Assembly: GCA_903873805.1 (NCBI GenBank)
Contig: CAIQQB010000143.1
Span: forward strand, 1-64,000
Length of the DNA stretch: 64,000 bases
Source of the DNA: an uncultured Opitutia bacterium
Lineage (GTDB): Bacteria > Verrucomicrobiota > Verrucomicrobiia > Opitutales > Opitutaceae
Reading direction: 5' to 3'
The notes under the pieces were generated by a model. The model searched no databases, was not told where the DNA came from, and saw nothing but the letters and a program-made list of their open reading frames with translations. This document shows, piece after piece, positions 1-64,000 of the stretch (position 1 is the stretch's first letter; every line of letters starts with the position of its first letter). Position numbers and translations under genes: made by a program.

Positions 1-1144
1 CCGGCGGCGGGGCGGCGGCGACCGGAGTGCTGGCAGCGGTGGCGACCTCGGCCGCGCTGGGGCCGTTGAGAAACACGATACTGACGCGATGAGTCCCCGC
101 CGTGATATGGAGGGGTTTCAGCGGATAGATGGCGGCAAAGCGGAAGTCTTCCTTCACGGTGAAAGCCTCCTCGACCGGCTTGCCATCGAGCAGTACCTGG
201 ACCGAGGGCCGGGCACGGTTGGCCGAGCCCTGGGTGCCGTAGGCCTTTACCCGCAGCACGTAGGTGCCCTCACTCGGGAAATCATAATCGCCGTGGACCT
301 CCCCGACCTGGTTGAAAACACGCCCCAGGGGCGGCGGCCGACGTCCGCCGGCGCCCGCTCCGGCGCCCGCGCCACCGTTGACTCCGCGCGGTGGTGCCGG
401 CGGCGGCGCAGCGACGGGCGCGCTGCGGGCGATTGTGCCATCAAGATCCTGATCTTCCCAGCGTTTGAGCGGGGTCGGAGTCGCGGGCTCGGCGTTGATG
501 ACCTTGTCGAGCACGAGGCTGGCCGCGGCGATATACTTCTCCATCAGCACCGGGGCGATCGAGAGCACGTCCCCGTTGTTGTCGAATCCGTAGCCCGTCA
601 TGTCGAGCGGGAAGGAATCGGCCGGATGGAGGTCGAGGCCGAGCAGGTCGCGGAGGGTGTTGTTGTACTCGGTGCGGTTGAGCCGTCGCAGGGTGACCCG
701 GCCGGGGTTGGCCGGGCCGGTGTCCTCGGCGTTCAGCCGTTGCTCCATCCAGGCGATGACAGCAGTGAGCTGGCTCTGGCTGGGGCGGGGCTTGTCGTCC
801 GGCGGCATCTCCTCGTGGATGAGCTTGTCGTAGGCGTCCTCGAGCGTGCTGCGGCCCTTGGCCAGCGAGGCCGGATCGGTGAACTGGTCGAGGCGGAGGT
901 TGTTTTCCGGATCCTTTTCGCCGTGACACTCGTAGCAATTCTTGGCCAGGAAGGGGCGGACGTTGGTCTGGAACTGCTGCCAAGCTGCATCGTTCGTCGT
1001 AGGACCGGCGGCGGCCGGAGCGCTCGGCGTCGTGGGCATCACTCGCGCGGTGACTCCGGTGATGGCGAGAGCGGTCGCCATGCCGGCGAGGAGGCAAAGG
1101 CGGCTGGCTCGTTTCTGCTTCGGCTGGGGCGGAAGGGGCGGCAT
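1..1144 (-). CDS. DUF1587/DUF1592-type secreted cytochrome protein, 3' end cut by window
   Basis: Only the first 381 residues are visible; the frame runs open off the left window edge. The N-terminus is basic and proline-rich followed by a hydrophobic stretch (about residues 14-34), which fits an export signal. A CYECH haem-c motif (CxxCH) lies near residue 70 in a short cytochrome-c-like segment followed by PPDDKPRPS. Then comes RRLNRTEYNNTLRDLLGL, the hallmark of the DUF1587 domain that precedes DUF1592/DUF1588/DUF1585 in the large multidomain proteins common in Planctomycetes and Verrucomicrobia. A Gly/Pro/Ala-rich linker and a carbohydrate-binding-like beta domain follow. It lies 69 bp downstream of a secreted esterase on the same strand. 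Family identity is strong; function is unknown, with a role in periplasmic oxidation or polysaccharide use only inferred. Confidence 0.8.
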   Translation of the reverse strand, partial: MPPLPPQPKQKRASRLCLLAGMATALAITGVTARVMPTTPSAPAAAGPTTNDAAWQQFQTNVRPFLAKNCYECHGEKDPENNLRLDQFTDPASLAKGRSTLEDAYDKLIHEEMPPDDKPRPSQSQLTAVIAWMEQRLNAEDTGPANPGRVTLRRLNRTEYNNTLRDLLGLDLHPADSFPLDMTGYGFDNNGDVLSIAPVLMEKYIAAASLVLDKVINAEPATPTPLKRWEDQDLDGTIARSAPVAAPPPAPPRGVNGGAGAGAGAGGRRPPPLGRVFNQVGEVHGDYDFPSEGTYVLRVKAYGTQGSANRARPSVQVLLDGKPVEEAFTVKEDFRFAAIYPLKPLHITAGTHRVSIVFLNGPSAAEVATAASTPVAAAPPP

Positions 1145-1213
1145 CACTGACGGGGTGGCAAGATAAACGGGTTGAGACGCGGGGAGAGCGGGGAAGTTTC
1201 AGCCGGGGACAAA

Positions 1214-3301
1214 CTAGCGGCCGGCCGGTGGCTGCCAGGATTCGTCGAACACGCCTTCGTCAACGCTGGCGAAGGCCGGTTGGCCGGAGGCGTCCGGCGT
1301 GCGCTGGAGCACGGCGAAGTCGCCAAAGGCCTCGCCCCCGCGCGCAGCCGACAGGCCGGCGTTGAGGACGATATAACGCTTGGGGTTGAGCGGGTTGGGG
1401 TAGATCATCACCGGCACATGGTCGGCGGCGGCATACGTTTTTCCGGCGAGGATGAGGCGGTCTTTGGTCCATGTCAGGGGCAGGCGTTCAAGGATGCGGG
1501 CGAGGAGTTTGTTGCTGCCGGGATCGCCGAAGAGGACGAGGTTGTTATTGGCGATGTCGGCGTCGGTCAAGTCGGCGTCCGCCTTCGTCCGGGCGTCGCC
1601 GCAGTAATCGCGCGCGAAGGAGCTGGTGAACCGCGCCAGCTCCTGTTTGGCGCGTTCGTCGGCCACGGCATTGAACGGTTGGCCGGTCGGCGTGACGCAG
1701 AGGAAGGCGTCGAAGAACGCGTCGTTGACCGGGCCCTGCAGGTTGTGCTGCTTGCGCAGGCCGGTGAAGGCGGCGGGGTCGGCCTGCTGCCAGTGGCCGG
1801 CGGTGCGGGTCAGGAGGATGCTCGGCGCCGGATTCACCTCGATCCGGTCGCCATCAATGGTGACTTGGCTGGCCTGGGATGCGTCGTCGAGAATCAGGCG
1901 CGAAACATTTTGCGTCGTAATGACAAAGTGGGCTTTGGCGACCGATCGCTTGGCGTCCACCCGGGCTTGGTCGAAGCTCTGCTGCAGGCCGTCCACCGTG
2001 ATCCAGAAATCCCGGTTGTAGCGCATGGTGTAGGTCACGAAATGGAGCTGGTCGGGTACGACGCGGCCGCGCTGAAAATTGGCGGTGGTGAAGGCGTTGA
2101 TCAGCTGCGCCGTTTCCCCCGTGGCATGGGAGTGGCCCTGGCCGGGATTGGCCAGCCAGAGGGTGTTCGTGTCCGTCCCGGCCGAGTGGACCGGGGTGAG
2201 GATGTCCAGATGGTAGCCTTCCCGCACCAGCTGGGCGGAGATGCTCTTGGAGGAGGCGAGCTGCGCGTCGTTCGCTCCGGCATAGCCCACCAGCGGCACG
2301 CCGGTGATGTTGATGGCGTGCGGAATCATGATGCCATAGGTTGAAAGCGCGGCCTTTTGTGCGGGAGTTTTGCCGTCGAGATTCAGGAGGTTGCCGATGA
2401 CCCCCGCGTCAATTTCCAGCCCGGCGAACAGGTCGGGCTGGTGCAGGCCGATCTGCCACGAACCCGCCCCGCCCATCGAAAAACCCGCGAGGATGATGCG
2501 CTCGGGGTCGATGTTATAGCGCTTACGCACGGAGGCGAGGGCTTCGAGGACGTCGGTCTCGCCGGCCCAGCGGAAGGAGTTGTTGCCGCGGCCGAAGCAC
2601 TCGAGACGGATGTAGCTGCGCCCGGCACCCGCGGCTCCCCCGCCCGCGGCACCGGCCCGGTCCGCGCCCCCGGTCCAGTCCCAGCCGAGGTCGGGTACGT
2701 AGTGGCTCATCCCGTGGAGGTAAATGTAGAGGGCTGTGGGCTTGGCCGGATCGTAGGATGCCGGGATGGACAACTGGTAGGGTTGCGCGGTGCCATCCAC
2801 GACCGAGCGATAGGCGCGCTTGACCGAACCTTTGATGCTAGGCCATTCGGCGGTGCCGTCCTTGATCTGCTGGGCCCGGCGCAGACCGGCGTTCAGGCTG
2901 GAAAGGCATTTGTTAAAGGGATTGGCCTGCGCCTCGTTATCGCCGCCGAAAACATTCGGCACCCGTAGCGCGGTCTCGACTATCCAGGCGCAGGACTCGG
3001 CGTCCACGACCAGATCGTCATCGGCATGAGATTCCTTCAGCGCGCGGAGCGCGGCGTTGAGCTGGTCCAGCTTGGCATGCAGCTGCGCCAGCTCGTCGGC
3101 CGTGAGGCTGTGCGTGACGGACCCCATGTTGTTGCCGCCGCCGCGGGCGGCGCGGGGGGCCGCATTGGCCTGGCCAGCGGGAGGGAGGGCTTCGGACTGA
3201 AAGGCGGCGGGCTGGTCGGGCGGTGGCGGAGTGGCGGGTGCTTCGGCGGCCAGCACGGACACGGAAAAAAACGCATAAGCCGCGATGGCATCCGATGTCA
3301 T
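1214..3301 (-). CDS. Secreted alpha/beta hydrolase, prolyl-oligopeptidase/esterase-like
   Basis: About 695 residues from ATG 3301. This start is chosen because it gives a short hydrophobic leader ending in VSVLAAEAP that resembles a signal peptide; the frame is open 114 nt further upstream to 3415. The central part is an alpha/beta hydrolase of the peptidase S9/esterase type: YIYLHGMSHY (oxyanion region), then GFSMGGAGSW with the nucleophilic serine near residue 273, and GQGHSHATGE, a likely catalytic His, near residue 387. The C-terminal 250 residues look like a beta-rich accessory domain found with such hydrolases (HFVTYTMRYNRDFWITVDG). Substrate is unknown. A Gly/Ala-rich insert (GAAGGGAAGAG) sits between the oxyanion strand and the nucleophile. 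It lies between the WD40 gene upstream (117 bp gap) and the DUF1592-type gene downstream. Confidence 0.75.
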   Translation of the reverse strand: MTSDAIAAYAFFSVSVLAAEAPATPPPPDQPAAFQSEALPPAGQANAAPRAARGGGNNMGSVTHSLTADELAQLHAKLDQLNAALRALKESHADDDLVVDAESCAWIVETALRVPNVFGGDNEAQANPFNKCLSSLNAGLRRAQQIKDGTAEWPSIKGSVKRAYRSVVDGTAQPYQLSIPASYDPAKPTALYIYLHGMSHYVPDLGWDWTGGADRAGAAGGGAAGAGRSYIRLECFGRGNNSFRWAGETDVLEALASVRKRYNIDPERIILAGFSMGGAGSWQIGLHQPDLFAGLEIDAGVIGNLLNLDGKTPAQKAALSTYGIMIPHAINITGVPLVGYAGANDAQLASSKSISAQLVREGYHLDILTPVHSAGTDTNTLWLANPGQGHSHATGETAQLINAFTTANFQRGRVVPDQLHFVTYTMRYNRDFWITVDGLQQSFDQARVDAKRSVAKAHFVITTQNVSRLILDDASQASQVTIDGDRIEVNPAPSILLTRTAGHWQQADPAAFTGLRKQHNLQGPVNDAFFDAFLCVTPTGQPFNAVADERAKQELARFTSSFARDYCGDARTKADADLTDADIANNNLVLFGDPGSNKLLARILERLPLTWTKDRLILAGKTYAAADHVPVMIYPNPLNPKRYIVLNAGLSAARGGEAFGDFAVLQRTPDASGQPAFASVDEGVFDESWQPPAGR

Positions 3302-3418
3302 GAGGAGGTAGGGGGTAGGAAGACCGCGCCAGCTTAACTGCCTTGGCAGAAAAGTCCAGCCGGCCAAGCCGCGGGACGTTGGCGCAGCTTCGAGCCGTGG
3401 CAAGCAGAAATTCACGGA

Positions 3419-5833
3419 CTAGTCCGCAGGATGCCGCCGCCGAAACTCCGCCAACCGTTCGGCCACTTCCGCCCCAGTGAGCGGCTCGGGCCCGCCATCT
3501 TCTGCAAGCCGCGAGGAGGATTGCAGTTCCGCAAAGCGGGCCACTTCGGCGGCGGTCCAATCCGTCGGAGCAATGTTCCACAGCCGCGCGGTTTTGTCCC
3601 AGCTCGCCGTGAGCAGGCTTCGTCCGTCGGCCGCAAAGACGACATGTCGCACCGGGAGCAAATGACGCAGCGGCGGTGCCAGCAGGTTTCCCGACCCGGC
3701 GTCCCAGAGGTGGGTGGTGCCGTCCTCGTCGGCCGTGGCAACGATGCGGCCGTCGGGGCTGAACACCGCGCAAAGCACGGCATCATCGTGCGGCAGCGGG
3801 CGGATGAGCGGTCGCCCCGTGGCGGCATCCCAAATTCGGGCCGTCTGGTCCTGGCTGGCGGTCACGACCCGGCGGCCATCGGGGCTGAAGACCGCGAAGT
3901 TGACCGCGTCGTCATGGACGAGGGGCGGGGTGACTGGAGCACCGGTCAGGGCGTCCCAGACCCGGGCGGTCTTGTCTCCGCTCGCCGTCACCACGCGGCG
4001 GCCGTCGGGACTGAAAGCTGCGCTGGGCACGAAGAAGCCATGTTGGAGGGGCGGTGTTTGCGGCCGGCCCGTGGACACATTCCAGATCCGGGCGGTGTTG
4101 TCGGAGCTGGCGGTGAGCACGGCGCGGCCGTCGGGGCTGAATGCGACCAGCACCACCGCGCCGTCGTGCACAAGCGGCGGCGTGAGCGGCGCGCCGGTGG
4201 CGGCGTCCCACAGGCGCGCGGTCTGGTCGTTGCTGGCGGTGGCGATGATCCTGCCGTCGGGACTGAAGGCCGCGCTGCGCACACGATTGTGATCAAGCCG
4301 CACCGGCCGCGGTTCGCCGGTGCCGGCATCCCAAATCCGGGCCGCTGTGCTGTAGCTGGTTGCAATCACGCTCCGGCTGTCGGGGCTGAAGACCGCAGTC
4401 TGCACCTGGTCGTTGTAGCGGAGCGGCGAAGTGCGCGGTTTGCCCGTGGTGGCGTCCCAGACCCGGGCGGTCCGGTCCCAGCTGGCCGTGACGATCGACC
4501 GGCCATCAGGACTGAACCGGGCGTCCTCAACCGAGTCGTCATGCCCAAGGGTCAGGTCCTCCGCCCGGGGCGTTTGCAGACTCCAGATGCGGACCGCCCC
4601 GTCGGCGCTGGCGGTCGCAAGGCTGCGGCCGTCCGGGCTGAAGGCGATGGCGCGCACCGCACCCCCGTGGTGCAACGGTGGACCGAGCGGGTGCCCCGAG
4701 ACGGCGCTCCAAAGTCTCACGAGTTGGTCCTCGCCTCCCGTCGCCACGGTCTTGCCGTCGGGGCTGAAGGCACCGGCCAGTACGGCCTCCGCGGATTGCA
4801 CCGGCGGTGTGACCGGCTGACCGGTGGAGGCATCCCACAGGTGCGCCGTCCCGTCATCGCCCGCGGTGAGCAGCCACTCGCCCTTGGGGCTGAACGTCGC
4901 CAGGCGCACCGTTCCCGCATGGACGAGCGGAGGCGTGCGGGGTTTGCCAGTGGCGGCGTCCCAGACGCGGGCGGTGTGATCCTCGCTCGCGGTCGCCACC
5001 GCGGCACCATCCGGGCTGAAGGAGGCGTCGAGCACCGCCGCCGAGTGGGCGAGCGGCGGGAGATTGACGGCGCCGGTTTGGGCGTCGCGGAGCCGCGCCA
5101 CGTTGTCGAGCCCGGCCGTGAGCACCACGCGGCCGTCGGGACTCAGCAGAGCCCGGGTCAGCGCCGCGCCCTGCGCGAGCGGGGAACCAACCGGCGCACC
5201 GGTCCAGGCGTCCCACTGGCGCGCGAGCCCGTCGCGACCGGCGGTGATGACGCGGCTTCCGTCGGGACTGAAATTTGCCTGCACGACCGGCGCCGGGTGG
5301 ACGAGCGGCGCGGTGCGCGGCCGGCCCGTTGTCGCGTCCCAGATCCGGGCCGTGCCGTCCTCGCTCGCCGTCACGACGGCCTGTCCGTCCGGGCTGAAGG
5401 CCGCGGACCAGACCGGGCCGGCATGGGACAGCTTTGCGATCTCAAGCCCCGTGGCGAGATCCCAAAGTCGGGCGGTGTTATCATCGCCGGCGCTGACGAG
5501 CGTGCGGCCGTCCCGGCTGAAGGCCACGGTGTTCACCCCCGCCTGATGCAACAGGCACCGCCGCAAGGGCGGCAACTCGCGGATCAGGTTGCCGGCCCGG
5601 AAGCGCAGGAGCGGATCGTTGGGGGTGGTTTGGAGGGCCGAGGCGATTGCCAGCAGCGCCGCTGAATCGTCGCCCTCCGCCATCAGGGCGTCCGCCACCG
5701 CCATCGGATTGGCCGGTGGCTCGGCCGGCTGGGCCCGGATGCAGGCGGCAGTCAGCGCACCGGTGGCCAGCAGGGAACGAAACGCTCCCTGGAGGCCCCG
5801 GGGCCACGCCGGCCTCGCCGCCCGATGGCTCAT
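3419..5833 (-). CDS. Secreted or lipid-anchored 16-repeat WD40 protein
   Basis: 804 residues. I count 16 WD40 repeats from about residue 97 to 760, each with the core (V)xxAxFSPDGxxVxTAS..DxTARxWDAxTG. Sixteen blades would form two stacked propellers. The N-terminus (MSHRAARPAW..., hydrophobic stretch, then LTAACIRAQ) reads as a signal peptide or weak lipoprotein signal, so the protein probably acts in the periplasm or on the envelope. Residues 45-90 (ADALMAEGDDSAALLAIASAL) resemble one TPR-like helical pair. The ATG overlaps the stop of the upstream esterase by 4 nt (ATGA), which indicates translational coupling. The repeats are very alike at DNA level, so copy number may vary between strains. 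Partner and function are unknown; WD40 propellers are interaction scaffolds. Confidence 0.85.
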   Translation of the reverse strand: MSHRAARPAWPRGLQGAFRSLLATGALTAACIRAQPAEPPANPMAVADALMAEGDDSAALLAIASALQTTPNDPLLRFRAGNLIRELPPLRRCLLHQAGVNTVAFSRDGRTLVSAGDDNTARLWDLATGLEIAKLSHAGPVWSAAFSPDGQAVVTASEDGTARIWDATTGRPRTAPLVHPAPVVQANFSPDGSRVITAGRDGLARQWDAWTGAPVGSPLAQGAALTRALLSPDGRVVLTAGLDNVARLRDAQTGAVNLPPLAHSAAVLDASFSPDGAAVATASEDHTARVWDAATGKPRTPPLVHAGTVRLATFSPKGEWLLTAGDDGTAHLWDASTGQPVTPPVQSAEAVLAGAFSPDGKTVATGGEDQLVRLWSAVSGHPLGPPLHHGGAVRAIAFSPDGRSLATASADGAVRIWSLQTPRAEDLTLGHDDSVEDARFSPDGRSIVTASWDRTARVWDATTGKPRTSPLRYNDQVQTAVFSPDSRSVIATSYSTAARIWDAGTGEPRPVRLDHNRVRSAAFSPDGRIIATASNDQTARLWDAATGAPLTPPLVHDGAVVLVAFSPDGRAVLTASSDNTARIWNVSTGRPQTPPLQHGFFVPSAAFSPDGRRVVTASGDKTARVWDALTGAPVTPPLVHDDAVNFAVFSPDGRRVVTASQDQTARIWDAATGRPLIRPLPHDDAVLCAVFSPDGRIVATADEDGTTHLWDAGSGNLLAPPLRHLLPVRHVVFAADGRSLLTASWDKTARLWNIAPTDWTAAEVARFAELQSSSRLAEDGGPEPLTGAEVAERLAEFRRRHPAD

Positions 5834-6729
5834 TGCGCCGGGCTGGCGGCTGGCCCGGTTCGTTTCAACAGGCCGCGGTTCGCCATCCAGTCGGCCGCCC
5901 GGGCCGGCCAGGTGGTGTGGGGCGCGGTGCCCGGACGGATGCCGTAGCCATGGCCGCCCTCGCCCCAGACATGCAGCTCGGCGGGCACGCCGGCTTTCTT
6001 TAGCGCGAGATAAAGGTAGACCGCGTTTTCCGGTCCGCCGCGGTCATCGTTCGAAATCGAGAGGAAGGTGGGCGGGGTGTCCTTGGCCACGCGCACGTCC
6101 TCCGTCAGCGCGGGGATTTCGCTGCCGCGCGCGGCGATGCCGCCGGGATAGATCACGAGGGCGAAGTCGGGCCGCGGGCCCGGCCCGTCCATGTCATCAA
6201 TGGTTGGATACATCCGCCGGTCGAAATTGGTTTCGACATCCGCCGCCAGCTGGCCGCCGGCCGAGAAGCCGATGATGCCGATGCGCTGCGGATCCAGGCC
6301 CCATTCCGCCGCCTTCGCGCGGATGAGGCTCATCGAACGTTGCGCATCCTGCAGTCCCGCCAGGTACCGCGGGATGCCCTCGCGGTTGGGAATGCGGTAT
6401 TTCAGCACGATGCCGGTGACGCCGATGGAGTTGAGCCAGGCGGCGACCCCGGCACCCTCGTCCACCATCGACAGCTGGTAGAAGCCGCCCCCCGGACAGA
6501 TCAGGACGGCGGCGCCGTTGTCCTTGTCCTTGGAAGGTCGATACACGGCGAGTGTCGGCGTCGCCACGGTACCGGTCAGGAGATTGCCCGGCTTCCACTG
6601 TTCGTCCGCTTTGAGACCCGGCGGGTCGCCGGGCGGAAGGCCGGGCCAGACATTGAGGGTGAGAGCCGGTTCGGCGGCGGCGGTCAGGGAAGAAAGCAGG
6701 CAGGCAACCAGAAGCGTGGGGGTGTTCAT
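5830..6729 (-). CDS. Secreted alpha/beta hydrolase (BD-FAE/acetyl-xylan-esterase-like)
   Basis: 299 residues from ATG 6729, which starts directly with a signal peptide (MNTPTLLVACLLSSLTAAAEP). The frame is open upstream to 6813, but that extension is not signal-like. Motifs are LICPGGGFYQLS (oxyanion HGGG-type loop), GFSAGGQLAA with the nucleophile near residue 155, and GEGGHGYG with the catalytic His near residue 260. This is the carbohydrate-esterase/dienelactone-hydrolase-like family often found with polysaccharide-degrading genes; deacetylation or deferuloylation of plant glycans is the likely reaction but the substrate is not shown. First gene of an apparent operon with the WD40 gene (4-nt overlap). 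The upstream region is low in GC and probably carries its promoter. Confidence 0.8.
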   Translation of the reverse strand: MNTPTLLVACLLSSLTAAAEPALTLNVWPGLPPGDPPGLKADEQWKPGNLLTGTVATPTLAVYRPSKDKDNGAAVLICPGGGFYQLSMVDEGAGVAAWLNSIGVTGIVLKYRIPNREGIPRYLAGLQDAQRSMSLIRAKAAEWGLDPQRIGIIGFSAGGQLAADVETNFDRRMYPTIDDMDGPGPRPDFALVIYPGGIAARGSEIPALTEDVRVAKDTPPTFLSISNDDRGGPENAVYLYLALKKAGVPAELHVWGEGGHGYGIRPGTAPHTTWPARAADWMANRGLLKRTGPAASPAQ

Positions 6730-7043
6730 GGCAGATTCCGTATTGGGGTGAGGAGCGGACGGCGAAACATGGGACGCAAAAAATGCGGATGTCGAGCGGA
6801 AGGCGGATCGCATTGCTATCTTGTCTATAATAAATCCTTTCCGGAATGGACGGACCGGCCACGTGTGCAGAGTCTGCTGCTATGAACCCCATCTTGTCGG
6901 AACTCCCATCGCTCGCAGCTGGCTGCACCTTGGCGGATAGAGTTGCGAGGCTTCGCAAAAATGATTTGCAAGTAGGGTAAACTCCTTATGGCGTACCGCC
7001 ATTGATTGTCATCTATACTTTGAATGATCCCCCGACGCATCCA
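6730..7043. promoter_or_regulatory. Low-GC divergent intergenic region
   Basis: About 310 bp separate the esterase (minus) from the PEP-CTERM gene (plus), clearly richer in A+T than the flanking genes. TATAAT occurs on the plus strand at 6826-6831 and a TATTAT on the minus strand over almost the same bases; TATACT lies at 7014-7019, just upstream of the likely TTG start at 7044. No convincing -35 box is paired with any of them. I see no gene here. It presumably holds two divergent promoters. Confidence 0.35.
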
Positions 7044-10000
7044 TTGAAAACCATCCTGCAATCTGGGCCGTCTCTGCGATGGTGGGTTTGGGTTGCCCTC
7101 GGCATCGCCGGCTGGTCAGCGATCCCATTGCGGGCGGCGGTGATCATCTGGGGCAACAGTGCCACCGATTTTGGTGCGGGCGGGAGTTGGATCGGCGGGA
7201 GCGCGCCGACGGCGTCGGACACCGCTTCCTTTGGCAATGCCACGGTCGGCTTTCAGCCGGATGTGGGCGCGAGCGGCAACAGCAGCGTGGGCGGCGTGGT
7301 GTTTGCCAACGGGGCCGATGCGTTTGTCCTCTCCAGTTCCAGCGGCGCCATCCTGACTCTGGGCGCGGGTGGTATCAGCAATCAGGACAGCCTCCTGCAG
7401 ACCGTGAGTGCCGCGCTCAAACTCGGCGCCGCGAGCAATTTTACCTTGGCGAGCAGCGGCGCGCTGGCCGTTTCCGGCAACGTGAACACCAATGCTTTTG
7501 TGCTGACGCTCACGAACACCGGCTCCGGCGGCGGAACGGTGTCCGGCGTGATCAGCGGTACCGGCAGCGTCGCCAAGACCGGCACCGGCACCTGGACGCT
7601 TTCGGGTGCGAACACCCATAGCGGCGGCACCTCCTTGGGCGCCGGCACGCTGGTGCTGGGCACTATGACGGCGCTGGGCACGGGCACGCTGACGATCACG
7701 GGCGGGACCCTGGATGCGGGTGCGGCGCTGACGGTGACGAACGCGCAGAGCTGGGCGGGCGACTTCAGTTTTGCCGGGAGCAATCCCTTGACGCTGAGCG
7801 GGACGGTGGCGCTGACGGCGGCGCGGACGGTGACAGTGAGCGCGAACACGCTGACGTCGAGCGGGGTGGTGAGCGGAGCCTTCGCGCTGGCGAAGCAGGG
7901 CGCCGGCACCTTGGTGCTGAGCGGAACCAATACCTACACCGGCGCGACGACAGTGTCGCAGGGGATCGTAAGCGTGCAGAGCGCTGCGGCGCTGGGCACG
8001 GCGGCGGGGACGACGACGGTGGCGAGCGGAGCAACCCTGCAGATCCAGAACAGCCTGACAGTGGCCGAGCCGCTGAACCTGTCCGGCACGGGCGTGAGCG
8101 GAGCCGGGGCGGTGGAGCAGGTGAGCGGCACCAACACGTTATCCGGCGCGGTGGTCCTGAACGGAGCGACCACAATCATGGCGGATGCGGGGACGCTGAC
8201 CTTGTCCGGGGCGATGACCGGCGCGGGCCAGAACCTGACGGTGGGCGGGGCCGGGAACGTGGCGTTGAAGGGCGTGGTGGGCACGACGACCGGGAGCCTG
8301 ACGGCAAACGGGACGGGGACGCTGACACTATTGGCCGTGAACACCTACACCGGCGGGACGACGCTGAACAGCGGCACGCTCGCGCTGGGGGTGGCCTCGG
8401 CGCTGGCCGCGGCGGGCACGCTGACGGACAGCGGCGGTACGTTCAATTTGGCCACGTTCAGCAACACGCTGGCGTCGGTGACGCTGAGCAGCGGAACGAT
8501 CAGCGGCACGACGGGGGCGCTGACGGCGACGGCCTTGAACCTGCAGAGCGGCACAATCAGCGCAATCATCGCGGGCGCGAGCGTGCTGACGAAGACGACC
8601 AATGGCACGGTCACCCTGAGCGCCGCGAACACCTACACGGGTGACACGGCGGTGAACGGCGGCACGCTGGTCCTGGCCGGCTCCGGTATGTTGGGAGCCA
8701 GCACGACCAATCTCACGGTCAATAGCGGTACATTGACCCTCGGCGGTGCCACACAGACGTTCTCGGCCGTCACCGTCACCAACAGTGGCGCGGTGGGCGG
8801 CGGCACACTGCGCGCGGCAACCTTCATCCTGCAGTCGGGTAATCTCAGCGCGATTCTGGCCGGCTCCGGTGCAGTGACCAAAAACAGCACGGGCACCGTC
8901 AGCCTGTCCGGTGCGAACACCTATAGCGGCGGCACCACCGTCAGCGCGGGTACCCTGCGCGCCACCACGAACGCGTCCGTCCTCGGATCGGGAGCGCTGA
9001 CGCTGGGAGGAGGCGAGCTGGACCTCGTGAATGACAGCGGGCTGGCGTTCAACCGGCCTACCGTGGTGACGGCCAACACCACCCTCGGCTCGGACCGGCT
9101 CACGGCCGGCGCGGGGGTCACCCAGACCCTCGGCACCCTGCTGCTGGGCGGGCAGACCGTCACCCTTGCGGCGGGCGCGAATGTCACGACCGGCACCGCG
9201 GGTATCCTTTTTGGCAATACGACCCTGACCGCCAACGGCACCGTCTTCAACGTGGGGGCCAATGCCTCCCTGGCGCTCGGGGCGGTGGCGGGCGGGGCCT
9301 CTGACCTCACCAAGTCGGGTTCCGGCACCCTGGTGCTAAGCTCCGCCGGCAATCGCACGGCTGGCGCCACCACGCTCTCCGACGGCACCCTCGTGCTCGG
9401 GGCGGCCGCCGCCCTCGGCACCTCGGCCGCGGCGCCGCTTTCCCTCAACGGCGGCAGCCTGGATCTCGCCGCCGACACGGGGACCACGTTCACGGCCACG
9501 GCCGTCACGGTGGCAGGCAACACCACGGTCGTTTCCGACCGGGCCACGGCGGGCGCCGGGGTCACGCACACGATTGGGACGCTGGCCATCGGAGCCGAGA
9601 CCCTCAGCGTGGCGGCCGGCGGCCAGGTCACCTCCGGCACGGCCGGACTGCAGTTCGGCGCCGTGTCCCTGACCGGCAACGCGGTGCTTAACCTCGGGGC
9701 CAACACCACCCTCACCCTGAGCACAGTTGCGCAAACCGGGATGGCGGCGCTGACCCTCACCGGCTCGGGGAACCTGACGCTGACCGGGGCCGCGTCCTAC
9801 ACGGGTGGCACGACCGTGGCCGGCGGCAACTTCAGCCTGACCAGCGGCGCCTCCCTGGATCCCAGTGGCGACCTCATCATCAACGGCGGCGATGTTTACT
9901 TTGGCGGCACCGCCCAGACGGTGCCCACGCTTTCCGGCACCGGGGGAGCAGTGCATCTCGGGACCGGCTTCACTCTGACGATCGATCAACCCACGCCCAA

Positions 10001-10655
10001 GGTATTCACGGGGACCGTACACGGGGCCGGCAATCTGTTCGTCGGGGGGGCCATTCTGACTTTGGGCGGTTCGGCGCCGAATGATTATTCCGGCAACACC
10101 ACCATTTCGTCCGGTACCCTGGTTCTGGCCAAATCCGACAACATTACGGCCCTTTCGGGCAGTCTGATCAACCTCAACCCGGGCGGGACCCTGCAGCTCG
10201 GCGCGGAGCAGCAGATCGGCAGCACCACCGGCCTGGTGCTGGGCGGGGGCACCTTTGCCCTCAACGGTCATGCGCAGAGCCTCGGCACCCTGAAGCTGAC
10301 GTTGTCCTCGACGCTGGACTTTGGCGGGAGCGCCGGATCCAGCGTGACCTTTGCCAACAGCAGCGCCCAGCCCTGGAGCGGCACCCTCACCATCACCAAC
10401 TACACCGTGGGGACCAACCATCTGAGCTTTGTGGGGGCCAGCCTGACCGCACCGCAACTCGCCGCCTTCAGCTTTGCGAATTACAGCAACGCCCCGGGTG
10501 TGATCAACGGCCTCGGCGAGGTGACCCCGGACTTCTCGGCGGTTCCCGAGCCGGCGGAGTCGGTCCTGCTCGCCGGTCTCGCCAGTCTCCTGCTGGCCGG
10601 TTCCCGGCGCCGCCGGGCGTCACGCGCTGTCCGACGGCCGGGACGGTTGGCGTGA
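7044..10655 (+). CDS. PEP-CTERM surface protein with autotransporter-type beta-strand repeats
   Basis: About 1203 residues from a TTG at 7044 that would read MKTILQ and lead straight into a signal peptide (LRWWVWVALGIAGWSAIPLRAA). The frame is open back to TTG 7002, there is no clear ribosome site, and the start is uncertain. The body contains roughly eight copies of the autotransporter-associated beta-strand repeat (PATR), e.g. GTGTWTLSGANTHSGGT, GAGTLVLSGTNTYTGAT, TNGTVTLSAANTYTGDT and STGTVSLSGANTYSGGT, so a long right-handed beta helix is expected. The C-terminus has the PEP-CTERM sorting signal: VPEP, a hydrophobic helix (SVLLAGLASLLLAG) and a basic tail (SRRRRASR). There is no beta-barrel, so it is not a type V autotransporter but a substrate for an exosortase encoded elsewhere. 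Probably surface-exposed or part of an extracellular matrix. Confidence 0.85.
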   Translation: MKTILQSGPSLRWWVWVALGIAGWSAIPLRAAVIIWGNSATDFGAGGSWIGGSAPTASDTASFGNATVGFQPDVGASGNSSVGGVVFANGADAFVLSSSSGAILTLGAGGISNQDSLLQTVSAALKLGAASNFTLASSGALAVSGNVNTNAFVLTLTNTGSGGGTVSGVISGTGSVAKTGTGTWTLSGANTHSGGTSLGAGTLVLGTMTALGTGTLTITGGTLDAGAALTVTNAQSWAGDFSFAGSNPLTLSGTVALTAARTVTVSANTLTSSGVVSGAFALAKQGAGTLVLSGTNTYTGATTVSQGIVSVQSAAALGTAAGTTTVASGATLQIQNSLTVAEPLNLSGTGVSGAGAVEQVSGTNTLSGAVVLNGATTIMADAGTLTLSGAMTGAGQNLTVGGAGNVALKGVVGTTTGSLTANGTGTLTLLAVNTYTGGTTLNSGTLALGVASALAAAGTLTDSGGTFNLATFSNTLASVTLSSGTISGTTGALTATALNLQSGTISAIIAGASVLTKTTNGTVTLSAANTYTGDTAVNGGTLVLAGSGMLGASTTNLTVNSGTLTLGGATQTFSAVTVTNSGAVGGGTLRAATFILQSGNLSAILAGSGAVTKNSTGTVSLSGANTYSGGTTVSAGTLRATTNASVLGSGALTLGGGELDLVNDSGLAFNRPTVVTANTTLGSDRLTAGAGVTQTLGTLLLGGQTVTLAAGANVTTGTAGILFGNTTLTANGTVFNVGANASLALGAVAGGASDLTKSGSGTLVLSSAGNRTAGATTLSDGTLVLGAAAALGTSAAAPLSLNGGSLDLAADTGTTFTATAVTVAGNTTVVSDRATAGAGVTHTIGTLAIGAETLSVAAGGQVTSGTAGLQFGAVSLTGNAVLNLGANTTLTLSTVAQTGMAALTLTGSGNLTLTGAASYTGGTTVAGGNFSLTSGASLDPSGDLIINGGDVYFGGTAQTVPTLSGTGGAVHLGTGFTLTIDQPTPKVFTGTVHGAGNLFVGGAILTLGGSAPNDYSGNTTISSGTLVLAKSDNITALSGSLINLNPGGTLQLGAEQQIGSTTGLVLGGGTFALNGHAQSLGTLKLTLSSTLDFGGSAGSSVTFANSSAQPWSGTLTITNYTVGTNHLSFVGASLTAPQLAAFSFANYSNAPGVINGLGEVTPDFSAVPEPAESVLLAGLASLLLAGSRRRRASRAVRRPGRLA

Positions 10656-10713
10656 GAGGCAAATTCACGCTTGCACTCTGCGCCGGTTGCTTGCTTCTTT
10701 TCGCCCTCAGCAT

Positions 10714-10790
<77 letters not shown>

Positions 10791-10796
10791 ATTTCT

Positions 10797-10836
10797 AAAC
10801 CCGCTTCCGCCTAGATGGATGCGGGTTTTGTCTTTT
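10797..10836 (+). terminator. Rho-independent terminator of tRNA-Arg
   Basis: An 8-bp perfect stem, AAACCCGC (10797-10804) with GCGGGTTT (10821-10828), followed by a T-rich tract (TTGTCTTTT), 6 nt after the tRNA 3' end. Confidence 0.85.
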
Positions 10837-10907
10837 CTGCCGCCCGCGCCGGCCGGTAGCTTGGGGTGAAAATCACCGGGGTGCCCGGCGCGGGTGGGGC
10901 GGGACAC

Positions 10908-10937
10908 AAAAAACGCCCGCCGGGGTTCCGGCGGGCG
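10908..10937 (-). terminator. Rho-independent terminator of hpf
   Basis: On the minus strand a perfect 10-bp stem, CGCCCGCCGG paired with CCGGCGGGCG around a 4-nt loop, is followed by six T (seen as AAAAAA at 10908-10913 on the plus strand). It lies 35 nt after the hpf stop codon. Confidence 0.85.
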
Positions 10938-10972
10938 GGCGGGCGGCGCGATGGAAATGCGTTCGCCGGCGG

Positions 10973-11350
10973 TCAGATCGCCTTCGGCAGCAAGACGTCG
11001 TTCCACTCGACCTGGCGGACCTGATGACGCTTCACCTTGATGTAGCGGGAGCGGCGCCGGAGCATGCGGTCGAGCTTGTCGACCAGGAGCGCGACAGCCT
11101 TGTGGCATTCGTCGGAGGCGACGGCGGCGTTGAGGTCCGGACCGTTGATGGTGATGTGCCCCTTGGCGGTGAACCGGTGCGCGACATCCTGGGTGGCATC
11201 ACACTCCAGTTCGACGCGGATCCGGACAATACGCTCCTCATGACGGAACAATCGGTCGGCTTTTTCCTGGACGAACGTTTTCAGCGAGGGGGTCAGGTCG
11301 AGGTGAATGCCGGAGACGATGGTTTCGTTGGTGCGGTTATTTTTGTTCAT
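10973..11350 (-). CDS. hpf: Ribosome hibernation-promoting factor, short HPF/YfiA family
   Basis: 125 residues; ATG 11350 is preceded by an AAAGGA ribosome site about 10 nt upstream, which decides it against the longer open frame to 11437. The protein follows the HPF/RaiA plan: an N-terminal beta strand (IVSGIHLDLTPSLKTFV), the central HRFTAKGHITINGPDLNAAVAS and the basic helix DKLDRMLRRRSRYIKVKRHQ that binds 16S rRNA in the decoding groove of inactive 70S ribosomes. The long-HPF dimerisation domain is absent, so this is a short type. It is transcribed divergently from the SDR gene across 56 bp and ends at a strong terminator, so it is monocistronic. Expected to act in stationary phase. Confidence 0.9.
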   Translation of the reverse strand: MNKNNRTNETIVSGIHLDLTPSLKTFVQEKADRLFRHEERIVRIRVELECDATQDVAHRFTAKGHITINGPDLNAAVASDECHKAVALLVDKLDRMLRRRSRYIKVKRHQVRQVEWNDVLLPKAI

Positions 11351-11406
11351 GTTTTTTGGGTTCCTTTCGGGTTGTGGACCGAAAAAATCGCTGGCATCAA
11401 GGCTCG

Positions 11407-12225
11407 ATGGCCTTGACTGCAAAGACGCTCTTCCCATTCAGCGCCGTCGTGGTGACCGGCGGATCTTCCGGCATCGGAAAATCGTTCATTGAGCACATCG
11501 GGAGGCTGCAGCCGCAGATTCATTTTTGCAACCTTTCTCGACGAATTCCGGACATAAATGTTCCAAAGCTTAAGCTGCGCCACTTCCCCTGCGATCTCTC
11601 CGATGCTGCGGCGGTCGCCCGGGTGGCGGACGAAGTCGCGGCGCATCTGGGCCGGGCGGTGCCGGCGGGGAAAATCCTGCTCATCAACAATAGTGGTTTC
11701 GGCTCATACGGCCGGTTTCCTGAGCCCAATCTTGCGCACCAGCTCGAAATGATCGACGTCAATATCCGGGCCGTGGTGGATCTGACCGGACGCCTGCTGC
11801 CGCTGCTGCGCGAGCGGGGCGGGGCGATCATGAACGTCGCGTCGGTCGCGGCCTTCCAGCCCACCGCCTACATGGCGACCTATGGCGCATCCAAGGCGTT
11901 CGTGCTGCACTGGAGCCTGGCGTTGAACGAGGAACTGCGCGGCTCCGGCGTGCGGGCGCTGGCCGTCTGCCCGGGCCCGGTGCCGACGGAATTTTTCAAG
12001 CGCGCCGGCTTGAAGCAGGGCGCGGTGCCCGATGTTCTGGGTGAGAGCTGCGAGACGGTGGTCCGGGCCTCGCTGCGGGCCCTGGCCAAGGGTCGCGGAC
12101 AGATGGTGCCGGGCTGGAAAAGCCGCGTGCTGGCGGCGTTGTCCTCATCGCTGCCGAAGCCGCTCGCAGCCCGACTGGCGGCCACGGTCTTGGAGCGCTA
12201 CCGTCTGAAAAGGGCGCACGCATGA
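11407..12225 (+). CDS. SDR-family NAD(P)-dependent oxidoreductase
   Basis: 272 residues from ATG 11407. Classical SDR signature: TGGSSGIG at residues 17-24 (cofactor-binding glycine motif), NNSGFGSYG (the NNAG equivalent), the catalytic Ser in NVASVAAF and YGASK with Tyr near 159 and Lys near 163; PGPVPTEFF is the usual post-catalytic loop. The N-terminal motif is of the DltE/YqjQ-like type, whose members act on lipids or ketones; the substrate cannot be read. The stop overlaps the ATG of the next gene (ATGA), so it is translationally coupled to the pseudouridine synthase. Confidence 0.85.
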   Translation: MALTAKTLFPFSAVVVTGGSSGIGKSFIEHIGRLQPQIHFCNLSRRIPDINVPKLKLRHFPCDLSDAAAVARVADEVAAHLGRAVPAGKILLINNSGFGSYGRFPEPNLAHQLEMIDVNIRAVVDLTGRLLPLLRERGGAIMNVASVAAFQPTAYMATYGASKAFVLHWSLALNEELRGSGVRALAVCPGPVPTEFFKRAGLKQGAVPDVLGESCETVVRASLRALAKGRGQMVPGWKSRVLAALSSSLPKPLAARLAATVLERYRLKRAHA

Positions 12226-13079
12226 GCGCCGGGCCGGCCGATTTCGCCCTGCGGGCCTGTGCGTGGCCGCGGCGGGAAAAACAGGGCCCCGTGCGGATGA
12301 TCACGCCGGAGGAACTGCGCGGCTGGATCGTCCACGAGGACGAGCGGCTCATCGTGATCAACAAGCCCGGGGATGTCGTCTGTCATCCGTCGAAGGCTGG
12401 TCCGTGGTCGAGTCTGGTGGGCGCGGTGCGGGAGCACACCGGGCTGCCGGTGGTGCATCTGATCTTCCGGCTCGACCGGGAAACCAGCGGGGTGGTCGTC
12501 CTCGCCAAGGACGCGCGTCTCGCCAGCCGGCTGCAGACCGCCATGCAGGAACGACGCGTGGTGAAGCGCTACCTGGCGATCCTGACCGGCGACCTTGCCG
12601 GCCCGGCAACCGTGGACCAGCCCCTCGGCGACGATGTTTCGAGCCCGGTCTTCATCAAGTCCTGCGTGCGCTCCGATGGCCAGGCGGCGGTGACCCACTT
12701 TGAACCGGTGGCCACCGGTGGCGGTTTTACCCTGGCCCGGGTCGGGTTGGAAACGGGCCGCAAACACCAGATCCGCGCCCACGCCCACTGGCTGGGACAT
12801 CCGGTCGTGGGGGACAAGATCTACGGTCCCGACGCCCGGCTCTACCTGGAGTTTATCGACCAGGGCTGGACGGAGGCATTGGCGGCCCGACTACTGCTGC
12901 CGCGGCAGGCGCTGCACTGCGCGGAAATTGATTTTACCGCGGCGGGCCGACCGGAAATATTTCGCGCCCCCCTGGCGGCCGATCTGGTGCAGTATTGCGC
13001 TGAGAGGATGGGCCTCAGCCCGCCCGAACCGAGGTCGGGGCCCGACAACGGCTTGTCGCTTCCGGCCAGCAATTCCTAG
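12222..13079 (+). CDS. RluA-family pseudouridine synthase
   Basis: 285 residues. Converts specific uridines in rRNA or tRNA to pseudouridine. Key motifs are ERLIVINKPGDVVCHPS (motif I), HLIFRLDRETSG with the catalytic Asp at residue 85, and GRKHQIRAHAHWLGHPVVGD (motif III). There is no N-terminal S4 RNA-binding domain, so it is closer to RluA/TruC-like short enzymes than to RluC/RluD; the exact target position cannot be assigned. It overlaps the SDR stop by 4 nt. Confidence 0.88.
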   Translation: MSAGPADFALRACAWPRREKQGPVRMITPEELRGWIVHEDERLIVINKPGDVVCHPSKAGPWSSLVGAVREHTGLPVVHLIFRLDRETSGVVVLAKDARLASRLQTAMQERRVVKRYLAILTGDLAGPATVDQPLGDDVSSPVFIKSCVRSDGQAAVTHFEPVATGGGFTLARVGLETGRKHQIRAHAHWLGHPVVGDKIYGPDARLYLEFIDQGWTEALAARLLLPRQALHCAEIDFTAAGRPEIFRAPLAADLVQYCAERMGLSPPEPRSGPDNGLSLPASNS

Positions 13080-13230
13080 GAGGTGGCGCGACCAGTTTTT
13101 GGGCGTCCCGGCGCGGTTGACGACAGGGCGGCAAAAGCACTTTTCGCCCAAATTTTGGTTGTGTTGAAACTCCCTCGGCCTGATTGAAAGCGGCTCGAAC
13201 CCCGTTGTGTAAGCCCTGCTGCGTCACCCC

Positions 13231-16026
13231 ATGAAGATCCGTTCCCTTGCCCTTGCCCTCCTTTCACTCGTTTCGGCCGCAGCCCTGGCTGCCGCCGATG
13301 ACGCCGCCGCCCTGCAGAAGCGTTTTGAGGATCCCACCCCGGCCGCCCGCCCCATGGTCCGCTGGTGGTGGTTCGGCCCCGCGGTCACCAAGCCACAGCT
13401 CGAGCGCGAAATGACCAACATGAAGCTGGGCGGCTTCGGCGGCTTCGAGGTCCAGTCCACGTATCCGCTTGCGGTTGACGGCGCGGTGCCCGGGCTGAAG
13501 AACTTGAAGTTCCTGTCGCCGGAGCATCTGGACGCGATCAAGTTCACCGCGGCCAAGGCGAAGGAGCTCGGTTTGCGCATGGACCTTACCCTCGGCAGCG
13601 GCTGGCCCTACGGTGGCCCGATGTTCACGAAGGCCGAGGCGGCCGGCCGGCTCGGCACGCAGGCTTTCCAGCTGGCCCCCGGCCAGCCGCGTGTCGGCCT
13701 GCCCACGCTGCGCGCCGGGGAGAGCATCGCGGCGGCCGTGGTCGGCCCCATCACCGGCACGGCTCCGGGTGAAAGCCCATACAAGGCCGCGGCCATCAAG
13801 GGCAACGCCGTGGAGATCCCGGCCGGGGCCACGGGTGCGACCCAGATCATTTTCTACATTTCCGGGCAGACCGGCATGCAGGTGAAGCGCCCGGCGTTTG
13901 GCGCCGAGGGCAATGTCATCGACCACTACAGCGACACGGTCGTGAACAAGTTCATCAAGGAGATCGCCGCGCCGGCCCTGGAGGCCTGCGTCCCGAACAT
14001 GCCCAATGCCGTCTTCTGCGACAGCCTCGAGGTCAATGGCGAGGACTGGACCCCCGACTTTCTCGCCGATTTCAAGCGGCTCCGCGGCTATGATCTCACA
14101 CCCTGGCTGCCGGCCCTCTTCGACAACACGCTGCCCCGGGCCGCGGAGATCCACCACGACTGGGGGCAGACGCTCACAGATCTTTTTAACGAGCATTTCA
14201 GCGATATCCTGACGAAGTTCGCCCAGGATCACGGCACCAAATTCCGCCTCCAGGCCTACGGCTCGCCGGCCGCCTCATTCAACAGCTACGCCCACGTCAA
14301 CCTGCCGGAGGGCGAGGGCCCCAACTGGCGCGCCTTTGCCTCGACCCGCTGGGCCTCGTCGGCCAGCCACATTCTCGGACAGAACGTTACGAGCTCGGAG
14401 ACCTGGACGTGGCTGCACCAGGCGGTTTTCGTCGCCAACCCGCTCGATATGAAGGCGGAGGCCGACACGTTTTTCCTCCAAGGCATCAACCAGCTCATCG
14501 GCCATGGCTGGCCGGGCACGGCGGACAATATCCCGTATCCCGGCTGGCGCTTTTACGCGGCCGGCGTGCTGAACGACAAGAATCCCTGGTTCATCGCCAT
14601 GCCCGACGTGACGAAGTATCTCACGCGCGTCAGCGCCATGCTGCGCGAGGGCCGGCCCGCCAACGACGTGCTGCTCTACCTTCCCGAGGACGACGCCTGG
14701 GCCGGTCTGGCCCCCGGCCGCATCTCAATGAGTGATGCATTGGGCCGGATGGTCTCGCCCTTCATTTCCGGACTGCTGGACCGCGGCTACAATCTCGACT
14801 TCTGTGACGGCGCGCTGCTGGAGCAACGCGGTCAGGTGGACGGTGGCGCCCTCGTCTTTGGCGATGTGCCTTACAAGGTCGTCGTGCTGCCCGACACCCA
14901 GCGCGCCACGGTCGCGACCATGCGCAAGCTCGAGGCGTATGTGCAGGGTGGGGGTATCTTGGTGGCGGTGCAGAACCCGCCCTCAATGGCCCCCGGTTTC
15001 ATGGCCAGTCCCGAGGACCAGGCGACCGTGCGTGAAATTTCCGACCGCCTGTTTCGCGGCGCCGGGGCCAAGGGCCTCGTGGTGCCTGATGTCGCTGCCG
15101 TGGCCAAAGCCCTTGAGACCCGCCTGAAGCCCGATGTGGCGCTGGCCCCCCTCGATCCGTCCATCGGTTTTGTGCACCGTCACGCCGAGGCGGGGGAAAT
15201 CTACTTCCTCGCCAACACGGCCAACACGCCGAAACACGGCACGGTGACCTGCCGCGTCGCCGGCCTGACGCCCGAATGGTGGAATCCCGTCACCGGCCAC
15301 ACCGACGCCGTCACCGGCCTCACGTCCGACGCCAACGGCACGACGGTGGACTTCGACCTGCCGGCCTACGGCTCGCAGTTGCTCGTGTTCAGCAAGGGCA
15401 TTCTGAGCCTCAACGGCCGCACCCGGGTGCAGCCCGCTGGGGCCACCCCCGCGCCGATCGATCTGAGCGCCGGTTGGGATGTCACCTTCAAGAATTCGAA
15501 CCCCGCCGGCCATGATCCCGCCCCCGCCCGGCTCGACGCCGGCACCTCCTGGGCGGCCGACCCGGCCCGGCAGTACTTCTCCGGCACGGGCTCCTACGTG
15601 AGACAGATCACGCTGCCTGCCGCCTGGTCCGACGGTCGCACCGTGAAGCTGGCTTTCAACGGCGGCAGCGCCCCGACCGGCGCCGGTGCCGGTGGCCGCG
15701 GCGGCAGCGGCACGCACGCCACCTACACCCCGCCGGTGCGCGAAGCGGCAGTCGTCTATGTCAATGGCCAGCGGGCCGGCGCGGCCTGGTGCCCGCCGTA
15801 TCAGGTTGAACTCACCGGTCTGCTCAAGCCCGGTGCGAACGAGATCAAGGTGGTGGTCGGCAATCTCGCGACGAACGACATGTCCACACCCGGTCACTGG
15901 GACATCGACACCCGGGCGCTCGACGCCACTTTCGGCAACCGCTTTGCCGCCCAGGGGATGAACCTCGTCCAAGTCTATCCCTCGGGCATCACCGGCACCG
16001 TGCAGCTCGTCGCCACCCAGCCCTGA
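13231..16026 (+). CDS. GH106-type alpha-L-rhamnosidase, secreted
   Basis: 931 residues with a clear signal peptide (MKIRSLALALLSLVSAAALAAA). The segment RPMVRWWWFGPAVTKPQLEREM followed by LGGFGGFEVQ is typical of the N-terminus of GH106 (Pfam Glyco_hydro_106) alpha-L-rhamnosidases, which remove terminal rhamnose from rhamnogalacturonan and other glycans. A catalytic barrel region covers roughly residues 60-480 (VFCDSLEVNGEDWTPDF; FRLQAYGSP; NVTSSETWTW). A C-terminal galactose-binding-like beta domain (VNGQRAGAAWCPPYQVELTG) interrupted by a Gly-rich insert (GAGAGGRGGSG) follows. It stands alone, with about 150 bp upstream for a promoter. It probably acts in the periplasm on imported or surface-bound oligosaccharides. 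Confidence 0.85.
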   Translation: MKIRSLALALLSLVSAAALAAADDAAALQKRFEDPTPAARPMVRWWWFGPAVTKPQLEREMTNMKLGGFGGFEVQSTYPLAVDGAVPGLKNLKFLSPEHLDAIKFTAAKAKELGLRMDLTLGSGWPYGGPMFTKAEAAGRLGTQAFQLAPGQPRVGLPTLRAGESIAAAVVGPITGTAPGESPYKAAAIKGNAVEIPAGATGATQIIFYISGQTGMQVKRPAFGAEGNVIDHYSDTVVNKFIKEIAAPALEACVPNMPNAVFCDSLEVNGEDWTPDFLADFKRLRGYDLTPWLPALFDNTLPRAAEIHHDWGQTLTDLFNEHFSDILTKFAQDHGTKFRLQAYGSPAASFNSYAHVNLPEGEGPNWRAFASTRWASSASHILGQNVTSSETWTWLHQAVFVANPLDMKAEADTFFLQGINQLIGHGWPGTADNIPYPGWRFYAAGVLNDKNPWFIAMPDVTKYLTRVSAMLREGRPANDVLLYLPEDDAWAGLAPGRISMSDALGRMVSPFISGLLDRGYNLDFCDGALLEQRGQVDGGALVFGDVPYKVVVLPDTQRATVATMRKLEAYVQGGGILVAVQNPPSMAPGFMASPEDQATVREISDRLFRGAGAKGLVVPDVAAVAKALETRLKPDVALAPLDPSIGFVHRHAEAGEIYFLANTANTPKHGTVTCRVAGLTPEWWNPVTGHTDAVTGLTSDANGTTVDFDLPAYGSQLLVFSKGILSLNGRTRVQPAGATPAPIDLSAGWDVTFKNSNPAGHDPAPARLDAGTSWAADPARQYFSGTGSYVRQITLPAAWSDGRTVKLAFNGGSAPTGAGAGGRGGSGTHATYTPPVREAAVVYVNGQRAGAAWCPPYQVELTGLLKPGANEIKVVVGNLATNDMSTPGHWDIDTRALDATFGNRFAAQGMNLVQVYPSGITGTVQLVATQP

Positions 16027-16086
16027 GCAAGCCCGAGCGAGGGCTGGGTGATTCCGCTGACCGCCCGCCCGGCTTCGGTGCTTCGC

Positions 16087-16533
16087 TCAGATCTTGCCGC
16101 CGTAGCTCGCGTAGTCGTCGAGGTCGAGCAGGTCGAAGAAGGTCGTGATGTCTTTGCGCTCGGGCGCGATCTTCGTCAGTACCTCGCCGAACCAGGCGTG
16201 GCCGTCCTTGCCGCCGGGGCCATGACCGGTCATCCAAACCGACCAGGCGGCGACGTCGGAGGAGCCGCGTTTGGTGTTGGCGTTGACCCAGGCCAGCATG
16301 TCGCTGTCGGACTTGCCTGATTTGATCTCGGCGAGAAGCGCGTCGGCGGAAAGGCCGGTGAAGTCAAAGAAGTGCCGGTCGAGCGGGCAATTGTAGTGGA
16401 ACTCGGCGTTCTTGCCGGCGAGTTGAGCGCGGGCCTTGTCGAGCAGGCGGGGCAGGTGAACGTAGCCGCCGAGGCGGACGCGCGGGCTGCGCGGGGGATG
16501 CTGGGTGAAGTCGGGAGCGGAGAGGTTGAGCAT
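16087..16533 (-). CDS. DUF5069-family protein
   Basis: 148 residues from ATG 16533; the frame is open upstream to 16641 but there it runs through intergenic repeat-like DNA (HSGHSRDSRAII). Recognisable DUF5069 features are LPRLLDKARAQLAGKN near the start, YNCPLDRHFF, and a C-terminal part ending in TTFFDLLDLDDYASYGGKI. No catalytic motif or membrane segment is visible and the function is unknown; the family is common in Verrucomicrobia and Cyanobacteria. It converges on the rhamnosidase gene (60 bp gap). Confidence 0.8.
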   Translation of the reverse strand: MLNLSAPDFTQHPPRSPRVRLGGYVHLPRLLDKARAQLAGKNAEFHYNCPLDRHFFDFTGLSADALLAEIKSGKSDSDMLAWVNANTKRGSSDVAAWSVWMTGHGPGGKDGHAWFGEVLTKIAPERKDITTFFDLLDLDDYASYGGKI

Positions 16534-16606
16534 GGAAGGTTGAGCTTGGGTGGGATTGTGCGGGGTGCAACCGCCATCAGCGGAAAGCAAGGCGGTGATG
16601 ATGGCC

Positions 16607-16633
16607 CGCGAATCACGCGAATGACCCGAATGC
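16607..16633. repeat. Three degenerate 9-bp tandem units
   Basis: CGCGAATCA, CGCGAATGA and CCCGAATGC follow each other directly between the DUF5069 gene and the FmdB-like gene. The 321-bp gap from 16534 to 16854 holds no gene; besides these units it holds degenerate members of two palindromic repeat families (16676-16704 and 16773-16807). Confidence 0.5.
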
Positions 16634-16675
16634 GTAAACACCTCATCAAGCCATGGGAAAGCTTGCGGATTCGGC

Positions 16676-16704
16676 TCGGAACGTCACTCCGTGTCGTCCC
16701 CACC
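16676..16704 (-). repeat. Degenerate copy of palindromic repeat family A
   Basis: The stretch contains ACGTCACTCCGTGTCGTCCC, which matches the reverse complement of the repeats at 32330-32405 and 35175-35250 (ACGTCACTCCGTGGCGTCC), then CACC. It looks like a copy that has lost the inner hairpin. Confidence 0.5.
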
Positions 16705-16772
16705 GCATGGGTTGCACTGCCTTTATTCCACCACCACGCGGCGGCGATCCGACGGCCGGAACAGGCTTATGC

Positions 16773-16807
16773 CAATGTCGATTCAAGTTTGGACTCAAAC
16801 CCATGGG
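16773..16807 (+). repeat. Repeat family B, copy 1
   Basis: A CAATGTCGAT core followed by GGACTCAAACCCATGGGC; the same order (CAACGTCGAT then GGACTCAAACGCACGGGC) is present at 32692-32727. Similarity starts a little upstream (CCGACGGCCGG versus CCGACGCCGG). Confidence 0.55.
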
Positions 16808-16854
16808 CGTCCCGTCCAGGTCAGAGATGGCCCATCATTCAACCGACGTTGGTA

Positions 16855-17088
16855 TCAGTTCGAGCAGCAGCCGCACTGGGAGCCGCAGCAGTGGGAGGCA
16901 GCGGCGGGGGTGGCCTTCTTTTCGCCCACGCCCATCAGGCCGTAGCCGCCGGTGATGATGCGGCGGACGGGTTCGCCGGTGGCCGGATGGCGCGTGAGCG
17001 CGGGGTCGCCCATGGATTGCTGCAGCTCGAATCGGTCGGGCGGCACGCCCGGAATCACCGGGATGGTCTCGTAAACGTAGGTGGCCAT
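16855..17088 (-). CDS. Small FmdB-like (putative zinc-ribbon) protein lacking the usual ribbon cysteines
   Basis: 77 residues from ATG 17088. The N-terminus MATYVYETI and the middle part RFELQQSMGDPALTRHPATGEPVRRIITGGYG follow the plan of FmdB/CxxC zinc-ribbon proteins (YxYxC..CG..FE..Q...P.LTxCPxCG..VRR), but the CxxCG positions are occupied by other residues (ETIPVIPG and RHPATGEP). Instead the C-terminus ends in a cysteine cluster (HCCGSQCGCC). The assignment is by pattern, not by motif identity. It lies 20 bp downstream of the tail-specific protease stop on the same strand, so it is probably co-transcribed with it. Confidence 0.55.
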   Translation of the reverse strand: MATYVYETIPVIPGVPPDRFELQQSMGDPALTRHPATGEPVRRIITGGYGLMGVGEKKATPAAASHCCGSQCGCCSN

Positions 17089-17108
17089 GCCGGGGGACGC
17101 CGGGAGGC

Positions 17109-19421
17109 TCAGGGCGTGGCCGCGGGCTTGAGGGCGGGAGCCGGGCCGTTTCCCGTCGGGGTGGGCGGGGTGGCGGCAATGAGCCATTGCGGCGGTTCGG
17201 GTTTCAGCGTGAGCGTGTCCTGAACGACGCGCAGGGCCTCGCGGAGGGGGATGTCCATCTTGGAGTAGCGCTCGTTTTCGTCGGTGCTCATCTCCGCGGG
17301 ATCGGCATCGGGATCGTCGGAGGGCTTGGTGGACTTGATGCGGGGGGGGGGCGGCGGCGCCAGCATCACCTCGGTGAACGGGTAGCTATTCTTCTCCAGC
17401 ACCTTCAGGCGGATATCCATGGCCTTCTTGAACGCGGCATCATCGGCCTTCTGCTTTTCGCGATCCGCGAGATTGAGGGAGATGCTCTTCTGCTCCTGCT
17501 TGGCCTTGAACCACGCGATGTTCTGCTTGAGGTAGTTGAACTCATCCAGCTGGTTGAGGCGGGCGTCGCTGGCGGCCCGGAGCGGGACGAGGACGGTGGC
17601 CGCCAGCGGGTGGCCGTCGAAATGGGTGCTGTCGATCTTGTCCCAGGCGAGGGCGTGGGGCAGGGAGGACTCGCCCACCGGCAGATACTCGTCGATCGAC
17701 GGCAGAATGAGGTCGGGGACGACGCCCTTGAGCTGCGTGGAGGAGCCGTCCGGCAGGTAGAATTTCTGGATGGTCAGCTTGGTGGCCCCGGTTTTGATCG
17801 GGGTGGAGGCGAGCTGCTGCACGACATTTTTCATCTCGATGATCGTCTGGACGGTGCCCTTGCCGTGGGTGGAGGTGTCGCCGATGATGACGGCGCGGCC
17901 GTAGTTTTGCAGCGCGCCGGCGACGATCTCCGAGGCGGAGGCGCTGAAACGGTTCACCAGCACGGCAAGCGGACCGGAGTAGGCGAGGGCGGAATCGTCG
18001 TCGCTGTCCACCTTGACGTCGCCGAAATACGAGCGCACCTGCACGACGGGCCCGTTGCGGATGAAGAGGCCGGTGAGGGCGATCGCCTCCGAGAGCAGGC
18101 CGCCGCCATTATTGCGCAGGTCGAGGACGATGCCCTGGACGTGTTCGGCTTGGAGGCGCTTGATCAGCTCGGCGATGTCCTTGCTCGTGCTGTTCTGGTC
18201 GCCCTGCGTCGAGGCGTCGGGGCCGTAGAACAGCGGCAGGGTGATGACCCCCAGACGGGTGGTCGCGCCGCCGGCGGGGACGTCGAAGACGGCGGCGTGG
18301 GCGCGGGCGGACTCAATGTTGACGATGTCGCGGGTGAGGACGATTTCCTTGCGGGTGGCGGTGACGGCGGCGCCGCCCGGTTCGATCAGCAGATGGACGT
18401 GGGTGTCCTTGGCGCCCCGGATCATGTCGACAATCTTGCGCAGCTTCATGCCGATGACATCGACGGGTTCGGAGCCATCCTGGGACACGGAGATGATCTT
18501 GTCATCGGGCTTGAGCAGCTTGCTGAGGTCGGCGGGACCGCCGGGGATGATCTCCTTCACGATGCACTGGTCGTCCTCGAGCCCGAGGAGCGCGCCGATG
18601 CCGACGAGTTGGAGACGCATCTGGATGCCGAAGTCCTCATAAGTTGAGGCGGAAAAATAGGTGGAGTGCGGATCGTAGAGCCGGGCGATCGAGGAGAGGA
18701 ACATCTCCGATAGGTCGGTGGCCTCCGTTTCCTCGAGGCTCTTGAGCATGCGCTCATAGCGTTTGCCGATGGTGGCCTTGGCCTCCTCCAGCGGGGACAG
18801 CTTGGGGGTCGCGGCCGCGGTCTTTTCCGGGAGCGGGGCGGGCGGGGTGCCGGTGGCCGGGGTGATTTCGGCCGGGGTCTTTTTGCTGAGGACTTCCTGC
18901 AGGATCTCAAACTTGAGCCGGCGGAGCCAGAGTTCATCCGCGGCGGCGGGATCGGCGGGCCAGTCCGCCTTCGTGCGGTCGATCAGATACGAGTCCCGGC
19001 CGGTGAGATCGATGTCCTTTTTCAGCTCGGCGGTGATCCAGGCGATGCGGTCGTTGACCCGGGTTTCGTAGACCTTGAAGATATCGTACGCGGCATCGAT
19101 GTTGCCGAGGTTGTTGATGTTCAAGTAGAGGGTCTGGGCGTCGTAGCGCTGGAGGAACCCCTGCTTGTCGGAGTCGAGGAAAAACAGATGCTGGCCGTCG
19201 AGACCGTCCATGAAGTCCGGCAGCACGTCGGCATAATTGGCCGGCTTCACATGGTCGCGGTTGTAGTGCACCTCGTCGAGCAGCCGGATGAGCGTGCGGA
19301 TTTCAATCCGGAGCGTGGGGGAGGTCTCGAAGGTGCGGTCCGTCGGTGCGCCGGGCAGGGAAACGGCGACGGCCAAGGTGAGGAAAACTAGGCCGTACAG
19401 GCGGCGGAAGGGGTGGTGCAT
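17109..19421 (-). CDS. prc: Carboxy-terminal processing (tail-specific) protease, S41 family
   Basis: 770 residues from ATG 19421 (a signal peptide follows directly: MHHPFRRLYGLVFLTLAVAVSLPGAP; the open frame to 19463 adds only 14 residues). Order: an N-terminal helical domain (LLDEVHYNRDHVKP, FFLDSDKQGF) as in Prc/Tsp, a PDZ domain at about 270-340 (LVGIGALLGLEDDQCIVKEI), then the S41 core with GIVLDLRNNGGGLLSEA, the nucleophile in VNRFSASASEIVAGAL near residue 493 and the catalytic lysine in THGKGTVQT near 519. A C-terminal DUF3340-like helical extension follows. It degrades or trims periplasmic proteins from their C-terminus. A run of ten G (17342-17351, proline codons) lies in the C-terminal region. 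Downstream is the FmdB-like gene, 20 bp away. Confidence 0.92.
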   Translation of the reverse strand: MHHPFRRLYGLVFLTLAVAVSLPGAPTDRTFETSPTLRIEIRTLIRLLDEVHYNRDHVKPANYADVLPDFMDGLDGQHLFFLDSDKQGFLQRYDAQTLYLNINNLGNIDAAYDIFKVYETRVNDRIAWITAELKKDIDLTGRDSYLIDRTKADWPADPAAADELWLRRLKFEILQEVLSKKTPAEITPATGTPPAPLPEKTAAATPKLSPLEEAKATIGKRYERMLKSLEETEATDLSEMFLSSIARLYDPHSTYFSASTYEDFGIQMRLQLVGIGALLGLEDDQCIVKEIIPGGPADLSKLLKPDDKIISVSQDGSEPVDVIGMKLRKIVDMIRGAKDTHVHLLIEPGGAAVTATRKEIVLTRDIVNIESARAHAAVFDVPAGGATTRLGVITLPLFYGPDASTQGDQNSTSKDIAELIKRLQAEHVQGIVLDLRNNGGGLLSEAIALTGLFIRNGPVVQVRSYFGDVKVDSDDDSALAYSGPLAVLVNRFSASASEIVAGALQNYGRAVIIGDTSTHGKGTVQTIIEMKNVVQQLASTPIKTGATKLTIQKFYLPDGSSTQLKGVVPDLILPSIDEYLPVGESSLPHALAWDKIDSTHFDGHPLAATVLVPLRAASDARLNQLDEFNYLKQNIAWFKAKQEQKSISLNLADREKQKADDAAFKKAMDIRLKVLEKNSYPFTEVMLAPPPPPRIKSTKPSDDPDADPAEMSTDENERYSKMDIPLREALRVVQDTLTLKPEPPQWLIAATPPTPTGNGPAPALKPAATP

Positions 19422-19527
19422 GTCGGATATTGGATGGGTGGGGGCGGAAAAGGTTTCAAACAATCGCCGGGGGTGCCAACTGGAAAAGGCGCCGCCCGGC
19501 CGGATGGGTTTCAGTTGGGCGGAGGCA

Positions 19528-20400
19528 TCAGCGCCGGGTCAGCAGATCGCGGGCGTTGTCGAGCACACGCTTCTCCTCGGTGGTCAGGGCGCCGAAACCG
19601 TGGCTGTTGATCTTGTCGAGAATGCGGTCGACCTCGGCCCGCATGTCGGTGGGACTGTTGACATTGACCTGGAAGGCCGGCTGGGCGACTGCGGAGGACC
19701 GGCTCTTCCGCATCCATTTGGGCAATTCGATCGCGACCCGCGATCCACCCCAGCCGCGGTCATGGACATACCGGAAGTAGAGCCAGCCCGTCAGCAGGCC
19801 GCCGAGATGCACGGAATGGGCGATGCCGTCGGAATGCAGCTGACCCGGGATCTCATTGAACAGGAAGCCAATCACATCGATGCCCCCGAGCACCCACACC
19901 AGCCATTTGGGACGGATGGTGACCGGCAGCACGAAGAAGAGCAAAAACGTGATCGGCCGGTTCGGCCACAGGCAGGCGAACGCCGTCAGAAAGGCCATGC
20001 CGATCCCCGACGCGCCGATCACCTCGCCGCCATGGGCGAAGTTGGTGGCAAACCAAAACAGGCCGCCGACAGCACTGGCCGTCAGCGCCAACCAGGCCAG
20101 CCGTTTTTCCCCCAGGACGGGCTGGAGATCACGGCCGAAATAGAAAATGAACAGGAGCGATCCCAGCAAATGCCAAACACTTTCATGCAAAAGCGGATAG
20201 GTGAACAGCGTCCAAACCCAGCCATGGGCCAGATGGTAAGAGGACAGCGCCGCCGCAGTAAAAAATATCGGCTGATGGAGGTAGATCCCGAAGATGTTCT
20301 GGACGAAAAAACCGGCGATCAGCGCGCAGATCAGCCACGTCAGCATGGAGGCGGACGAGTGGCTTGGTTCTTCACGCATGTAGGACCGGTCGGAGAGCAT
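19528..20400 (-). CDS. Rhomboid-family intramembrane serine protease
   Basis: 290 residues with about six membrane helices. The catalytic dyad is visible: the nucleophilic Ser in EVIGASGIGMAF (about residue 130) and the His in SVHLGGLLTGW (about 195); LHESVWHLLGSLLFIFYFGRDLQP is the conserved first-loop/TM2 region. The cytosolic C-terminal tail (INSHGFGALTTEEKRVLDNA) is a small helical motif seen at the end of many bacterial rhomboids. Cleaves membrane proteins within the bilayer; substrate unknown. The start could also be the ATG at 20379. It lies 106 bp upstream of the tail-specific protease, so both proteolytic genes may be read together. Confidence 0.92.
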   Translation of the reverse strand: MLSDRSYMREEPSHSSASMLTWLICALIAGFFVQNIFGIYLHQPIFFTAAALSSYHLAHGWVWTLFTYPLLHESVWHLLGSLLFIFYFGRDLQPVLGEKRLAWLALTASAVGGLFWFATNFAHGGEVIGASGIGMAFLTAFACLWPNRPITFLLFFVLPVTIRPKWLVWVLGGIDVIGFLFNEIPGQLHSDGIAHSVHLGGLLTGWLYFRYVHDRGWGGSRVAIELPKWMRKSRSSAVAQPAFQVNVNSPTDMRAEVDRILDKINSHGFGALTTEEKRVLDNARDLLTRR

Positions 20401-20590
20401 GTGCGGCCCAGCCTATGCGGGCCGGCCGGCAAATTCAAGCACCCCCTGCATTCGGTGGCGATTTTGGCGGGAGTGCTGGCAGTGTGTGGGTTCGGTGGCG
20501 GCGGGAGGCGATTGCCGGACAGAATGGCGCCGGGCCGGGACGCCTGCCCGCTTGACAGGGCGCGCCATTGCGCTTTTCTCGCCCCTCGTC

Positions 20591-20827
20591 ATGGCAAACA
20601 AATCCGAGAAATGGGCAACCAACATTGGCGGCAAATTCTACGTCGACCAGCAATGCATCGACTGCGACCTGTGCCGCGAGACGGCGCCGGCGTTTTTTAC
20701 CCGCCACGATGACGGGGGCCATTCCTTCGTGTTCAAACAGCCGACGACCGAAGAGGAAGTCGCCCTCTGCATGGAGGCGCTCGAAGGCTGCCCGGTCGAG
20801 GCCATCGGCAACGACGGCGACGAGTAA
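20591..20827 (+). CDS. Small single-cluster ferredoxin
   Basis: 78 residues from ATG 20591. CIDCDLC (Cys22, 25, 28) plus CPVEAI (Cys67) provide the four ligands of one [4Fe-4S] cluster; Cys60 may form a disulfide with another Cys or be unpaired. The acidic C-terminus (NDGDE) is typical of monocluster ferredoxins of the Thermotoga/Desulfovibrio type. Electron carrier in the cytoplasm; partner not evident. The M3 peptidase gene follows 77 bp downstream on the same strand. Confidence 0.9.
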   Translation: MANKSEKWATNIGGKFYVDQQCIDCDLCRETAPAFFTRHDDGGHSFVFKQPTTEEEVALCMEALEGCPVEAIGNDGDE

Positions 20828-20904
20828 GCGGCCGGCGGCCGAAAAGCCGCTCGCGGTTGTTTTCCGTTGCCGGCGCCCGCACCGGCCATTGGCTGGCGGA
20901 ACGC

Positions 20905-22965
20905 ATGCCCGTCAATCCCTTCACCGATCCCGCCTTTGACATCCACTGGTCGCAGCATGAGCCCGCGCTCATTGCGCCGGCCATTGAGGGCGCCCTGTCG
21001 CGAGCCCAGACCGCAGTCGATGCCATTGCCGGACGCGATCCCGGGGCGCTGACCTACGCCAACACGTTTCTAGCGCTGGAGCAGGCCACCGAGGAGCTGA
21101 CGTTTGCCTGGGGCAAGGTCACCCACCTGCAGTCGGTGGCCGACTCCCCGGCGCTGCGCGAGGCACACAACGCGCTGCTCCCTGCAGTTACGGCCTTTTA
21201 TTCGCGGATCCCCCTCAACGCGGCTCTGTGGTCGCGACTCAAGGCGGTGGCGGCGTCGCCGGCCGCCGAAACTCTGACCGGCATCCACCGGCGTTTTCTG
21301 GACGAGACCGTAGCCGATTTCCGCCAAGCCGGCGCGGACCTGCCGGAGGCGCAGCGGGCGAGGCTGGAAGCCCTGCAGGGAGAACTCGCGCAGCTCACGC
21401 AGAAATATTCCGAGAACGTGCTGGATGCGACCAACGCCTGGCAGTTGGTGACCGACGATCCGGCGCGGCTGCGCGGGCTGCCGGAGCACGCGGTGGCGGC
21501 GGCGCGGGCCTCGGCGGAGAAAAAGGGTTTCGGCACCGCGGAGCGCCCGGCATGGCGTTTCACCTTGCACGGCCCCTCGCAGGAACCCGTCATGACCTAT
21601 GCCGGCGACGAAAGCCTGCGGCAGGAGTGCTGGACGGCTGCGGTCGCGGTCGGGGTGGACGCCCCGCATGACAACACCGAGCTGGTACGCCGCATCCTGG
21701 CCTTGCGCGCGGAGAAGGCGGCGCTGCTGGGCAAGGCGCATTTCGCCGACCTTGTGCTGGAGCGCCGGATGGCCCGGACCGGGGCGAAGGCGCTGGCCTT
21801 CATCGCGGACCTGCAGGACCGGGCGGGTCCCGCCTTTGGGCGCGAGTGCGACGAGCTGGAGGCCTTCAAGTCGGCGGAGACCGGGCAGCCGGCCGGCCGG
21901 CTCAAGGCCTGGGAAGTCACTTACTGGGCGGAGCGCCTGCGGCGGTTGCGGTATGATTTCGACGAGGAGGTGCTGCGGCCGTATTTCCCGATGGGGCGCG
22001 TCATCGCGGGTCTGTTCGAGCTGGTGGGAAAGGTCTTCGGCCTGCGGGTCACCGAGCGCGCGGCCGGAACCTTCGAGGCCTGGCACCCCGAGGTTAAGTA
22101 TTACGACCTGTACGACGCCCGCGGCCGGCGGCTCGGCTCGTTTTACGCCGACTGGCATCCGCGCGAATCGAAGCGTGGCGGCGCCTGGATGGGCTACCTG
22201 GTGACGGGCGGTCCGCGGCCTGACGGCACCCGGGCGCCCCACCTCGGCTACATCTGCGGCAACCTCACTCCGCCAGGGGAGGGCCGGCCGGCGTTGCTCA
22301 CGCACCGGGAGGTTGAGACCATTTTCCACGAGTTCGGCCACCTGCTGCACCACCTGCTTGGCGAAGTGGAGATCAAGTCGCTCAACGGCGTGAACGTCGC
22401 CTGGGACTTCGTCGAGCTGCCCTCGCAGATCATGGAAAACTGGTGTTGGGAGCGCGCGAGTCTCGACCTCCTGGCCCGGCACCACGAAACCGGGGCGACC
22501 ATCCCCGACGCGATTTTCGCCAAGATGACCGCGGCCCGAAATTTCCGGGCGGCCTGCGCGACGATGCGCCAGGTGCAGCTGGCCCGGATGGACCTGGCCC
22601 TGCATGTGCGCACCGCGGAGTTTCTCGCGGGCGATGTGGAGGCGCGGGCCCGCGCCGAGGTGGCGGACTGCATGATCCCGACCGAGCCGCCCGCCCGGAC
22701 GCTGCTGCGTCGTTTCAACCATATTTTTTCCGACCCCGTCGGCTATGCGGCGGGCTATTATTCCTACAAGTGGGCCGAGGTGCTCGACGCGGACGCCTTC
22801 ACACGGTTCCGCCGCGAAGGGCTGTTCAACGCCGCCACTGGCGCGGCGTTCGTCGAACACATCCTGAGCAAGGGCAACTCCGAGGATCCGGCGGCGCTCT
22901 ACCGGCGGTTTATGGGCCGCGACCCGGACCTCGGCGCGCTGTTCCAGCGCTGCGGGCTGGCTTGA
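20905..22965 (+). CDS. prlC: Oligopeptidase A (M3 metallopeptidase)
   Basis: 686 residues from ATG 20905 (an open frame exists back to 20857, but MPVNPFTDPAFDIHW fits the family N-terminus). The zinc site is ETIFHEFGHLLHHLL, with HEFGH supplying the two His and the catalytic Glu; the downstream Glu ligand lies in the following helix (WDFVELPSQIMENW). The C-terminal GYAAGYYSYKWAEVLDADAF is conserved in the thimet oligopeptidase/OpdA group. It degrades short peptides in the cytoplasm, including cleaved signal peptides in E. coli. Length is normal for the family and no signal peptide is present. Confidence 0.93.
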   Translation: MPVNPFTDPAFDIHWSQHEPALIAPAIEGALSRAQTAVDAIAGRDPGALTYANTFLALEQATEELTFAWGKVTHLQSVADSPALREAHNALLPAVTAFYSRIPLNAALWSRLKAVAASPAAETLTGIHRRFLDETVADFRQAGADLPEAQRARLEALQGELAQLTQKYSENVLDATNAWQLVTDDPARLRGLPEHAVAAARASAEKKGFGTAERPAWRFTLHGPSQEPVMTYAGDESLRQECWTAAVAVGVDAPHDNTELVRRILALRAEKAALLGKAHFADLVLERRMARTGAKALAFIADLQDRAGPAFGRECDELEAFKSAETGQPAGRLKAWEVTYWAERLRRLRYDFDEEVLRPYFPMGRVIAGLFELVGKVFGLRVTERAAGTFEAWHPEVKYYDLYDARGRRLGSFYADWHPRESKRGGAWMGYLVTGGPRPDGTRAPHLGYICGNLTPPGEGRPALLTHREVETIFHEFGHLLHHLLGEVEIKSLNGVNVAWDFVELPSQIMENWCWERASLDLLARHHETGATIPDAIFAKMTAARNFRAACATMRQVQLARMDLALHVRTAEFLAGDVEARARAEVADCMIPTEPPARTLLRRFNHIFSDPVGYAAGYYSYKWAEVLDADAFTRFRREGLFNAATGAAFVEHILSKGNSEDPAALYRRFMGRDPDLGALFQRCGLA

Positions 22966-23048
22966 ACCGGTGCAAATACGCCCCGGCGGTCATTCTGAAA
23001 TTGCGGGCGGGTAAATAACCGTTAGTCCATTTCCATGCTACCCCCTGC

Positions 23049-23501
23049 ATGATCATCGCCGACTTGAAAAAGATTCCCGGCCGGACCTTTCCCGCGCGCC
23101 GCTGGACGCGCGCCCTCGTCGGGCAGGCCGGGCAGCCCATCGCGGCGCAGGGATTCGCGATGGGTTACGTGGTGCTCGAGCCGGGCGGCGGGCAAGTGCC
23201 CTGGCACAACCAGACGCAGGAGGAGATTTACATGGTGCTGCAGGGGCGGGGCGAAATCTGCGTTGGTGCCGAACGCGGGGATATTTCCGAGGGGCAGTGC
23301 GTCTTTCTGCCCCCGCAGCAGTTTCACCAGCTGACCAACACCGGCGACGAGCCGCTGCACCTGATGTATGTCTACTGCCCCGGGGGTGACGTCGCCCATT
23401 GGAAAGAGGAACTCACCGGCACGCTGCCGCCCGCTGGGGTGGGGCCGACTCCGCCGCTGCCGGCCGGGGCGGCGCCCCAATGTGTGCAACCGCCCGCCTG
23501 A
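23049..23501 (+). CDS. Cupin-domain protein
   Basis: 150 residues with a single cupin barrel. Motif 1 is VPWHNQTQEEIYMVLQGRGE (metal-binding His and Glu) and motif 2 is FLPPQQFHQLTNTGDEPLHL. The C-terminal 30 residues are Pro/Ala-rich with one Cys. Single-domain cupins bind a metal and often act as sugar or organic-acid isomerases or dioxygenases, or as ligand sensors; nothing here decides between these. It is followed 26 bp later by a Gfo/Idh/MocA oxidoreductase, which suggests a shared carbohydrate pathway. Confidence 0.85.
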   Translation: MIIADLKKIPGRTFPARRWTRALVGQAGQPIAAQGFAMGYVVLEPGGGQVPWHNQTQEEIYMVLQGRGEICVGAERGDISEGQCVFLPPQQFHQLTNTGDEPLHLMYVYCPGGDVAHWKEELTGTLPPAGVGPTPPLPAGAAPQCVQPPA

Positions 23502-23526
23502 CGCCTTTTCGCCTTAATCACCCCGC

Positions 23527-24675
23527 ATGAAGATCCACCCGATTGGCATCATCCTCAACGGCGCAACCGGGCGCATGGGGACCAACCAGCATCTGCTGCG
23601 CTCAATCAAGGCGATCATTGATCAAGGCGGGGTAAAGATGGCGGACGGCGGCGTCATCCTGCCGGATCCGATCCTGGTCGGGCGCAACGAGGCCCGGCTC
23701 GCGGAGCTCGCGGCCCGCTCCGGAGTGCCGCGCTACACGACGAAGCTGGAGACCGCGCTCGCCGATCCGCGCAACCAGATCTATTTTGACGCCACCCTCA
23801 CCGGCCAGCGGCCTGTGGGCGTCCGTCAGGCGATCGCGGCCGGCAAGCACATCTATTGCGAGAAGCCCACCGCCACGACGTCGGCTGAGGCGCTGGCACT
23901 GGCGCGCGCCGCGGTCGCGGCGGGTGTTAAGCACGGCGTGGTGCAGGACAAGCTCTGGTTGCCCGGGCTATTGAAACTGAAGCACCTCATCGACACAGGC
24001 TTCTTCGGAAGGATTCTCTCGGTGCGCGGCGAGTTCGGCTACTGGGTTTTCACCGGCGAACACGGACCGCTGCAGCGGCCGTCGTGGAACTACCGCAAGG
24101 AAGAGCACGGCGGCATCATTGTCGACATGCTCTGCCACTGGCGCTACCTGATCGACAATCTTTTCGGTCCGGTGAAGGCGATCTCCTGCCTGGGCGCAAC
24201 CCACCTGCCGGAACGGTGGGATGAGACCGGCCGCCGGTATGCCTGCACAGCCGACGACTCGGCCTACGCCACCTTCGAGCTGCAAAACGGCGTCATCGCC
24301 CATTTCAACTCCTCCTGGTGCGTCCGCGTCCGCCGCGACGACCTGCTGACGGTGCAGGTAGACGGTACACACGGCTCGGCGGTGGCGGGCTTGCGGGATT
24401 GCGTCGCCCAGCCGCTGGCGGCGACGCCGCGTTGCGTGTGGAATCCCGACATGCCGAGCGGGGCCGACTATTCCGCCGGCTGGGTGGCGCAGCCGGATGC
24501 GGGCGTTTACGAGAACGCCTTCAAGGTGCAATGGGAGCTGTTTCTGCGGCATGTGGTGACGGGCGAGCCCTTTCCCTGGACGCTCTTCGAAGGGGCGAAA
24601 GGCGTGCAGCTGGCCGAGCTCGGCCTGAAGTCGTCCGCAGAGCGCCGCTGGATCGACGTGCCCGCGCTGGCCTGA
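23527..24675 (+). CDS. Gfo/Idh/MocA-family NAD(P)-dependent oxidoreductase
   Basis: 382 residues. N-terminal Rossmann domain (IGIILNGATGRMGTNQHLLR) with an unusual long loop before VGRNEARL, then the family lysine in GKHIYCEKPTATTS and the C-terminal alpha/beta domain (GGIIVDMLCHWRYLIDNLFG contains the conserved D-x3-H catalytic region). It most likely oxidises a sugar, inositol or sugar-acid alcohol. No signal peptide, so cytoplasmic. Probably co-transcribed with the cupin gene 26 bp upstream. Confidence 0.88.
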   Translation: MKIHPIGIILNGATGRMGTNQHLLRSIKAIIDQGGVKMADGGVILPDPILVGRNEARLAELAARSGVPRYTTKLETALADPRNQIYFDATLTGQRPVGVRQAIAAGKHIYCEKPTATTSAEALALARAAVAAGVKHGVVQDKLWLPGLLKLKHLIDTGFFGRILSVRGEFGYWVFTGEHGPLQRPSWNYRKEEHGGIIVDMLCHWRYLIDNLFGPVKAISCLGATHLPERWDETGRRYACTADDSAYATFELQNGVIAHFNSSWCVRVRRDDLLTVQVDGTHGSAVAGLRDCVAQPLAATPRCVWNPDMPSGADYSAGWVAQPDAGVYENAFKVQWELFLRHVVTGEPFPWTLFEGAKGVQLAELGLKSSAERRWIDVPALA

Positions 24676-24711
24676 GCCGGGCGGCTGGTTCAACCCCGGC
24701 TGGTTCCGGAA

Positions 24712-24788
24712 GGTGGAGCGCGTTGACCTCAACGCGCTTTGTTTCCGGGTGCTGTCCAAACCAGCGCATTGGGTCAATGTGCACCACC
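24712..24788 (+). repeat. Palindromic repeat family C, copy 1
   Basis: Two consecutive hairpins flanked by inverted ends GGTGGAGCGCGTTGACC and GGTCAATGTGCACCACC. The first hairpin is AGCGCGTTG/CAACGCGCT (perfect 9-bp stem) and the second AGCGCATTG/CAATGTGC (one mismatch). A second copy lies at 40632-40714 with compensating changes in the first stem. The surrounding gap 24676-24935 shows no gene. Confidence 0.7.
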
Positions 24789-24935
24789 CTGGGGATTACC
24801 GACGAGACGTGCCGGCGTTCGGTTTCGACCGTGCGGCGGGGGCGGACCGCTGCTTCCCCGAAATTGCGGCTCGCGGAGGGCGGCAATATTTCCGAACCTT
24901 TCGCCCTTGGCGGAGTCCAACTCCGCTCCTTCACC

Positions 24936-25517
24936 ATGACTTTTGCCATCATCGACATCATCAAGGGCGCCGACATCCTGATCTACCCGCTGGGACTCTG
25001 CTCAATTGCCCTGGTGTACATCCTCTGTGAACGCGCCTATGCGCTGCGCACGGCGGCGATCATGCCGGACGATCTGGTCGACGCGATTGTCGAGGGCCGG
25101 CAGGTGCCGGGCGGCCGGCACTCGGTGCTGGCCCGCATTGTGGATTTTGCCGAGCGGCATCCCGGCGACGCGGGGGCGGTGAAGGCCTTCGCCCGGCTGG
25201 AGCTATCGCGCATGGAGCAGGGCGTCCCCTATCTCGATGTCATCTATGCAGGCGCGCCGCTGATCGGTCTGACCGGCACGGTGTGGAGCCTCATCCGCGT
25301 GTTCTCCAGCATTTCGGGAGAAAACGGCATGCCCGACCCGGCCAAGTTTACCAGCGGCGTGTCGCTGGCGCTGTCGGCCACGCTGCTCGGCCTGCTGCTG
25401 GCGGTGCCGGCGCTGGTGGGCAGCGGGATCCTGCAGCGGCGGATCGAGAAATACGGCGCCCAGCTCGACGTGCTGCTGGAGCGCATCCTGCGGCGCGCCG
25501 CGGCGGAAGCGAAATGA
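24936..25517 (+). CDS. MotA/TolQ/ExbB proton-channel family protein
   Basis: 193 residues from ATG 24936; the frame is open far upstream but there it only shadows the oxidoreductase gene. Three membrane helices: residues 10-30 (ILIYPLGLCSIALVYILCERA), and a pair near 105-125 and 145-170 (YAGAPLIGLTGTVWSLIRVF; SLALSATLLGLLLAVPALVG) with the conserved APLIGLTGTVxSxIRxF of ExbB/TolQ. Forms the pentameric channel that, with the ExbD partner encoded next, uses the proton gradient to drive TonB- or Tol-type envelope processes. Its stop overlaps the ExbD start (ATGA). No TonB gene is adjacent. Confidence 0.88.
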   Translation: MTFAIIDIIKGADILIYPLGLCSIALVYILCERAYALRTAAIMPDDLVDAIVEGRQVPGGRHSVLARIVDFAERHPGDAGAVKAFARLELSRMEQGVPYLDVIYAGAPLIGLTGTVWSLIRVFSSISGENGMPDPAKFTSGVSLALSATLLGLLLAVPALVGSGILQRRIEKYGAQLDVLLERILRRAAAEAK

Positions 25518-25915
25518 GCGAGGCCCTGTATCAGCGGAAACGCAAACGGCCCGAGCTGAACCTCGTGCCGCTGATCGACGTGCTCGTGATGCTTGTGTTT
25601 TTCGCCTTTGTCACGATGCAGTTCCGCACGGCGGCGACACTCAACATCCGTTTGCCCAAGGTCGAGACGGCGGGCAAGAACGCCTTCAAGGGGGCGGTGA
25701 CCATCGGCATCGACCAGACGGGTGCGCTGTCGTTCAACGGCAAGGCCGCCAGCGACGAGCAGCTCGCTACGCTGCTGCAGCAGGTGCATGATCTCGACAA
25801 GGATCTGCCGGTGCTGATCAGCGCGGACGAGACCACGCCGCTGAAGAAGCTGACGTTTGTGATGGACGCCTGCCGCAAGACCGGCCTGACGCATTTCAGC
25901 CTGCAGTCGCGTTGA
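25514..25915 (+). CDS. ExbD/TolR-family biopolymer transport protein
   Basis: 133 residues. The N-terminus is basic and cytoplasmic (YQRKRKRPELNLVPLIDV), leading into one membrane helix with the essential Asp in NLVPLIDVLVMLVFFAF. The rest is the periplasmic domain (VLISADETTPLKKLTFVMDACRKTGL). It pairs with the ExbB-like protein with which it overlaps by 4 nt. Convergent with the SulP gene, which ends 71 bp further on. Confidence 0.9.
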   Translation: MSEALYQRKRKRPELNLVPLIDVLVMLVFFAFVTMQFRTAATLNIRLPKVETAGKNAFKGAVTIGIDQTGALSFNGKAASDEQLATLLQQVHDLDKDLPVLISADETTPLKKLTFVMDACRKTGLTHFSLQSR

Positions 25916-25986
25916 CGGAGCGATCCGCCTACAGGGTGAAGGAAGTCCGGTCCGCCTTGTCCGCGTGGAACGTTTTTAACGGCCGT

Positions 25987-28224
25987 TCAACCCTCGTACA
26001 GGGCGCGGATTTCGGTGTCGCTCTGGCGCAGGCGCAGCGCGAGCGCGCGGGCGAGGCGGGCGAAGACCTTGACGCCGATGGTGGGGTTGGCCCGGGACAC
26101 CTCGTCGAACTTTTTCCGCGAAAGGACAAACAGCTCCGTCGGGGTCGTCGCCACCGCGTCGGCCGAGCGGATGTGGGTGTCGAGAAACGCGATTTCGCCG
26201 AAGAAGCCCCCGCGCCCGAATGAGGCGAGATTGTGGTGGTTGGCGCCGCCGAGGGGCAGGACGATGCGGACGCAGCCCTGGCGGATGAGGTAGAGCTCGT
26301 CCCCGGCGTCGCCATGCTGGAACACTGTTTCGCCGGCGGCGCAGGACCGGGTCACGGCGCTGGCGGCCAGCACGGCGAAGCTCGGGTCGGCGGAGAGCTG
26401 GCGCAGCAGGTCGAAGTCGGCGAGGGCGAGCGGCGCCTCGGCACCGGCCGCGGCCGGAAGCTCGGCGGCGAGGATGCGGTCCTCGACCCATTGGAGCGCG
26501 TCATCCAGGGTTTCGAACTGGTGAACGTTGGACCGGCCGGACATGACGCCGACGCTGGTGAAATAGGCCCCGAGGTTTTGCCCATTGGGCAGGGCGACCG
26601 GCACGCGGCTGAACAGCAGGCAGCCGTCGCGCTCGGCCAGCATGGCGGCGAACTGCCCGAGCAGGTGAGCGGCGGTGAAGTCCACAGAACGGACCCGGCG
26701 CAGGTCGAAGATGAGGTAGCGGCACTGCCGGAGGTCGGACTCGAGCTCGGTGAACAGCTGGTCGGTGGTGCCGAAGAACAGGCTGCCCTGGAGCTCGCAC
26801 ACGGTCGTCTCGGCGCCGTGCCGTTTGAGCACCTCCTGTTCGGCGGCCAGGCGGTGCTGGATGGAGGTGACCTGGGCACCGCTGACCTTGCGGCGGATCA
26901 CCGAGCCGCGGATCTGTTCGCGCAGGAAGAGCAGGATGGCGAGCGCGACCCCGGCCCCGGCGGCGGCGATCAGGCTCGAACCCACCGCCACGACGACGAC
27001 GGTGGCGATGACGCAGAAATCCAGCACGGTCGCCCGCTGGCGCAGCAGGTGAATGGCGCCCCAGTCAAACATGCGCACGGCGACCACGAGCAGGATGCCG
27101 GCGAGGGCCGCGACGGGCACCCAGGCGATCAGGTTTCCGCAGACGAGAAAGGCTGCGAGCACAAACAGGCCCTCGAGCAGGCCGGCCCACCGCGTGCGCG
27201 CGCCGCTCTCGAGGTTCACGAGTGTCGGTCCCATTGTGCCGGAACCGGGCATGCCGCCGAGCAGCGCGGCGGCGAGGTTGCCGGCGCCCTGCCCGAGCAG
27301 CGCCCGGTCGGAATTGTGCCGGGTGCGGGTGAGCGCGTCCACGACCACCGCCGTCTTCAGCGTGTCCACCGAAAGCAGCACCGAGAGCGTCAGCGCCGGC
27401 ACCGCGAGCGCGCTGAGGTCGGCGAGGTTGAGCCCGGTGAGGGCCGCCCACGGACCGTGGAGGCCGGCGAAAATCGTCGCGACGCTGCCGCCGACCGGAC
27501 CGATGACGAAATGGTTGCCGGCGAGGTGGAGCAGTTCCGGCCGGCCGAGGGCGAGGGTGAAGTAGGTGGCGAAGCCGGCCGTGAGGCCGACGATCGGGGC
27601 GGGCACGGCCTTGATGAACCGGAGGGCGCCCAGCACGGCGGTGGCGGTGACCATCCCGATGATCACGGCGGGAACCTGCCATTGGCTGGGGGCGAGTACG
27701 CCGGTGCTTAGCGCCACCCCGGACGCCAAGCCGAGAAACTTCGGCAGCTGGCCGAGGAAGATGATTACCCCGACGGCGCTGAGGTAGCCGGCGACCACCG
27801 GGTAGGGGATGTATTTGATGAGTCGGCCGCCGCCGACGGCGCCGTAGAGCATCTGCAGCCCGCCCGCCAGCACCGCCACCAGCGTCAGGATCGCGACCAC
27901 ATGGTCGGGGGTGGCGGGACCGTGCTGGCCGGCCAGCCATTCGGATGCCAGCGCCGCCAGCACCGCCGCGGCCGGGGCGCTTGGGGCCGAAATTAGCCGC
28001 GGGGCCCCGCCGACCAGGGCGGTGACGAGGCCGAGCGCAATGGCACCGAGAATGCCGGCGCGCACGCCGGTCGCGACGAAGTCCGGCCCCAGCAGGGCGA
28101 AGATGGCGACGCCGTAGGCGATGGCCGAGGGCAATGCGACCAGCATGGCGGCGAGTCCGCCCCAGATTTCGCCGGTGAAGCCGCTGCGGGTCGGCGGGAT
28201 GGACGGGGGCGGGGTGGCGGACAT
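25987..28224 (-). CDS. SulP-family anion transporter fused to STAS and cyclic-nucleotide-binding domains
   Basis: 745 residues from ATG 28224; an in-frame GTG at 28269 directly after the upstream stop would add 15 residues. Residues 1-420 form the SulP/SLC26 membrane domain (IWGGLAAMLVALPSAIAYG; SAPSAPAAAVLAAL; GMPGSGTMGPTLVNL), a transporter for sulfate, bicarbonate or dicarboxylates. About 430-570 is a STAS domain (TVCELQGSLFFGTTDQLF; LIFDLRRVRSVDFTAAHLLG). About 600-745 is a cNMP/Crp-type domain (AGETVFQHGDAGDELYLIRQG; FGRGGFFGEIAFLDTHIRSADA with the FGE phosphate-binding motif, and RSA as in cAMP pockets). Last gene of the adenylate kinase-pap operon, 45 bp after pap. The fused sensor suggests gating of transport by cAMP or another nucleotide; the ligand is inferred. 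Confidence 0.88.
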   Translation of the reverse strand: MSATPPPSIPPTRSGFTGEIWGGLAAMLVALPSAIAYGVAIFALLGPDFVATGVRAGILGAIALGLVTALVGGAPRLISAPSAPAAAVLAALASEWLAGQHGPATPDHVVAILTLVAVLAGGLQMLYGAVGGGRLIKYIPYPVVAGYLSAVGVIIFLGQLPKFLGLASGVALSTGVLAPSQWQVPAVIIGMVTATAVLGALRFIKAVPAPIVGLTAGFATYFTLALGRPELLHLAGNHFVIGPVGGSVATIFAGLHGPWAALTGLNLADLSALAVPALTLSVLLSVDTLKTAVVVDALTRTRHNSDRALLGQGAGNLAAALLGGMPGSGTMGPTLVNLESGARTRWAGLLEGLFVLAAFLVCGNLIAWVPVAALAGILLVVAVRMFDWGAIHLLRQRATVLDFCVIATVVVVAVGSSLIAAAGAGVALAILLFLREQIRGSVIRRKVSGAQVTSIQHRLAAEQEVLKRHGAETTVCELQGSLFFGTTDQLFTELESDLRQCRYLIFDLRRVRSVDFTAAHLLGQFAAMLAERDGCLLFSRVPVALPNGQNLGAYFTSVGVMSGRSNVHQFETLDDALQWVEDRILAAELPAAAGAEAPLALADFDLLRQLSADPSFAVLAASAVTRSCAAGETVFQHGDAGDELYLIRQGCVRIVLPLGGANHHNLASFGRGGFFGEIAFLDTHIRSADAVATTPTELFVLSRKKFDEVSRANPTIGVKVFARLARALALRLRQSDTEIRALYEG

Positions 28225-28269
28225 GGGCGAGGGTGGGGCGGGCGCACGCCGCGCAAACCACACTCCCAC

Positions 28270-29751
28270 TCAGAGCACGGCCTCGAGGCGTTCGATGATC
28301 GTGGTGAGAATCTGCACCCGGGCAAATTTTTTATCGTTGCCGGCGACGAGGGTCCAGCGGGCCGCCTCCGTGCTGCAACGGGCGACCATCTCGTCCACGG
28401 CCGCCTGATAGGCCTCCCATTTGTCCCGGTTCCGCCAGTCCTCGTCGGTGATCTTGTGCTGCTTGTAGGCGATCCGCTGGCGTTCCTTGAACCGCCGCAG
28501 CTGTTCGGCCCGGCTGATCTGGAGCCAGAACTTCCCCAGCACGATGCCGTGGGCGGTGATCTCCTCCTCGAAGCCGTTGATCTCATGGTAGGCCCGGCCC
28601 CATTCCTCCGGGGTCGCAAAGCCCTCCACGCGCTCGACCAGCACGCGTCCGTACCAGGAGCGGTCGAAGATGGCGGCGTAGCCAGCCCGCGGCAGGTGCC
28701 GCCAGAAACGCCAGAGATAGTGCTGGGCCCGTTCTTCCTCGGTGGGCGCGGCGATGCCGAAAACCTGGCAGAGCCGCGGGTCCATTGCCTGGGTGACGCG
28801 CCGGATCGCACTGCCCTTGCCGGCGGCATCCCAGCCTTCGAACATCAGGACCATCGAGCGTTTCTTGGCGTGCGCGACCCACGCGAGGCGGCTGAGCTTC
28901 GCCTGCTTTTCCTCCAGCAGCCGCGCGTATTCGGCGGCGGTCAGACGCTGCGTCAGGTCCATGTGGTCGAGGATGGAGCCGGCTCGCTGGCGCCGCTCGA
29001 CGGGAACCGGGGCGACGACCGGGGCGGGGGACTTAGCCGGGACCGGGGCGGCATGGTTGGCCAGCCCCTTTTCAAGCGCCTCCAGCAGGATGCGCCCGAT
29101 CGTGAGCTCCCGGAACCGGCGGTCGGCGGCCTCGATCACATGCCAGGGGGCGAAGCCCGAGTCGGTGTGGCGGATGGCACGCTCCGAGATCTTGGTGAAA
29201 TTGTCGTACTGCTTGAAATGTTTCCGGTCGTCCGGCCCGAGGCGGCCCGAGCGCCGGAGCTTCTCGAGGGCCTTCTTCTGCGCCTTTTTCGAAAGATGAA
29301 GCCAGAGCTTGACGATCATGGCCCCGTCGTCGCTGAGCATCCGCTCGGTGGTCACGATGCGGTCGAGGTCCGTGTCGAATTCGCTGCGTTTGGTTTCACC
29401 ATAGACCCGCCGGAGGATCGGGGTGGTGTACCAGGAGCCGAAAAAGATGCCGATGCGGCCGTGCCCCGGCAGGGCGCGCCAGAACCGCCAGCTTTCCGGC
29501 CGTTCCCGCTCCTCGTCGCTGGTGCCCCAGAAGGCGCGGGTCTGCACGCCGCGCGGGTCGAGCCATTCGTTCAACCGCTGCACGGTCTCACCCTTGCCGG
29601 AGCCGTCGGCCCCGCCGATGATCACGATGACCTGAAATTTCCGGCTGCGCAGCGCGAAATGGGCGTTGAGCAGCCGGGACCGCAGCCCCGGCAGCGCCGC
29701 ATCGTATTCCGAGCGGGATGCCTTCTGGCCTAGTTCGGCGGCTTCGAACAT
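28270..29751 (-). CDS. pap: Polyphosphate:AMP phosphotransferase (two-domain PPK2, class II)
   Basis: 493 residues made of two PPK2 domains. Each has a Walker A motif: GGADGSGKGE (46-55) and EGWDAAGKGS (about 305-314), followed by the lid and Walker B-like elements (PESWRFWRALPGHGRIGIFF and HYLWRFWRHLPRAGYAAIFDRSWYGRVLVERV). In the PAP family the C-terminal domain carries activity, converting AMP + polyphosphate to ADP; the N-terminal domain is usually degenerate. Here the N-terminal one has GSWYTTPILRRV where the C-terminal one has RSWYGRVLVERV. It sits 17 bp downstream of the double adenylate kinase, an obvious functional partner. Confidence 0.9.
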   Translation of the reverse strand: MFEAAELGQKASRSEYDAALPGLRSRLLNAHFALRSRKFQVIVIIGGADGSGKGETVQRLNEWLDPRGVQTRAFWGTSDEERERPESWRFWRALPGHGRIGIFFGSWYTTPILRRVYGETKRSEFDTDLDRIVTTERMLSDDGAMIVKLWLHLSKKAQKKALEKLRRSGRLGPDDRKHFKQYDNFTKISERAIRHTDSGFAPWHVIEAADRRFRELTIGRILLEALEKGLANHAAPVPAKSPAPVVAPVPVERRQRAGSILDHMDLTQRLTAAEYARLLEEKQAKLSRLAWVAHAKKRSMVLMFEGWDAAGKGSAIRRVTQAMDPRLCQVFGIAAPTEEERAQHYLWRFWRHLPRAGYAAIFDRSWYGRVLVERVEGFATPEEWGRAYHEINGFEEEITAHGIVLGKFWLQISRAEQLRRFKERQRIAYKQHKITDEDWRNRDKWEAYQAAVDEMVARCSTEAARWTLVAGNDKKFARVQILTTIIERLEAVL

Positions 29752-29768
29752 GATGGCCTCCCCGGCCC

Positions 29769-31190
29769 TCAGGCCATGGCGAATTCCGGTGTCTGGGCGA
29801 ACCGACGCACCACTTCCAGGCTGCGGGAGCTGATCTCATCGACGCTGCCCTCGCCGGAGATTTCGTGCAGCAGCCCGGCGCGGCGGAAGTACTCGATCAG
29901 CGGCTCGGTCTGCCGGTGGAAGGTCACCAGCCGGGCCCGCACGGTGTCTGGATTGTCGTCCGACCGCTGGTACAGTTCGCCCCCGCAGGTGTCGCAAACG
30001 CCGGGGCGGGCGGACGGTTTGAATTGGCGGTGGTACGGCGCCTGGCATTTCCGGCAGATCAGGCGGCCGGAGAGGCGGTCCACGATAGCGGCGTCGGGTA
30101 CGTTGATGTAGAGCACGCCGGAGAGGCGGCGTTCCAGCTTGGCCAGGATTTCGCCGAGGGCGCCGGCTTGGTGCGTGGTGCGCGGAAAACCGTCGAGCAC
30201 GAAGCCCGCATGGGCGTCCGCCCGGGCCAGCCGGGCCTCGACCATGGCGTCAGTCACGTCGTCGGGTACGAGTTCGCCGCGGTCCATGTAGGTCTTGGCC
30301 TGCTTGCCGAGATCGGTGGCGAGGCGGAGATTTTCGCGGAACAGGTCGCCCGTGGCGATGTGGGGCAGCCGGAGATCGGCACAAATCCGCTCGGCCTGCG
30401 TGCCCTTGCCGGAGCCGGGGGCGCCGAGGAGCACGATGTCCACGCTGCGCCGGACGCGTTTGGTGGCGGTCGGGCGGGCGCCGACAGTTCCGGCGGTGAG
30501 GACGTTGACCTCGGCCCGCGTGGCAAACCGGGCCGTGCGGGTCTTCAGGGCGTCCAGGGCGTTGGTCAGCCGGGCTTCGACCTCGGGACCGGTGCCCTCG
30601 CCGGGGATGATGATGAGCTTGCCGGTGGACGCATACTGTTCGAGCACGGGGCCGGTGGTGCGGTGGAACACGCGCAGGCGGGTGCGGACCATCGTGGCCG
30701 AGTCGTCGGGACGCAGGTAGAGAGCGCCGCCACAGGCGTCGCACACCCCGGGCGTCCGGGGCGGTTGGAACATCGGGTGACAGGGCGTCTGACAGCTCCG
30801 GCAAATCAGGCGGCCGGAAAGGCGGCGGATGATTTCCTCGTCGGACACGTGCAGGAAGATCACGGCATCAATCTCGCGCTGGAACCGGGCGAGCAGTTCG
30901 TCAAGAAACCGGCCCTGGTCGGTGGTGCGGGGAAAGCCGTCGAAGAAAGCGCCGGTGGCGGCCGGCAGCTTGTCCGCCCATTCCTCGACCATGGCGTCCA
31001 CGACCTCGTCGGGCACGAGCTCGCCCTGGGCCATGTATTTGCGGGCCAGGATGCCGAGCGCGGTGTGGGATTGGAGGTGGTGGCGGAAGAGGTCTCCCGT
31101 GGATACATGCCGCAGGCCGTAACGGCTGCAGAGACTGGCGGCATGCGTGCCCTTGCCGGCACCCGAGGGACCGATGATTGCGATATTCAT
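29769..31190 (-). CDS. Tandem adenylate kinase: two complete AK domains in one chain
   Basis: 473 residues from ATG 31190 (upstream open frame to 31340 has no family similarity). Two full adenylate kinase domains follow each other. Domain 1 has IIGPSGAGKGT (residues 5-15), STGDLFRHHL, FDGFPRTTDQ and a zinc-finger lid (CRSC...CDAC). Domain 2 starts near residue 245 with LLGAPGSGKGT, ATGDLFRENL, LDGFPRTTHQ and lid CRKC...CDTC. Both keep P-loop, NMP-binding and lid motifs, so both look active. Reaction: ATP + AMP to 2 ADP. Normal bacterial Adk is about 215-230 residues, so this is a duplication-fusion. It is the first gene in the operon with pap, so together they could turn polyphosphate and AMP into ATP. 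A separate housekeeping adk is expected elsewhere. Confidence 0.9.
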   Translation of the reverse strand: MNIAIIGPSGAGKGTHAASLCSRYGLRHVSTGDLFRHHLQSHTALGILARKYMAQGELVPDEVVDAMVEEWADKLPAATGAFFDGFPRTTDQGRFLDELLARFQREIDAVIFLHVSDEEIIRRLSGRLICRSCQTPCHPMFQPPRTPGVCDACGGALYLRPDDSATMVRTRLRVFHRTTGPVLEQYASTGKLIIIPGEGTGPEVEARLTNALDALKTRTARFATRAEVNVLTAGTVGARPTATKRVRRSVDIVLLGAPGSGKGTQAERICADLRLPHIATGDLFRENLRLATDLGKQAKTYMDRGELVPDDVTDAMVEARLARADAHAGFVLDGFPRTTHQAGALGEILAKLERRLSGVLYINVPDAAIVDRLSGRLICRKCQAPYHRQFKPSARPGVCDTCGGELYQRSDDNPDTVRARLVTFHRQTEPLIEYFRRAGLLHEISGEGSVDEISSRSLEVVRRFAQTPEFAMA

Positions 31191-31499
31191 ATGTTGGGGC
31201 GGGGCCGCAACCCATTCCAAGCCGGACGCTGGACCAGCTGCGGTTGTCGCAGGCACAATTGTCGCAGAAAGGGGAAAAAATGGCAGGTCATATCTTGCCA
31301 TACATGCAGCGGATTTTGGCCGCGGAATGGGTGACCGCACTTCGGTAATTTCCCGGGCGAGAAAGAGGAAACCGCTTCGGGCTAGAAGGATATGCCACCT
31401 GCTTCCCAGTATGAAATCCCCATTTTGCCCGGGCTGATTCTCGCGTTCCTGGCCGGGGCGGGGCGTCCGACGGTCAGGGAGTAGTCCGGACGCGCCGGC
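31191..31499. promoter_or_regulatory. Upstream region of the adenylate kinase-pap operon
   Basis: 309 bp without a gene. It contains two direct repeats of TTGTCGCAG at 31244-31252 and 31259-31267, 15 bp apart, about 55-75 nt upstream of the adenylate kinase start; they could be a regulator site. No clear -10/-35 pair is seen. The rest shows nothing recognisable. Confidence 0.25.
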
Positions 31500-32099
<600 letters not shown>

Positions 32100-32217
32100 C
32101 CGGGGAAGGTGGCGGCCGGCGCCGGGCTGTCAAATGCGGGAGGTATTTTTGGCGGGAGCGGCGGGTATTTTCTAACTTGAAACCGGCTTAAGCGCTTTTC
32201 ACGCTGGTGGTTCCCCT

Positions 32218-32295
32218 ATGAAAAAACTGCTTCTTTCCCTCCTGATCGGCCTGGCCACCGCGGTCCTGTTCGCCGGCTGCATCAGTATTGGTTAA
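32218..32295 (+). CDS. Tiny lipoprotein (25 residues)
   Basis: ATG 32218 begins MKKLLLSLLIGLATAVLFAG, followed by CISIG and a TAA stop. It is a complete lipoprotein signal (two lysines, hydrophobic core, lipobox LFAG before Cys21) with only five residues left after processing, similar in design to entericidins. It lies in low-GC sequence between the peroxidase and a palindromic repeat. It could be a real peptide or the remains of a longer lipoprotein cut by the repeat. Confidence 0.5.
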   Translation: MKKLLLSLLIGLATAVLFAGCISIG

Positions 32296-32329
32296 GGCCC
32301 GGGTTTGGCCGGTCCCGCGTGTAGCCACC

Positions 32330-32405
32330 TTTTGCAGCGAGATCCACTCGTTAGGGGCGGCTCTCCGAGCCGTCCGCGGACGCCACGGAGTGACGTCCCT
32401 ACCAA
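32330..32405 (+). repeat. Palindromic repeat family A, copy 1
   Basis: Nearly identical to 35175-35250 over about 75 bp. Both begin TTTTGCAG, then an arm starting GGCGGCTCTCCGAGCCGTCC (here) and closing with ACGTCCCTACC. It contains an inner hairpin around GGCTC/GAGCC and outer ends that pair (best in copy 2). Confidence 0.8.
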
Positions 32406-32479
32406 AATACATGCCGACCGAACCATCACCCGTGCGCGCCCGGCGTGACAAACAGCCGGGTTGGTGCCATATTGGGCTC

Positions 32480-32656
32480 ATGATGACCGACCAGCCAGCC
32501 AACGGCGAGACCCTGCCCAAACCACCGCAGCCGCCACCGGCGGCGGGGGCGGCGGCAACCGGTTCGGAGCCGGCCGAAATCCTCACCCCCGAGGAGCAGA
32601 TGGCGCGTTTCGAAAAGGAGCTGAAGGAGAACGACTGGGGCCACCAGCCCTGTTGA
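32480..32656 (+). CDS. Small hypothetical protein (58 residues)
   Basis: From ATG 32480 (or 32483): MMTDQPANGETLPKPP, a Pro/Ala/Gly-rich first half, then an amphipathic, charged helix (LTPEEQMARFEKELKENDWG) ending in HQPC. An open frame continues upstream, but it reads through the palindromic repeat at 32330-32405 and is unlikely to be coding. The charged C-terminal helix with a terminal Cys looks constrained. No function can be given; no signal or membrane segment. Confidence 0.5.
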   Translation: MMTDQPANGETLPKPPQPPPAAGAAATGSEPAEILTPEEQMARFEKELKENDWGHQPC

Positions 32657-32691
32657 AGCGGCAGACTGGACGCTCCGACGCCGGCTCTGAT

Positions 32692-32760
32692 CAACGTCGA
32701 TGGAAGGTGGGACTCAAACGCACGGGCAGGATGCCCGTGCCACGTGGCATTGGCATCCTG
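32692..32760 (+). repeat. Repeat family B, copy 2, with hairpin
   Basis: Shares the CAACGTCGAT ... GGACTCAAACGCACGGGC order with 16773-16807. Here it continues into a hairpin (CACGGGC, loop AGGAT, GCCCGTG) and a second inverted copy of the arm (GGCATCCTGCCCATG). The gap 32657-32938 holds no gene. Confidence 0.6.
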
Positions 32761-32843
32761 CCCATGTCGGAGAAAACCCGGTAATCAAGGGACGCGACCG
32801 AGGTTCGCGCTTTAGCCTGACATGGCTGGTGCCCCATGTCCCG

Positions 32844-32896
32844 CCGCTCACGCAGCGGGCTACCTCAGAAATGTAGCCCTGCGCGTGAGCGCAGGG
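32844..32896. repeat. Pair of hairpins, unclassified intergenic repeat
   Basis: CCGCT/AGCGG (32844-32848 with 32854-32858) and CCCTGCGC/GCGCAGGG (32877-32884 with 32889-32896, GTGA loop). There is no T-run, so a repeat element is more likely than a terminator, although both converging genes end nearby. Confidence 0.45.
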
Positions 32897-32938
32897 CGTT
32901 TGGGGTTTCGTCAGGTTATCATGCGAGCCTCAATCGGT

Positions 32939-33883
32939 TCAGACCCAGAGGTAGACGTAGAGCGCGAAGCAGACCGCGATTGCCCCGGCGGCGGCGGCGA
33001 TGCCCCAGAGCAGATTGCGCTGGCGGGCGGCCATGGCCAACGTGGAGACGATCACACCCAGTTGTGCGGCGAGCATGCCGAAGAAGAACCGCTGGCTGCG
33101 GAGATGGTGCCGTTCGGCGGAAAGGTTGCTCTTGCGGACCTGCAGCTCGCGGAGACTCGCGATGGCCTGGTTCAGCCGGGCCTCGGCGTCGTAGCGCTGG
33201 GCGTTGTAGGCGAGGCGGGCGGCGGTGAAGCTTCGCCGCAGCGGGGCGGACGCGGCAAGGCCGGCGTCGGGCCGGGCGAGCTGCTTTTCGAAGAGGTCGA
33301 CCGCCTGGCTGACCGGACCGGTGGCGACATCGTTGGCCAACGCCAGATCCTGGGCGTCGCGCAGCGCCGCCTCGAGCGCGGGCAGGGGCACCTTTTCAAC
33401 GAGGGCGATGACTTCTTCGTCGGATTGGGCGGCATCGAGCGCATGCAGCGCGGCCTGCACGGTCGGGTCAGGCGCGCGCGGGGGCGGGAGTTTGGGCGGC
33501 TCGCCTCCGCGGAGGAGGGCGAGCGCCTGCTGGCCGGCGGGCGTGGCCAGGACATCCTGCGCGGGCGTGCCGGCGAGGCGGGCGGAGAGGGCGGCGGGGT
33601 CCAGCGGCGGGACATCGGCGGTGTTGGCCACCATGTCGAGGGTGTTGTGCTGGAGGGCGGCCCGGAGCTTCTTGGCCTGGAAAAAATTCCACTGGTCGCC
33701 GGCCTTGGACTGCTGCTGGGCGGCAAGGGAGCGGTCGTACTGGGCCCGGGTCATCTCGCTGGAGGCGAGACCGGCGAGCAGCGTGGCGATCACGGTCATC
33801 ACGACCGGGGTGACGCTGAGGGTCTTGCCCCATTTGTTCGCGGGCAGCCCGGCCTTGAGTTCGTCAGGGATTTTTGTTTTCAA
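32939..33883 (-). CDS. DUF4337-like membrane protein
   Basis: 314 residues. Starts at TTG 33883; no ATG or GTG is available upstream in frame. A hydrophobic helix at about 20-42 (LSVTPVVMTVIATLLAGLAS) is followed by QYDRSLAAQQQSKAGDQWNFFQAKKLRAAL, characteristic of DUF4337 proteins. The central 120 residues are an Ala/Pro-rich region unlike the short family members (which are near 200 residues), and two membrane helices close the C-terminus (FFFGMLAAQLGVIVSTLAMAA; LLWGIAAAAGAIAVCFALYV). Function unknown; inner-membrane location likely. It is divergent from the GH43-like gene. Confidence 0.7.
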   Translation of the reverse strand: MKTKIPDELKAGLPANKWGKTLSVTPVVMTVIATLLAGLASSEMTRAQYDRSLAAQQQSKAGDQWNFFQAKKLRAALQHNTLDMVANTADVPPLDPAALSARLAGTPAQDVLATPAGQQALALLRGGEPPKLPPPRAPDPTVQAALHALDAAQSDEEVIALVEKVPLPALEAALRDAQDLALANDVATGPVSQAVDLFEKQLARPDAGLAASAPLRRSFTAARLAYNAQRYDAEARLNQAIASLRELQVRKSNLSAERHHLRSQRFFFGMLAAQLGVIVSTLAMAARQRNLLWGIAAAAGAIAVCFALYVYLWV

Positions 33884-34038
33884 GGAGGTCGATAGATCCG
33901 CACCCAGTAGCAGGAAGCGGTAGACAAAATACGGGCCAACCCCACCGGTTGGGCAAGCTTTCCCGCGGAGCGGGTCTGGGCCGTCTCCAGGGTGCGGACT
34001 TGCCAGCGGGCGATGCGGCTGTTGCGCTCGCGTTCCCC

Positions 34039-35097
34039 ATGAAAGCCTCCACCCCGTCGCTCTTCGCCAGCTTGCTGCTGTTTGCCGGCGGCCAGATGAT
34101 TCTACCCAGCGCCCTGCTGTCGGCCGAGGTCGCCTCTCAGCCCGTTGAGCAGGTTGCGCCGAAGTCGCTCTTCCGGGATCCCGTCTTCGATGGCGCGGCC
34201 GATCCGACCATCATCTACAACCGGGCGGAGAAGAAGTGGCTCATGTTTTACACCAACCGCCGGGCCAACGTTCCAGGGCTCACCAGCGTCACCTGGGTGC
34301 ACGGCACGCCCATCGGCATCGCCGAGTCGCTTGACGGTGCGGTGTGGACCTACCGCGGCACCGTGGATTTTCCCAAGGACATCCCGAACACCACGGGCAC
34401 GCCGACCTTCTGGGCGCCGGCCATCGTCTATGACCGGTCCGTCTATCACATGTATGTGGTCGTGGTGCCGGGCATCTTCAACGACTGGAATCATCCGCGC
34501 GCGATCGTCCACCTGACCAGCTCCGACCTGAAGAAATGGAAATACGAGGCCACGCTCCAGCTGGTCTCGGATAAGGTCATCGATCCCTGCGTGATGCGCC
34601 TGCCCGACGGCACCTGGCGCATGTGGTACAACAACGAGCGCGCCAGCAAGACCCAGTGCTACGCCGACAGCCCGGATCTGTTCACCTGGACTGACCATGG
34701 CAGCGCGCATCTGCCCCGCGACCGCGGGGAGGCGCCGCTGGCGTTCCGCTGGCAGGGGCATGACTGGCTGCTCATCGATCTGCTGGGCAACGGCGGCATG
34801 GGCGCCTTCCGGTCCGACGACGCGCTCCGCTGGGAACGCCAGCCGGCGAGCCTGCTCGACAAGCCTGGGCAGGGTCGGGACGACCAGAACGGCGGCCACC
34901 ATCCCGAGGTCGTGGTCAGCGGCGACCGCGCCTATTTGTTCTATTTCGTGCATCCGGGCGTTTCGGCCAGCGATCCGTCGGTACCGGACGGCAAGCGGAG
35001 CTCGATGCAGGTGGTGGAGCTGAAATACGCCGACGGCTGGCTCACCTGCGACCGCGACATGCCGACGAAGATCCTGCTCCAGCCGCCCCGGGACTGA
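34039..35097 (+). CDS. GH43-like five-bladed beta-propeller protein, secreted
   Basis: 352 residues from ATG 34039, which opens a signal peptide (MKASTPSLFASLLLFAGGQM). Features of the GH43/GH32-type propeller are FDGAADPTIIYNRAEKKWLMFYTNR (blade 1, with the candidate catalytic Asp in DPTIIY), FWAPAIVYDRSVYHMYV (blade 2), DPCVMRLPDGTWRMWYNN (blade 3, Asp) and HHPEVVVSGDRAYLFYFVHPG. Such enzymes release arabinose, xylose or fructose units; specificity cannot be read and some propellers of this type are not catalytic. Its own transcription unit, followed by a palindromic repeat. Confidence 0.75.
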   Translation: MKASTPSLFASLLLFAGGQMILPSALLSAEVASQPVEQVAPKSLFRDPVFDGAADPTIIYNRAEKKWLMFYTNRRANVPGLTSVTWVHGTPIGIAESLDGAVWTYRGTVDFPKDIPNTTGTPTFWAPAIVYDRSVYHMYVVVVPGIFNDWNHPRAIVHLTSSDLKKWKYEATLQLVSDKVIDPCVMRLPDGTWRMWYNNERASKTQCYADSPDLFTWTDHGSAHLPRDRGEAPLAFRWQGHDWLLIDLLGNGGMGAFRSDDALRWERQPASLLDKPGQGRDDQNGGHHPEVVVSGDRAYLFYFVHPGVSASDPSVPDGKRSSMQVVELKYADGWLTCDRDMPTKILLQPPRD

Positions 35098-35174
35098 ACC
35101 CAGGGCGGATTGGTGGTGGCGTGCCCGTTGGCTCGAAGAGTGGACCCAACCCAGTTCCCGGGGATAGTGATACA

Positions 35175-35250
35175 TTTTGCAGATCAAGCCATGTGGTAGG
35201 GACGGCTCTCCGAGCCGTCCGCGGACGCCACGGAGTGACGTCCCTACCAG
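35175..35250 (+). repeat. Palindromic repeat family A, copy 2
   Basis: The ends GGTAGGGACG and CGTCCCTACC pair perfectly over 10 bp and enclose an inner hairpin GACGGCTC/GAGCCGTC. Same order and nearly the same bases as 32330-32405. The gap 35098-35416 holds otherwise nothing recognisable. Confidence 0.8.
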
Positions 35251-35416
35251 AATCGTCAAACTGTACCAATACCTTACCGGGCGCCGGCACCCGGACTCGA
35301 CTTCGCCCCCAGTCCTGCGGTCGTGGCCATGCTGCATCCGTATGGACTTGCCGACGCAGCGCGGGCGGTGAAACTCCGAGACAGGTGCCGTTGTTACCCT
35401 ACCGGCGTTGCCTCCT

Positions 35417-36397
35417 ATGTTGTCATCCAAATATAAGCTGTGGCTCGTTTTTGCTGTCGGGTGCATTCTGTCCGCCTGCGCCAATCGATCGACTTCCGGA
35501 GTCGCCTAACTGATCCAGCAAAACAGGGCACCACAACCGCGGACCCCCATGCAGTTGCGGCGGAGCCGGTGGCCGTGCCGGACCTGACCGCCCTCACCGG
35601 GCCGACCGCGACGTCCGATCACAAGGAACTCTGGGATGCATTCTCCAAGCTCGCCAAGACCCATGATCGCTCCCTGATTGCGACCTTGCGGCCGTTCTTG
35701 GCGGATAAACGAGCAATTGGAAACGGCTCGGTGGGGTGATATAATGGCACGCCGATACGGATCAGCGAAATTGCGGCCAATGCCATCAACCAGTTGCTCG
35801 GTCAGGAGCCGATGTTCGCCTATACGATCTGGGATCCCGGAACGCCATCCGGTTCGCATGCCGACTGGACTTACAAATGATTCGAGTGGGACGTAAAGGA
35901 ATGGGAGCTAAATCGGCAGCTCGACGCACCAACCGACAATTCTGCATTCAGCGTCCGCGCGATTGAACGATCCAGCGATGCCACCAGCCCCGCGGCCTCT
36001 CACCCTGCCGGAATGGATAAGCCAGGTCGACCTGATTTGACCGCCATCACCGATCCGGGGGCACTTCAGACCGCTTTTAACCTGATCAGCACGACCCACG
36101 ACGATTCCCTGATTGCGATCCTGCGGCCATTTTTTGACTGATAAGAGAATGATTGAGAACGGTTCAATGGCTACGGATCGGTTCGATCAGGCGATGGGAA
36201 GCCAGCCCTTGAGGGTCAGTGATGCAGCTGCCGACGCCATCAGCCAATTGCTGGGTGAAGGTGGGATGTTCTTTGTTCTCGTCTCGGGAGTTGGAACGCC
36301 AACCGGTCCCCATCCCGAATGGAGTAACGGATGGTTCGAAAAAGACGTGCTGGAAAGGAAGCTGTTGGTTCGCCTCAACGCTTTGTCCACGCCTTAG
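35417..36397 (+). pseudogene. Decayed lipoprotein gene with internal tandem duplication
   Basis: ATG 35417 starts a good lipoprotein signal (MLSSKYKLWLVFAVGCILSAC), but the frame stops at 35507. The reading continues in another frame (about 35510-36135) and, after a run of six T at about 36129-36135, in a third register to the stop at 36397. Two related units are visible: PDLTALTGP...HDRSLIATLRPFLADKR then AANAINQLLG..., and PDLTAITDP...HDDSLIAILRPFF then AADAISQLLG.... In-frame TGA codons at 35737 and 35878 break copy 1; the second stands where copy 2 has TGG (NGWFEKDV versus K-stop-FEWDV). The GC content is lower than in the neighbours. No known family is recognised. Best read as a pseudogene of a secreted lipoprotein of two repeats. 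Confidence 0.7.
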
Positions 36398-36480
36398 CAA
36401 ATTGGGGATGCGCCGGTCGCGGGCGGGGACGTTTTGGCTCTGGCTTTCGGGGCGTCTGGTTTTTTATGCTACGGGCGTCC

Positions 36481-36834
36481 ATGAAATTCACCGTATCCAA
36501 ACGCTTTTCCTTTGAGGCGGCGCACTCGCTGCCGTTCCTGCCGGCCGGGCACAAGTGCCGCAACGTGCACGGGCATTCCTATGTGGTGGAAATCCACTGC
36601 TCCGGGCCGCTGGATGCGCGCGGGTTTGTCGTGGACTACGCCGAGATCTCCGCCGCCATGCGGCCGCTGCTCGACCGTTTCGACCATCAGAACCTCAACG
36701 AAATCCTGACGGTGCCGACCACCGCGGAAAACATCGGCCGCGTCATCTTCGAGGAGCTGGCCGTGGTGCTGCCCTCGCTGTGCCGGGTCGATGTGCGCGA
36801 AACCGCCCGGTGCTGCGCGCGGATTGAGCGGTGA
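36481..36834 (+). CDS. queD: 6-carboxytetrahydropterin synthase (QueD/PTPS family)
   Basis: 117 residues. Zinc is bound by His15, His30 and His32 (FEAAHSLPF...RNVHGHSYVV); the catalytic Cys26 lies in HKCRN; DRFDHQNLNE and PTTAENIGRVIFEEL (with the pterin-binding Glu) complete the fold. Converts dihydroneopterin triphosphate to 6-carboxy-tetrahydropterin in queuosine/7-deazaguanine synthesis. The short length and the HKC motif favour QueD over eukaryotic-type PTPS. No other queuosine gene is in the window. Confidence 0.9.
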   Translation: MKFTVSKRFSFEAAHSLPFLPAGHKCRNVHGHSYVVEIHCSGPLDARGFVVDYAEISAAMRPLLDRFDHQNLNEILTVPTTAENIGRVIFEELAVVLPSLCRVDVRETARCCARIER

Positions 36835-36862
36835 GCGGTCGGGTTTCCGTTCCCAGCCAGCG

Positions 36863-37630
36863 ATGAACCTTTTTCACCGGGATCTGGGCGGGGCGGGGCG
36901 TCCGCCGCTCGTCGTGCTGCACGGCCTGCTCGGTTCGTCGCGCAACTGGCTCACGGCTGGGGCGGAGCTGGCGGCGGATTTCCAAGTCTATGCCCTCGAC
37001 CTGCGCAACCACGGACGGTCGCCGCACGCGGCGGAGATGGGATATCCGGCGCTGGTGGCGGACGTACTGGGCTGGCTTGACGCGCAGGGTCTGGCGCGCG
37101 TGACGCTGCTCGGCCACAGCCTGGGCGGGAAAGTGGCGATGGCGCTGGCGTGCCGGGAGCCGTCGCGGGTGGCCCGGCTGGTCGTGGTGGACATCGCGCC
37201 GAAGGACTATCCGGACAAGGTGGAGCGGGCGGAGTTCGCAGCGATGAACGCGCTGCGCCTGGAGACCATCAAAACGCGGGGAGACGCGGAGCGGGCGATG
37301 GAGCCGCTGGTGTCGGACTGGGCGCTGCGGAAATTTCTCACGACCAACCTGGAGCAGGGGCCGGACGGAGCGTGGCGCTGGCTGATCAACTTGCCGGCGC
37401 TGACGGCCGCGGTGCCGGAGTTGGTGAAGTCGCCACTGGCGCCGGAGGAGAGTTACGCCGGTCCGGCGCGGTTCATCCTCGGCGGGAAATCGGACTTTGT
37501 GCGGCCGGGGGACGACGAGTTGATCCGGCGGCATTTTCCGGCGGCTGAAATGGTGACGATTGCCGGGGTCGGCCACAACCCGCACATGGAAACGCGGGCG
37601 GAGTTCGTGCGCGCGGTGATTGGCGGGTGA
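36863..37630 (+). CDS. Alpha/beta hydrolase, YbfF-like esterase
   Basis: 255 residues from ATG 36863 (upstream open frame overlaps queD). Motifs: PLVVLHGLLGSSRNW (oxyanion), DLRNHGRSPH, GHSLGGKVAM with the nucleophile near residue 94, GGKSDFVRPGD (acid) and GVGHNPHMETRAEF (His). This is the profile of small cytoplasmic esterases such as E. coli YbfF acting on short acyl esters. It lies 28 bp after queD on the same strand and may be co-transcribed. No signal peptide. Confidence 0.88.
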   Translation: MNLFHRDLGGAGRPPLVVLHGLLGSSRNWLTAGAELAADFQVYALDLRNHGRSPHAAEMGYPALVADVLGWLDAQGLARVTLLGHSLGGKVAMALACREPSRVARLVVVDIAPKDYPDKVERAEFAAMNALRLETIKTRGDAERAMEPLVSDWALRKFLTTNLEQGPDGAWRWLINLPALTAAVPELVKSPLAPEESYAGPARFILGGKSDFVRPGDDELIRRHFPAAEMVTIAGVGHNPHMETRAEFVRAVIGG

Positions 37631-37744
37631 GGGCGGCGGGGGTGGGCTGTTCCGCGGGAGACAATCGAGCCAAGTCCCGATGCTTCTACTCGCAGTTCCG
37701 CTCCAGGCCCTCGTGGCAAATCAGGAACCGCTAATTCAAACTGG

Positions 37745-37815
37745 GAGAACGAGTAAGAGAAAGAGAACGAGAACGATTTTTATGGGGCGGAAAAGCGGGG
37801 TGGGTGGCACCCCGC
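37745..37815. repeat. Purine-rich GAGAAC run and adjacent hairpin
   Basis: A purine-rich stretch of repeated GAGAAC/GAGAAA-like units (37745-37776) is followed by a hairpin GCGGGGTG (37795-37802) and CACCCCGC (37808-37815). It lies between two convergent genes; without a T-run after the stem it is more likely a repeat than a terminator. Confidence 0.4.
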
Positions 37816-37843
37816 CTCCAGTATGACACTCGGACCGGCCGGA

Positions 37844-40033
37844 TCAGGACCACTTGAGGTCGGTGGCGCTGAAGGGGAGGGCGCGGATGCGTTTACCAGT
37901 GGCGGCGAAGATCGCGTTGCACACGGCGGGGGCGAGCGGCGGGAAGGCCGGTTCACCCAAGCCGGTGGGGTCGTAGGCGGTCTTGAGGAAATGCACCTCG
38001 ATCTTTTCCGGGGCGTCGGCGATCCGCAGCATCGGGTAGTCGGCGAGGTTGTTTTCCACAATGCGGCCCTTCTCGAGGTTGAGCGACTGATAACCGCCGG
38101 CGCTCAAGCCATCGGTGATGGCGCCCTCGACCTGGTTTTCGGCGCTGGAGAGGTTGAGGATCTGCGATCCGACATCTATCGCGGCGACGACGCGGTTGAC
38201 CTTGAGGTCGCCCGCGGGCGAAACCGTGACCTCGGCCACGTGGGCGGCATAGCCCTGGTGGCAGAAGTGGAAGGCGATGCCCATGCCCTGGCCGCGCGGG
38301 AGCTTTTTGCCCCAGCCGGCCTTTTCGGCGGCGAGCTTCACGCAGCCGATCATGCGCTCATTGTTCCAATTGCTGTTGCCCAGCTTGGTGGCGAGCAGGT
38401 CGAGCTTGAACTCGACGAGATCGCGGCCCGAGGCATGGGCAAGCTCGTCGATGAAACTCTGGACAACCCACGCTGCGGTGCAGTCGCCCGGCGCGCGCCA
38501 GGCACCGGTCGGCACGAGTGAGGTCACCGCACCGGAGCGGGCCTGGTAGCCGGTCGCTGGCACAAAGCCACCGGGGAATTCGCCTCCCCCGCCACCACCG
38601 CGCCTGCCTCCTCCGCCGCCGGCGTTGGCGCTGAAGCCGACGGTGAAGTTGCGCCACGCGACAATCTTGCCCGCCGCATCGATTCCGCCCTTGAGGAAGT
38701 TAAAGCCGGCGGGACGGTAGAGATCATGATGCAGGTCATCCTCGCGCGACCACGTGAGCTTTACCGGCACATCGAAATGCTTGGCGATGGCCGCGGCGTC
38801 GCTGGCGTAGTCGGCGCTCAGCCGGCGGCCGAAGCCGCCGCCGCTGCGGGTGACATGGAGGGTGATCTGGTTGCCGTTCAGACCGAGGGCGGACGCGGCG
38901 GCCGAGCGGACGGCTTGCGGGCTCTGGGTGGGTGCCCAGACCTCGGCGTGGTCGCCCTTGAAGTGCACGGTGCAGTTCTGTGGCTCCAAGTTGGTGTGCG
39001 AAATATACGGGAACGAGTAGGCGCCCTCGAGGACTTTGGCCGCACCGTTGAAGATTTCGCCGTCGGCGTCGACCGCCTTCGCGCCGAGGGCGCGGGCCTG
39101 GTCGGAGAACGAAGCCCAGCTGTGGTCGGCGCCGGCGCCTTCGTTCAGCTGGAGCTTGAGCTGCTTGCGTGCGCTGAAAGCTGCCCAGGTCGAGGTGGCC
39201 ACGATGGCGACGCCGTTAACGGCGCGCTCATTGACCAGAAACACGTCCTTGACGCCGGGGAGCGCCTTGACCTCGTCGAGGTTGGCGCCGGTGACGGAGC
39301 CGCCGAAGACGGGGCATTTTTCCAGCACGGCGTAAAGCATGCCGGGCTGTTTCACGTCGAGGCCGAAGAGGCGCTGGCCGGTGGCGATCGCGGCGTTGTC
39401 CACATTGGGCACGCGGGTGCCGAGAAGCTTGAAATCCTTCGGATCCTTCAGGGGAGCTTTCGCGGGCACGGGCAGCGTGGCGGCCTTTGCGACGAGCTCG
39501 CCATAGGTGAGCATCTTCTTGTTGTCCGTCGCATCAAACACAGCGCCATTCATGGTTGTGCAGGAAGCGGCGGGCACGCCCCAGGTCTGGGCGGCGGCCT
39601 CGACGAGGACGGCCCGGGCGGTGGCGCCGAGCTGGCGAAGCTTGGCGTAGGAGGTGGGAACCGAGGTGCTGCCGCCGGCCCCATCGAGGGTGCCGGAGGA
39701 ATCGAGCGGCTCCGAGACGACGGTCACGGACTTCCAGTCCACGTCGAGTTCCTCGGCGAGGACCATGGGCAGGGAGGTTTTGATGCCCTGGCCGATCTCG
39801 GGACGGGACGAGTAAAGGGTGACGGCGCCATTCGCGGCGATGCGGATCCAGGAGCTGGGGGCGAACTCGGCGGCCGCGGCGCCGGGGGCGTCGGCGGCCA
39901 AGAGTGAGCCGGCGGACTTGAAATAAAAGCCGAGCATGAAACCGCCGCCGGCGAGCGCGGTGAGGCGCAGGAAGGAACGGCGGTCGACGGAAAACTCGGG
40001 GGCGGCGGGCGCGGGGGAGAGATTTTGGTTCAT
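37844..40033 (-). CDS. iorB: Molybdopterin-dependent aldehyde/isoquinoline oxidoreductase, large subunit (IorB-like)
   Basis: 729 residues. A Tat signal opens the protein ([20 protein letters not shown]), so it is exported folded to the periplasm. It has the layout of xanthine-oxidase-family large subunits of the IorB type: [22 protein letters not shown] (Moco region), [43 protein letters not shown] and [23 protein letters not shown], and near the end [21 protein letters not shown] and the catalytic-Glu segment [19 protein letters not shown]. Oxidises aldehydes or N-heterocycles with water as oxygen source. The FeS partner is encoded 12 bp upstream; there is no separate FAD subunit, as usual for IorAB. 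A Gly-rich insert ([15 protein letters not shown]) lies in the middle. Confidence 0.9.
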
Positions 40034-40045
40034 GGCGGGGTCTCC

Positions 40046-40498
40046 TTATTTGCCGGCGGCGGCGTGGATGGCCTGGCGGATGCGCAGGTAGGTGCCGCAG
40101 CGGCAGAGGTTGCCCGCCATGGCGTCGTCGATGTCGGCATCGGTCGGATGCGGTTTGTCCTTGAGCAGCGCGGCGGCGCTCATGATCTGGCCGGACTGAC
40201 AGTAGCCGCACTGGGAGACGTCGGTCGCGGACCACGCCTGCTGCACGGGGTGGGCGCCGTGGGGGTCGAGTCCCTCGATGGTGACGATCTTCTTGTCGCC
40301 GACAGCGGAGACCGGCAGCTGGCAGGAGCGCTGGGCGGCGCCATCGACGTGGACGGTGCAGGCCCCGCAGACGCCTTGGCCGCAGCCGTATTTGACACCG
40401 ACCAGATCGAGGTGGTCGCGCAGCACCCACAGCATGGGGGTGTCGGGCGCCGCGTCCACCGTGTGGCTCTGCCCATTGATGTTCAGGGTATAGTTCAT
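40046..40498 (-). CDS. iorA: [2Fe-2S] subunit of molybdenum hydroxylase (IorA-like)
   Basis: 150 residues. The N-terminal plant-type ferredoxin domain has [20 protein letters not shown] and RSCQLPV (four Cys of cluster I); the C-terminal helical domain has [11 protein letters not shown] and [11 protein letters not shown] (cluster II). It passes electrons from the Moco site of the large subunit. First gene of the pair, 12 bp before the large subunit. It has no Tat signal and is expected to be exported piggy-back with IorB. Confidence 0.93.
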
Positions 40499-40631
40499 GG
40501 GAGGAGGGAAACTAAAAGGGCGGAGCTTGGCTGGTTCGGACCCGCGGTCAACGGGGATTCTGTCTGGAGCGCGGAATTTTGGAAATCGGCGGACGGCGGG
40601 TCGATCCCGGGATCAGCCGGAGCCGAGTGAT

Positions 40632-40714
40632 CGAGGGTGGAGCGCATTGACCCAATGCGCTGATTTCGAAGGCGACACGCCAAAGCGCGTTGGGGTCAAT
40701 GCGCTCCACCCTCG
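40632..40714 (+). repeat. Palindromic repeat family C, copy 2
   Basis: Perfect 22-bp inverted ends (40632-40653 and 40693-40714). Within them lie two smaller hairpins: AGCGCATTG/CAATGCGCT and AGCGCGTTG/CAATGCGCT (one G-T pair). The first stem differs from copy 1 (24712) at a position that changes on both arms, keeping the pairing. It lies in the 265-bp gap between iorA and the receiver-kinase gene, which holds no gene. Confidence 0.8.
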
Positions 40715-40763
40715 GCCGGAGTGTACCCTTTGCGGGAGGGGGAGCTCACCGCCGGGCCACGGC

Positions 40764-42035
40764 TCAGGCCTTGAGGGGGAAGTAGACCGTGATGCGGGTG
40801 CCCTCGCCGGCGCGGGTCTTCACGTGGATGAGCCCGTGGTGGGTACGGACGAGGCGGGCGACGATGGCGAGACCGAGACCGGTGCCATGCTGGGCCTTGG
40901 TGGTGAAATACGGCTCGAAGATGCGCGGCAAGTTCTCGGCGCTGATGCCGGCGCCCTGATCGATGACGGAGATGGCGAGCAGGGGCGGACGGGCGGCGAA
41001 GGTGTCGTGGCCGACGGCGGCCTCGTTGAGCGTGGGGGTGGCCGGCGGGAGGGAGATTGGGGCTTCGATGCGGTCGGCGGTGATCCAGACGGTCTGTTCG
41101 CGCGGGGAGCTTTGGAACGCGTTGATCGAGAGATTCAGGAGAATCTGGATGAGGTCGGTGGCGTCGACGGCGGCAGCGCCGTCGGGCTCGAGCGGCTTGA
41201 CCGCGAGGCGGCTCCGGCGGGCGGCGGGGTGGACCTTGAGCAGCGTCTGCAGGTCGGCAAGGATCTGGTTGACGGGGAGCTGTTCGCCCGGGGCGTGGCG
41301 CCGGTGAATGAAGCGCAGATAGCGGGAGGCGATGGCGGTGCAGGTGCTGACCTGCTTGGAGATGGTGTTGACGTTGTCGCGGACCTCCTCGAAGTCGGCG
41401 CCGTGGAGGGCGGTGGCGGTCTTGAGGCGGGCCTCGAGGACCTCGACGTAGCCGCTGATAACGGTGAGGGGGTTGCTGATGTCGTGGAGGACGCCCGCGT
41501 AGATTTCCGTGGTGGTGCGGGCCATTTCCTCGCGGAGGGAGCTGTCGCCGAGGCGGCTGGAGAGGTCCTGGAGCCGCTGGGAGGTGGCGGCGAGGCTCTC
41601 GGAGATCTTGCGCAGGTGGAGGGCGCGCGTGGCGGCCTCGCGGATGGTGGGCAGGTCGAAGGGCTTGCTCAGGTAGTCACAGGCGCCGAGGCGGAGGGCC
41701 TGGCGGGCGGTCTCGATGGTCTCGTAGGCGGTCAGCATGAGCACCTCGATCTTGGGGTCGACCTCCTTGAGGGCGCGGAGCACGTCGATACCCGAGGTGC
41801 CGGCCATGCGGATGTCGAGGATTGCGATGTGGACGGGATGCGTGCGGGCGTACTGAATCGCCTGCTCGCCGGACTCCACGGCGTGGACGAGAAACTCGTT
41901 CCGGAACACCATGCGCAGCGAATGCCGGGGGCCCTCCTCGTCGTCAACAACCAGGAGGGTGTAGCGCTCGGGCGCGGCGACGACGGGGGCCGCCGGCGCG
42001 TCAGAAATGACGGGCGAAGGAGAGCGCGAGGGCAT
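40764..42035 (-). CDS. Receiver-histidine kinase hybrid (REC + HisKA/HATPase)
   Basis: 423 residues from ATG 42035; the frame stays open to 42224, but there it lies antisense-like inside the FadL gene and is low-complexity. N-terminal receiver with VVDDEE, phospho-acceptor Asp74 (IAILDIRM), Thr102 and Lys124 (LSKPFD) all present. After a helical linker comes a kinase with His184 (GVLHDISNPLTV) and an ATPase with NLSINAFQSS, VIDQGAGIS and GTGLGLAIV. No membrane segment. A REC domain ahead of a kinase core is the layout of PhcR-like regulators. The gene overlaps the end of the FadL gene by 35 bp and is third in an operon after a GAF-kinase and FadL. No DNA-binding domain, so output goes through phosphotransfer. 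Confidence 0.82.
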   Translation of the reverse strand: MPSRSPSPVISDAPAAPVVAAPERYTLLVVDDEEGPRHSLRMVFRNEFLVHAVESGEQAIQYARTHPVHIAILDIRMAGTSGIDVLRALKEVDPKIEVLMLTAYETIETARQALRLGACDYLSKPFDLPTIREAATRALHLRKISESLAATSQRLQDLSSRLGDSSLREEMARTTTEIYAGVLHDISNPLTVISGYVEVLEARLKTATALHGADFEEVRDNVNTISKQVSTCTAIASRYLRFIHRRHAPGEQLPVNQILADLQTLLKVHPAARRSRLAVKPLEPDGAAAVDATDLIQILLNLSINAFQSSPREQTVWITADRIEAPISLPPATPTLNEAAVGHDTFAARPPLLAISVIDQGAGISAENLPRIFEPYFTTKAQHGTGLGLAIVARLVRTHHGLIHVKTRAGEGTRITVYFPLKA

Positions 42036-43197
42036 TGGTGCGGTTGTGGTAGACGCCATCGGCGGACTGGAGGGAAGTGCTGACGGGGCTGCCGGTGACG
42101 GTGCGGTCGGCGGCCCAACCGTATTGGAGGGTGAGCTGGACATCGAAGCCGCCGAGGCGGCCGCCGGCGCCGAGGCCGACGAGCTGGCGGTTGGCGTCGG
42201 GAACGGCGGGATTGTAGGTGGCATTGGGGGTGGAGTTTTCGGCGTAGGTGTACCCGGCGCTCACGTGGAGGCCGTTGGAGAAAGTGCGGGTGACGCCGAA
42301 ATCGTAGAAGAAGCTGGAGCGCCAGTTGAGCACCAGGGCCTCGGCGGGCAGGGGGGCGTTGTTGATGAAGATCGTGTTGACGCGGTTCCAGTCCATCCAC
42401 TCGACGTCGGCCTCGACGTTCCATTCGGGGGCGGGGCGGTAGGAATAGCCGGCGATGATCACCTCGGGGTAGGTGAAGCGGGCGCTGGCGGGCAGCACGC
42501 CCGGGAACGGCGGGGAGGGCGTAAAGCTGGAGGTGCCGGTGAGGTTGCCGGAGTAGTTGCTCTGGTAGCTCAGGCCGAAGGCGTGCTGGGCCGAGGGCTG
42601 CCAGCGGAGGCCGGCGTTGAAGCTGACGGCGTAGTCGCTGCCGTCGAAGGTGAACACGCCCCCGAGCGGTGTGATGTCGCGGCTGAGGGTGGCGCTGAGG
42701 CGGTGGAACACTGGGCCGCCGCCGATCGACAGGGTGGGGGAAAGCTTGTAGGCGCCGACTGCGGCGATGGCGTAGTCGGTCTCCTTGGCGGAGGTGGCGA
42801 TGGTGTTGAAGCCGGAGGTGGGATTCCAGTTGGTCGCGAGGCCGAAGGGGACATAGCCGCCGATGCCGAAGGCGTAGTCCTTCCCCGGAGGGGCGTAGGC
42901 GTAATAGAACTGCGGCAGCACGTGGTCCTGGCGCTGCATCTGCACCGTGCCGTTGTACTCGGTCTGCAGCTCAACGACGTAGGCGCTGGCGGAGAATTCC
43001 TGGCCGCTGAGTTGGGTCAGGCCGGCGGGGTTGTAATAGATGGCGGCGGCCGAGTCGGCGGTGGCGGCGAAGGCGTTGCCGCGCGCGGTGGCATCGGCGT
43101 CCTTAAAGCCGGTCCGGGTGCCGGAGGCGAGGAGGGTGAGCGGGGCGAGGGTGGCGAGGAGACAGGTCAGACGGAGGGAGCGGGGTGGGGTGGTCAT
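42001..43197 (-). CDS. OmpP1/FadL/TodX-family outer-membrane transporter
   Basis: 398 residues from ATG 43197, which opens a signal peptide (LRLTCLLATLAPLTLLASG). The hallmark is the FadL N-terminus: SGTRTGFKDADATARGNAFAATADSAAAIYYNPAGLTQLSG, followed by a beta-barrel with alternating hydrophobic strands ending in the aromatic C-terminus (ALSFARHF). FadL-type channels let long-chain fatty acids or other hydrophobic molecules cross the outer membrane. It is placed between two histidine kinases (13 bp after one, 35-bp overlap with the other), which suggests the substrate is a signal rather than food. Start and stop are clear. Confidence 0.9.
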   Translation of the reverse strand: MTTPPRSLRLTCLLATLAPLTLLASGTRTGFKDADATARGNAFAATADSAAAIYYNPAGLTQLSGQEFSASAYVVELQTEYNGTVQMQRQDHVLPQFYYAYAPPGKDYAFGIGGYVPFGLATNWNPTSGFNTIATSAKETDYAIAAVGAYKLSPTLSIGGGPVFHRLSATLSRDITPLGGVFTFDGSDYAVSFNAGLRWQPSAQHAFGLSYQSNYSGNLTGTSSFTPSPPFPGVLPASARFTYPEVIIAGYSYRPAPEWNVEADVEWMDWNRVNTIFINNAPLPAEALVLNWRSSFFYDFGVTRTFSNGLHVSAGYTYAENSTPNATYNPAVPDANRQLVGLGAGGRLGGFDVQLTLQYGWAADRTVTGSPVSTSLQSADGVYHNRTNALALSFARHF

Positions 43198-43210
43198 GAG
43201 GTAATTAAGA

Positions 43211-45211
43211 TCAGGCCAGGGGGAGTTGAAGGATAACGTCGGGGTCATCGTTTGTGATTCGCGGGAGAACTTCAAGCTGTCCCGCGTGCTGTTCGATGAT
43301 GCGGCGGGCGATGGTGAGGCCGAGACCGACCCCGGTGCTGCGGGTGGTGAAAAACGGCTCGGTGGCGCGGGCGGCGACGGCCGGGGCGAGGCCCGGGCCC
43401 TGGTCGCGAAACTGGAGGCGGAGGCGGCCGGCACCCGGGGTCCCCCGTTCGGCCTGGAGCCGCACGCGGAGAAGGGCGGCGGGGGCGGACTGGAGGCCGT
43501 TGAGAAAGATCTCCTCGAACGCGTGGGCGAGGCTGGGGCGGTGGGCGCGGACGAACGAGCCTTCGACGTCACCCGAGAGTTCCAGCCGTCCCTCGACGGC
43601 GAGGGCGCGGCAGGCCCGCTCGAAGCATTCCTGGAGCAGGAGTGCGGCGGGCAGGACCTCGTCGGCGGCGCCCGGGGGCTGCGACAGGAACAGCATCTGC
43701 TCGGTGAAGCGCTGAATGCGGCTGGTTTCGCGGCCGAGGGCGGTCTTGAGGGAGGCGCGGAAATCGGGGCTCTCGTAGTCGGAGTCGAGCAGCTGGTGGT
43801 GGGTGGTGAGCGGGACGAGGGAGTTGCGGATCTCGTGGGCGAAACGTTTCGCGATCAGGGTCATCAGCCGGAGGTTGGACGCCTCGATCTCGGCGCGCTG
43901 GGCGGCCTTGATGGCGGTGAAGTCCTCCACCGTGGCCATGGCGGGCTGGGCGAGGCGGCGGCCGGCGCCGGGCAGCGGCAGCAGGCTGACCCGGTAGGTG
44001 CGGTCGGGATGGCGCTCGGAGCTGAGGAAGAACGGTTCGGTGAGCCGGCCCTTCTCGACCAGATCATGCAGGGCCGCGGCCAGCGGCGGGGGCAGCTCCG
44101 AAAAGTCGATGTCCTGGCCGGAGCGGGTGTCGCCGCGAAGAAACTGCAGGAAGGCCCGGTTGGTGTGGAGCACCCGGAGATCGGCGCCGACGACGAGGCA
44201 GCCGCTGTTGATCGCGCTCAGCACGTCGCCAAACAGCCGGTGGCTCGAGGAGAGCTGGTCGTGGAGCCAGCTGTTCTTCACCGCGAGGCCGAGCTCCTCC
44301 AGAAGGTGGTAGACCAGCTGCAGCTCGGCGTCGCTGAATGAGCCGCCGGTCACCCGGCCGCCGATGAGCGCGACGCCGAGGGTGCGCTCGCGGTCGTTGA
44401 CCGGCAGGGCGACCTGACAGCCGAGAATCTCAAATTCGCGCAAGATCTTCGGGTCGGGGAGCTCGGCCGCCGAGCCCCCGAGCGCATCGAGGCGCAGAAT
44501 CTGTCCGCGTTTGGTCACGTGGTGGCCGATGCCGGAGCTCCGCGTGAGCTCGATGCACTCCAGCAGGTCGCGGGGAATGCCGACGGCGGCGGCACAGGTG
44601 AGCCGCGCCGCCTCATCGGCCGGGGTGCCGGCGGGCTGGACGGTTGGCGGCGCCGTGTGCTCGAGGAAGATCGCGATGCGGTTGACGCTGAGAATTTCGC
44701 GCAGCTTCAGCACGAAATGCTGGGTGAACAGCTTGTAATCGAGGGAGTAGCCGAGCACCTGGGAGAAGTCGCGCAGCACCTCGAGGGCGGAGGCGGCCAG
44801 GGGCAGCGCCGCGACGGGGGCGGGGGCGGTCGGCGGCACGGCGGTTCGTGCGGGACTCTCGGGGAGGAGCCGGCGGGTGGCGGCGGTAAAGACGGCGGCC
44901 GTAAGCGGTGCGCTCAGGACCAAGTCGGCGCCGGCTGCATAGGCGCGGGCCTCGGTGGCGGCGTCCCACCCGGGCGCGAGGGCCACCAGGCCGAGGTCGG
45001 GCGCGGCGCTCCGGCTGGCGGGGATCAGGGGGATGACGTCACTGGCCTCCGAGCCGGTGACGATCAGCAAGTCGAAAAGCCCGGTGGCCAGCAGGCTGCG
45101 GGCGGACCCCAGATCGTCTTTGCGCACCACCTTGAAATCCGACGAGGTCAGGAGCGCGGCCGCGTGAGTGCTGGCAAGCGGATCTTCTGCGATGAGCAGG
45201 ATATGAATCAC
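43211..45211 (-). CDS. Sensor histidine kinase with degenerate receiver, GAF and PAS domains
   Basis: 666 residues. Residues 1-115 have the receiver fold (ILLIAEDPLASTHAAALL...) but the acceptor Asp is replaced (FDLLIVTGSEASD has Thr), so it cannot be phosphorylated in the usual way. About 145-320 is a GAF domain (FVLKLREILSVNRIAIFLEH), 330-440 a PAS-like domain (VLSAINSGCLVVGADLRVLHTNRAFLQFL), then the kinase with FAHEIRNSLVPL (His near 458) and ATPase motifs FLNGLQSA, FRDQGPGLAP and GVGLGLTIARRI. No membrane segment, so cytoplasmic. First gene of the operon with the FadL channel and the receiver-kinase hybrid, transcribed divergently from the LuxD-methyltransferase fusion. Confidence 0.85.
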   Translation of the reverse strand: MIHILLIAEDPLASTHAAALLTSSDFKVVRKDDLGSARSLLATGLFDLLIVTGSEASDVIPLIPASRSAAPDLGLVALAPGWDAATEARAYAAGADLVLSAPLTAAVFTAATRRLLPESPARTAVPPTAPAPVAALPLAASALEVLRDFSQVLGYSLDYKLFTQHFVLKLREILSVNRIAIFLEHTAPPTVQPAGTPADEAARLTCAAAVGIPRDLLECIELTRSSGIGHHVTKRGQILRLDALGGSAAELPDPKILREFEILGCQVALPVNDRERTLGVALIGGRVTGGSFSDAELQLVYHLLEELGLAVKNSWLHDQLSSSHRLFGDVLSAINSGCLVVGADLRVLHTNRAFLQFLRGDTRSGQDIDFSELPPPLAAALHDLVEKGRLTEPFFLSSERHPDRTYRVSLLPLPGAGRRLAQPAMATVEDFTAIKAAQRAEIEASNLRLMTLIAKRFAHEIRNSLVPLTTHHQLLDSDYESPDFRASLKTALGRETSRIQRFTEQMLFLSQPPGAADEVLPAALLLQECFERACRALAVEGRLELSGDVEGSFVRAHRPSLAHAFEEIFLNGLQSAPAALLRVRLQAERGTPGAGRLRLQFRDQGPGLAPAVAARATEPFFTTRSTGVGLGLTIARRIIEQHAGQLEVLPRITNDDPDVILQLPLA

Positions 45212-45361
45212 GGCAGGGCGGCGCTATTATTAAGTTGTTCCCAAGTTATTCACACACCATAACGTAATCTGCACCGTGGCAACAGTAATTATTCCCCCCT
45301 GTCTCCCCCGACGCGGAGTCCGTCCGTCCGGGCCGGAATTGGCCTTGCGCCCGCCGTTCCG
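45212..45361. promoter_or_regulatory. Divergent control region of the signalling locus
   Basis: 150 bp, low in GC compared with both flanking genes, shared by the two operons. On the plus strand TTGTTC (45235-45240) and CATAAC (45258-45263) are spaced 17 bp and could form a weak sigma-70 promoter with a leader of about 90 nt. A TAATAAT stretch on the minus strand near 45229-45233 could be a -10 for the other direction. No palindromic operator is obvious. Confidence 0.3.
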
Positions 45362-47062
45362 ATGACACCCGAAATCCAGGTCCGCCCGTCTGGGGCGATT
45401 ACCAGCGAACCGGTCATCTATCCGGGACGCAACGGGAAGGCGATCACGGCCATTCTCGACCATGCGCCCGGGGGCGATCCGTCCCGGTTTGTCGTGATGG
45501 CGCCGAAATACGGCGAAACGAAGAAGAACAACCTCCAACTGGCCTACCACCTGGCGTTGAATGGCATCAACGTCCTGCGGTTCGACTACACCAACCATGT
45601 GGGCGAGAGCGAGGGCGACATGCACGCGTTCACGCTGCCGGGGGCGGTCGGGGACATCCAGGCTTCGTTTGACTACCTGGAGCACCGGCGTGGAGTGTCC
45701 CAGGCCGGCCTGGTCGCGAGCAGTCTGGCGGCCCGGATGGGCATCCGCGCGGCGAGTCTCGACGCCCGCGTCAGCTACCTGATCGCCCTCGTGGGCGTGG
45801 TCCACGTGCAGCGCACGCTCCACACGGTCTACCAGGAGGACGTGATCAAGAACCATCTCGCGGGGAAGACCTGGGGCGTGAACGATGTGCTGGGCTTTGA
45901 GATTGATTTCGAAAATTTTCTCGCCGCGGCGGTGTCCAGCCGGCTGCACACGCTGGCGGGTACCTGCGCGGATCTGGCGCGGATCCGCGTGCCGGTGGCG
46001 ATGCTGGCGGCGCAGAACGACGCCTGGGTGGACCTGGCGGACGTGGAGCGGGTCATCAAATGGGCGCCCTTCGGGCAGCTGCACGCCATCCAGGACGCGA
46101 TGCACGAGGTGCGTGAAAACCCGCAGGCCGCGGAGCGGACCTTCCGTCAGCTGGTGCGCCAGTGCGTCAGCTGGGCCCACGACCGCGAATTCGCCGAGAG
46201 CGAGCTCGCGGTGCCGGACAAGAAGTCCTACGTGGCGCAGAACAAGATTGAGCGGGAGCGGCTCCGCCGGGCGGACACGAACCGGCAGAACGAATTCGAT
46301 TTCTGGAGCCGCTACCTGTCGAAGTACGAGTTCATGGCCGAAGTGGATGTATATAATTACTATATCAAGCTGGTCGGCGAATTGCTGGGCGTTTTTCGGC
46401 CCGGCGAGCTGGTGTTTGACGCGGGCTGCGGGAACGGCCTCTTCGGCGTCTGGGCGATCCGGCACCTACTGGAGCAGACGCAGCCGTCCCCCGATCCGCC
46501 GGTGGCCTACGTGGGGGCGGACCTGACCCACGACGGACTGCTGAACGCGCTGCAAAAGCACGCGCGGGCGGCCGGTGGCGCGCCAGGACCGGCCGGGGCT
46601 CCGGCCATGGGGCTGGCCTATGCGCAGATGGATCTCGACGCCTTTGGGCGGCCCGGCGGGGCGGACGACGAACCGGCCGTCGACTTTGCCGACAACACCT
46701 TCGACAAGATCTGCTGCAGTCTGCTGCTGTCCTACCTGAAGCAGCCCGACCGGCTGGTGGAACAGCTCCACCGCGTGCTCCGGCCCGGCGGGCGGCTGGT
46801 CGTGTCGAGCATGAAGCCGTTCTGCGATCTCTCCGAGATTTACCGTCGGTATGCGGCCCGGGCTCCGACGGAGAAGGAAATCGACTCGGCGCGGGGGCTG
46901 CTGGCCGCGGCCGGCAAGATCAAGGTCCGGGAGGAGCAGGGCATCTACACCTTTTTCCCGGCCGAGGAACTGGCGGCGATGATGGCGGCGGCGGGCTTCA
47001 CGCGGATAGAGGCCCATACCTCGTTCGGCAACCAGGCCAATGTGGTCTGCGGCATCAAGTGA
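45362..47062 (+). CDS. LuxD-like acyl hydrolase/transferase fused to SAM-dependent methyltransferase
   Basis: 566 residues. The N-terminal 310 residues follow LuxD (lux-specific myristoyl-ACP thioesterase/acyltransferase) over its characteristic stretches: LNGINVLRFDYTNHVGESEG, GLVASSLAARMGIR with the nucleophile Ser near 121 (LuxD has ASLSA), LIALVGVVHVQRTL, AAQNDAWVDLADV with Asp near 220, and MHEVRENP with His near 248; the whole triad is present. From about 320 follows a class I methyltransferase: LVFDAGCGNGLFGVW (motif I, about 350-364), YVGADLTHDGLLNAL (acidic residue for SAM ribose) and KICCSLLLSYLKQPDRLVEQLHRVLRPGGRLVV (motifs IV-V). I infer that it releases an acyl group and methylates it or a derivative. 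GTGA overlap with the next kinase gene shows coupling. Confidence 0.85.
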   Translation: MTPEIQVRPSGAITSEPVIYPGRNGKAITAILDHAPGGDPSRFVVMAPKYGETKKNNLQLAYHLALNGINVLRFDYTNHVGESEGDMHAFTLPGAVGDIQASFDYLEHRRGVSQAGLVASSLAARMGIRAASLDARVSYLIALVGVVHVQRTLHTVYQEDVIKNHLAGKTWGVNDVLGFEIDFENFLAAAVSSRLHTLAGTCADLARIRVPVAMLAAQNDAWVDLADVERVIKWAPFGQLHAIQDAMHEVRENPQAAERTFRQLVRQCVSWAHDREFAESELAVPDKKSYVAQNKIERERLRRADTNRQNEFDFWSRYLSKYEFMAEVDVYNYYIKLVGELLGVFRPGELVFDAGCGNGLFGVWAIRHLLEQTQPSPDPPVAYVGADLTHDGLLNALQKHARAAGGAPGPAGAPAMGLAYAQMDLDAFGRPGGADDEPAVDFADNTFDKICCSLLLSYLKQPDRLVEQLHRVLRPGGRLVVSSMKPFCDLSEIYRRYAARAPTEKEIDSARGLLAAAGKIKVREEQGIYTFFPAEELAAMMAAAGFTRIEAHTSFGNQANVVCGIK

Positions 47063-49155
47063 TCAGCTACTGCATATTCTCCTCCCTGATCAACGCCGTG
47101 GCCAGCCTGGTGCTGGGCATCGCGGTGTTCTCCAAGAAGCCCCGGGAGCCCAAGACCCTGATCTTCACCTGGCTCACGGTGAACATCGCCGTCTGGTCCG
47201 GCCTCTACTTCGGCTGGATGATGTCGCGCGAGCCCGGCACCGCGCTGATTTACTGCCGGGCCCTGTCGGCGGCGGCGATCCTCATCCCGGTCTGCTACTA
47301 CCATTTTGCCACGCGGCTGACGGGGCGGCCGCACAACCGCGAGGTGCTGGCGGGCTACGGGCTGGCGGTGATCCTGGCGGGGCTGTGCGCCACACCGCTG
47401 ATCGTGGCGCGGGTCGAGCCGGCGGTCGAATGGTTCCCAGTCTGGCCGAAGGCCGGCCTGCTATACCCGGCCTACCTCGGCTTCTTTTTCTATTATTTTG
47501 TCCGCGTGACGTGGCTGCTCGGGTCGGAGTACCGCCGCTCGGCCTTTCTGCGCAAGAACCAGCTCCTGTATGTGCTGGTCTACACGCTGGCGGGCTACCT
47601 CGGCGGCTCGAGCAACTATTTCCTCTGGTACGACGTGCCGGTGCCGCCGCTCGGGAACGTCCTCGTCGCCGTCTACATGATCGGCGTGGCCTACGCGATG
47701 ATCCGGTTCCGGCTGATGGACTTCAACCTGCTGATCGTGCGGTCGCTCAGCTACGGGCTGATCATTCTGGCGTTCGCCGGCCTCGAGGTGGTGCTGGCGG
47801 CCGGGCTGCAGCAGTTGCTGGGCGGCGGACCGCTGGAAATGGCGGCGCTGTTTCTGGCGGCGCTGGCCGCCACGACCCTGCTGTTCGGCTGGATGCCGCT
47901 GTGGCGGGCCCGGGTGGACCGCTTCCTTGAGCGGCGGATGCTGCGCGAGGCGGTGGAGGGCCGCAGCCGGCTGCGGCAGCTGACGCAGACGATCAGCACG
48001 CTGAAGGACGAGGAGAGCATTTTCCGCGAGACGGTGGGGGCGCTGGCCGAGGCGCTGGCGGTCGGGCGGGTGGCCCTCTACCTGCGCTTTGAGTTTGAGA
48101 CGGCGTTCAACGCTCATGCGTCGATCCCGCCGGGGACGCCGGCCCCGCTCGACGCGGAGGAGCCGCTGCTCAAGCTGCTGCAGGCGTCGCCGCATGCGGT
48201 CCTGCTGGACGAGCTGGCGCACAGTCTGGGCCCGGCCGACCGGGCCGCGATCGACCGGCTGCGGCAGGAGCGCCACATCGAGCTGGCGGTGCCGGTGCAC
48301 GCGGGGGCGTTTTTCTACGGCTTCTTCGCGCTCGGGCCGCGCAAGTTCGACGGACTCTACAGCGAGAACGACCTCTCGCTGCTGGAGGCGATCGGCCTCC
48401 AGGTCGGCTTCAACCTGCGTTCCCGCCAGCTGGAGCGGCGGGCCAACCAGGCGGAGAAGCTGATTTCGCTCGGCACCCTCGCGGCCGGACTGGCCCACGA
48501 GCTGCGCAACCCGCTGGTCTCGATCCGCACGTTCAGCGCCCTGATGGAGGAGCAGGGGGGCGACCCGGAGTTCCGCCGCGAGTTCCGCACGGTGGTGGAC
48601 CGCGACGCCCGCCGGATCGCGGCGATCGTGGAGAACGTGGCCGCGTTCGCCGAGAACACCAAGGTCAAGTTCAGCCCGGTGCAGATGGAGGACGTGATCC
48701 AGGCGGTCTACGAGATCGCCCGTCCGGAATTCGTGAGCGCCGGCGTGGCCTTCGTGGTCCCGGCGCCCGCCGGGCTGCCCCCGGTGCAGGGCAACTACAG
48801 CCAGATGCTCCAAGTCTTCCTCAATCTGTTCCAGAACGCCATCCACGCCCTCGCCGGCCGCCCCGACCCCCGGATCGAGGTCCGCTACCAGGTCCAGCCC
48901 GAGGCGGGCGGCGGCCACATCCTGATGGTGACGGTGGCCGACAACGGCGCGGGCATCGAACCGGCGGTGCGCCCGCAGATCTTCGAGCCGTTCGTCACCA
49001 CCAAGGCCACCGGCGACCGCCACCACCGCCGTGGGATGGGCCTCGGCCTCGCGATCGTCAAGCGGATCATCGAGGGCCACCGCGGCGGCATCGCCGTCAG
49101 CAGCGAGCCCGGCCGCGGCACGACCTTTGTCGTCCATCTCCCCTGCCAGACCTGA
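47059..49155 (+). CDS. Membrane sensor histidine kinase (multi-TM sensor, GAF, HisKA, HATPase)
   Basis: 698 residues from GTG 47059, which overlaps the stop of the LuxD-methyltransferase gene (GTGA). About eight hydrophobic helices fill residues 1-290, like the seven-TM histidine kinase N-terminal domain; this is a suitable site for sensing a membrane-soluble ligand. A GAF domain covers about 325-460 (FRETVGALAEALAVGRVALYL). The kinase core has LAHELRNPLVSI with His near 479, N-box FLNLFQNAIHAL, VADNGAGIEP and GMGLGLAIVKRI. All catalytic motifs are intact. A GAF protein with an altered receiver is encoded 2 bp downstream. The role as receptor for the product of the fusion enzyme is inferred from position. 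Confidence 0.87.
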   Translation: MISYCIFSSLINAVASLVLGIAVFSKKPREPKTLIFTWLTVNIAVWSGLYFGWMMSREPGTALIYCRALSAAAILIPVCYYHFATRLTGRPHNREVLAGYGLAVILAGLCATPLIVARVEPAVEWFPVWPKAGLLYPAYLGFFFYYFVRVTWLLGSEYRRSAFLRKNQLLYVLVYTLAGYLGGSSNYFLWYDVPVPPLGNVLVAVYMIGVAYAMIRFRLMDFNLLIVRSLSYGLIILAFAGLEVVLAAGLQQLLGGGPLEMAALFLAALAATTLLFGWMPLWRARVDRFLERRMLREAVEGRSRLRQLTQTISTLKDEESIFRETVGALAEALAVGRVALYLRFEFETAFNAHASIPPGTPAPLDAEEPLLKLLQASPHAVLLDELAHSLGPADRAAIDRLRQERHIELAVPVHAGAFFYGFFALGPRKFDGLYSENDLSLLEAIGLQVGFNLRSRQLERRANQAEKLISLGTLAAGLAHELRNPLVSIRTFSALMEEQGGDPEFRREFRTVVDRDARRIAAIVENVAAFAENTKVKFSPVQMEDVIQAVYEIARPEFVSAGVAFVVPAPAGLPPVQGNYSQMLQVFLNLFQNAIHALAGRPDPRIEVRYQVQPEAGGGHILMVTVADNGAGIEPAVRPQIFEPFVTTKATGDRHHRRGMGLGLAIVKRIIEGHRGGIAVSSEPGRGTTFVVHLPCQT

Positions 49156-49157
49156 CC

Positions 49158-50534
49158 ATGGAAACGCCCCCCGCCGTCCTGCCCGCCCCCGCCGCTCTCC
49201 GCGAATTGCGGCGGGCCTTCGCCCACGTGGCCGACTTCACCCGCTTCACTGAGACGCTGGAGCGGGCGCTCGGGGCCGCCGGCTTCTTTGCCGACGCCAG
49301 TATCCAACTATTCGATACAGAGACGCCGGCGGGGGTCTTCCGTCCCGGCCGGCTGGCGCTGCCGCTCGCCGGGGCCGGGCGGCTGCACGGCGTGCTGCAG
49401 CTGGCGGGCCCGGCCGGGACCCCGCGGCTCGGGGCGGAGGATCTGCACCTGATGACCGCCCTGGCGGGGGTACTGGCCGCGGCGCTGGACCACGCCGTGC
49501 GCCACGGCGAGCAGCAGCGCGACCTGGAGCTGCTGGCCTTCCTGCTCGACCTCGCGCCGGTCGGCATCGTGGCGGTGCATCCCGGCGGCCGGGTCGCCGT
49601 GGCCAACGAGCTCGCGCGGCGCTGGCTGGGCGCCGAGTTCGGCGACGCCGCCGCCCTCGCCGCGCGCCTCGCCCCGGAGCGGCTCGGCGTGGACTGGCGG
49701 GTCCAGCCGCGGTTCCACCTGCGGGTCGACGGCAAGCTCATCTACGGCGAGGCGCGGTCCTGCGCCGGGGCCACCGGGCAGCCGGGCGCGAGCGCCCTGG
49801 TGCTCGTCGACCTGACGGCGCAGCAGGCCCAGCTGCTCGACGGCCTCCAGCGCGAGCTCTACCGCTGCCGCTGGCTCGGTCTCAAGCTGACCTTTGTGCT
49901 GCTGGAGTCGCGCGTCCAGACGGCGGGCTGGCTGCAGGGCCTGCCCGAGATCCGCGCCCAGCTCCAGCCCGGCGAACTCGCCGGGCCCTACGACGCCTTT
50001 CGCGCCGGGCTGGTCCTGCCCGGCCTCGACCGGGCGGGGGCGCTGGCCCGGCTGCGCACGCTCGCGCCCGTGCTGCCGGCCACGGGCCTGCACATGGCGG
50101 TGGTGGTGGCGGCCGACCCGGTCGCGGAGCGGGTGCTCCACACGGCGATCGGTTCCATGCAGCCGGTCGAGGGTCTCCTCCGCCGTACCCTGCTGCTCCA
50201 CGACGACTACCCCGCGGTCAACGACATGATCGAGCGCGTCCTCCACCGCGGCTACGACGTGGTCAAGAGCTCGCATTACGCCGAGACGGAGGGGCTGCTC
50301 CGCACCCGCGCCTTCGACGGCCTCGTCACCGAGGTCGAGTTGCGCGAGGGCGGCGGCCTCGAGCTGGCCCGCCTCGCGCGGCAGCTCCAGCCCCGGATCC
50401 GGCCGTTCTTCACCACCATGGCCCACGACGTGCCCGGCGCCTCGGCGGACCCGGCGCTCGCCGGCCACGTGGTCATCCGCAAGCCGTTTGACATCGGCGG
50501 GCTGGAAGCGGCGGTGCGGTCGGCCTTGGGGTAG
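49158..50534 (+). CDS. GAF/PAS-like protein with C-terminal Asp-to-Glu receiver
   Basis: 458 residues. Residues 10-120 are GAF-like (FTRFTETLERALGAAGFFADASIQLF), 125-230 PAS-like (LAFLLDLAPVGIVAVHPGGRVAVANELARRWLG), the middle (230-330) has no clear family, and 338-458 is a receiver fold: LLLHDDYPAVNDMIERVL, then FDGLVTEVELREGGGLEL where the acceptor Asp is Glu, and HVVIRKPFDIGGLEAAV with the conserved Lys. Glu at this place often mimics the phosphorylated state. No output domain for DNA binding. It starts 2 bp after the membrane kinase stop, so it belongs to the same operon. The start of smc is 61 bp further on. Confidence 0.75.
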   Translation: METPPAVLPAPAALRELRRAFAHVADFTRFTETLERALGAAGFFADASIQLFDTETPAGVFRPGRLALPLAGAGRLHGVLQLAGPAGTPRLGAEDLHLMTALAGVLAAALDHAVRHGEQQRDLELLAFLLDLAPVGIVAVHPGGRVAVANELARRWLGAEFGDAAALAARLAPERLGVDWRVQPRFHLRVDGKLIYGEARSCAGATGQPGASALVLVDLTAQQAQLLDGLQRELYRCRWLGLKLTFVLLESRVQTAGWLQGLPEIRAQLQPGELAGPYDAFRAGLVLPGLDRAGALARLRTLAPVLPATGLHMAVVVAADPVAERVLHTAIGSMQPVEGLLRRTLLLHDDYPAVNDMIERVLHRGYDVVKSSHYAETEGLLRTRAFDGLVTEVELREGGGLELARLARQLQPRIRPFFTTMAHDVPGASADPALAGHVVIRKPFDIGGLEAAVRSALG

Positions 50535-50595
50535 CCGGGGGCCGCTTTTTGCATTTGCCGCGCGCGGGGGCCGTGTCTCAATCGCCAGCTCTTTC

Positions 50596-53500
50596 ATGTA
50601 TCTCAAGGCCCTCAAACTCCAAGGTTTCAAGTCGTTCGCCGATCCCACCACCCTGCGGTTTGAACCCGGCGTCACCGCCGTGGTCGGCCCCAACGGCTGC
50701 GGCAAGTCCAACATCGCCGACGCCATCCGCTGGGTCCTGGGCGAGCAGAGCGCCAAGGCGCTCCGCGGCGGCAAGATGCAGGATGTGATTTTCGAGGGCG
50801 CCGACACCCGCCGGCCGGCCCAGCTCTGCGAGGTCTCGCTCCTGCTCACCGAGTGCGAGGCGCAGCTCGGCCGCGAATTCCACGAGATCGAGATTATGCG
50901 CCGCGTCCACCGCGACGGCCAGGGCGAGTATTTTTTCAACGGCCAGGCGTGCCGGCTGAAGGACATCCAGAAGCTTTTCATGGACACCGGCATCGGCCGC
51001 ACATCCTACTCGATCATGGCGCAGGGCCAGATCGACCAGATCCTCTCGTCCAAACCCGAGGAGCGCCGCGCGGTGTTTGAGGAGGCCGCCGGCATCACCA
51101 AATACAAATCCTCGCGCCGCGAGGCGCTGAACAAGCTCGCCCTGACTGACCAGAATCTGGCCCGCGTTGCCGATGTCGTGACCGAGGTGGGCCGGCAGAT
51201 CGGCAGCCTGCGCCGGCAGGCGGCAAAGGCGCTGCGCTACAAGCGCGTCAGCTTCCGCCTGCGTCATCTCAGCCTCGCCCAGAGCGCGTTGCAGCACGCG
51301 CAGCTCGGCGCTGTCATTGCCGGCCTCGCGGAGCGCCTCACCGTGCTGCGCGCCGAGGCCGCCTCCCGCCGCGCCCGCCTCGACGAGGCCCAGGCCGCGC
51401 TCGAGGAGCGGAAGGCCGGCCGGTCGCGCCTCAACCAGCGGGCGGCCGACGCCCAGCAGGCCGTCTTCGACCTCCGCAGCCAGAAGGAGCAGGCGGAAAA
51501 CGCGGCCAACCTCGCGTCCATCCGCCGCGGCGGCCTCCAGGACCGTCTCGGCTCCTCTCGCGACAACCTCGGCGAGCTGGAGATGCAGCTGCGCGAACTC
51601 GCCGCCCAGGTGGACAGCGGCGCGCTGGACAAGCAGCAGCAGCTGTCGCTCCTCGGGACGACCGACGCCGTCTTTCAGAACCGCAACCGCGAGCTTACCG
51701 TCGTCGAGGGCGAGCTGCACCGCCTCGAACAGGACCTGCAGCAGGCGAAGTTCCAGCTGCTCCAGCTGGAAAGCACCGTGGCGCGCCTGCGTTCCGACTG
51801 CACCGGCCACGAGGTCGACCAGAAGACCTCGGCCCAGCGGCACGACGCCCTGGTGGCCGAAATCGCCGCCGTCCACGAGCAGCAGGCCGCCGTCCGCCAG
51901 GCCGCGACCGACCTGACGGCGAAGGCCGAGGAGGCCCAGGCCGCCCGCACCCGCCTCCACGCCGAGTCCATCGCCGCGCAGCAGGTGATCGCCGACCTCA
52001 CGCGCGAATTCCGCGAGGCCCAGCGCCAGCTGCAGGACATCGACCGGGGCCTGGCCCAGCGCTCGGCCCGCCTGAAACTTTTGCAGCAGCTCCAGGAAAA
52101 ATGGGAGGGGTTCGGCGAAGGCGCGAAAGCCTTGCTCCAGGGCCGGCTCGACGCGGCCCTGGCCGGCGTCAAGCCGGCTGCGCTCACCACCGGGCTGGAA
52201 GTGCGGCCTGAGGCCGGCAAGGCGGTCGAGGCCCTGCTCGGCGCGGCCGTCGAGGCCGTCAGCGTGGCCGACGTCGCCACAGCCCGGCGCGTGCTCGCGC
52301 AGCTCGCGGGCGAGAAGATCGGCTCGGTCGTGCTGCAGGTGACCGAGCTGGCGGCCCGGCCCGATGCGGCCGGGGCGGAGCTGCCGGCGTTCCTGCAGCC
52401 CGCCACCGCGGCGCTGGTCGAGCCGGCGCCGGGGCACCCCGCCGTGGCGCTGCTCGGCGCCTGCTACCTGGCGGACAGCCTGGACGCGTTTCTCGATTTC
52501 TGGAAAGCCAACCCCGGCTTCGGCTTCCTCGCCGTGGCGACACGGCAGGGCGACTTGGTGGACCGGCGCGGCCTCGTCTACGGCGGGCACCACAACAAGC
52601 CGGCCAACAGCATTGTGCAGCGCGAAATCGACCTGCGCGAGACCGCCCGCGCGCTGGCCGCCGAACAGAAGAAGCACGACAAGCAGAAGGCCGCGATCGA
52701 CGCCCTTGGCGCCCGGCTCACCGCCGCCGAGGCGGCCCTCGAGGCCAAACGCGCCGAGGTGCTGGCCGCGACCCAGCACGGCTCCGCCGCGCAGACCGAG
52801 CAGAAAACCGCGCAGCGCTCGCTCGACGAAGTGACCCACCGCCTCCAGCGCATGGAAGGCGAGCGCGCCGCGCTGGCCCACGCCCGCGAGGAGGCGCAGG
52901 CCCGCTTCGCCCGGGCCCAGACCGGTCTGGCCGACGCCGAGGCCCAGGCCGGCGCCCAGCGCGGGAAGATCACCCAGCTGGAAACGCGCCTCATGGAGAT
53001 CCGCACCGACCGCGACGTGAAGCGCGACTCCCTCGCCCAGGCCCGCCTTGAGCTGGCCGAGCGCCGCCAGAAGGTCGAGGTGCTCGACCGCGGCCTCGCC
53101 GACATGGAGAAGCGCCGCGCGCAGATCGCCGAAATTCTTGTCCAGCGCCAGCAGGAGATCGAGACCTGGACCGAGCAGGTCGCGACCCTCGAGCAGGAGA
53201 GCGCGGCGCAGCGCGCCCGGGCCGGACAGATCGCCGGCACCCTCACCGTCGCGCAGGAACAGGTGGAGAAGGTGCGGGCCGAATTGGTCGAGGTCGAGCG
53301 CGGCATCAACGCGGTCGAGACCGAGCAGCAGGGCCTCCGGTCCGAGGCCGACGCCGCGCAGGCCGAGCTGGGCCGCGCCGAGGTGAAAGAGGCGGAGAGC
53401 GTCTCGCGGGCGCAGTTCCTCGCCGAGGACGTCACCCGCGAGTTTGCCGCCGACATCGCCACGCTCGACTGGCAGCAGCTGCTCTGGCATGCGGACGACG

Positions 53501-54390
53501 ATCCGCCCGACCTGAAACCGCTCGATCTTGAGGAGGAGGAGGAAGCCGCCGAACCGGAGACGAAACCGGAGGGCGAACCCGGGGCCGCCCCGAAACGCCG
53601 GCGCAAAGCGAAGGCCCCGCGCGGTGAACCGACGGAGGCCGATCTCGCCGCCCTGGCGCAGACGGACTGGGCGGCGGTCAAGGCCGAGGTCGATGCGCTC
53701 CGCCAGCGGCTCGGCGCCATGGGTGCGGTCAACCTCGTCGCCATCGAGGAGTACGCCGAACTCAAGCAGCGCCACGATTTTCTGCGCGCGCAGAGCGAGG
53801 ACCTGACCGGCGCCAAGGCCGAGCTGCTGCGGACGATCGACGAGATCAACCGCACCTCGCAGGAGCAGTTCCAGATCACCTTTGAGCAGATCCAGAAGAA
53901 CTTCGTCTACACCTTCCAGACCCTCTTCGGCGGTGGCGTGGCCCGGCTGGAGCTGATCATGGCGGAGGACATCCTGGAGAGCGGCATTGAGATCGTCGCC
54001 CAGCCGCCGGGGACCAAGCTCAAGAACATCACCCTGCTCTCCGGCGGGCAGAAGACGCTGACGGCGGTGGCGCTGCTCTTCGCGCTCTATATGGTGAAAC
54101 CCTCGCCTTTCTGTCTGCTTGACGAACTCGACGCGCCCCTCGACGAATCGAACATCGGCCGGTTCACCGACCTGCTGAAGAAGTTCGTCAGCGAGTCCCA
54201 GTTCATCATCATCACCCACAACAAGCGCACGGTCTCCGCGGCCCAGACGATCTACGGCGTCACGATGGAGGAGCGGGGAGTGTCGAAGACGGTCTCGATG
54301 CGCTTCAACCACGAGCGGGGCGAGCCGGAGGCGCACCCGACCACGCTGGCCGAGGCTGTGCGGGCCCCGGCCGCGCCGGCCCCCGCCTGA
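50596..54390 (+). CDS. smc: Chromosome segregation protein SMC
   Basis: 1264 residues from ATG 50596 (MYLKALKLQGFKSFADPTTL, the universal SMC start; the open frame to 50488 overlaps the upstream gene). Walker A VGPNGCGKSN at 30-39, long coiled coils, the hinge near 500-670 (WEGFGEGAKALLQGRLD), then the second coil, the signature LLSGGQKTLTAVALLFAL near 1145 and Walker B FCLLDELDAPLDESN near 1172. It forms a dimeric ring with ScpA/ScpB that loads at parS sites and organises the chromosome. An unusual charged linker (LDLEEEEEAAEPETKP followed by KRRRKAKAPRGEP) interrupts the C-terminal coil at about 975-1015. The TPR-like gene follows after 10 bp. Confidence 0.96.
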   Translation: MYLKALKLQGFKSFADPTTLRFEPGVTAVVGPNGCGKSNIADAIRWVLGEQSAKALRGGKMQDVIFEGADTRRPAQLCEVSLLLTECEAQLGREFHEIEIMRRVHRDGQGEYFFNGQACRLKDIQKLFMDTGIGRTSYSIMAQGQIDQILSSKPEERRAVFEEAAGITKYKSSRREALNKLALTDQNLARVADVVTEVGRQIGSLRRQAAKALRYKRVSFRLRHLSLAQSALQHAQLGAVIAGLAERLTVLRAEAASRRARLDEAQAALEERKAGRSRLNQRAADAQQAVFDLRSQKEQAENAANLASIRRGGLQDRLGSSRDNLGELEMQLRELAAQVDSGALDKQQQLSLLGTTDAVFQNRNRELTVVEGELHRLEQDLQQAKFQLLQLESTVARLRSDCTGHEVDQKTSAQRHDALVAEIAAVHEQQAAVRQAATDLTAKAEEAQAARTRLHAESIAAQQVIADLTREFREAQRQLQDIDRGLAQRSARLKLLQQLQEKWEGFGEGAKALLQGRLDAALAGVKPAALTTGLEVRPEAGKAVEALLGAAVEAVSVADVATARRVLAQLAGEKIGSVVLQVTELAARPDAAGAELPAFLQPATAALVEPAPGHPAVALLGACYLADSLDAFLDFWKANPGFGFLAVATRQGDLVDRRGLVYGGHHNKPANSIVQREIDLRETARALAAEQKKHDKQKAAIDALGARLTAAEAALEAKRAEVLAATQHGSAAQTEQKTAQRSLDEVTHRLQRMEGERAALAHAREEAQARFARAQTGLADAEAQAGAQRGKITQLETRLMEIRTDRDVKRDSLAQARLELAERRQKVEVLDRGLADMEKRRAQIAEILVQRQQEIETWTEQVATLEQESAAQRARAGQIAGTLTVAQEQVEKVRAELVEVERGINAVETEQQGLRSEADAAQAELGRAEVKEAESVSRAQFLAEDVTREFAADIATLDWQQLLWHADDDPPDLKPLDLEEEEEAAEPETKPEGEPGAAPKRRRKAKAPRGEPTEADLAALAQTDWAAVKAEVDALRQRLGAMGAVNLVAIEEYAELKQRHDFLRAQSEDLTGAKAELLRTIDEINRTSQEQFQITFEQIQKNFVYTFQTLFGGGVARLELIMAEDILESGIEIVAQPPGTKLKNITLLSGGQKTLTAVALLFALYMVKPSPFCLLDELDAPLDESNIGRFTDLLKKFVSESQFIIITHNKRTVSAAQTIYGVTMEERGVSKTVSMRFNHERGEPEAHPTTLAEAVRAPAAPAPA

Positions 54391-54400
54391 GCGGGCCGCC

Positions 54401-56359
54401 ATGCCGCTGCCGTCGATCAAGGTCATCTGGGGTTCGTCACGCCAGCTGCCGGGGCAGTGGCGGCTGGGACTTTTCGGTCGGCCGGAACGACACAGCGGCG
54501 GGGGCCGCGTACTCGCCGTCAGCCTGCGCGGGGTGCTGCGGTGGGGACTGGCTCTAACGATGGCCGGATATTTCTCCGGCGCTGGCGCTTACTACCTCTG
54601 GCTCGATCGGAAGCCCTACAACTTTGTCACCTATGCCGATCTGGTGCTGCCGACGCACTGGTCCAGGCTGTCCGGGCTGCGCGGCCAGGCGATGATCGCC
54701 GAGGGGATGGATGATTGGCATCACCAGAATCCCGCGGGCGCCCTGCAGCTGCTCGGCCCCGGCCTCAGCCGCTATCCGCAGTCGTGGAAGGCCCGTCTGG
54801 TGGTGGCGCAGTTCTATCTCGAGATGAATAACCGGCGGCAGGCCGTGACGCTGCTCCGCGAGGGCCTGCGCCTCGGCTATCCCGGACGCGAGTATCTGTC
54901 GGACCTCAGCCGGCTCGCAGCCCTGGGGGAGGACTTTGATCTCTGGCTGGAAACCTGCGACACGGCGCTGGCCCAGCTGGCGGACAAGCCGGCCCTGGCT
55001 GAGGATCGCAAGTGGGTCGTGCAGCAGAAGCTCAGCGCGCTGATCGCAGCCGACCGCGGGGCCGACGCGGTGCGGTTGGCGGAATCCGAGGGCGAGCAGG
55101 AGGGACCGGTCATGAAAGAGTTCAAGGTGCTCGCGTTGCTCAAGGCCGGCCAGCCGGTCGAGGCGGTCGATTTTCTTGCGAGCTGGCGGGCCACCGACGG
55201 CGGCACGGTTCAGCTGCTGCGCCTGCAGGTGCGGGCCTGCCGGGAAGCGGGGCGGCTCGACGACATGGATCGCGCCCTCGCCGAACTGCGGCAGCTCGAC
55301 CCGGCGGCACCGCCGCCCTATATTTACGCGGTCATCCAACAGCTCCTCGCCGCCCGCCGGCCCGAGGCCCGGCGGGCGTTCGACGATTTTGTCCTCCGGT
55401 TCAGCAGCAAACTTTCCAATCTGGTGATGCTGGCCGATCCCCTGGCGGAAATCGGGGAGGAGCCGCTGCTGCTCGAAGTGATGGCACTGGCCCGCAGCCA
55501 GGGCCTGGAACTGCTCCCGATCCAGCGTTCGCTGGTGATTGTGCGGATGCACGGGGGCGACTGGGCCGGGGCCGGTTCCGTGCTGGCGGAAATGAAATCC
55601 GCCATCAAACCGTCCGATGCGACCGGCCAGTTTTGGTACAGATGGATGTCGCTGATCGTGGCGGCGGCCACCGATCCGGCGGATGGAACCCAGTCCCGCC
55701 TGGTCAGCTTCGTCCGGGAGCGCCGACTGACACTCAGCCTGTACCGCGAGACCTTGGTGGCCCTGCAACGGGCGGCCCGCCCGGCCACCGCCCGTGAGAT
55801 TGTCACCTTTGCCCGCGGGGTTTATCCGGACAACCAGTCCCTGCTCGACACTCAGGAGGTGCTCGACCGGCAGCTGGCCGCCGCGGCGCCCACCCCCGCG
55901 GCCGTGAAGCCCACCGCGACCGCCGCGTCGGACATCGTTTTCTTCGCCGCGCTGAGCCGGCTGGTCAAGGCCGGGGACCTGGCGGGAGCGCTCCAGCAGA
56001 TCCACGATCTGCGCGCCTCCCGACCGGCCTGGCTGGATGCGCACGAGGACGAACTCCAGCAGCAGGAGATCCTCCTCGACGGTCGGCTGGGCAATGTACT
56101 GGAGCTGCAGGCCGCGGTCCGCTACTACCTGACGGGTGACCAGAAGCGCTCGTCTCAGGCCGTCGAGCTGGCCCGGCAATTGCGGACGGCCGACCGCAAG
56201 GTGGAGTCGGTGCTCTTGTTGAAGGAAATCCTGCGCAAGGTTCCCGGTTTCCCGCCCGCCCAGCGCCAGCTCGATCTTTGGGAGCCGCCGCCGCCCCCGC
56301 CCATCAAGCCGGGCGCAAAACCCGCCCCGCCACCCGCGGTGGCAAGTCCCGGGGCCTAG
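54401..56359 (+). CDS. Membrane-anchored TPR-like repeat protein
   Basis: 652 residues. A basic N-terminal cytoplasmic stretch is followed by one membrane helix at about 43-66 (VLRWGLALTMAGYFSGAGAYYLWL) and a long helical region of TPR-type pairs (e.g. AGALQLLGPGLSRYPQSWKA, LEMNNRRQAVTLLREGLRLG, DDMDRALAELRQLDP), ending in a Pro-rich tail (EPPPPPPIKPGAKPAPPPAVASPG). Probably a periplasmic scaffold. It starts 10 bp after smc and is likely co-transcribed with it, but I see no known link with SMC. Function unknown. Confidence 0.75.
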   Translation: MPLPSIKVIWGSSRQLPGQWRLGLFGRPERHSGGGRVLAVSLRGVLRWGLALTMAGYFSGAGAYYLWLDRKPYNFVTYADLVLPTHWSRLSGLRGQAMIAEGMDDWHHQNPAGALQLLGPGLSRYPQSWKARLVVAQFYLEMNNRRQAVTLLREGLRLGYPGREYLSDLSRLAALGEDFDLWLETCDTALAQLADKPALAEDRKWVVQQKLSALIAADRGADAVRLAESEGEQEGPVMKEFKVLALLKAGQPVEAVDFLASWRATDGGTVQLLRLQVRACREAGRLDDMDRALAELRQLDPAAPPPYIYAVIQQLLAARRPEARRAFDDFVLRFSSKLSNLVMLADPLAEIGEEPLLLEVMALARSQGLELLPIQRSLVIVRMHGGDWAGAGSVLAEMKSAIKPSDATGQFWYRWMSLIVAAATDPADGTQSRLVSFVRERRLTLSLYRETLVALQRAARPATAREIVTFARGVYPDNQSLLDTQEVLDRQLAAAAPTPAAVKPTATAASDIVFFAALSRLVKAGDLAGALQQIHDLRASRPAWLDAHEDELQQQEILLDGRLGNVLELQAAVRYYLTGDQKRSSQAVELARQLRTADRKVESVLLLKEILRKVPGFPPAQRQLDLWEPPPPPPIKPGAKPAPPPAVASPGA

Positions 56360-56396
56360 GTTCGGTAGAAGCAACTGGAACCGGAGCCGCTCTGCC

Positions 56397-56413
56397 GGGG
56401 CGGCCGTCGCCCC
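56397..56413. terminator. Weak hairpin between converging genes
   Basis: GGGGCG (56397-56402) pairs with CGCCCC (56408-56413) around GCCGT, between the stops of the TPR-like gene and the sigma factor gene. No T-run follows, so it is only a candidate terminator. Confidence 0.25.
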
Positions 56414-56421
56414 GTTCAACC

Positions 56422-57690
56422 TCAATTGTTGAGATACCAGCGGCCACTGAAATACCAACGGCCGTTCAGTTTGGTGAAAGTGATGGCCGTCGGCCCTCCG
56501 GGCAGGACGATCGGGGTGAACGTCACATTCTCCCCGGTGGCGTCGAAGGTCGGGGTTGCCCCGCGGATGGATTCCAAGGCCTGGATTTTGATCTGCATTC
56601 GTTGCTGAGCCAGCGGATTCTGGTTAATAGTCCGCGTTTCTTCCACCAGACGCGCCAGCTCATTTTCCGGAATCTGCGCCCACTTGTCTGGGGGAATATA
56701 GGTTTTCATCATCGTGAAATAATCGATGGACTGCATCAGGCGGATAATGTCCGGGATGGCAGTCGCCAGATCCGTTTGCGGGTCGGCTGCGGTTGTCGGC
56801 GGACTGGTCTCTGCCGCTGCCGTGGCCGCGGGGGCGGGGGCGGCTTCGACTTTGGGCAACGCGTCTGCGTGGGCGGTTTTGTCCGCGTTGCTTGCCATCG
56901 GCTGGCGCGGAGTCGTGGCAGTGTGCAAATAATAGTAGGAAGGAATCGCGGCGGCGACAATCAGGGCGAAGGCGACGGTGATTTTCGTGGTGGTGGTCAT
57001 GGTGAGAAAGGCAGCCAGCAAAGTCCCGAACCAGGTTGGGGCGGCGGCCCCGGTGAGGAGGGCGGAAGCGGTTAGGGTGGCCACCAGCCCAACGGGTGCG
57101 GTTTCAAGCGCATGGGCGCTGATGGCGGCCGCCAGCAACGAGGATGAAACCGGCACGCCCCGCCGCGAGAAGTGGGCGCGCAGTTTCTCCAGGGCGCGCT
57201 CGACAATCTTGCGCGCGGCTTCCTCGCTCAGGCCCAGGGCGGTGCCGATCTCCCGGTGGTTCTTCCGCTGAAAGTACCGCAGGAGGATGGCGTTGCGGTC
57301 GCGGGCGTTGAGGTGACTGACCGCTTCGTCCAAGACTGGGCGCAGCTGCTCCCAGTCCGGCTCAGGTGCCGCGGGATATTCTTGCATGGCGGTGGCCTCC
57401 TGTTCGCGGGTCTGGCGGCGCCGTTCGCGGCGCAGGGTTTTGAGGGCGGCATAGCGCACGCTGGTGTGCAGCCAGCCGGCCAGGGTGGGGTGGCGGGAAA
57501 GCGGCCAGGCCTTGCGCGCCAGGTCGGTGAAAACCTCCTGGACCACATCCTGCGCGAGCTGGCGGTCGCCGCCGAGCATCCTCACAGCGGCGGAATAGGT
57601 CAGGTCCACATAGCGGCGTACCAATTCGGCGAAGGCGGCCTCGTCGGCCTTTTCCGCGTAAAGGGAGAGCTGTTCCTGGTCAGGGGTCAT
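56422..57690 (-). CDS. ECF-type sigma factor with membrane-spanning C-terminal extension
   Basis: 422 residues. Residues 1-185 are a complete ECF sigma factor: region 2 (FAELVRRYVDLTYSAAVRML, DVVQEVFTDLARKAW, TLAGWLHTSVRYAALKTLRRERRR) and region 4 (LNARDRNAILLRYFQRKNHREIGTALGLSEEAARKIVERALEKL). Unlike a normal ECF factor (about 180-200 residues) it continues with two membrane helices near 205-235 and 240-262 (KITVAFALIVAAAIPSYYYLH), an Ala/Pro/Thr linker and an outer domain of about 120 residues ending in FTKLNGRWYFSGRWYLNN. The extension may act as a built-in anti-sigma or sensor. No separate anti-sigma gene is adjacent. It is divergent from a CE7 esterase gene. Confidence 0.87.
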   Translation of the reverse strand: MTPDQEQLSLYAEKADEAAFAELVRRYVDLTYSAAVRMLGGDRQLAQDVVQEVFTDLARKAWPLSRHPTLAGWLHTSVRYAALKTLRRERRRQTREQEATAMQEYPAAPEPDWEQLRPVLDEAVSHLNARDRNAILLRYFQRKNHREIGTALGLSEEAARKIVERALEKLRAHFSRRGVPVSSSLLAAAISAHALETAPVGLVATLTASALLTGAAAPTWFGTLLAAFLTMTTTTKITVAFALIVAAAIPSYYYLHTATTPRQPMASNADKTAHADALPKVEAAPAPAATAAAETSPPTTAADPQTDLATAIPDIIRLMQSIDYFTMMKTYIPPDKWAQIPENELARLVEETRTINQNPLAQQRMQIKIQALESIRGATPTFDATGENVTFTPIVLPGGPTAITFTKLNGRWYFSGRWYLNN

Positions 57691-57863
57691 GTGGCTTCAT
57701 ACTGTAACTGCCGCGCTCCGCAAAAGCGGACAAAAAAGTAGCCGATGGGCGTTTCCTCCTTTCTTGGCCGCGGTGCTTCCGCTTGACTTGGCGATGATTT
57801 CAACCGTGCTCCCGCCGCCATCTTGGCTCGTCTGTTCGTTCCGGAACTGCTCCACTGAACCCC

Positions 57864-59189
57864 ATGACCCCGCTGTCCTTTCGTTTTATCCGCCCCCGCT
57901 ACTTCCGGTTGGCCGCGCTGGGGTGGTTGGTGGCGCACGTTGCCTCCGCCCAGCCGGTGGTGCTTGCGCCGCTGCATCCGACCGGACTTTACGCCGTCGG
58001 GGAAAAACTCGGCTGGGAGCTTACCGCTCCGGGAACGGGACCGACGACCGTGCGTTACACCCTGAAGAAAAACGGCCTCACCGTCCTCCGTCAGGATACA
58101 CTCGACCTCTCATCGGGTCATGCGACCATCGAGACGTCGCTCGACGAGCCGGGGGCGGTGCTGCTGGAAATCACGGGCGACGGAGGAGGGCGTGGCGGGG
58201 GCCGGACGCTCGCCGGGGCCCTGGTGGCGCCCGAGAAGCTGCAACCGTCGTCGCCACGGCCGGCTGATTTTGACGCGTGGTGGGAGGCGAAGATCCGGGA
58301 GTTGCACGCGATCCCGCCCAAACCGCAGGTCACCCCCGGCGAGAGCGGGAGCGCCACAGTGGACTATGCGCTGGTGCAGCTGGACAACATCAACGGCACC
58401 CATGTCCACGGCCAGCTCGCGCGCCCGAAAACGGGCGACAAGTTTCCCGCCCTGCTCGTCCTCCAGTGGGCCGGCGTTTACCCGTTGCAAAAAAGCACCG
58501 TCACCCGGCGCGCAGCCCAGGGCTGGCTCGCGCTGAACATCGAGCCGCACGACCTCCCGGTCGACCAGCCGGCGGCTTTCTACGCCAATGAGCCGTCGGT
58601 GAAAAACTACCAAGCCATCGGGCAGGAGGACCGGGAGAAAAGCTATTTCCTGCGGATGTATCTCTCGGCCTACCGGGCGCTCGACTACCTCGCTGCGCGG
58701 CCCGACTGGGATGGGAAAACCCTGGTGGTCATGGGCACCAGCATGGGTGGACAGCAGTCGATCGCGATGGCCGGGCTGCACCCGCAGGTGACGGCGCTGC
58801 TGGTGATGGTGCCCTCGAGCTGCGACCTGACCGGGCCGGAGCACGGACGGGCCGCGGGGTTTCCGGACTGGGCGCGCGACGCCCGGACGAAGCACAATCC
58901 GCAGATTCTCGAGACCGGGCGGTATTTTGATCCGGTGAACTTCGCCCCGCACATCCGGGCCGCGGCGCTGGTGGCGATGGGTTTTCTTGACGAGACCAGC
59001 CCGCCGGCCGGCGTCTGGTCGGCCCTCAACCTGATGACCGGCCCGAAAGAGGCCGTGCCGATGATCAACTCGGGCCATCAGGACGCCAACGGCAGCCAGC
59101 GCCCCTACCAGCTGCGGTCGGAGGCCTGGCTGGCGGCGCTGGTGCGTGGTGCGGCCGTGCCGCCGGCCGGACCGCCGCCGGGGCCGTGA
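57864..59189 (+). CDS. Acetyl xylan esterase/cephalosporin-C deacetylase-like (CE7), secreted
   Basis: 441 residues with a signal peptide (about residues 12-29, LVAHVASAQ). An N-terminal beta domain of about 110 residues precedes the esterase core: PADFDAWWEAKIRELHAIPP and DNINGTHVHGQLARP (typical AXE1 start), VLQWAGVYPLQ (oxyanion), VVMGTSMGGQQSIAMAGLH with Ser near 292, FLDETSPPAGVW (acid; the DxVCPP-like loop) and NSGHQDANG (His near 403). Removes acetyl groups from xylan or other acetylated glycans. The additional N-terminal domain makes it longer than plain CE7 enzymes (about 320). Own unit, divergent from the sigma factor. Confidence 0.85.
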   Translation: MTPLSFRFIRPRYFRLAALGWLVAHVASAQPVVLAPLHPTGLYAVGEKLGWELTAPGTGPTTVRYTLKKNGLTVLRQDTLDLSSGHATIETSLDEPGAVLLEITGDGGGRGGGRTLAGALVAPEKLQPSSPRPADFDAWWEAKIRELHAIPPKPQVTPGESGSATVDYALVQLDNINGTHVHGQLARPKTGDKFPALLVLQWAGVYPLQKSTVTRRAAQGWLALNIEPHDLPVDQPAAFYANEPSVKNYQAIGQEDREKSYFLRMYLSAYRALDYLAARPDWDGKTLVVMGTSMGGQQSIAMAGLHPQVTALLVMVPSSCDLTGPEHGRAAGFPDWARDARTKHNPQILETGRYFDPVNFAPHIRAAALVAMGFLDETSPPAGVWSALNLMTGPKEAVPMINSGHQDANGSQRPYQLRSEAWLAALVRGAAVPPAGPPPGP

Positions 59190-59286
59190 GATTTAGCTTT
59201 GGGAATCCGGCGGAATCGGTTTCAGTGACCGGACGGGCGGCAGCGGGCGCGGGTGCGTCCGGGGCCGCCCGCCCGCCCCTTCCGCC

Positions 59287-59856
59287 ATGCGCATCGTCAT
59301 TCTCGGTTCCGGCCGCGGCTCCAACGCCGAGGCCATCCTCCAGGCCCAGCAGACGGGCGGGCTCGGCCGCGGCCGGGTCGTCCAGCTGTTTTCCGACCGG
59401 CCCGATGCCGGGATCCTCGCCCTCGGCCCGCGGTTCGGCGTGCCGGCGCGGTTTGTGGACCCGGCGCCGTTCAAGACCAAGCTGGAGGGCGAGGGCGAGG
59501 CCCGCTTCATCACGGCCATCCGGGACTGCGCGCCGGACCTCGTCGTGCTGGCGGGCTTCATGCGCGTCCTCAAGCCCGCCTTTCTCGATGCGTTTGCCGG
59601 GCGGATCATCAACCTGCACCCGAGCCTGCTGCCGAGCTTTCCCGGCCTCGACGGCATCGGCCAGGCCTGGCGGCGCGGCGTGAAGGTCACCGGCTGCACC
59701 GTGCACCGCGTCACCGCCGAGGTGGACGGCGGCCCGATCCTCGACCAGGCGGCGGTTCGTATCGACTCTTCCGATACGCTGGAGTCGCTGACGGCGAAGG
59801 TCCACGCCGCCGAACACGCGCTGCTGCCCGCGGTGATCGCGCGGCTGGCCGGCTAG
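59287..59856 (+). CDS. purN: Phosphoribosylglycinamide formyltransferase
   Basis: 189 residues. Transfers the formyl group of 10-formyl-tetrahydrofolate to GAR in purine synthesis. Motifs: ILGSGRGSNAEAIL (GAR phosphate site), LVVLAGFMRVLKPAFLDAF, INLHPSLLPSFPG (Asn and catalytic His) and GCTVHRVTAEVDGGPI (catalytic Asp). Length is normal. Converges on the MFS gene with only 12 bp between the stops. Confidence 0.95.
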   Translation: MRIVILGSGRGSNAEAILQAQQTGGLGRGRVVQLFSDRPDAGILALGPRFGVPARFVDPAPFKTKLEGEGEARFITAIRDCAPDLVVLAGFMRVLKPAFLDAFAGRIINLHPSLLPSFPGLDGIGQAWRRGVKVTGCTVHRVTAEVDGGPILDQAAVRIDSSDTLESLTAKVHAAEHALLPAVIARLAG

Positions 59857-59868
59857 GCGCGGTGGCGG

Positions 59869-61206
59869 TCAGGCCGCGGCCGGCCGGGCGGCTCGGAGTT
59901 CCACGCGCTTGATTTCGCCGACGATGCCGAGGTAGCAGACGATCGCCAGCAGGGCGTGCACGCTCACGAACAGCAGGGCCTCGTTGAACGAGCCGGTGCT
60001 CGTCAGAATGTAGCCGATGGCGATGGGCGTGGTGATGCCCGCGACGTTGCCGAACATGTTGAACAGGCCGCCGCTCAGCCCCGTGATTTCCTTCGGCGAC
60101 GCGTCGGCGATCACGGCCCAGCCGAGCGCCCCGACGCCTTTGCCAAAGTAGGCCAGGCTCATGAGCACCACCACGGCCCACTCGGCGGTGACATAGTTGC
60201 AGCCCACCATGCAGACGGAGAGCAGCAGACCCGCGACAATCGGGGTCTTCCGGGCGGCGGTCAGCGACCACCCGCGGCGGAGGAGGGAGTCGGAAAACAG
60301 GCCGCCGAGGACGCCGCCGGCCAGTCCGCAGAGCGCCGGCAGGGCCGCGACGAACCCGGCCTTCAGAATCGACATGTGCCGTTCCTCCACGAGGTAGAGC
60401 GGAAACCAGGTCAGGAAGAACCAAGTCAGCACGTTGATGCAATACTGGCCGAGGTAGATGCCCAGCAGCATCGGGTTCACCAGCAGCTGGCCGAGGGCGG
60501 ACCAGTGGATGCCAGTGGAACCGGCCGTTCCCGGGCGGTCGAGTTCGACCAGACCGCCGCCGCGCTCGATGTGGGCGACCTCCGCGGCGTTGGCCCGCGG
60601 ATGCTCGCGCGGACCGTGGATGAGCCGGGGCCAGGCGAGCGCGCCGGCCAGCCCGACCGCCCCCATGAAGAAAAAGACCTGCGGCCAGCCGAGGGTCTGG
60701 GTGATCCAGCCCATGATGGGGGTGAACATGACCGTGCCGGCATATTGCGCCGCGTTGAAAATGGCTGAGGCGGTGCCGCGTTCGGCAGTGGGAAACCAGC
60801 TCGCCACGATCCGACTGTTGGCGGGAAACGCGGGGGCCTCCGCGAGCCCGAGCAGGAGACGGAGCCCAAACAGCGTCACAAACGCCAGGGTGGTGGCACC
60901 GAGCAGCCCGGTGAATCCCTGGAGCAGCGTGAAGAGCGACCACAGGGCGATGCTCCAGCCGTAGACCCGCTTTGAACCCAGCCGGTCGAGCAGCCAGCCG
61001 CCCGGAATCTGCGCCGCGACATAGGCCCAGGAGAACGCCGACATCAGATAGCCCAGCTGGGCGCTATCGAGGCCGAAGTTCAGCTTCAGATCCTGACCGA
61101 CGATGGAGAGCGTGGCGCGGTCGGCGTAGTTCAGCGACGTCACCAAAAACAGGAAAAACACGATCAGGTGGCGCACGTGCGTGCGGTGGTCGATCGGTGC
61201 GTTCAT
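59869..61206 (-). CDS. MFS transporter, anion:cation symporter type (glucarate/galactarate-like)
   Basis: 445 residues, about 12 membrane helices. The start (ATG 61206, a GTG at 61209 precedes it) leads into HLIVFFLFLVTSLNYADRATLSIVG, the signature of the ACS subfamily (GudP/GarP/ExuT), followed by GYLMSAFSWAYVAAQIPGGWLLDRLGSKRVYG (MFS motif A) and LRLLLGLAEAPAFPANSRIVASWFP. Such carriers take up sugar acids (glucarate, galactarate, hexuronates). The next gene upstream encodes 5-dehydro-4-deoxyglucarate dehydratase, which supports aldarate uptake. 52 bp separate the two. Confidence 0.88.
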   Translation of the reverse strand: MNAPIDHRTHVRHLIVFFLFLVTSLNYADRATLSIVGQDLKLNFGLDSAQLGYLMSAFSWAYVAAQIPGGWLLDRLGSKRVYGWSIALWSLFTLLQGFTGLLGATTLAFVTLFGLRLLLGLAEAPAFPANSRIVASWFPTAERGTASAIFNAAQYAGTVMFTPIMGWITQTLGWPQVFFFMGAVGLAGALAWPRLIHGPREHPRANAAEVAHIERGGGLVELDRPGTAGSTGIHWSALGQLLVNPMLLGIYLGQYCINVLTWFFLTWFPLYLVEERHMSILKAGFVAALPALCGLAGGVLGGLFSDSLLRRGWSLTAARKTPIVAGLLLSVCMVGCNYVTAEWAVVVLMSLAYFGKGVGALGWAVIADASPKEITGLSGGLFNMFGNVAGITTPIAIGYILTSTGSFNEALLFVSVHALLAIVCYLGIVGEIKRVELRAARPAAA

Positions 61207-61258
61207 CACGGTGAAGGTTCCGGCAGGCCGGCGGGTTGCCTGACCGCGAGGGGCGAAG

Positions 61259-62170
61259 TCATTGCGGTCCGAGCGCGCGGATGAGCTCGGCCAGCCGGGC
61301 GGTCTCCTCGGCCGTCAGGTCGGTCAGCGGCGGGCGAACCGGACCGGCGTCGTGGCCGGCGAGCCGGGCCCCCGCCTTGACGATGCTCACCGCGTAGCCG
61401 GGCCGGCGGTTGCGGATTTCGAGGTAGGGCAGGAAAAACCGGTCGAGCAGGCCATTCATGGTCGTGTGGTCATCGGTCGCCAGCGCGCGGTAGAATTCCA
61501 TCGCGGTTCTCGGGATGAAGTTGAACACCGCCGACGAATAGACCGGCACCCTGAGCGCCTTGTAGGCGGCCGCATACACCTCGGCCGTCGGCAGCCCGCC
61601 GAGGTAGGCGAAGCGGTCGCCGAGTTTGCGGCGGATCGAGACCATCAGCTCGATCTCGCCGAGGCCGTCTTTGAAGCCTACGAGATTGGGGCAGCGCTCC
61701 GCCAGCGGGGCGAGGGTGGCGGCCGTCAGGCGACACACGCCGCGATTGTAGATGATCACCCCGAATTTCACGGCACGGCAGACCGCCTCGACGTGGGCGG
61801 CCAGGCCCTCCTGCGAGGCCTCGGTCAGGTAGTGCGGCAACAGCAGCACTCCCTGCGCACCCTGCGCCTCCGCCTCCTGCGCAAATGCGATGGCCTGCCG
61901 GGTCGGCCCGCCGGCTCCGGCGATGATCGGCATCCGACCGCGGCAGGTCGTGACCGCCGTGCGGATCACCTCGCGGTAGTCCGCGGCGGTGAGCGAGAAG
62001 AATTCCCCGGTGCCACCGGCGGCAAAGAGCGCGCTCGCGCCATAGGGCATCAGCCATTCCAGGCGGCGCGCATAGGTGGGGGCGCGAAACTCTCCCGCCG
62101 GGTCAAAGTCGGTGACGGGAAAGGACAGCAGGCCGGACGACAGGAGGTGTTTCAGTTCCGAGGGAGTCAT
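61259..62170 (-). CDS. 5-dehydro-4-deoxyglucarate dehydratase
   Basis: 303 residues from ATG 62170 (the open frame to 62335 lies in the divergent promoter region). DapA-family (beta/alpha)8 barrel: [45 protein letters not shown] with the catalytic Tyr and [10 protein letters not shown] with the Schiff-base Lys near 165. FPVTDFD and [10 protein letters not shown] are characteristic for KDG-dehydratase rather than DapA. Converts 5-keto-4-deoxyglucarate to 2-oxoglutarate semialdehyde + CO2 in glucarate/galactarate breakdown. It lies 140 bp from the divergent UxaA/GarD-family gene, which would supply its substrate. Confidence 0.9.
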
Positions 62171-62310
62171 GGGCGGGTGGGCGAGGGGCCGGGGCATCCA
62201 TGCGGGCCGGCCGGAGCTTGGCAAGCGCGGGCGCCGGCCGGCGTCGTAATTTTTTGCTGGCGCCGGCGGCCGATTGCTGGCGCGGACCGGGGTGGGGGCC
62301 GATTTTTTCC

Positions 62311-64000
62311 ATGACACCGGGCGGCTACCGGCCACGCTTCCAGGTGATGTCCCCGCCGCTCACCCTCCATGCCACCGGCCGGCTCCCCGCGCCCGGGGAC
62401 AACGTGGCGATCGCCATCCGCCAGCTGGAGGCCGGCACCGTCATCGAACTCGATGGCGTTCCGCGTACGCTCCCACAGGCGATCCTTGAGGGCCACCGGT
62501 TTGCCGTGCGGGCCATCGAGGTGGGCGAGGCGCTGCTGTCCTGGGGCCTGCCGTTTGGCCACGCGCTGACCCCGATCGCGCCGGGTGACTACGTCAGCAA
62601 CGCTTCGATTCTTGAGGCCCTCGCCGTGCGCCGGCTCGGCTTTTCACTGCCGGCGCGGCCCAACTTCACGGATCACCTTGTGGCCTTCGATCTCGACGAG
62701 TCCGCGTTCCGCCCGGCCCCACCGGTGCCGCTGGCGGCGGAGGTCCGAACCTTTGACGGCTTTCGGCGCCCGGGACGGCGCGGAGTCGGCACCCGCAATT
62801 ATATAGTTATCCTCGGCACCACTTCACGCACGGCGAGCTTTGCCCGTCAGCTGGCCGCGCGGCTCCAGGCGCTGGCCCGGGTGTTTCCGTCGCTCGACGG
62901 CCTGGTAGCGGTGACACACACTGAAGGCGGCGGCCCCGGTGAACCCAACAACGCCGCCGAGATCCTGCGCGCCCTCGCGGGATTCATGGTGCACCCCAAC
63001 GTCGCCGCCGTGCTCGCCGTCGACTACGGCGTCGAGCCCGTCACCAACGCACGGCTACGCGATTTCATGGTGGCGCACGGCTACCCGCTGGACGATGTGC
63101 CCCACGAGTTTCTCAGCCTCCGCGGCGGACTCGCGGCCGGACTCGCCGCCGGCGAGGCGCTCGTCCGCAGCTGGCTGCCCGGGGTGGCCGCCCAGACGCG
63201 CACCCCGGAGCCGGTCAGTGCGCTGCGCGTGGCGTTGCAATGCGGCGGCTCCGATGCGTTCTCCGGCGTTTCCGGCAACCCGCTCGCGGGCGCGGTCGTT
63301 CACGAGGTGGTCCGCCACGGCGGTATCGGGGTCCTCTGCGAGACCGACGAACTCACCGGCGCCGAATCCTATGTGCTGCGCAACGTCCGGGATCTGGCGA
63401 CCGCCCGCGCGCTGCTCGGCCGGATCGCGGACTTTCGCGCCCGTCTGGGCTGGCACGGGGTTTCGCCGGAGGGCAATCCGTCCGCCGGCAACAAGCTCCG
63501 CGGTCTCTACAACCTCACGCTCAAGTCGCTCGGCGCCGTTCACAAAAAAGATCCGCGCACCCGGGTCGATCACGTCATCGCCTACGCCGACCCGCTCACC
63601 GCCCCGGGCTTCTATTTCATGGACAGCCCGGGCAACGACCTGGAGGGCATCGCCGGCCAGGTCGGCGCCGGGTGCAACCTGTTCCTGTTTGTCACGGGCA
63701 ACGGCTCGATCACGAACTTCCCGTTTGTCCCGACCCTCAAGGTCACGACCACCACGCGCCGCCACCAACTGCTGGTGCACGAGATGGACATCAACGCCGG
63801 CCGCTACCTCGACGGCGAATCGATGGAGTCGCTCGCCGCCGACGCCTTTGAACTTCTCCTCGCCACCGCCTCTGGGAAAAAGACGCGCGGGGAGCACGCC
63901 GGCCATTCGCAGGCTTCCCTCTGGCGTGACTGGCGGCAGACCGACGACACGCATGTCGCCGCTATCCGGAGCCGTCACGCGCCAGACGGCCGGCCGCTCA
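62311..64000 (+). CDS. UxaA/GarD-family dehydratase (galactarate dehydratase-like), 3' end cut by window
   Basis: 563 residues visible, open at the right edge. ATG 62311 is used; ATG 62347 ([20 protein letters not shown]) is equally possible. N-terminal SAF domain ([56 protein letters not shown]) followed by the UxaA catalytic part: [82 protein letters not shown]. This family removes water from altronate or galactarate. The neighbouring dehydratase and aldarate-type carrier favour galactarate. Product would be 5-keto-4-deoxyglucarate. Confidence 0.88.

Follow-up and report, generated by a model that had tools for sequence, protein, structure and literature searches.

What does a bacterium gain by joining a LuxD-like hydrolase to a SAM methyltransferase in one chain, and by encoding that chain directly in front of a membrane-bound sensor kinase? 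The locus that raises this question lies in a 64,000-nucleotide stretch of DNA from an uncultured Opitutia bacterium (the window). The gene, which we call LM, and its parts are as follows.

45362..47062, + strand: LM, a LuxD-like alpha/beta hydrolase and a class I SAM methyltransferase in one chain (Pfam, PDB and structure matches; 40 further loci)
45395..46186, + strand: hydrolase domain of LM, aa 12-275 (1tht alignment, conservation, fold match)
45722-45724, 46019-46021 and 46103-46105, + strand: codons of the LM triad, S121, D220 and H248 (1tht alignment)
46349..47059, + strand: methyltransferase domain of LM, aa ~330-566 (Pfam, separate model, fold search)
46418-46438, + strand: SAM motif DAGCGNG of LM, aa 353-359 (Pfam, conservation)

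The LM reading frame is intact (566 aa, with an ATG start and a TGA stop). In the N-terminal half, residues 58-253 match the LuxD family PF02273 (Acyl_transf_2; E 1.6e-22), and the score of 80.6 bits (gathering score 20.3) places the protein in that family. Vibrio harveyi LuxD (1tht) is the best sequence match among solved structures, both for the single sequence (E 5.5e-18) and for a 41-sequence profile of the LM family searched against the PDB, with E 4e-32 for 1tht and 3e-12 for the next protein. In the single-sequence alignment, with positions counted by hand, Ser121, Asp220 and His248 of LM are paired with residues 114, 211 and 241 of the 1tht chain, which we take to be the LuxD triad (Ser114, Asp211 and His241). 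The serine is kept in all 39 homologues that cover it, and the aspartate and histidine in 41/41 each, bearing out an earlier note on this DNA that had placed Ser (ASSLAAR), Asp (QNDAWVD) and His (MHEVRENP) at the LuxD triad positions. An AlphaFold2 model built from the family alignment has 2 folded domains (mean pLDDT 84, pTM 0.77), and its residues 12-306 fit the LuxD fold, with 1tht as the best PDB match at Z 30.7, the next protein at 27.6 and many esterases further down the list. Together with the Pfam matches to both halves, this confirms that LM is a real fusion, as the note had proposed, of a LuxD-type thioesterase fold with a complete triad and a SAM methyltransferase. The fusion is no chance event, since 40 more loci can be aligned with it at 41-62% identity.

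LM is not LuxD proper, scoring 81.8 bits against the cut-off of 420 for the LuxD equivalog NF052253. LuxC (PF05893) has no match in the same genome, although the same search matched 9/14 control genomes, so that LM has no fatty-acid reductase partner; a role in bioluminescence or fatty-acid reduction was therefore rejected. An exosortase-associated hydrolase (TIGR03100) and PrsK were also considered and gave weak or generic matches only.

The C-terminal half (residues 332-549) matches the Pfam families Methyltransf_23, 11, 12 and 31 with E-values from 1.6e-12 to 4e-9. D353, G355, G357 and G359 within DAGCGNG are invariant among homologues, in agreement with the note's reading of this stretch as the SAM motif, and the domain combines this glycine-rich motif with a Rossmann fold, as a class I SAM methyltransferase does. 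Its substrate is far less clearly indicated. A fold search returned fifty unlike enzymes at Z 17-20.6, tied among many substrates, and natural-product and quinone methyltransferases are among the resemblances; no fatty-acid carboxyl methyltransferase is evident among the listed structure matches, which excludes nothing. In the PDB profile search, the C-terminal carboxyl methyltransferase LahSB ranks first for this half (E 4.6e-9). LM falls below the cut-off for the Mtf2 fatty-acid O-methyltransferase (NF045825; 19.1 versus 400 bits, E 6e-4), and an Mtf2-type reaction is possible despite this score. The comparison of halves proposed in the note thus held for the LuxD fold and yielded no assignment to the fatty-acid O-methyltransferases, a shortfall that we count against the signalling reading given below. 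The note had also suggested a route to a methylated product without release of free acid. This part is unsupported, since a LuxD-type triad hydrolyses a thioester to the free acid; channelling between the two halves is possible.

With the LM family profile, we searched 84,980 species genomes and obtained 42 LM loci, most of them full-length, all in records labelled Opitutia/Opitutae, Opitutaceae, Opitutales, Puniceicoccaceae or Verrucomicrobia; the remaining matches are methyltransferase fragments. Searches among relatives and within the class agree, and among these genomes the fusion is found only in Opitutia (Verrucomicrobiota). No full-length relative was seen in 398 Proteobacteria genomes, where the best matches are separate LuxD-like proteins of ~310 aa and hydrolase proteins of ~410 aa, and tblastn over 72,556 plasmid records matched a single plasmid, at a LuxD-type acyl transferase. 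In 2 metagenome-assembled genomes (MAGs), the fusion gene is interrupted by an in-frame stop (L102:7370-9160) or split between frames (L106:7977-9684), through sequencing error or as a pseudogene. The MAG B12_G4 has 2 copies of the module (L087 and L090; LM 79.6% identical), with a separate HKd and HK (described below) for each copy, reflecting either a real duplication or 2 strains.

What, then, does the fusion work with? Downstream of LM on the same strand lie the following features.

47059..49155, + strand: HK, a 7TM (HisKA_7TM)-GAF-HisKA-HATPase sensor histidine kinase, 698 aa (Pfam; 34/34 testable loci)
47059..47062, + strand: 4-bp GTGA overlap of the LM stop with the HK start (40/41 homologous loci)
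49158..50534, + strand: GR, a GAF/receiver-like protein of 458 aa directly after HK (Pfam; 29/30 loci)
50524..50540, + strand: terminator-like hairpin closing the LM-HK-GR operon (consensus scan only)

Counts for HK, GR and the neighbours listed further below took in only loci with enough flank. The LM/HK overlap is exactly 4 bp in all but one of the 41 loci, the shared bases being GTGA or ATGA, an arrangement that predicts translational coupling. The phospho-accepting His480 of HK is invariant (35/35). A sigma-70 promoter scan gave no match. Beyond the hairpin, at 50596-54390 (+), an SMC-type chromosome segregation ATPase was recognised by eye.

Among 57 relatives, 10 genomes carry both the fusion and HK, and one additional genome (G001) has HK; these counts are not independent because the genomes are related. 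The additional genome has intact HK and GR (L151:2106-5885), together with a C-terminal remnant of the fusion (aa 506-559) that lies inside a contig. Loss of a synthase with retention of its sensor is familiar from quorum-sensing systems, and this genome looks as when a sensor has outlived its synthase; ordinary enzyme decay would look identical.

Upstream, on the opposite strand, are 3 further genes.

43211..45211, - strand: HKd, a divergent soluble histidine kinase, 666 aa (Pfam; 33/36 loci)
42001..43197, - strand: FadL/OmpP1/TodX-family outer-membrane transport protein, 398 aa (PF03349; 25/34 loci, same place)
40764..42224, - strand: RH, a receiver-histidine kinase without DNA-binding domain (Pfam; 27/31 loci)

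HKd consists of a degenerate receiver-like N-terminus followed by GAF, PAS, HisKA and HATPase domains; its phospho-His459 is invariant in 33/33 homologues and its receiver aspartate is not conserved. GR is a GAF/PAS-like protein with a receiver domain at its end, in which the phospho-Asp site is occupied by Glu392 (Glu in 30/32 homologues, Asp in 2). Judged from these residues, GR and HKd carry conserved pseudo-receivers. Among the proteins of the locus, only RH has an intact receiver; its receiver Asp137 and its kinase His247 are both invariant in 27/27. The start of RH is uncertain, with homologues starting near aa 85 (~41970) and the extended N-terminus running into the FadL gene. In 2 Puniceicoccaceae loci (L100 and L103), RH is found downstream on the same strand. 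The FadL gene scores 136 bits with PF03349 (E 1.7e-39; gathering score 29.7), which assigns it to that family, and it is the sole PF03349 match in the genome. Three loci (L091, L093 and L106) are without HKd, FadL and RH, and the core therefore consists of the fusion, HK and GR. An RH homologue (47% identity) is also present in a genome without fusion or HK (G010; L152:7000-8187), so RH may act outside this module. Directly beyond RH, at 37844-40498 (-), a molybdenum hydroxylase pair was seen by eye (an isoquinoline 1-oxidoreductase-like large subunit and a 2Fe-2S small subunit).

Three features that the note did not mention, namely the near-constant pairing with HK, the further two-component genes and FadL, suggest that the locus serves signalling and not bulk metabolism. 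We consider it slightly better than an even bet that LM is the synthase of an acyl-derived signal and that HK is its sensor. Several observations argue for this: the thioesterase fold with its triad and the methyltransferase fold with its SAM motif; the near-universal overlap with HK and the conservation of HK, GR, HKd, RH and FadL around the fusion; the co-occurrence of fusion and HK, including the genome that keeps the sensor beside a decayed fusion; the lack of a LuxC that could serve as reductase partner; and the fact that the only PF03349 gene of the genome belongs to this locus. The signal is probably a fatty-acid methyl ester. In the scheme we propose, a medium- or long-chain acyl group from acyl-ACP or acyl-CoA would be loaded onto Ser121 and the LuxD-like domain, given its fold and triad, would free the fatty acid. 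The fused methyltransferase would then methylate the released acid, most simply at the carboxylate. The product would be a fatty-acid methyl ester, which may carry a hydroxyl group like that of Ralstonia. The ligand could pass the outer membrane via the FadL-type channel, a role suggested by its family, and the 7TM architecture of HK would suit sensing in the inner membrane. From there, phosphate may flow via HKd, RH and the GAF/pseudo-receiver protein GR to further targets. The whole would resemble PhcBSRQ-like quorum sensing, except that the synthase itself would also carry out acyl release. The more specific proposal, of an Opitutia class of quorum sensing in which the LM chain makes a fatty-acid methyl ester autoinducer from acyl-ACP, with a dedicated FadL for its passage and a coupled 7TM-GAF kinase that reads it, one relative being sensor-only, is more tentative, and we put it at somewhat below even chances.

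FadL bears on the choice between signalling and its main rival, the sensing of environmental lipids. Import of long-chain fatty acids is the classical function of the FadL family, and the presence of such a gene in the same locus is an independent argument for a long-chain fatty-acid ligand. That ligand might also come from outside: FadL, present in 25 of the 34 loci, would import exogenous fatty acids or esters, the fusion would process or detoxify them and the kinases would sense them, with no self-made diffusible signal. Two separate kinases, one of them soluble, suit an imported compound, and the absence of FadL from the other 9 loci counts against the signal-synthase reading. However, strict translational coupling to a membrane kinase fits an endogenous ligand better, as do the core loci that have no FadL, and the conserved neighbours include no gene recognised as serving fatty-acid degradation. 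We therefore regard environmental sensing as unlikely, though it is the alternative that fares best.

It is also conceivable, and in our estimation rather improbable, that LM writes and erases a mark: the methyltransferase would make a methyl ester on a lipid or a relay protein and the hydrolase would remove it, tuning the sensor without acyl release. CheR/CheB and the PP2A methyltransferase/methylesterase are precedents, alpha/beta hydrolases include ester hydrolases such as the many esterases ranked below LuxD, and in the profile search the methyltransferase half is matched best by a carboxyl methyltransferase. Yet LahSB is one of many tied structural matches, and the hydrolase half is clearly closest to LuxD by both fold (Z 30.7 versus 27.6) and family profile (E 4e-32 versus 3e-12). 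The least probable alternative is that LM simply tailors a lipid or a secondary metabolite and is under the control of the adjacent two-component system by coincidence, since, for all the resemblance of its methyltransferase half to natural-product and quinone enzymes, no other biosynthetic gene was seen conserved in the locus, where the conserved partners are signalling proteins and FadL, and mere regulation needs no translational coupling to a sensor kinase.

Beyond the fusion itself, the important feature is the conserved locus around LM, with its putative synthase and sensor. In the open-access literature, we found no paper on this locus or on fatty-acid signalling in Verrucomicrobiota. 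If the signal-synthase reading is true, methyl-ester quorum sensing extends beyond Proteobacteria, an acyl-releasing step has been fused to a signal-making methyltransferase, and there is a class of ligands to test on 7TM-HisKA sensor kinases. The reading also gives a concrete hypothesis for a gene set that is uncharacterised in many genomes from fresh water, soil and sediment.

Several known systems share parts of this locus. LuxD (PF02273; 1tht) resembles LM in fold across the N-terminal half, in triad positions and in sequence, but is only 21% identical by structure alignment. LM differs in being fused to a methyltransferase and in sitting in a two-component context rather than a lux operon, in a genome without LuxC. 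Escherichia coli YnbC (b1410, 585 aa) has an alpha/beta hydrolase followed by a methyltransferase in one chain of similar length, so that a hydrolase-methyltransferase fusion as such is already known. Its gene neighbourhood is of phospholipid type (ynbA, ynbB and ynbD), unlike that of LM, and homology between the two was rejected (best E 0.16, misaligned).

A 7TM-HisKA kinase of Burkholderiaceae (e.g., WP_258285429.1) has a sensor region related to that of HK (28% identity over 219 aa) and adjoins a 4HBT_2 thioesterase-like gene in 5/5 loci (L155:7004-8933, L156, L158, L186 and L187), which are Burkholderia/Paraburkholderia plasmids and 2 further genomes; 2 of the loci have an LqsR-like response regulator. 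This thioesterase is of the hotdog type, unrelated to LM and unfused, the kinase is without a GAF domain, and no LM-related methyltransferase was found at these loci. The pair is possibly a separate, undescribed acyl-signalling module. The constant thioesterase-like neighbour supports thioesterase-derived ligands for HK-like sensors, and with it the signal-synthase reading. Several Proteobacterial loci that combine an HK-related kinase domain with an LqsR-like regulator were left aside for their resemblance to Lqs-type systems.

A parallel in described gene composition, and a further argument for the signal-synthase reading, is the PhcBSRQ system of Ralstonia and Cupriavidus. The Ralstonia phc operon encodes the methyltransferase PhcB, which makes methyl 3-hydroxymyristate, the sensor kinase PhcS, PhcR with a receiver and a histidine kinase, and the receiver protein PhcQ (PMC8578825); in a survey of Proteobacteria, the cluster was restricted to Betaproteobacteria (PMC10653808). 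A Phc-type search with the LM methyltransferase profile, covering 150 genomes around a Burkholderiaceae-like genome, showed no methyltransferase beside a kinase among 30 matches, which we count against the signal-synthase reading. The LM locus has the same kinds of parts, namely a methyltransferase, a membrane sensor kinase, a receiver-kinase that has no DNA-binding domain, and a receiver protein, and differs in its fused thioesterase, extra soluble kinase, GAF domains, FadL and phylum. PhcB is, to our knowledge, a methyltransferase without a LuxD-type domain. An acyl signal synthase with its sensor kinase is a known kind of system, of which the LM locus would be a thioesterase-fused form.
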